Of a DNA stretch of 21,620 nucleotides, positions 1 through 21,620 are shown piece after piece (position 1 is the stretch's first letter; each line of letters starts with the position of its first letter). Position numbers and translations under genes: made by a program. The notes below the pieces were generated by a model that saw only the letters and a list, made by a program, of their open reading frames with translations, had not been told where the DNA came from and did not search any database. Source of the stretch: a virus; IMG/VR virus record IMGVR_UViG_3300021964_007591, positions 1 to 21,620 of that record, one strand, 5' to 3'.

Positions 1-299
1 ATACAGCTGCTTGGCCTTATTGTATAGAATGTAAACATTATGCAGAAGTAAACTGGAATGGACTTTTAACCGCTACATCTTCTGATTTATTAAACTTTTG
101 GAGACAGGCTGTTAGAGAAGCAGAAGTTATGAAAAAGAAACCCCTTGTTATTTATAGGTGGAATCGTTCTAAAGATTACATATGCTGGAACGATGAAATA
201 GATTTAGAAAACCAAATTCACTGTCAAGTCTTTGACTGTAACTTTAAAATGGGATTACTCCAAGACTGGTTAAAAGTTTACAAAAAGATTGCCAAATGA
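1..299 (+). CDS. PDDEXK nuclease / Holliday-junction-resolvase-like protein, C-terminal part (5' end outside window)
   Basis: The frame is open from the left edge (first full codon at base 3) to TGA at 297-299, giving the last 98 residues of a longer protein. It reads AWPYCIECKHYAEVNW near the start, where the E-x-K (IECK) fits the second half of a PDD-ExK active site. This is followed by FWRQAVREAEVMKKKPLVIY and a short C-terminal beta/helix tail. Phage proteins annotated as RecB-like or Hjc-like resolvases carry this same arrangement of ECK, a tryptophan-rich loop and a helix ending KKPLVIYRxNR. The likely role is cutting branched DNA or processing ends during replication or packaging, in keeping with the exonuclease gene immediately downstream. 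The N-terminal catalytic Asp is outside the window, so the family is probable and the substrate is unknown. Confidence 0.7.
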   Translation, partial: TAAWPYCIECKHYAEVNWNGLLTATSSDLLNFWRQAVREAEVMKKKPLVIYRWNRSKDYICWNDEIDLENQIHCQVFDCNFKMGLLQDWLKVYKKIAK

Positions 300-317
300 C
301 TGATTTTATTATATAAT
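289..317 (+). promoter_or_regulatory. Sigma-70-type promoter ahead of the exonuclease operon
   Basis: TTGCCA (289-294; one mismatch to TTGACA) is separated by exactly 17 bp from a perfect TATAAT (312-317). The predicted start lies near 324, giving a leader of about 25 nt before the ATG at 349. The -35 overlaps the end of the preceding nuclease gene. It would serve the overlapping run of plus-strand genes from the exonuclease to the methyltransferase-like gene. AT-rich DNA gives chance TATAAT matches, but the spacing together with a near-consensus -35 is unusual in this window. Confidence 0.6.
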
Positions 318-348
318 AAAATATAACTTAAACAGAAAGATTACAAAA

Positions 349-1206
349 ATGAATACAAAATCATGGAATGATTTAGCAGAAGTAGAAACTATTAAGTCAC
401 AACCTAAATCACTCCTATTAGTTGATGGTAATAACCTTGCGTATAGGTGGTTACACAGAAAGAATTATAATTCTTTCCAAGAAGACTATTTACGTACTGT
501 AGATAGCCTAGCAAATAGTTATAATGCTGAAAAAACTATAGTATGTTTTGACTTTGGAAAGAGCTATTATAGAATGGAGCTTCTAGATTCTTATAAAGGC
601 AATAGAACAAAACCACAAGAAGAAGAAGAACAAAAGCATTATGAAGAATTCTTCGCTTGCTTAAACGATATTCCCCAAATGCTGCCCCATCAAACTCTTA
701 AATTTAGAGGACTTGAGGCAGACGATATTATAGCATATTTAGTACTAAATCTATCAAGTAAGTATGAACATACCTGGATCGTAACTAGCGATAGAGATAT
801 GTATCAACTTATAGATGATAATGTTAGTATTTTTAATATCTTCTCAAGAAAAGAAATTGATATTGCTTCTTTCTATGAAACTTATGATTTAACCCCTGAT
901 GAGTACTTATTCTCTAGAATGCTAGAGGGTGATAAGAGTGATAATATTATTGGGGTAGAAGGAATTGGTCCTAAGAGAGCACAGCAACTTGCTAAAGAAT
1001 TTAAAACATTAGAAAATCTAATGAGCAGTTTACCTTTGAAGGGTAAATCAAAATATATTCAAAATTTGAATATAAGTAAAGAAACTCTACTAAAAAATGA
1101 AAAACTTATCTCTCTAAAAAAATATAATAATCAAGTTATTTTAGCAGCAAAAGACGGTACAGAAGTATGGGAGGTTTTATGCGAGACGATAGTAAAGAGT
1201 TACTAG
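349..1206 (+). CDS. 5'-3' exonuclease (FEN-1/T5 flap nuclease family)
   Basis: A 285-residue structure-specific 5' nuclease, normal length for the phage T5 exonuclease / T4 RNase H type, which removes RNA primers and 5' flaps during replication. The PIN-like metal-binding acidic residues are all present: D26 in LLLVDGNN, D68 in CFDFG, the EADD cluster at 123-126, and D148/D150 in TSDRD. The basic SYKGNRTK element (81-88) matches the helical-arch region. The helix-3-turn-helix DNA-binding part is GDKSDNIIGVEGIGPKRA (194-211). Nothing essential is missing. A weak AGAAAGA precedes the ATG. The gene follows a good promoter, and its last 28 bases overlap the next gene, so it is probably translated together with it. 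Its family is very secure. The exact role in this phage (primer removal or host DNA degradation) is inferred. Confidence 0.93.
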   Translation: MNTKSWNDLAEVETIKSQPKSLLLVDGNNLAYRWLHRKNYNSFQEDYLRTVDSLANSYNAEKTIVCFDFGKSYYRMELLDSYKGNRTKPQEEEEQKHYEEFFACLNDIPQMLPHQTLKFRGLEADDIIAYLVLNLSSKYEHTWIVTSDRDMYQLIDDNVSIFNIFSRKEIDIASFYETYDLTPDEYLFSRMLEGDKSDNIIGVEGIGPKRAQQLAKEFKTLENLMSSLPLKGKSKYIQNLNISKETLLKNEKLISLKKYNNQVILAAKDGTEVWEVLCETIVKSY

Positions 1207-1778
1207 TTTCTTATGAAATATCTTCTTTAGCACAAAAGCTTGAAAAAGAATTAAATATTAAATGGGGGTTTAATGCTTTAACCCCTTTTGATAACTTGTA
1301 TAAATTAAGAGCTTGTACAGAAAGTACTATAAGTATTTTACCTAATACAAGTGTTATTATACCTACAGGAATATATTTATTTTTATCTAGTCCTAGATTT
1401 AACACAGTAATTCAACCATACACAGACTTGTTTTTTAATAAAAAACTTTTTACATTAACTTCTATATTTGATTATAACTATAGAAATGAATTAATGGTTT
1501 TTATGTGTTCATATAACAACGAAGAGCAGTTAATAAATCCTGGAGATGCAATTGCTAATATTCAATTTACAGGATCTATAAATATAGAATTTAATAAAGT
1601 AACCCAGATTCCTCCTAATGAAGGAGATATTAAAACAAAAGATAGTCAATGGGTACAAGAGGAAAAAAGAATTAAGAATATTGAACAATCATCTAATATT
1701 ACTCATACAAGCTATCCTCAAACTCCAAAATATAGTAAAAATAGTATTCAAAAAATTATTGAAGATAGATTAAAATGA
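1179..1778 (+). CDS. dUTPase-fold protein with degenerate active-site motifs
   Basis: A 199-residue protein resembling trimeric dUTP diphosphatases. Recognisable landmarks in order are LYKLRA (40-45, in place of GYDLRA), IPTGI (61-65, conserved), SIFDYNYRNE (95-104, in place of GVIDxDYRGE) and GDAIANIQF (122-130, in place of GDRIAQL). The Asp of motif 1 is Lys, the PRSGLA motif is not visible in the IQPYTDLFF region, the second Asp of motif 3 is Asn, and the Gly-rich motif 5 is absent. The last 65 or so residues are a charged, Asn/Ser-rich tail. This suggests a diverged or non-catalytic member of the dUTPase/dCTP-deaminase superfamily. I choose ATG 1179 over ATG 1167 because GGGAGG (1169-1174) lies just upstream of it. 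The start lies inside the exonuclease gene, and the end overlaps the next gene by ATGA. Confidence 0.6.
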   Translation: MRDDSKELLVSYEISSLAQKLEKELNIKWGFNALTPFDNLYKLRACTESTISILPNTSVIIPTGIYLFLSSPRFNTVIQPYTDLFFNKKLFTLTSIFDYNYRNELMVFMCSYNNEEQLINPGDAIANIQFTGSINIEFNKVTQIPPNEGDIKTKDSQWVQEEKRIKNIEQSSNITHTSYPQTPKYSKNSIQKIIEDRLK

Positions 1779-1978
1779 GAAAAGTACTTACTTATTTATT
1801 TCTAATTCTTATACTCTTTTTATTAGTAGCAATATTTATAGCAGATTACTGGTATTTTAAAAATTTTTATCATAGTTTAATTATTACTGCTATATTGATT
1901 ACAAATTATAATATCTTTATCCAAGGTAAAAGTAATAAAACTTTAATTAACATATTAAGAAAGTGGTTACAACTATGA
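1775..1978 (+). CDS. Small two-helix membrane protein of unknown function
   Basis: A 67-residue protein with two hydrophobic segments, roughly residues 4-27 (LTYLFLILILFLLVAIFI) and 31-50, with positive residues at both ends. I recognise no family. It starts with ATG inside ATGA at the end of the dUTPase-like gene and ends with the TGA of a second ATGA shared with thyX, so its translation appears coupled on both sides. That exact packing argues for a real gene despite its low complexity. It may be an inner-membrane accessory protein of early infection, but the sequence gives no direct clue. Confidence 0.6.
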   Translation: MRKVLTYLFLILILFLLVAIFIADYWYFKNFYHSLIITAILITNYNIFIQGKSNKTLINILRKWLQL

Positions 1979-2637
1979 AAGTAAAATTAATATCTCACTC
2001 TATTAGTGATATGGAAGAGCTAGTAGATTGTCAAGATTTAGTAGCCTATTGTGCAAGGGTTAGTAATCCTGCAAATCAAATGAACTCTGAAACATCAGAA
2101 AAACTTATTAGATATTTAATTAAACATGGGCACTGGTCGCCCCTTGAGATGGTTAGTGCTTGTTTAGAAATTGAAACTACAAGAGATATTGCTAGACAGA
2201 TTCTACGACATCGTAGTTTTAGTTTTCAAGAATTTTCTCAAAGATATGCCGATCCTTCTGCTATGGGAGACATGTTTGTTGATAGAGAGGCTCGACTTCA
2301 AGATGAGAAAAATAGACAAAATTCTGTAGAGCTAGATAAAAACAGTGACATTCATCATGAATGGGCGATTCAACAAATAGCGATAATGAGAGCAGCAGAA
2401 GACGCCTATAAATGGGCTATTAATAATGGTATTGCCAAAGAACAAGCTAGAGCAGTTTTACCAGAGGGGCTAACTGTATCTAAATTATATATGAATGGTA
2501 CTCTTCGTTCTTGGGTTCACTATATTGAACTCCGTAGTGGGCACGGAACTCAAAAAGAGCATATGGAAATAGCGCGTGCTTGTGCTGATGCTATAGAGCC
2601 TATTTTTCCTATGATTAAAGAATTTGTTCACGAATGA
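1975..2637 (+). CDS. thyX: Flavin-dependent thymidylate synthase ThyX
   Basis: A 220-residue protein that makes dTMP from dUMP using FAD, NADPH and methylene-tetrahydrofolate. The signature RHRx7S is present as RHRSFSFQEFSQR (78-90), flanked by HWSPLEM (53-59, the conserved H-x-S/T-P-x-E/F-M region). The C-terminal half contains the expected LPEGLTVSKLYMNGTLRSW stretch and ends in an HxQ/HGTQKE-type helix. Length is typical. I choose ATG 1975 over an upstream GTG at 1963 because it forms an ATGA overlap with the preceding gene and gives the normal MKVKLISH family N-terminus. It ends in ATGA with the glycosyltransferase gene. Phages carry thyX to expand the dTMP pool for replication in AT-rich genomes. 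Confidence 0.96.
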   Translation: MKVKLISHSISDMEELVDCQDLVAYCARVSNPANQMNSETSEKLIRYLIKHGHWSPLEMVSACLEIETTRDIARQILRHRSFSFQEFSQRYADPSAMGDMFVDREARLQDEKNRQNSVELDKNSDIHHEWAIQQIAIMRAAEDAYKWAINNGIAKEQARAVLPEGLTVSKLYMNGTLRSWVHYIELRSGHGTQKEHMEIARACADAIEPIFPMIKEFVHE

Positions 2638-3752
2638 TAGCTTTTCTAACTCAATATTATAGAGGGTTAGGACATGCAATGAGGGTAAAATATATATCTG
2701 ACTGTTTACCTAAGAACTCATTTGTGATGATAAATCAATTATATAATCCTCCTATAAAATATAATACTGAGTATTCATATTATTTGGAAGAAATACCTCC
2801 AAAAAATATAGATAATTATAAATATTTATTACATACAGACACTATTAGAAAAAGAGCAGTAAAAGCTGTAAAAATATTAGACAATCATCCAGAAATAAAA
2901 ACTCTATTATGTGAAGGGTTTCCTTTCTGTAGGCAACAATTTTCTTATGAATATTTTTATCTTTTAGAAGAATGTAGAAAAAGAAATATTAAAATAATAG
3001 TTAGTATTAGAGATTATCCCTGGGATGAGCCACACTATCAATCATTACAGGATTGGGTAGCTAAAAGCATAAATTATATTATAGAAAAATTTGACTGTGA
3101 TATATTAATTCATGGAGATGAAAAAGTATTACCTTTAATGTCTGATATAACTAATGCATATTATTGGTCTGACTTATTAGAAGATATAAAAAGTAGAATT
3201 TACTATACAGGATATGTATGCAATCCAGAAGTTAAAAGACACTCTAGAAAAAATAATGAAGTATATATTAGTTGTGGATTAAATAAAGAAGAAAGTTTTT
3301 ATATTTATAACAAAATATTAAGGTCTTTAGTCCCAAGATTCCCAGATTTATCTTTTATAATTACACTAGGAAATGAAAATTTATTTTCTAAAATAGGTAA
3401 TAGAGAATCTTCTCAGGTTAAAATAGTAAATTATATTCCAAATTTATCTAAAAAACTAGAAGAATGTACTGCCTATATTACTTACGGAGGATATAATAGT
3501 ACAACTGATATATTTAAATCAAAAATACCTGCTATTATAATACCTAGACAAGACGGTAATAAGTTAGAACAGTTAATTAGATGCTATAAATTAGAACCTT
3601 ATAATTTATTTAAAGTATGTTCCTACTATAATTTAAATAATATTCATCTATATTTATCGGATATATTAAATAACTATAATAGTTTTCCTGAGAGTATAGA
3701 AATAGACTTAGAAGGAGCAAATAATAGTGCCAGATTCCTCGAAAACATTTAA
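2634..3752 (+). CDS. Glycosyltransferase, GT-B fold, MurG/COG4671-like
   Basis: A 372-residue protein. The N-terminus MIAFLTQYYRGLGHAMR has the glycine loop (GLGH, residues 11-14) that opens GT28/MurG-type enzymes. The middle carries IRDYPWDEP followed by CDILIHGDEKVLPL (about 155-168) and RIYYTGYV (about 184-191), a succession I associate with the COG4671 'predicted glycosyltransferase' group. The C-terminal half has the donor-nucleotide region YGGYNSTTD (about 283-291) followed by KIPAIIIPRQ. Both Rossmann halves appear intact, so an NDP-sugar transferase is likely. The acceptor is unknown: modified DNA, cell-envelope glycan and phage protein are all possible. It overlaps thyX by ATGA and the next gene by 26 bases. 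Codon use is even more AT-rich than in neighbouring thyX. Confidence 0.75.
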   Translation: MIAFLTQYYRGLGHAMRVKYISDCLPKNSFVMINQLYNPPIKYNTEYSYYLEEIPPKNIDNYKYLLHTDTIRKRAVKAVKILDNHPEIKTLLCEGFPFCRQQFSYEYFYLLEECRKRNIKIIVSIRDYPWDEPHYQSLQDWVAKSINYIIEKFDCDILIHGDEKVLPLMSDITNAYYWSDLLEDIKSRIYYTGYVCNPEVKRHSRKNNEVYISCGLNKEESFYIYNKILRSLVPRFPDLSFIITLGNENLFSKIGNRESSQVKIVNYIPNLSKKLEECTAYITYGGYNSTTDIFKSKIPAIIIPRQDGNKLEQLIRCYKLEPYNLFKVCSYYNLNNIHLYLSDILNNYNSFPESIEIDLEGANNSARFLENI

Positions 3753-4278
3753 AAAATTAGAAAATAATTGGAAAAAAGGGTTAAAAGAAACAGAGTTTAA
3801 ATTTGTAGAGTGGATTATTAAGAATGAAAAATATGAATTATTTTTATCCAAACAACCTAGAAAAAATTGGATAAGAGAAACTTTATTAGAAAAGAAATGC
3901 GCTTCTAAGTTTAAAAGCTGTAAAAATCTAATCATGGTAGGGTCAGGTATGTATCCTTATAGTATGATAGATTTACATAAAGAACATCCTAGTATAAAAA
4001 TGATAGGACTAGACTATGATGAGAAATGTGTTAAGCTGAGTAAGTTTTTAATAAATAAGTGTTCTATAAAAAATATAGAAATAATTCAAATAGATGGCGC
4101 AGAATTTGATTACTCAACTTTAGATCATGAAGATTTAGTATTTTTTAGTATTGACGTTGAAGGTATTGATGAAATTTTCAATAAGGTAATAGAAACAAGT
4201 AAGGCGCAGCCTTATATCTGCGCCCCAGGTAAACATGCTTGGTTTAAGAATACTTTTGGTGAATATCTAAAAAGTTAG
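3727..4278 (+). CDS. Small Rossmann-fold protein, likely SAM-dependent methyltransferase (nicotianamine-synthase-like)
   Basis: A 183-residue protein. After a Lys-rich helical N-terminus (1-60) it has a class I SAM-binding pattern: motif I VGSGMYPYSM (71-80), the acidic ribose-binding residue in IGLDYDEKC (93-101), and motif III/IV-like IQIDGAEFD (120-128). The GSGxxPxS variant of motif I is reminiscent of nicotianamine-synthase-type enzymes. That is only a fold-level resemblance. It starts at GTG 3727 with a clear GAAGGAG (3711-3717) nine bases upstream, within the end of the glycosyltransferase gene. The tight linkage suggests the two act on the same product, for example a sugar acceptor that is also methylated. 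The gene ends 12 bases inside the convergent small gene on the other strand. Confidence 0.6.
   Translation: MPDSSKTFKKLENNWKKGLKETEFKFVEWIIKNEKYELFLSKQPRKNWIRETLLEKKCASKFKSCKNLIMVGSGMYPYSMIDLHKEHPSIKMIGLDYDEKCVKLSKFLINKCSIKNIEIIQIDGAEFDYSTLDHEDLVFFSIDVEGIDEIFNKVIETSKAQPYICAPGKHAWFKNTFGEYLKS
4203..4224 (+). repeat. GC-rich inverted repeat inside the end of the methyltransferase-like gene
   Basis: GGCGCAG (4203-4209) and CTGCGCC (4218-4224) form a perfect 7-bp stem with an 8-nt loop. In such AT-rich DNA, six G/C pairs out of seven stand out. It lies in coding sequence about 55 bases before the stop codon and about 100 bases before the main terminator. No T-run follows, so it is not itself a classical terminator. 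It could slow ribosomes or protect the 3' end of the transcript. Confidence 0.5.
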
Positions 4279-4413
4279 TTTTTTAGGTTTTTTATTTGTC
4301 GAAATACCTTTTCCAGAAATTAAGCGTATAGCAATAGAATCTTTTTTCTTATTGCTATACGCTTTTTTCTTTATTTTAGGCATTGAACGCTGTAAAAAAG
4401 ATGGAAGCTCCAT
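4267..4413 (-). CDS. Candidate small Lys-rich protein, last gene of the late operon
   Basis: A 48-residue frame starting MELPSFLQRSMPKIKKKAY and rich in Lys (three KKK clusters, then NKKPKKLTF at the end). Its ATG overlaps the stop of the 80-residue gene upstream as TAATG, and AGAAG lies just before it, so translation by coupling is plausible. It overlaps the end of the opposing methyltransferase-like gene by 12 bases and includes the whole 15-bp terminator hairpin, which encodes part of its middle. Being basic and tiny it resembles the other small basic proteins in this cluster, but poly-A/T composition alone can produce Lys-rich frames. I therefore give it moderate-low confidence. Confidence 0.4.
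   Translation of the reverse strand: MELPSFLQRSMPKIKKKAYSNKKKDSIAIRLISGKGISTNKKPKKLTF
4322..4368 (+). terminator. Strong Rho-independent terminator at the convergent operon junction
   Basis: Positions 4322-4336 (AAGCGTATAGCAATA) pair perfectly with 4350-4364 (TATTGCTATACGCTT), a 15-bp stem with a 13-nt loop, followed by a T6 run (4363-4368) and more T-rich DNA. It lies 44 bases after the last plus-strand stop codon and should end the early operon. On the minus strand the hairpin is followed by AATTTC and lacks a strong U-tract, so termination of the opposing late operon here is less certain. The same DNA is inside a candidate 48-codon minus-strand gene. Confidence 0.85.
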
Positions 4414-4655
4414 TAGACTTCTTTTTTCTCTTTTACAACTTTTTTGCCATAATTTAGTTGTCTTTGAGGGTATGTACCTAGATCTAAACCAGTGCCATTA
4501 AATACCGCTTTGGCTTCTTTTGTAGAAGTGTCGCCTTCTCGGTAATACATAACAGTCTTTTGCTTACGAACAGGATCATACTCTTCAGGCATACCATAAC
4601 GGTTATCACCAATCATAATAACCCTACGTTCTCCTTTTCCTGCTGCTCCTGCCAT
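4413..4655 (-). CDS. Small uncharacterised phage protein (80 aa)
   Basis: A soluble 80-residue protein with an MAGAAGKGERRV N-terminus, a central Tyr/Asp-rich part (IGDNRYGMPEEYDPVRKQ) and a basic C-terminus KKVVKEKKEV. No family is recognised. The start is secure because TAGGAGAAAAGAATA precedes the ATG, a strong ribosome site. It belongs to a run of small genes at the end of the late operon, 15 bases after the 96-residue gene. A minor virion or assembly role is possible from location only. Confidence 0.75.
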   Translation of the reverse strand: MAGAAGKGERRVIMIGDNRYGMPEEYDPVRKQKTVMYYREGDTSTKEAKAVFNGTGLDLGTYPQRQLNYGKKVVKEKKEV

Positions 4656-4670
4656 TATTCTTTTCTCCTA

Positions 4671-4961
4671 TTAGTTTTGATCGGGAATTACTTTGCCGCC
4701 AAAACGGCCCTTTCCGTTACCACTCATTGAAGTGCCAGTAGCACCGAGAGATGTACGTTGTGGTCCTTTTGTAAGACCGTAGTCCTTTGTATCGGCTACT
4801 GCATTATTATCGATAAGACCTGGTGCGTCTTCTAAATACTTCTTACCGGTTGCATCGCCAGAAGCACCTGGACCCATATCTGTTCCTCCCTGGGGATTCA
4901 TCTCATATGAGTTTGCTAGAGCTGCTGCAACGCCAGTAACTTCTTTTCTTACTGATGCCAT
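4671..4961 (-). CDS. Small Gly/Asp-rich phage protein (96 aa)
   Basis: A 96-residue protein with a short helical start (MASVRKEVTGVAAALANSYE) followed by a low-complexity, probably disordered stretch rich in Gly, Asp, Thr and Ser (GGTDMGPGASGDATGKK, GATGTSMSGNGKGRFGGK). No enzyme motif is visible. AAAGGAG lies 8 bases before the ATG, a strong site. It could be a small decoration or structural protein given its place in the late operon, but this is unproven. The inverted repeat at 4982-5004 lies just upstream of its ribosome site. Confidence 0.75.
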   Translation of the reverse strand: MASVRKEVTGVAAALANSYEMNPQGGTDMGPGASGDATGKKYLEDAPGLIDNNAVADTKDYGLTKGPQRTSLGATGTSMSGNGKGRFGGKVIPDQN

Positions 4962-4981
4962 TATAGTTTCTCCTTTAAAAT

Positions 4982-5004
4982 AAAATTAGGATTTTCCTAA
5001 TTTT
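4982..5004. repeat. AT-rich inverted repeat at the 59-aa / 96-aa gene junction
   Basis: AAAATTAGG (4982-4990) and CCTAATTTT (4996-5004) form a perfect 9-bp stem with a 5-nt loop. It covers the stop codon of the 59-residue gene and lies just before the ribosome site of the next gene on the minus strand. The stem is AT-rich and so only moderately stable. It could be a processing or attenuation site. A chance palindrome in AT-rich DNA is not excluded. Confidence 0.4.
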
Positions 5005-5165
5005 CCTTTTATTTTTATTTTTTTGCCTGATTTTCTCTTAATCAAACCACGAGCCTTAAGTCTAGCTTCTGCAGTTGCTCCGATAGACTCTCCTCGACGA
5101 TATTTAGCAAGCATCTTATCAAGATGAGATTTCATTTTCTTGCCTTTATATCTTAAATCAGCCAT
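4986..5165 (-). CDS. Small, very basic phage protein (59 aa)
   Basis: A 59-residue protein beginning MADLRYKGKKMKSHLDK, with an amphipathic middle (LAKYRRGESIGATAEARLKA) and a strongly basic end (LIKRKSGKKIKIKGKLGKS). It has about 20 Lys/Arg against a handful of acidic residues, which suggests nucleic-acid contact or head/DNA association. No known family is certain. It is real-looking: regular heptad-like Leu/Ala spacing and a sensible position in the tandem run. No Shine-Dalgarno site is visible, but a TATAAT-type promoter sits so close upstream that its transcript would start almost at the ATG. Confidence 0.65.
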   Translation of the reverse strand: MADLRYKGKKMKSHLDKMLAKYRRGESIGATAEARLKARGLIKRKSGKKIKIKGKLGKS

Positions 5166-5170
5166 AATAA

Positions 5171-5199
5171 ATTATATCTTGCTAATGTATTTTTAGCAA
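5171..5199 (-). promoter_or_regulatory. Possible internal promoter overlapping a small hairpin
   Basis: On the minus strand TTGCTA (5199-5194; 4 of 6 to consensus) is followed by a 17-bp spacer and a perfect TATAAT (5176-5171). The predicted start is near 5164, at the ATG of the 59-residue gene, which has no ribosome site. The same DNA contains TTGCTAA / TTAGCAA (5179-5185 / 5193-5199), a 7-bp inverted repeat with a 7-nt loop. The hairpin could be an operator-like site or a weak structure ending upstream messages. This is the only content of the 49-base gap 5166-5214. Confidence 0.35.
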
Positions 5200-5214
5200 T
5201 AGTTATTTTCTAAA

Positions 5215-5436
5215 TTATTTTATTTCCAGTTGAACTATCTTATCTCTTTTTTCTTCAAACGATAAGACTCGTTCATTTTCTATCATATCAATGATAATGC
5301 TAGTAACATTAATTTCTTTTTGTAAGCCTTGTACTCTTAGTTGAAGTCTTTGTAAAACTTCTATATAATAATCTAACTCTTGTTGTTTTTTAAGTCTTGA
5401 CTCTACTAACTCTACTAAAGAAATTACTTCTGCCAT
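5215..5436 (-). CDS. Small coiled-coil protein (73 aa)
   Basis: A 73-residue, almost wholly helical protein: MAEVISLVELVESRLKKQQE, then LDYYIEVLQRLQLRVQGLQK and a second helix EINVTSIIIDMIENER, with a hydrophobic residue every three to four positions. It looks like a short two-helix coiled coil. Its start at ATG 5436 is preferred over a TTG at 5475. It begins one base after the TAA of the membrane-protein gene (TAATATG), and its N-terminus is then a clean helix. The close link to a small membrane protein suggests a partner role, for example in lysis control or tail completion. No family is identified. Confidence 0.7.
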   Translation of the reverse strand: MAEVISLVELVESRLKKQQELDYYIEVLQRLQLRVQGLQKEINVTSIIIDMIENERVLSFEEKRDKIVQLEIK

Positions 5437-5437
5437 A

Positions 5438-5605
5438 TTATTCCGATTTCCAAACAGTCCACGCACCATAGGCAATGGCGGCCCAACAAATGAGGTTCAT
5501 TGGAATGATTGCTGAGAAGAAGAGCCCAATAACTCCTACAGCGATAAGAGCACCGCCGTCCCAAGATGTACGTTCTTTAATTCTATTTTTAATCCATTCA
5601 ATCAT
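5438..5605 (-). CDS. Small membrane protein, holin-like size (55 aa)
   Basis: A 55-residue protein with a charged, amphipathic N-terminus (MIEWIKNRIKERTSWDGG), followed by hydrophobic GALIAVGVIGLFFSAIIP and NLICWAAIAYGAWTVW, long enough for two short membrane helices, and a KSE end. This general layout recurs, to my knowledge, in hypothetical proteins of marine tailed phages. Size and layout would fit a holin or pinholin, but no endolysin is next to it, so the function is open. AAGGAGG lies about ten bases before the ATG. The start overlaps the stop of the 46-residue gene by ATGA. Confidence 0.72.
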   Translation of the reverse strand: MIEWIKNRIKERTSWDGGALIAVGVIGLFFSAIIPMNLICWAAIAYGAWTVWKSE

Positions 5606-5742
5606 TTCTTTTTTCCTCCTTTTGGCTTTTTATAACCAGAAGCATAAGCTGCAGCCGCTTGTTTAGCAGCTTTGCCTTTTGTGGGGTAAACTTTTCCAGA
5701 ACTACCCCAACGGTATCCGCCTTTTACTTTTCTAATAGGCAT
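5602..5742 (-). CDS. Small basic phage protein, PIRKVKGGYRWGSSGK type (46 aa)
   Basis: A 46-residue protein reading MPIRKVKGGYRWGSSGKVYP, then TKGKAAKQAAAAYASGYKK and a KGGKKK tail. The pattern of an aromatic KGGYxWGxSGKxY hairpin followed by an Ala-rich helix is familiar from many uncharacterised short proteins of marine phages. It resembles a beta-hairpin/helix nucleic-acid-binding motif, but no function is established that I know of. TAAGGAGATATTTT before the ATG is a strong ribosome site. The gene lies 11 bases after the 284-residue gene and is coupled by ATGA to the membrane-protein gene downstream. Confidence 0.78.
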   Translation of the reverse strand: MPIRKVKGGYRWGSSGKVYPTKGKAAKQAAAAYASGYKKPKGGKKK

Positions 5743-5753
5743 AAAATATCTCC

Positions 5754-6608
5754 TTAATCATGTATATGAGATTTAGACTCAAGAATCTTTAAGTCTTTAG
5801 CAGGAACATTTTTAGCGATTCCATTAGAAAATACTACATCATAGAACTCAACTGTTCCATCCTTTTCTAATGAATGAGTTGTTGGGATACACATCCCAAA
5901 CCCCATCTTTTCGTGCTGAACAGAAAGAGCGCATACATGCTCAATACCTTGTGCAGTTGGGGGCAGAGGCATATCTTCTTCAGCGTGAACTGCTTGAGGC
6001 TTTGGTTCATAACGCTCACCGAATTTATAATAGGTATAAACTGCCTCAATCATATGATCCATTTCTGCCATTTTAGCTTGTACCCAAGACTCCATTTCAT
6101 CATCAGGTTCAATCATACTAAGCATTTCACCAGCATACATAATTAATTTTCTAAGAGAAGCACGAGCCATTCTACCTTCTCCATATTCTTTTTGAACTTC
6201 TTCACTCATAGTTTTTTCCTCTTCTACAGCTTTATCAGGTAAAGCAGGATTAATTTTTTTATAAGGATGTCTAATCTGTTCAATGTGCATTGGAAGGTAA
6301 TCAAACATATCAACAATTTCCATGTCAAGTTCTGCAGAAACCATACCAATGGCATAGGTTGTCATATGAGATAGCATTACAGCCTCTTCAACTTGCTCCA
6401 TATCTACTTCGGTACTACCAATTTCATAAAGAGCTTTTTCAATACCAAACATAGCATCTTGATATTTCATCGCTGAAAGCACATCTTCTCTAGACTGCTT
6501 ACTCATATCGGGAATCATTGCTTTTAGTTTTGTAAAAGCTTGAACAGCTCCCATACAAATATCAAAGTTTTTAGTGGTGTATCCCATAAGTTCTACTTGA
6601 TTTTCCAT
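5754..6608 (-). CDS. Acidic phage protein with helical and beta parts (284 aa), possible virion component
   Basis: The first 120 or so residues are helical and Met-rich (LKAMIPDMSKQSREDVLSAM). A central helix ARASLRKLIMYAGEMLSMIE is followed by DDEMESWVQAKMAEMDHMIE. This 'minimise Gly, DD-E-WVQAKM-x-H/Y-I' pattern recurs in structural or scaffold-region proteins of T4-like marine phages. The C-terminal 60 residues (GFGMCIPTTHSLEKDGTVEF to NVPAKDLKILESKSHIHD) look like a small beta domain found at the end of several phage proteins. No enzyme motif is visible. TTAGGAG before the ATG gives a secure start. It is separated from the radical SAM gene by a 69-base AT-rich gap that may hold a promoter. 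Confidence 0.7.
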   Translation of the reverse strand: MENQVELMGYTTKNFDICMGAVQAFTKLKAMIPDMSKQSREDVLSAMKYQDAMFGIEKALYEIGSTEVDMEQVEEAVMLSHMTTYAIGMVSAELDMEIVDMFDYLPMHIEQIRHPYKKINPALPDKAVEEEKTMSEEVQKEYGEGRMARASLRKLIMYAGEMLSMIEPDDEMESWVQAKMAEMDHMIEAVYTYYKFGERYEPKPQAVHAEEDMPLPPTAQGIEHVCALSVQHEKMGFGMCIPTTHSLEKDGTVEFYDVVFSNGIAKNVPAKDLKILESKSHIHD

Positions 6609-6632
6609 TTATATTCTCCTAAGTTTTCCTTT

Positions 6633-6661
6633 ATTATAACTTTAATTTATTTATAATTCCA
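6633..6661 (-). promoter_or_regulatory. Possible minus-strand promoter in the 69-base gap before the 284-aa gene
   Basis: The gap 6609-6677 is nearly pure A/T. On the minus strand it has TATAAT (6638-6633) with a poor -35 (TGGAAT, 6661-6656; 3 of 6) at 17 bp, and also TATAAATA (6655-6648), identical to the T4-type late promoter core. It is the only sizeable gap in the tail operon, so a promoter for the small-gene cluster is plausible. Such matches are also expected by chance at this base composition. Confidence 0.3.
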
Positions 6662-6677
6662 GTTAAAATTTTTTAAA

Positions 6678-7658
6678 TTAAGTGCCAAGCCCTGCTGAAA
6701 ATACTGTTCTTTCACCCGTACTAAGATTTTCTTCTATTTTTTCTCTACTAGAGATTATTTTACCACATTGTTGACGACAAATAGGAAAACTACGATCATA
6801 CCCTTTTAAATAAGTCCTTAACTTATCCCAGTATTGATAAGAAATTATTTTTTCTAAAGAAACTTTTGTAGCATCAAATAGTTCTTCAAAAGTGTCAAGA
6901 TAAAAAAATCTATCTTGCTCTTTGTCAAAATAATGAGCGCCTGTCCAACAACATCTAAAAACTAATCCATTAGGGGCTATATACCATTTACCCCAGGAAT
7001 CCCAAGAACAATTAATTTCTTTTGGTAGTTTTGATAAATCACTTTTCTTTTTTAGATGTACATAATCTCCAGATTTTGGTGCTGCAAAATCACGACCAGT
7101 TTTAACAGTAGAAAAAGAATGAAAACCCTCTGAGATAGCTAGTTCTTTAGCCTTTTCTACTTGATGCTTATTATGTTCAAAAACTATATATTTCCAGTGT
7201 ACTTGTGGTCTATTAGTTGCTATAACAGAACGAGCATTGTTAAATACATTTTCAAACTTTGTATTAATTCTATAAATAGAGTGTGTATCTTCTAGTCCGT
7301 CTAAATCAAAATTTATAATATCTTCTGTGGTTAAAATATTTCCTACGTCAGTCCAATAGTCTGACCCATGTATACCACCGTTAGTATGAATATTTAAACG
7401 TGTTCCATATTTCTTAACATATGTAATAATTTCACGAAACTCTTTGTTCATTATAGAGTCTCCGAAATTACCATTTAAAACAATCCAGTCAAGTTGTTCT
7501 AAAAACTCTGGATAAAAGACTTGCTTAAATCTATCTAACGTATAGGTATACTGCTCATCGTTTAAGTCTATTCTTAGAGGTTTTAAACGATGACATGCAG
7601 GACACTTTGCATTACATCTAAAAGTTAGTTCAGTAGTTATTTGTTTATATTTTCGCAT
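6678..7658 (-). CDS. Radical SAM enzyme with SPASM-like C-terminal cysteines
   Basis: A 326-residue protein. Near the N-terminus FRCNAKCPACHR holds the CxxxCxxC that binds the SAM-cleaving [4Fe-4S] cluster (C15, C19, C22). LNGNFGDSIMN (61-71) takes the place of the GGEP-type SAM-binding loop. HTNGG (91-95) and FDLDG (117-121) are usual later strands of the partial TIM barrel. The C-terminal region has further cysteines (C217, C236, C237, C294, C298) in PNGLVFRCCW and FPICRQQCGK, a SPASM/twitch-type auxiliary cluster pattern. Such enzymes usually modify peptides or proteins. AGGGATAT before the ATG gives a good start 10 bases after the fibre gene's stop. The substrate is unknown; the neighbouring fibre or the small proteins are candidates. 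Confidence 0.88.
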   Translation of the reverse strand: MRKYKQITTELTFRCNAKCPACHRLKPLRIDLNDEQYTYTLDRFKQVFYPEFLEQLDWIVLNGNFGDSIMNKEFREIITYVKKYGTRLNIHTNGGIHGSDYWTDVGNILTTEDIINFDLDGLEDTHSIYRINTKFENVFNNARSVIATNRPQVHWKYIVFEHNKHQVEKAKELAISEGFHSFSTVKTGRDFAAPKSGDYVHLKKKSDLSKLPKEINCSWDSWGKWYIAPNGLVFRCCWTGAHYFDKEQDRFFYLDTFEELFDATKVSLEKIISYQYWDKLRTYLKGYDRSFPICRQQCGKIISSREKIEENLSTGERTVFSAGLGT

Positions 7659-7668
7659 ATATCCCTCA

Positions 7669-9966
7669 TTATGGTGTATCCCATGCGGAAATAACAGAAA
7701 CTAAGCCAGAGGGAAGGCTCGCTACAGTATATTGAATTGAGTTATTTCCTGTATTAAATATCCAATCAGCGGTTGGTGCTTGTACGACACCATTCAAAGC
7801 AACGCTAATTGTATCAATACTAGTAGGAGAGTTAGTTAAGGCAATCACGTTTGAAGTACCTGTAGAAGTATTAGTTACATAAGTAGGAACAATTGAAGAG
7901 CCAAGAAGACCTAGAGCATATGCACGAGTCGCTGCATCTTGAGCATTTATAGGATCAGACAAATTAGTAATATAGTTAGACCCCATATTAAGGTCGCCGC
8001 TCATAGTATCACCAGCTTTATCTACTTTTCCGTCTGCATTTGAAGATACAGCGTTAAGGTTTGCATTGATTCTAGTATAGGTAATATAGTCGTTTGCATG
8101 GAATGCAGTAGTGACAGCTACGTTACTTAATCCTACATTAGACGTAACACTAAGAGCATATGTATTAGCACCCTCTAACCCGTTGACAAGATTAAGAATG
8201 TCTGTATCGTTAGAAGAGATATTAGTGTTAGCGCCTTCTAATCCAGTTACAAGATTTGTAATAGTAGTATTAGCTCCTGATAACCCTCCTAAAGCCATAA
8301 GGTATGTAGCATAGTCATTTGCACGAAGTTCTACGCCATTAGAAAATACAGCATCAGAAATTGTAGCATTACCTACGACTATATCTGTTGTAACATTAGA
8401 ATTTACTGAGTTTAGTCGTCCTTTAGAGTATAAGTCTCCCGTGACCGCCCTAACACTAACAACAGCAGAATCAACTACCGCAGCTGCTGGATCATCTATA
8501 TCGTTAAATATACCAAAGAAGTCGGTAGTCCCATTATTATTGTGATCTAATAAAACTGCAAAATTATTAAAAGACCTAGCTATTATACCATTATTAAAAC
8601 TAGGATCATGTAAAGAAAGACTGTTATGAACAGAGCCTCCAGGTGCCTGAATATATCCGCTTGTTAAAGCCAAATTACCACTAGAAGTAATATTAGCCCG
8701 CATAATGCCACCAGTAACAAAAGAAATAGTGTCTTCTGCAGGGAAATGAATACCCGTGTTTTGATCATCGTATTTATTATATGCGGGCTGGACTACAGAG
8801 CTACTTTCCGCATGGAAAGAGTTAGCGTGTAAATCTACATGTCCAAGTTCATTTATAGTTGTTGCGTCTTCACCAGAATCTGTATAAACAAAATGAATAT
8901 GATTATCTGTACCCTCAAAACCAATAAATACGTTATCTTGATTTCCTCTATTAACAAGGATACCAGAGTCCACAGGAGGAGAAGTAGATTGATCTAAGTT
9001 TGCACTTAAAGTTAAAATAGCATCATATATAGATGTAGAACCAACACCAACAAGAACCTGAGCACCAAGAACAGTTAGATTACCTTGAATAGTTAAGCTC
9101 TGCTGCATAGTAACATCATCTGTAAATGGTGTGGTGCCATCAATAATATTAGCGATATTATTTTGATGATCTAAAACTGCAGATTGTAATGTGCCTACGT
9201 TAGCTCTTTCAGAAGATATAGAGGTATTTGACCCAGTTAATCCTGTCACAAGATTAGTAATATCAGTATTAGCACCTGTTAAACCAGTTTGTAGATTAGT
9301 TATAGCAGTATTAGCTCCTGATAGTCCTCCAAGGGCAACAAGATAGGTAGCATAGTCATTTGCACGAAGCTCGACTCCCGCAGAAGATACTGATGTGGAA
9401 GTAAGAGTCCCAGTATTAGCAGTTCCGCGCACATCTAGTCGGTAAGAAGTAGCATTAGCTCCTCCAGCTCCTATTAGTAGGTTACCGCCTGCAATACCCC
9501 AGTCTATAACTATATTTGAAGGGGTACCAAAAAGCATAACTGAAGTACCTTGTGGATTAGTGTTAGCTATACCTATTGAGGATATGTTCTTATCAATAAA
9601 GAAAGTACCATCATCAATATTTAAGTCTGTAGTATTATCAGTTATAGCAGCGACATTTGATTGAACTAAATTTATATTGGCATTAGCTCTGGCAGCATAT
9701 GCTTGTAAATTAGATAGAATAGAGCCGGCGTTAGAAGATACTGTATTAACATTAGTTTGAGTAGATACAACGTTTGATTGAACTAAGTCTATATTAGCGT
9801 TAAGAGCAGTGGCTATAGGACTAGCGGTAGCTGTATTAGCTGCTAGCTTATCTGCTGTAATAGAGCTAGTGCTATAGTGCCTGGTTTCCAAAGCACTATT
9901 AGCAACTAACGTCGCTGTAACAACATTTGAAGATATTACTTGAGAAGTAATTTGGGTGATAGCCAT
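7669..9966 (-). CDS. Long tail-fibre-like protein with internal repeats (765 aa)
   Basis: A 765-residue protein rich in Asn, Ser, Thr, Ala and Val with few aromatics, typical of a fibrous phage adhesin. Residues 1-130 have heptad-like repeats (ANIDLVQSNV, ANINLVQSNV) suggestive of trimeric coiled coil. About 198-239 and 545-586 are near-copies of one block (VELRANDYATYLxALGGLSG, then repeated GANTxITNLxTGL units). Between them are beta-rich segments such as TLQSAVL to SIYDAILTLSANLDQS and GILVNRGNQDN, often seen in marine phage fibres. A hinge-like KVDKAGDTMSGDLNMGSNYI (about 665-684), a common fibre element, precedes a C-terminal beta domain (VVQAPTADWIFNTG). Host recognition is the probable role. 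The ribosome site is weak (AGGAAG too far, AAGAG near). Confidence 0.82.
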   Translation of the reverse strand: MAITQITSQVISSNVVTATLVANSALETRHYSTSSITADKLAANTATASPIATALNANIDLVQSNVVSTQTNVNTVSSNAGSILSNLQAYAARANANINLVQSNVAAITDNTTDLNIDDGTFFIDKNISSIGIANTNPQGTSVMLFGTPSNIVIDWGIAGGNLLIGAGGANATSYRLDVRGTANTGTLTSTSVSSAGVELRANDYATYLVALGGLSGANTAITNLQTGLTGANTDITNLVTGLTGSNTSISSERANVGTLQSAVLDHQNNIANIIDGTTPFTDDVTMQQSLTIQGNLTVLGAQVLVGVGSTSIYDAILTLSANLDQSTSPPVDSGILVNRGNQDNVFIGFEGTDNHIHFVYTDSGEDATTINELGHVDLHANSFHAESSSVVQPAYNKYDDQNTGIHFPAEDTISFVTGGIMRANITSSGNLALTSGYIQAPGGSVHNSLSLHDPSFNNGIIARSFNNFAVLLDHNNNGTTDFFGIFNDIDDPAAAVVDSAVVSVRAVTGDLYSKGRLNSVNSNVTTDIVVGNATISDAVFSNGVELRANDYATYLMALGGLSGANTTITNLVTGLEGANTNISSNDTDILNLVNGLEGANTYALSVTSNVGLSNVAVTTAFHANDYITYTRINANLNAVSSNADGKVDKAGDTMSGDLNMGSNYITNLSDPINAQDAATRAYALGLLGSSIVPTYVTNTSTGTSNVIALTNSPTSIDTISVALNGVVQAPTADWIFNTGNNSIQYTVASLPSGLVSVISAWDTP
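8209..8334 (-). repeat. Second copy of the 42-residue fibre repeat
   Basis: Encodes residues 545-586 of the fibre protein: VELRANDYATYLMALGGLSG followed by GANT-x-ITNL and GLEGANT units. It matches the copy at 9250-9375 at about four residues in five, and the DNA for the VELRANDYATYL part is nearly identical. This looks like an internal duplication of a structural module, or a site of recombination between fibre genes. Confidence 0.8.
9250..9375 (-). repeat. First copy of the 42-residue fibre repeat
   Basis: Encodes residues 198-239: VELRANDYATYLVALGGLSG, then GANTAITNL, TGLTGANTDITNL. A further unit (VTGLTGSNTSIS) follows directly. The 11-residue step (TGLxGANTxI) gives short tandem repeats inside the larger duplicated block. 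Confidence 0.8.
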
Positions 9967-9988
9967 TATCTCTTAACGCTTCCTAAAA

Positions 9989-10429
9989 TTATTCTGTTTT
10001 ATTAACATCTAACTCATTAAAGAATTCTGTTAAAAAGTCTTTTTGTGTAGCAGGTTCATCTTCCTCATCAAAAAACTCTTTTATGAAAGAGTCAATCTGA
10101 TCATCAATAGAAGGCGGAATTAATAAATGATCAAATTCTAAATCTACACAGGCTTTTTTTACGAGATAATTTATATAAGTTATTTCTTCTTCTGTAAGGG
10201 GTTCCTGAGTCCCATCTAGATTCTTTTTTTCTGTATAATCATCTTGTAAATATATAGAATAAATATCACCTTCTAGCATAGTAGCTAAAGTAGGTTCTAA
10301 TTCTATAAACCTATCGTAGGGAAAAGTTCTTTCAATAGGTGAAGCTTTTTTATCTACTTCAATATCTCTAAAATAACAATATACTATTTTTCCTTCAATG
10401 TCAAGGGCATTAAATTTAATTGTAAACAT
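9989..10429 (-). CDS. Small acidic protein between two fibre genes (146 aa), possible fibre chaperone
   Basis: A 146-residue protein with a beta-like N-terminus (MFTIKFNALDIEGKIVYCYF) and a strongly acidic, helical C-terminus (DDQIDSFIKEFFDEEDEPAT, TEFFNELDVN). No family is recognised. The start is secure: TAAGGAGACAAA precedes the ATG, and the TAA in this site is the stop of the collar-fibre gene. Small acidic genes directly after or between fibre genes are often fibre-assembly or chaperone proteins, which is the best guess from position only. Confidence 0.7.
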   Translation of the reverse strand: MFTIKFNALDIEGKIVYCYFRDIEVDKKASPIERTFPYDRFIELEPTLATMLEGDIYSIYLQDDYTEKKNLDGTQEPLTEEEITYINYLVKKACVDLEFDHLLIPPSIDDQIDSFIKEFFDEEDEPATQKDFLTEFFNELDVNKTE

Positions 10430-10438
10430 TTTGTCTCC

Positions 10439-11731
10439 TTAAGTCTTTATTATATACATCATCGAAATACCTGGATGTGTAATTGTATGAGTGTGGGCAG
10501 AGTGGTCTGCTACGGCAGTAACTGCGTTAATAGTGGCAGTTACGTCTTTGTCTGTTGTAGAGTTAGTTGATGCTGTTGTTAAACTATGTGCTGAAAGAGA
10601 CTCTGAACTAGACGTATTAGTAAAACTACTTCCTATAGCAGTAGAAGTTGCGGCTCTTGTAACAGATGCTGAAGTTCCATATATAGCTCTTCCTCTAATA
10701 TCTGGTAAATTAAATGTAGTAGATCCGTTTCCTGATCCAAAAGCAGTGCCACAGACAGCATAGAGCGCTGCATATGCTGTTCTACTTATTGCACTACCTG
10801 CACACTCTAACCAACCACTAGGAGCTGTGCTACCAGACCAAGCTACTACCACACCAGCAGGAATAAGTGGCGCAGCAGTCTCTGAGGTACTCCCCGTGAT
10901 AGTAGATTGTACAATTAGGTTAGCTCTGATAGGAGCAAGAGCTGCAGCAGTAGTATAAATTCCAACTCCTCTATCTGTATCTCCAGTATTTCCTGGAATC
11001 ATCTTTATTGCAGCATTTTTTGTTCCATTATTGAACCCCAAAGCTACATCGTTAGTTACAGTAGCAGTTTTTAATTCAATAGCAGCACTAGTAGCTATAG
11101 TTTGGTTATTCGCAAAACTAGAAACTACTATTCTTGGAGTAATTGTAACTGCAGAAGTATGTTCCATCGTAGTTGTAGGAATTGCCCTCATAGTAGCATT
11201 TAATTTTGGACCAGTTACAGATTGAGCAGTTAACATAGCGGCGGTAATAGTGTCGCTTTGAGGTGTTCTAAGGTTAATAAAATCTGAATTAAAAGTACCA
11301 GTTGTTCCTACTCGTAACCATACAGAGTTATTTGCTGACCCGGAGGTGTCTTTAACTATAGCAAAAGCGTCTCCTATGTCAAAAGATGAGATATTAGAGG
11401 CTGCGGCAACCAAAGAACCTTGTTGTCTCCAAGCTATACCATACCGAGTAAAATTACCTCCAACAGGGTTGTTAGTTCTACCTTGTGCAGGAGTTACGCT
11501 TGAATCTGATATATAGAGTACTCCCGTAGTAGAGTTTCTATAAAACATACCATCATATTCAGAAGCAGTAAGAGCAGCAGTCTCGGCTTGTAGATTTTCA
11601 GTATCAGGAGTAGAAGAACTATAAAAATTTTGTAATATAGACCGCAAACTAGAGTTAAATTGCGACCTTGAGATAGAGATAGATACTCCTTGTGAAGGGA
11701 GTACAAAAGTATTTGATCCTGATAATGCCAT
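10439..11731 (-). CDS. Tail fibre / phage tail-collar domain protein (430 aa)
   Basis: A 430-residue fibre protein. Residues 1-290 are Ser/Thr/Ala/Asn-rich beta structure, including a segment (SEYDGMFYRNSTTGVLYISD) often found near the base of phage fibres. About 290-355 is a tail-collar domain: PAGVVVAWSGSTAPSGWLEC, then AYAALYAVCGTAFGSGNGST and FNLPDIRGR. The last 20 residues are histidine-patterned, HSAHTHTITHPGISMMYIIK, like metal-binding HxH receptor-binding tips of some fibres. It begins directly after J (CAGGAG overlaps the J stop) and precedes the acidic protein. It likely forms a side or tip fibre for host binding. Confidence 0.85.
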   Translation of the reverse strand: MALSGSNTFVLPSQGVSISISRSQFNSSLRSILQNFYSSSTPDTENLQAETAALTASEYDGMFYRNSTTGVLYISDSSVTPAQGRTNNPVGGNFTRYGIAWRQQGSLVAAASNISSFDIGDAFAIVKDTSGSANNSVWLRVGTTGTFNSDFINLRTPQSDTITAAMLTAQSVTGPKLNATMRAIPTTTMEHTSAVTITPRIVVSSFANNQTIATSAAIELKTATVTNDVALGFNNGTKNAAIKMIPGNTGDTDRGVGIYTTAAALAPIRANLIVQSTITGSTSETAAPLIPAGVVVAWSGSTAPSGWLECAGSAISRTAYAALYAVCGTAFGSGNGSTTFNLPDIRGRAIYGTSASVTRAATSTAIGSSFTNTSSSESLSAHSLTTASTNSTTDKDVTATINAVTAVADHSAHTHTITHPGISMMYIIKT

Positions 11732-11734
11732 AGT

Positions 11735-14700
11735 TTAAACTCCTGTAACCGCAAAGTCTACTTCTGTGTAGATACTGCTAGGTCCTATTATGTCGTGCGA
11801 TGATACGCCGTTTGAAAAATACACTGAAATATTAGCGCCTTCTAATCCTCTATCTAATACAATGCACTGAGGCTGAGCTAACTGATTAGAGCTAGCACTT
11901 ATTGTAGTTGCTGTAACTCTAGGAATCTGTACATATCCCATTTGTGCGTAATCTATAAAAGTTACTGCAGTGGTTATAGTCACTGTTTGAGTAAAAAGTC
12001 TTTCATCGAGAGCAATTCGATACCTAAATTTATCTAAAATAAGCTCTGCTTGTTGAGGATTACTATTATTTACTTTATACCTAAATTGAAAATATCTAAA
12101 GGTTCTAGCGCCGGTAACAAAGTTTACATACCCATCACTATTTGCTACAGCAGTAAAAGCACTAACATTTACGTTGCCATTGGCATAGTATGGGTTTGAA
12201 GAAGCTACTCTAAATTCAGTATTTGTAGTTACTATACCAGAAGTGCCATAAAAAGTAGCTTCTGGTGACAAATCTAACCATTGAGTTAAGTTTACCAGTT
12301 TATAGGAGGTTCCTGCAACTGTTAAATTTGAAAATCCATTACTTCCTGTAGATCGACCGTTAGCATACCAGGAGTCTCCTAATACTATAGCACTACCATT
12401 AGATACTCCAGATATAAGAGACAATACGTTAGCATTTGCGGTATCTCCATCATAATTTCCAGTAGTTATAATACCATAAACATTAGCATAATAACTACCA
12501 GATGTACCACTAACTAGAGTTTTATTTTTGCTGTCATAGCTTACAGTAGCGGCAGAAGCGTTAGAGTATCCTAAGATATTACCTATTCCAAGTGCTCCAG
12601 AAAAATCAATGTCTCGTAAAGATCCAGCAGGGGCAGACTCTGTAACAGCGTCTTCTCCTACCTGTTCAGAATAGTCTAGCCAAGTAGATTTTAATGCTTG
12701 CTCTCCTATTAGTTCTAGCTGTATAGAAGCAGTTAAAGTACTTCCTAAATCTCTTATTTGTGTCTGGTATACCGCAGTAGATAAAGCTCGTAAATCAGAA
12801 GGAGATCCTCCAATTACGCTCCACCCAGAGGATGCTCCGTTAGCATTATCAACAGAACTAGAATCAAAAAGACTATCTGCTTTAGAGTAAGATAGACCTC
12901 CTGTGTTTGATTCATAGTAAGAAGCATAGGCAGTTTCACCATAGTTAGTATTAGTAAAGCCTGGTACGTAAGCTCCTGATGGATCATCTTCTGAATATGC
13001 AGCAAATACTTTATTATAAGTTGTTGATATTGATGTGTAGTTAGAAGTGACTACATCTTCACTTAAATTACCACTAGTGTCTCTAGTTCTAACTAGATAA
13101 GTATAAGGACCATATTGATCAATATCAATTACAACGCGGTTAGTACGAGCGTCTACTTTTGCTAAGTCATTTGCACTTGCCCATGCATCCAATAGAGCTG
13201 CTTGAGAGGATTCTGTTGTAGAGGCTATTCTTTTTATTTGTACTTCCAAAAGATCTAGGTCATAGTTATCGCCTGTAGTGATGTCCTGTACATACTGCCA
13301 AATAAATACTAAAGATTCTCCTGATTGTCCTACTGCAAAATTAATAACATTTAAAGGTTTAGCAGCCTTACCAACAATAGACTGTTCTTTTACAATAGTA
13401 GAGCCTCTAAGATTTTTATTTAGAGGAGTTACTCTAACTACTACGGAATTTGGGTTTCCTGATAACCCTCTTTCAATATTATCTATTTTAAATCTTATTT
13501 TACCATCGGTATCTGTACCAATAGCAGGAACTTTAATAGTGTTGAAAGAGGTTAGGTCACCGCCATCAGAATTAATTTTATAAGATATTTCATAGTCTGT
13601 AACTTCTTGACCTGTGATACTATCAAAAGATATAAGTACTCTAGTAGCTACACCTAACGTAGAGTCTTTGTATAAACTCTCAGATATCTCAAGATTTGAT
13701 ACCGCCTTAATTGGTAAAGGTCTGACCACTACTTGTTTAGTTACAAATGGACTTCTTCTACCAAATTTATTTATGTTTCTAGCTTTAACTGCATGAACCC
13801 CTGTTTCTACACGTTTTATAATTCTACTATTTGTACTCTCGTCTATAGATATGGGAATAAAATTATCAAGAGGAACGTTAACTGTATACACTGAATTATT
13901 AGCCAAATTAAGCATTCCTGGAAAAACGGTAGAATTGTAATCAAAAGTAAATGTTTTAGCTGCTACATTTAAGTTGCCTACTGTTCCAATAGGATCAGGA
14001 GTTACATTTATTGCATAAGCCTGTGCTACGTTAGATTTTATATTATCACTTAAAATAACTCTGTAAATACCATTAGCTGTTAATGCTGCATCATACGAAG
14101 GAGCAGTAGTATCATAAGTAGAGTCTGAAATACCGTATACGTTACCCGCATTCCAAGCTATATTATCTCCTAATTCAATTAAAGGAACAGTGTATACATT
14201 AGAAACAACTCTTACATCTAAATTAGCTTCAGATGTAGGTAGAGTAGTTAAATTAATAGATACTTGAGAATTAGCTAGGTTATCTAACCCTTTTTCTAAA
14301 TTAAAATTAGTATATGCTTCTCCATTTATATATACTTCTGTAAAATTAGAGTGTCTTACAGATACTCCTAAAGGTTGCTTGAAAATATGTGAGTTAATAA
14401 GGTTTGTTGTAGTAGCGGTGTTTGTTCTTACTATTTCTTGATAGTTACCTGTAACATATAAAGCATTATTAGCAAAATATCTATGATCAATAATTTGGTT
14501 TAATGAAATATAAAAAGGTGGATCAGGTAATAAAGTATATAAAGTATTTGTGCCTGAGTGGTCATTATCAATTTTAATAGTTTGAGTGCCAGAATCCCAT
14601 GCTACAACATTGGCACTATAGTTAGTAATTCTAGTGTCAGAACCTATAAATCCAAGTAATCCTGCTGCATCTCCAGTTCCGCTTTCCTCTTTTTGATTTA

Positions 14701-17700
14701 TAGGAAGAGTTACTTTATCAGTGCCTTTTACTCCTCCAAAATCAAACGTATCGTTAACATCTAATACATGTATTGAATCACCAAAGTTTACATCTATTAA
14801 GTTATCAACACCTACAACAGTTAAAGAAATATTACCATTAGCTTTATCAGGGGCTTCATCAATTTGATCTGTTGAAGTTACTAGTAAGCGGGAACGGCCA
14901 AATTCTGTAGTAAAACCGTTCTTACCATAAATAATTATTTTCTCCCCCTCAGTAACATCACTTATAGCATCCAAATGCATAGTAATAATATCTCTAGAAA
15001 TAGAAGGAGTAGCATTACTTACTAATTTTAAATCAGTTGTGGGTCTAGCCCTATAGTATTCTGTAACAAATTCATTAGAATACCCAGTTCTATCAGTAAA
15101 AGAACTAATTTCAATATCAGTGTAAACAGAACCGTCTAAATCTCTTTTAGGGATAGATCTAAGAGAAAAGTCAGGAGCAGGGGGCTTCAGTAGTGGATTA
15201 AATAAGTCAGTAAAAACTAAAGGCTGATAATCAATTAGTGTATCTGCGTCAACATACACATTAGAAACATACTCTACTGCTTCTATTTTTATAATTTCTT
15301 CTTTACTTCTATCTAAGGCTGATACTTTAAATAATTTATCTGTAAGAGATGTATAAATATTAGTAGGGTCATTAACCTCTCCTAATGTCCATAGGTCAAA
15401 TCTACTTGGCAAATGGTTTGACCCCCAACCGCCTGAAAAAACTTCAAAAGTTTTAGAACCTACATCATATTTTCTAATAGCCTCTACTCTAACATACTCT
15501 GTACCTCCAGAGACATTAGCTGTATTACTTAGAGAATAACTAGTATTACTAATTAAATAAGTATCAACTAATCCTGATTTAGTACTAGCTACTCTTACCG
15601 CTAAAGGCTTGGTATTTGCAGTAAATACAGTAGAAGTAATAGAAGGAACGCCAATATGTTCAAGATAAATTGAGGTATTAGAAATACCGTCTATACTATC
15701 TTTTTGGATAAGACCTCCATATCCCCAAGCTACTGAAGCGGCTCTTTGAGAGACAGAAATAATTGATCCAGGTCTTAATTCTGATGCTTCAATACCAGTA
15801 TCAAAAGATATTTTTCTTTTAGAGTATTTTTTATCTGCTATTAAATATTGTGCTAGTCTTATAGCTTGGCTTTTTCTATTAATACCTTCTAATTGAAGAG
15901 ATACTACATTTTCTATGCCGTTTCGCTCATTTAAAGCACGAGGGTCATCTATTCTTAAAGTTTCTCTTCTATTATGATTAGTAACATCTATATAAGAAAC
16001 ATCTACTCCAGTAACTAAATCCTCTTCATTCATTCCAGAAATCAGTAATGAATCTCTTTTTATATTAGTTTCATTAAATATAGCTGATGGCATATCATCT
16101 GGTTTATCTTGATGTAAATAAATTTTACCGCCAGTATAGTATAAAATAGATCTAAAAGTTAAAGTTAGTATTGTGATAAGGTCAATTACTTGTTTTTGAT
16201 CTGCTATGACAGAATCTAAAATAAATCTTCTTTCTTTAATAGAAGTTCCTAAGTCATATCCTATTAAGGATTCCTTTACCGATGTTTTTGTGTTTCTTGG
16301 TTTATTTCTAAAACTACCATCTGCTTTAGCATCTACCCCATAAAATTTACCATTAGTGACATCACAAGCATCATTATATACCGCTGCATCATAAAAAGAA
16401 AATTTATCAATATTACCTTCAGGAATTCCTAATCCATAAGTTGTGTTTGTTAATAAATCGTATATATGCCACACGGGATTTTGTGTCCAAGAATAAACAA
16501 ATTGACCATCCCATAAACCCTCATATATAGTAGGATTAGTATCGTTTAACACAGCAGTCCCTGTTTTTTGTTGACGATATCCGTAATCAGCTCTATCTAC
16601 ATCATTAATTTCTATTTGTCTCCAATCTATATCACCATTTTCTAAAATAGGTTGGTTATAATTAGCAGGAACTTTAACTATTAATCCTTTTATTAAATTA
16701 CTTATAGCAGGCATTGATCCTTTATGCTCAGCAAAGGCTTTAATTGCATATCCTACAGTAGCAGTTCTTGTATACGCGATAGGTTGATCTATGATCTCTG
16801 TCCATCCTTGAAAAGTTAAACTTTCTTGCACTTTGGAGGAAGAGTTATCGCTGGAGGTTTTTTCTATAGTAAATCTATATCCAGCATCAGATAATTTATC
16901 TGCGGGTATTTGTACAAATAGGTCAAAAGAAAAAGCTACGTTTGTTTTACCAGAAATTGTTCTTTCTTGAGTTCCTAATTCTTCAACACCAGTTGAATCG
17001 TATATTGTAGCTTTAACAGTTACAGAGTGTCCTAAAATATTACCATCATTATCTTGTTTTTGAAGACCACCAATAATAAAGTAAAATTTTAAAGCAGTTG
17101 CAGAAGTTGGGCTTGTATTTTGTTTATCAACAGCAGATCGTGGAACACCAGAGGCATTACCCTTTTTAAGCTCTACTGCAGAAGATAGTCTCTGAGGTAA
17201 AAAGGTATAATCTCCGAATAAAGGAAGAGGACTTTGAGTTAGAGTACCTGTATTAGATAATACATAAAATTTCTCTGAATCAATTTGTTGATCAGAGTCT
17301 AATAAGTCATCAATAAAACCTTCGTTAAATTCTATATCAATAGGACCATTAGGATTAATTCTGTATACAGGACCCTCACTTAACCCAAGGGTTAAAAACA
17401 TTATATCAGTAGAAAATAAATTATTAGGGTCTTCTCGTCCACCACCGCCACCACTTTTGCCGCCACCGCCGCCATTATGCACCTTAATGCCATTAGCAAT
17501 ATAAGAATGATAATGAGATACCTTAAAGTTATAAACTTCGTCAGTTTTTAGAAACTCAATAGAAAAAATCTCAGATAATTCATTATTATCTGTTAATAAT
17601 TTATCGCCTATGTTAAAATCTTTTAGCTCTTGATAGTCTCCGTCTTCCTTTAAAACCCAGTGATTAGGAGTTATATCTAAATACCCATACTCATGGGTTA

Positions 17701-17926
17701 CTCGATAAATTTCATCTACAGGATGATAAAATGTCTCAGTTACGGAAGAAAGAATTAACTCACCTATCTCATCAAATGCCCATACCTTATCTCCTACTTC
17801 AATATCTGAAATAGGTTTTTGATAGCTATCACACGCAATAAGGGTGTCTGCAGAAAAGCAACCTCCACCGCCGCCTCCGCCTTCAATTAAAGGTACCGCT
17901 GTATCATCAATATAGATAATTGTCAT
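11735..17926 (-). CDS. Giant tail-tip J-like host-specificity protein with an N-terminal Hint domain (2063 aa)
   Basis: A 2063-residue protein like lambda J, the central tail-tip protein that contacts the host. Residues 1-22 are a leader ending in Gly7, 23-151 a Hint (intein-like) domain, and 152-164 a second Gly-rich linker. The J body follows: FLTLGLSEGPVYRINPNGPI aligns with the 'ISEGPIEG' N-terminal region of lambda J. NPVWHIYDLLTNTTYGLGIP (about 490) is the characteristic J segment. Fibronectin-III-like beta repeats probably fill the middle (for example around residues 1400-1600), and the C-terminal 400 residues are Ser/Asn-rich adhesin. No frameshift or stop interrupts it. It lies 17 bases after the I-like gene with only a weak ribosome site. 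Function as tail-tip hub and adhesin is confident. Processing by the Hint domain is inferred. Confidence 0.92.
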   Translation of the reverse strand: MTIIYIDDTAVPLIEGGGGGGGCFSADTLIACDSYQKPISDIEVGDKVWAFDEIGELILSSVTETFYHPVDEIYRVTHEYGYLDITPNHWVLKEDGDYQELKDFNIGDKLLTDNNELSEIFSIEFLKTDEVYNFKVSHYHSYIANGIKVHNGGGGGKSGGGGGREDPNNLFSTDIMFLTLGLSEGPVYRINPNGPIDIEFNEGFIDDLLDSDQQIDSEKFYVLSNTGTLTQSPLPLFGDYTFLPQRLSSAVELKKGNASGVPRSAVDKQNTSPTSATALKFYFIIGGLQKQDNDGNILGHSVTVKATIYDSTGVEELGTQERTISGKTNVAFSFDLFVQIPADKLSDAGYRFTIEKTSSDNSSSKVQESLTFQGWTEIIDQPIAYTRTATVGYAIKAFAEHKGSMPAISNLIKGLIVKVPANYNQPILENGDIDWRQIEINDVDRADYGYRQQKTGTAVLNDTNPTIYEGLWDGQFVYSWTQNPVWHIYDLLTNTTYGLGIPEGNIDKFSFYDAAVYNDACDVTNGKFYGVDAKADGSFRNKPRNTKTSVKESLIGYDLGTSIKERRFILDSVIADQKQVIDLITILTLTFRSILYYTGGKIYLHQDKPDDMPSAIFNETNIKRDSLLISGMNEEDLVTGVDVSYIDVTNHNRRETLRIDDPRALNERNGIENVVSLQLEGINRKSQAIRLAQYLIADKKYSKRKISFDTGIEASELRPGSIISVSQRAASVAWGYGGLIQKDSIDGISNTSIYLEHIGVPSITSTVFTANTKPLAVRVASTKSGLVDTYLISNTSYSLSNTANVSGGTEYVRVEAIRKYDVGSKTFEVFSGGWGSNHLPSRFDLWTLGEVNDPTNIYTSLTDKLFKVSALDRSKEEIIKIEAVEYVSNVYVDADTLIDYQPLVFTDLFNPLLKPPAPDFSLRSIPKRDLDGSVYTDIEISSFTDRTGYSNEFVTEYYRARPTTDLKLVSNATPSISRDIITMHLDAISDVTEGEKIIIYGKNGFTTEFGRSRLLVTSTDQIDEAPDKANGNISLTVVGVDNLIDVNFGDSIHVLDVNDTFDFGGVKGTDKVTLPINQKEESGTGDAAGLLGFIGSDTRITNYSANVVAWDSGTQTIKIDNDHSGTNTLYTLLPDPPFYISLNQIIDHRYFANNALYVTGNYQEIVRTNTATTTNLINSHIFKQPLGVSVRHSNFTEVYINGEAYTNFNLEKGLDNLANSQVSINLTTLPTSEANLDVRVVSNVYTVPLIELGDNIAWNAGNVYGISDSTYDTTAPSYDAALTANGIYRVILSDNIKSNVAQAYAINVTPDPIGTVGNLNVAAKTFTFDYNSTVFPGMLNLANNSVYTVNVPLDNFIPISIDESTNSRIIKRVETGVHAVKARNINKFGRRSPFVTKQVVVRPLPIKAVSNLEISESLYKDSTLGVATRVLISFDSITGQEVTDYEISYKINSDGGDLTSFNTIKVPAIGTDTDGKIRFKIDNIERGLSGNPNSVVVRVTPLNKNLRGSTIVKEQSIVGKAAKPLNVINFAVGQSGESLVFIWQYVQDITTGDNYDLDLLEVQIKRIASTTESSQAALLDAWASANDLAKVDARTNRVVIDIDQYGPYTYLVRTRDTSGNLSEDVVTSNYTSISTTYNKVFAAYSEDDPSGAYVPGFTNTNYGETAYASYYESNTGGLSYSKADSLFDSSSVDNANGASSGWSVIGGSPSDLRALSTAVYQTQIRDLGSTLTASIQLELIGEQALKSTWLDYSEQVGEDAVTESAPAGSLRDIDFSGALGIGNILGYSNASAATVSYDSKNKTLVSGTSGSYYANVYGIITTGNYDGDTANANVLSLISGVSNGSAIVLGDSWYANGRSTGSNGFSNLTVAGTSYKLVNLTQWLDLSPEATFYGTSGIVTTNTEFRVASSNPYYANGNVNVSAFTAVANSDGYVNFVTGARTFRYFQFRYKVNNSNPQQAELILDKFRYRIALDERLFTQTVTITTAVTFIDYAQMGYVQIPRVTATTISASSNQLAQPQCIVLDRGLEGANISVYFSNGVSSHDIIGPSSIYTEVDFAVTGV
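17474..17860 (-). other. Hint / intein-like self-processing domain inside the J gene
   Basis: Residues 23-151 of J. Block A is CFSADTLIA with the nucleophile Cys23. VGDKVWAFDE (44-53) is the usual second strand. Block B is DITPNHWVL with the TxxH signature T86-P-N-H89. The end is SYIANGIKVHN, giving the penultimate His150 and terminal Asn151. At 129 residues it has no room for a homing endonuclease. It is flanked by Gly7 and Gly5KSGly5. The residue after Asn151 is Gly, not Cys, Ser or Thr, so canonical protein splicing is not expected. N-terminal thioester formation and Asn cyclisation (cleavage) remain possible. This is the pattern of bacterial-intein-like or autoprocessing Hint domains. Confidence 0.93.
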
Positions 17927-17943
17927 TATAAAGTGTCTACCTT

Positions 17944-18648
17944 TTAACCAGTTCTAAGAATTTCGTTAGATTTCGAATAGAATAAGTCTCTTACATAAAT
18001 AGTATCAGATACTCCATGACTCATCGTTTCTACATGCCCACTAAGCATTTGCCCTGCAACTCTAGGCATACCATAAACAATAGGTATTTTAGCATTAGGA
18101 TCTGTGGTGTTTTCTAGTGCATCAAACATATCATTATTTCTTCTTTGTTGTTCATCTGCGCTAGCTCTATTAGTTGTTTTAGGAGGTGACTGCAACGCTT
18201 GCATCAGCCCTGATATCGCCATCGAAATACCCATTTTTATAATAAAAGCCTCTACTCCTACTGCAGTAGCCGTTCCTCCTATGGCACTAGCAATTCCAGG
18301 AGCTACATAGGGTGCAATAACTATTACCGCTATTGCTATTAAAATCATTAAAAATCCGCCCTTTTTACCTCCAGAACCCCCAATAACTGGAACTAAAGTA
18401 AATTCTTCACCTTTAATTTTATTAAGCTCAAATTCTTGTTTAGTAATGCATTTTCCACTAGAGTTAATAAGAGTTAAATTTTCTTTAGATAAACTTCCAT
18501 TTAAGATTTGATTAATATATTTTCGTAATTTGGGAAATAGTACTACAAGAGCATCTTTAATATCAGAAAGCTTATTAACATCTATTTGATGAGAGGTAAC
18601 TCCAGTATAAGAAACTAATACTGGATGAAAATTTATAGTTACTAACAT
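17944..18648 (-). CDS. Lambda I-like tail-tip assembly protein with membrane-active segment (234 aa)
   Basis: Matches lambda TipI in size, place and layout. An N-terminal beta-grasp part (MLVTINFHPVLVSYTGVTSH to EEFTLVPVIGGSGG, 1-94) is followed by a Gly-rich hinge, then a hydrophobic stretch (about 98-150, GGFLMILIAIAVIVIAPYVA onward). A hydrophilic C-terminus contains KIPIVYGMPRVAGQMLSGHV, the usual 'IPxxYGxxRVGG' element of this family. In lambda-like phages it is needed for tail-tip assembly and its hydrophobic part may enter the envelope. It overlaps the JAMM gene by seven bases and precedes J by 17 bases, as expected for K-I-J order. AAGGAAAG precedes the ATG. Confidence 0.9.
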   Translation of the reverse strand: MLVTINFHPVLVSYTGVTSHQIDVNKLSDIKDALVVLFPKLRKYINQILNGSLSKENLTLINSSGKCITKQEFELNKIKGEEFTLVPVIGGSGGKKGGFLMILIAIAVIVIAPYVAPGIASAIGGTATAVGVEAFIIKMGISMAISGLMQALQSPPKTTNRASADEQQRRNNDMFDALENTTDPNAKIPIVYGMPRVAGQMLSGHVETMSHGVSDTIYVRDLFYSKSNEILRTG

Positions 18649-19013
18649 TCTAAACTTTCCTTTGTAAAATTTCTAAATCGAAGATAGTTAAGTTCGTCTA
18701 GCCAATACTCATAAAAAGTATCATTATGACTTCCTACAACGAATTTATATTGAGAAAAAATAGCAGAATCCTTGTCTGCCTCACTAGGTAAATCATCATG
18801 ATACTTTGTATGGCTATGAAAAATACCCCAACAATCATTTCCATGTTTTAATAAGGCTATAGGATCTAGAACAAATGTTTCTTTAGGGAGGGAACTTATA
18901 TTATCACAAGGTACATAATCAAAATCTTTAGTAATAATTCCACAGCATTCTACTTCTGGATTTTTTAACATATGATTTTTAAATCTATCAATTAAGCTTT
19001 CATACCTATCCAT
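18642..19013 (-). CDS. JAMM/MPN metallopeptidase, N-terminal half of a split lambda K (123 aa)
   Basis: A 123-residue stand-alone JAMM (Mov34/MPN/PAD-1) domain, a zinc isopeptidase fold. Catalytic Glu is E22 in VECCGI. The zinc motif is H66-S-H68, then S77 and D80 in FHSHTKYHDDLPSEADKDSA. This has eight residues between the second His and Ser where the usual JAMM spacing is seven. Lambda K fuses this domain to NlpC/P60. Here they are separate genes with NlpC/P60 first. The ATG overlaps the preceding gene by 22 bases, with GGGGATAA just before it. The probable job is peptidase or assembly activity at the tail tip. Confidence 0.88.
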   Translation of the reverse strand: MDRYESLIDRFKNHMLKNPEVECCGIITKDFDYVPCDNISSLPKETFVLDPIALLKHGNDCWGIFHSHTKYHDDLPSEADKDSAIFSQYKFVVGSHNDTFYEYWLDELNYLRFRNFTKESLEC

Positions 19014-19423
19014 CTATTTATCCCCATCGTATATTGTTTATAGTAGTTTCCGTATACCGCTATATGCGACTTATGATTTTGTAATATATGTAGTATTTTA
19101 CTATTTCCTATATATAAACCACAATGATTAGTAATTGTAGAAGAACCAATAGTCATAGTTATAACATCAAATTCTTTAGGACTATTAACTAACTGCCATC
19201 CATAATCTTTAGAAGATGCTTTTTTAATGCTGTCTTCATGAATTTGCTGATACCAGTACTCGTCTACTATATTACACCAGTCTCTAGTAGTATAAGGTAT
19301 TTCTATTTCAAGTTCTTGTTTATAAATATACTTAACTAAATTAAAACAATCTATTCCAGTATTAGGGTCTAATCCTAAATGTTTAAAAGGAAGCCCTACG
19401 TATTTATCCCATTCCACCGCCAT
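18992..19423 (-). CDS. NlpC/P60 peptidase, second of a tandem pair (143 aa)
   Basis: A 143-residue NlpC/P60 cysteine peptidase, the family that cuts D-glutamyl-diaminopimelate links in peptidoglycan and in lambda-like tails forms the C-terminal half of K. The catalytic set is visible: Cys26 in GIDCFNLV, His100 in TNHCGLYIG, and a third polar residue His112 in ILHILQNHKS. I prefer ATG 19423 to an in-frame TTG at 19447. It then begins MAVEWDKYVGLPFKH, a normal family start, and has the same length as its neighbour. It overlaps the upstream paralogue by 28 bases. Probable role: local opening of the cell wall during DNA injection. Confidence 0.88.
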   Translation of the reverse strand: MAVEWDKYVGLPFKHLGLDPNTGIDCFNLVKYIYKQELEIEIPYTTRDWCNIVDEYWYQQIHEDSIKKASSKDYGWQLVNSPKEFDVITMTIGSSTITNHCGLYIGNSKILHILQNHKSHIAVYGNYYKQYTMGINRWIGMKA

Positions 19424-19827
19424 ATACTTGCTATTTGATCTCTCCAATCTTGATTTAATACCTCAATTAAAGAACTTTTTCCTTCCGGTAAGTGAATAAA
19501 TCTATTAGCCTCTATATATAAACCAAAATGAGTTGGTATTAAACGACCTGATTTAAATATTATTACATCATATTCTTGCAACTCTGTCAAGTAAACTTTT
19601 ATAGCAACAGTAGTTGCCCAATCTTCAAGTGTCTGAACGGATAAGCGCTTCATCCAACCTCTTCCATCTTTTGGCTTACCACCTGGAAGACCTAAAGGTT
19701 CCCACAAACTTTCAAAAACATTAGAATTAAGCTCATTTTTATAGATGGAATCTATAAGCGTAATACAGTTGTTTTCTAAGTAATTATGCTTAATTCCTAT
19801 ATATTTAATATATTTTGATGCTATCAT
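19396..19827 (-). CDS. NlpC/P60-like peptidase, first of a tandem pair (143 aa)
   Basis: A 143-residue paralogue of the next gene. The Cys is C21 in ENNCITLIDS, His is H100 in PTHFGLYIE, and the third residue is H112 in RFIHLPEGKSS. The His100 to His112 spacing is the same as in its neighbour. Elsewhere sequence identity is low, so the duplication is old. The family aspartate/glycine before Cys (GxDC) is replaced by ENNC, so activity may differ. The ATG is 22 bases inside the end of the radical SAM gene, and no clear ribosome site precedes it, suggesting coupled translation. Its presence beside the radical SAM gene may be significant. Confidence 0.8.
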   Translation of the reverse strand: MIASKYIKYIGIKHNYLENNCITLIDSIYKNELNSNVFESLWEPLGLPGGKPKDGRGWMKRLSVQTLEDWATTVAIKVYLTELQEYDVIIFKSGRLIPTHFGLYIEANRFIHLPEGKSSLIEVLNQDWRDQIASIWRWNGINT

Positions 19828-20980
19828 ACCAATCAGCTAATTGAGGAACTACAGCAGTAAAATTTTCATTCCTACTTCTATCTAATAAACTTATATTTTT
19901 TTTAAACGTTTTCTGAAGTATTTCAGCATCAGGATTTTCTCCCATCATATATCTTAACCAATCAGATATATGATTTATCTCATAAACTGTTAACTTATGC
20001 TTATTTTCTTTTATAAATTGTTTATAGAAACTTAAAATCTTTTGTTTTTCTTCTTTAGGCAGTATTTGTAAAGATATAGAAGGAGGAGTAACTAAAGTAG
20101 TACCAAATAAAGAAATACTTTTTTTCTTAGCCCATAAAAGTAAATCTGGCATAGAGTATATTGTAAAAATAGAAACCACGGAACTTATAGTTGTTATATA
20201 AGGCAACATTCTATCTACATTACTTTCAAAATCTTTCCAAATTAGTTCTTTTCTAACATACTCACAAACATCTTTGTAACCGTCACAACTAACCCATAGT
20301 TTTATTTCTTTAAAATGATTCCATAAATCTACTAATTTATAATTTTTAAAATTTAATATAGATAAATTAGTATTATATTGTAAAGTTATATCTGTTTTAT
20401 TTTTACTAATTAGATATTCTAAAATTTTATAGTGTTGTTCTAATACTAAAGGCTCTCCTCCAGCAAAATATATAACTTCTAAATTAGAATAAATTAAATC
20501 TAGTCCTTCCCAAAAAACTTTTGTATCCCAATACTCTAGCTTTTTTCCCTCAATATTAAAAAGTAGTTTTGCTTCTTTAATCCAAGAAGTACTAGCATAA
20601 CTTCCACAAGTTCTACATCTAAAATTACAAGTATTGCCTAGTCTAAAATCTATATAAACTGGAAGGGGAGGGGTGAGAGTTTCTTGAAGGTATTCTTTAT
20701 GCTTCCAAAATTTGTTAGCGTTATTCTTTGGATTTTCATAAACACCAAGCTCTTCTTTTCTGAAACATGCATTATAGCATTGAGGAGGGATTTTATCATC
20801 TAGAAAAGTTTGGCGTAATGACTTATACTTTTCTCCGTGCCAAACATCAAGTATTGTTTGCTGACTAGTTCCTAAAGAGTATTGGTCATCAAAAGTATTT
20901 GAAAAACAACAAGCTTTGTATTGACCTTTCATATTACCATGAAGATGAATCCAAGGAAGTATACAACCTTTTATTGCCAT
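19805..20980 (-). CDS. Twitch-domain radical SAM enzyme (391 aa)
   Basis: A 391-residue protein. The N-terminal part (about 1-90) has cysteines C6, C24, C25, C68 and C72 in the GCILPWIHLH and YKACCF surroundings, resembling a SPASM/twitch auxiliary [Fe-S] domain placed in front. The radical SAM core follows with CNFRCRTC (C118, C122, C125), FAGGEPLVL (GGEP 174-177) and later VSCDGYK (about 233-239). Similar twitch radical SAM proteins are known in marine phages, with no proven substrate. The ATG overlaps the stop of the tail-tip L gene as TAATG. It lies between L, itself predicted to bind an Fe-S cluster, and the peptidase genes, so a protein substrate in the tail tip is a reasonable idea. 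The second radical SAM gene at 6678 is a different family. Confidence 0.88.
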   Translation of the reverse strand: MAIKGCILPWIHLHGNMKGQYKACCFSNTFDDQYSLGTSQQTILDVWHGEKYKSLRQTFLDDKIPPQCYNACFRKEELGVYENPKNNANKFWKHKEYLQETLTPPLPVYIDFRLGNTCNFRCRTCGSYASTSWIKEAKLLFNIEGKKLEYWDTKVFWEGLDLIYSNLEVIYFAGGEPLVLEQHYKILEYLISKNKTDITLQYNTNLSILNFKNYKLVDLWNHFKEIKLWVSCDGYKDVCEYVRKELIWKDFESNVDRMLPYITTISSVVSIFTIYSMPDLLLWAKKKSISLFGTTLVTPPSISLQILPKEEKQKILSFYKQFIKENKHKLTVYEINHISDWLRYMMGENPDAEILQKTFKKNISLLDRSRNENFTAVVPQLADWYDSIKIY

Positions 20981-21620
20981 TATTGTTTTGGAACCATTCT
21001 TCCTGTGCCAGGAAAGGCTCCAAAGTGTACAGTATTATTTCTTATTCTACAAGCTTGATAAGATTTTGCACAGTCATCTTCGTCTGCACTTACTCCAACT
21101 AAATTATTTATTGTAATAGGATCAGCATTTGAAGTCCTAACAGGAAAAGTACCAGGTATAGCAATAGAGCCTGGACCAGGATATTGGCACTCTTCACCTT
21201 TATAGATCCATTGACAGGTATTTTTATAGAATTTACGCTTTGGTAACTGAAGCTTAAAATACTGCAACCAACTAGTTAATTCAAATTCTGCTTTAGTCTC
21301 ATTTAATAGCTGTAACTGAGTAACCTTAAACACATCTTTTACATAGGCTTCTTCATCATAATCATCATTAACAATGTATAGATTTTCGTTATTAGAAACG
21401 TTAGCTAAAGGAGCAGATAGAAATAGTATTCTATCCTCTTGTATATCTTGAATTTGAACAATATTTGTTGAAAAAGTAGTAGTAACATTATCACCTGGTC
21501 TATAAGGAGTACCATTTATTACAGATACTACGTTACTTGATATATAGTCAATTTTTGAATGCTCAGGCCAATATTGTAAATGATTAGCAAAGGTAGATTT
21601 TATTTCTACTACTGCGCCAA
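20980..21620 (-). CDS. Lambda L-like minor tail (tail-tip) protein with Fe-S cysteines, 5' end outside window
   Basis: The minus-strand frame is open from the right edge to TAA at 20980, so at least 213 residues of a larger protein are present. A GTG at 21333 is internal and not the start, because the frame runs on upstream without a stop. The upstream part (HLQYWPEHSKIDYI, NGTPYRPGDNVTT) looks like the N-terminal beta domain of lambda L. The C-terminal domain shows four cysteines in the L pattern: NTCQWIYKGEECQYPGPG, then DDCAKSYQACRIRNNT, then FGAFPGTGRM. In lambda L four cysteines at this place bind a [4Fe-4S] cluster. L links the tail-tip hub to J. It overlaps the radical SAM gene by TAATG. 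Confidence 0.92.
   Translation of the reverse strand, partial: GAVVEIKSTFANHLQYWPEHSKIDYISSNVVSVINGTPYRPGDNVTTTFSTNIVQIQDIQEDRILFLSAPLANVSNNENLYIVNDDYDEEAYVKDVFKVTQLQLLNETKAEFELTSWLQYFKLQLPKRKFYKNTCQWIYKGEECQYPGPGSIAIPGTFPVRTSNADPITINNLVGVSADEDDCAKSYQACRIRNNTVHFGAFPGTGRMVPKQ

Follow-up and report, generated by a model that had tools for sequence, protein, structure and literature searches.

A Hint domain at the start of a tail-tip protein

The window analyzed here, a virus record taken at its full length of 21,620 bases, carries a J gene, a 2063-residue open reading frame on the minus strand (17926..11735). Upstream of J lie genes with matches to L, to a split K (JAB plus NlpC/P60) and to I. 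Gene I, on the minus strand (17944..18648), encodes a tail assembly protein (phrog_32, 1.9e-25), and a JAB peptidase (18642..19013, minus strand; Prok-JAB, 4e-9) and an NlpC/P60 peptidase (18992..19447, minus strand; NLPC_P60, 5e-13) each represent a portion of a gpK equivalent. This equivalent is in pieces, one JAB and two NlpC/P60 reading frames at 18642-19827 (minus strand). Outside the Hint domain described below, the protein is a J of lambda type: the body (11735..17437, minus strand, stop codon included) belongs to the lambda tip-attachment protein J family (phrog_31, 5e-83; Phage-tail_3, FNIII-A_GpJ), and the NCBIfam model lambda_TipJ covers residues 156-424.

In the tail-tip module, L and the K-like peptidase genes are separated by a SPASM/radical-SAM gene (19805-20980, minus strand). 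We considered this gene as a partner of the Hint and rejected it, because Hint-less phages have a radical-SAM gene too; its relatives occurred in 21 of the 36 contigs searched, both Hint-bearing and Hint-less. Another reading frame (6678-7658, minus strand) contains a radical-SAM-like Cys motif, ELTFRCNAKCPAC, and gave no Pfam radical-SAM match at an E-value of 0.01.

J opens with a native N-terminal segment, hereafter the leader, which comprises residues 1-22 (MTIIYIDDTAVPLIEGGGGGGG; 17861..17926, minus strand), includes the motif VPxIxG and ends in a run of Gly (residues 16-22). It is followed by a complete Hint domain of 129 residues, Cys23 to Asn151 (17474..17860, minus strand), with poly-Gly on both sides and without a homing endonuclease insert. 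Cys23 (17858..17860, minus strand) is Hint residue 1 and the predicted thioester nucleophile; block B is TPNH at residues 86-89 (17660..17671, minus strand), block F contributes His140, and His150-Asn151 of block G (17474..17479, minus strand) forms the predicted C-terminal cleavage site, after which the protein continues GGGGGKSGGGGGREDPNN. The linker on this C-terminal side, GGGGGKSGGGGG (residues 152-163; 17438..17473, minus strand), places Gly at +1. An earlier note, made from the DNA alone, had described a complete Hint with these residues and coordinates at the N-terminus of J, and the reading frame, Pfam, NCBIfam and an AlphaFold model bear it out.

The domain matched the Pfam families Hint (1.3e-8), Intein_splicing (2.4e-8) and PT-HINT (3.1e-8), as well as NCBIfam intein_Cterm (4e-5). 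The AlphaFold model, with pLDDT mostly 82-95, aligned with inteins and BIL domains at Z ~20-21 over ~130 residues, and its top Foldseek match was BIL2 of Tetrahymena. Because BIL domains and inteins are tied by structural Z, it is the sequence profile that tells them apart: a profile of 34 members matched the BIL domain 2lwy best among PDB entries (6e-20), ahead of BIL2 (7e-17) and the gp41-1 intein (6e-14). Together with the fold, the N-terminal Cys, the TxxH of block B and the C-terminal HN place the domain in the Hint superfamily. The domain in J is very probably an active autoprocessing element of BIL type. Chance or an assembly artefact as the source of the Hint itself was rejected, as the Hint recurs in many independent contigs.

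Conservation and inheritance of the Hint

We used both the Hint and the J body to scan contigs, taking the best 80 matches per scan from roughly 350 J relatives; the scans returned 269 loci, from which 111 distinct J N-termini were extracted. Three J-body alignment scans used patterns outside the Hint, so these scans, which yielded many of the Hint-bearing alleles, are not biased toward intact Hints. The earlier note had proposed a search for the domain in related phages, and among at least 111 distinct J N-termini we found it at the same site in 62, the other 49 being without it. No decayed Hint was present among the 62 Hint-bearing alleles drawn from these best 80 matches per scan, and the 49 Hint-less J, all of which we read, had short, complete N-termini instead of decayed Hints.

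Among 51 distinct Hint sequences (minimum identity 24%, median 40%), 10 of the 129 columns are invariant. Five of these are canonical catalytic positions: Cys1, three residues of TxNH (T, N and H) and the final Asn (hypergeometric P ~2e-5, with the seven canonical columns chosen by the analyst). Homologs with a mutated Cys1 or last Asn, which if functional would by the earlier note have pointed to a purely structural insertion, were absent from these 51, and both Cys codons occur at residue 1 within the family. Once the last scan was added, there were 84 distinct combinations of Hint plus flanks, with at least 81 distinct Hint sequences. The penultimate residue was His in 72 combinations and Ser in 12, the -1 residue was Gly in 83 and Ser in one, and +1 was Lys in 65 and Gly in 19, with Cys, Ser or Thr at +1 in 0 of the 84. 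Gly after HN, as read in the J of the window, is thus not universal. Because the last scan and the tabulation of 84 take TxNH and an [HS]N end as given, the unbiased statement on those residues rests on the sets of 62 alleles and 51 Hints. One Hint clade (L065-L078, L088, L103 and L118) ends in Ser-Asn and keeps the other catalytic residues.

By a counting method, dN/dS was 0.21 for the Hint and 0.18 for the J body, values that are rough given this method and the near saturation of some pairs; for the leader of Hint bearers it was ~0.22. Purifying selection acts on both the Hint and the leader.

All of the Hint-bearing J came from uncultured viral contigs. In cultured phages we found no Hint in J, either by similarity, where the relatives listed are annotated as helicase, methylase, portal, terminase or hypothetical, or in the J starts that were read. 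Pattern scans of bacterial genomes, with Hint plus J and with the J body, returned no relative that would link the family to a prophage or host. Two changes suffice to explain where the Hint is present on the J-body tree (shuffled mean 35.7), and Hint and J distances are correlated (Mantel r 0.78), indicating that the Hint has long been kept and is not a fast homing element. Other phages also carry this domain at the start of a lambda-type J (L299, L302, L308, L310, L336-L339 and L341), and in one case the BIL-type Hint lies in a Gly-rich protein with a match to the GP38 tail-fibre adhesin (L349:3001-3462; Ser at -1, Lys at +1).

One contig, L006, shares its backbone with L013 at 95-98% DNA identity. 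Its Hint (L006:1524-1995) is 94% identical to that of L005/L010 and 72% identical to that of its sister, and the switch points fall at nucleotides ~61-69 and ~444-472 of J, at the Hint edges and in Gly-coding DNA. It is possible that the Hint was exchanged here as a nearly exact module between J genes that are ~70% identical elsewhere, although L006 is a single 4.6-kb contig and may be a chimeric assembly.

The native J start and the processing of J

A VPxIxG-like leader motif was found in 58 of 59 Hint-bearing J and in 49 of 49 Hint-less J, the latter keeping an N-terminal ..VPxIxG[A/S]KGG... One Hint-less J starts MSTKSFVKHSNLLVPDIRGAKGGKGGGGSEPREDPNSLFSTD, and one Hint-bearing J reads ..VPSIFGSKG, then the Hint, then KGGGKSGSQGGKEDPNNLFSTD. 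Shorter starts, again without a Hint, occur in the cultured phages eiAU (MQRQLFYIKGAKGGGGDAHTP..), Scapp (MLNSIYGAKGGGGSP..) and HmeY (MSAAEWIEGAGGGGKGGGG..), and a further start in cultured phages is ..YIKGAKGGGGDAHTPVEQPDS. We conclude that the Hint sits within the native, Gly/Lys-rich start of J, and that the leader is not the special pro-segment for which it had been taken. Lambda J itself begins MGKGSSKGHTPREAKDN. Asn cyclization would indeed, as previously claimed, leave a J with a Gly/Lys-rich start; the claimed likeness of that start to the N-terminus of lambda J (MGKGSSKGHTPREAKDNLKS) is real but modest.

The leader is as constrained with the Hint as without it: the ratio of leader dN to J-body dN was 1.13 (0.86-1.48) in Hint bearers and 1.30 (0.97-1.66) in Hint-less J, computed on nearest pairs chosen greedily rather than with a full phylogenetic model. 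This suggests that the leader meets the same fate in both, most simply retention on J. The predicted structure of the leader is a low-confidence hairpin in either case. The native linker of Hint-less J is 18.1 +/- 1.4 residues long; right of the Hint it is 18.9 +/- 1.7, and left and right parts together make 23.4 +/- 2.1, so that a spliced linker would be ~5 residues longer than the native one. These lengths are consistent with cutting, or with an insertion in which an xKGG piece was duplicated, and they fit cleavage as well as or better than rejoining. The Hint of L302 and L308 has another leader-like motif downstream of it (..FPVAGSGGGG and ..YPEVKGAGGG), so that two leader-like copies flank it.

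We propose, giving it about an even chance, that the BIL-type domain removes itself post-translationally and that ligation of the leader to J is the main outcome. Cys23 would take the Gly22 carbonyl as a thioester, and Asn151 would cyclize, releasing the N-terminus of the linker behind it, which begins with Gly here and with Lys in most relatives. The new amine, or the side chain of Lys in copies with Lys at +1, would then attack the thioester and join the leader to J. Such an attack on the thioester by the released N-terminal amine (aminolysis) was reportedly proposed by Dassa et al. in 2004. Joining would resemble the nucleophile-free splicing of BIL domains, some simple cleavage occurring as a by-product, and the mature J would start much like that of phages without a Hint. 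In copies with Lys at +1, side-chain attack would possibly give an isopeptide-branched N-terminus. That many phages mature J by splicing without a +1 nucleophile, the Gly thioester being resolved by the amine of the next Gly or Lys, is a broader and more tentative proposal, somewhat short of an even chance. Both the activity of the Hint in the phage and the prevalence of ligation over cleavage are inferred.

The alternative nearest to this proposal, and close to what the earlier note had favored, is that the Hint only cleaves, C-terminally and perhaps N-terminally too, as a removable N-terminal module, so that J, deprived of its leader, begins at the Gly/Lys linker as in lambda. We consider this possible, though we lean against it. 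The missing +1 nucleophile (84 of 84) is in its favor, and BIL domains, which lack that nucleophile, are described as yielding mostly cleaved products (PMC7664689). The linker right of the Hint is already of full native length, and the Gly/Lys-rich part directly starts lambda J, which implies that the leader is dispensable for J; the second leader motif downstream of the Hint in L302 and L308 points the same way. Except for the count of 84, these observations also count against ligation. Speaking against cleavage alone is a leader that keeps its VPxIxG motif and is equally constrained in Hint bearers and in Hint-less J; this equality favors excision and rejoining, as do the leader motif of the 49 Hint-less J and the J starts of cultured phages. 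Asn cyclization alone, the route given in the earlier note, would have no use for Cys1, which is nevertheless invariant. That note's statement that splicing should fail with Gly at +1 was too strong, since BIL domains are able to ligate even where no nucleophile stands at +1, to judge from the title of a reference in PMC7664689. With this precedent and that of a lysine acceptor among the closest PDB relatives, which are BIL domains, and with invariant catalytic residues under selection, ligation is the outcome that we prefer. We found nothing in support of the suggestion that the domain is a timer for J, though a delay before J is processed is possible.

Two further explanations are far less probable. 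The Gly thioester at Cys1 might be passed to an amine of another molecule, such as another J chain, gpI or a host or virion lysine, much as Tetrahymena BIL2 hands on the ubiquitin-like domain next to it; attachment of the leader to another molecule was also the alternative named in the earlier note. Gly at -1 in 83 of 84 combinations would suit such conjugation, and BIL2, the second-best PDB relative, splices by linking to a lysine amine through an isopeptide bond (PMC8616854); moreover, the tail protein family that includes gene I is ubiquitin-like and is partnered by JAB in lambdoid phages (PMC1779556), and a JAB gene is present here. Against this, the cargo would be a short leader that lacks its own fold, and we hold conjugation to be improbable. 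Least probable of all is that the Hint is an inactive structural insertion or the relic of a selfish mini-intein. Such a relic would agree with the lack of a homing endonuclease and with inheritance mostly together with J, but hardly with catalytic residues that are invariant down to 24% identity, a dN/dS of 0.21 and the lack of any decayed copy among those seen.

Relation to known Hint domains

In the open-access literature we found no report of a Hint or BIL domain in J, and a BIL-type domain there is apparently unreported so far. Work on BIL domains has dealt with bacterial proteins and one ciliate locus, and no clear natural role for ligation without a +1 nucleophile has come out of it. 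Here a large natural family (81 distinct sequences, with Lys or Gly at +1) sits in a well-understood structural protein for which Hint-less alleles exist, which makes it testable whether BILs ligate in nature, via which amine and what for. If true, splicing of J without a +1 nucleophile would show BIL ligation put to natural use in building a virion, and small domains with Gly/Lys ends are candidate tools for peptide ligation.

The closest known relative by profile is the A-type Clostridium thermocellum BIL (2lwy), at 29-30% identity and an rmsd of 1.6-1.7 over ~132 residues. Both it and the J Hint have Cys1, an HN end and no +1 nucleophile, a feature of the BIL family, and the J Hint shares the intein-like motifs of A-type BILs; the clade of this J ends in HN throughout, and one other clade in SN. 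Known BILs, however, are reported from nonconserved bacterial proteins, where they lie in hypervariable regions (PMC7765530), whereas the phage domain occupies a fixed motif at the N-terminus of a conserved structural protein, with Hint-less alleles and with +1 restricted to Lys or Gly. Location tells where such domains have turned up and not what chemistry they perform; because of the difference, we call the domain BIL-type, as distinct from a confirmed A-type BIL. BIL2 of Tetrahymena BUBL1 (6y75, 6tmm), top in Foldseek and second by profile, uses a lysine amine as acceptor, and most phage copies have Lys at +1; unlike BIL2, the phage Hint is preceded not by a ubiquitin-like domain, whose C-terminal Gly a BUBL-type BIL activates, but by a short leader, ~22 residues long in this J, and the copy here has Gly at +1. 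Mini-inteins (gp41-1, NpuDnaB and SspDnaB) have the same fold (Z 20-21) and blocks A, B, F and G, likewise without an endonuclease, and as for class 1 inteins there are alleles without the insert at the same site (62 with, 49 without). The phage copies differ from them in having no Cys, Ser or Thr at +1, which is a defining feature of class 1 inteins, in lying outside an enzyme active site and in a more distant profile. Finally, the PT-HINT domains of polymorphic toxins (PF07591) share a ..VHN end, and their Pfam model matched 34 of 34 scanned members; in place of their C-terminal toxin module, the phage Hint, at the N-terminus of a tail-tip protein, has a lambda-type J downstream.
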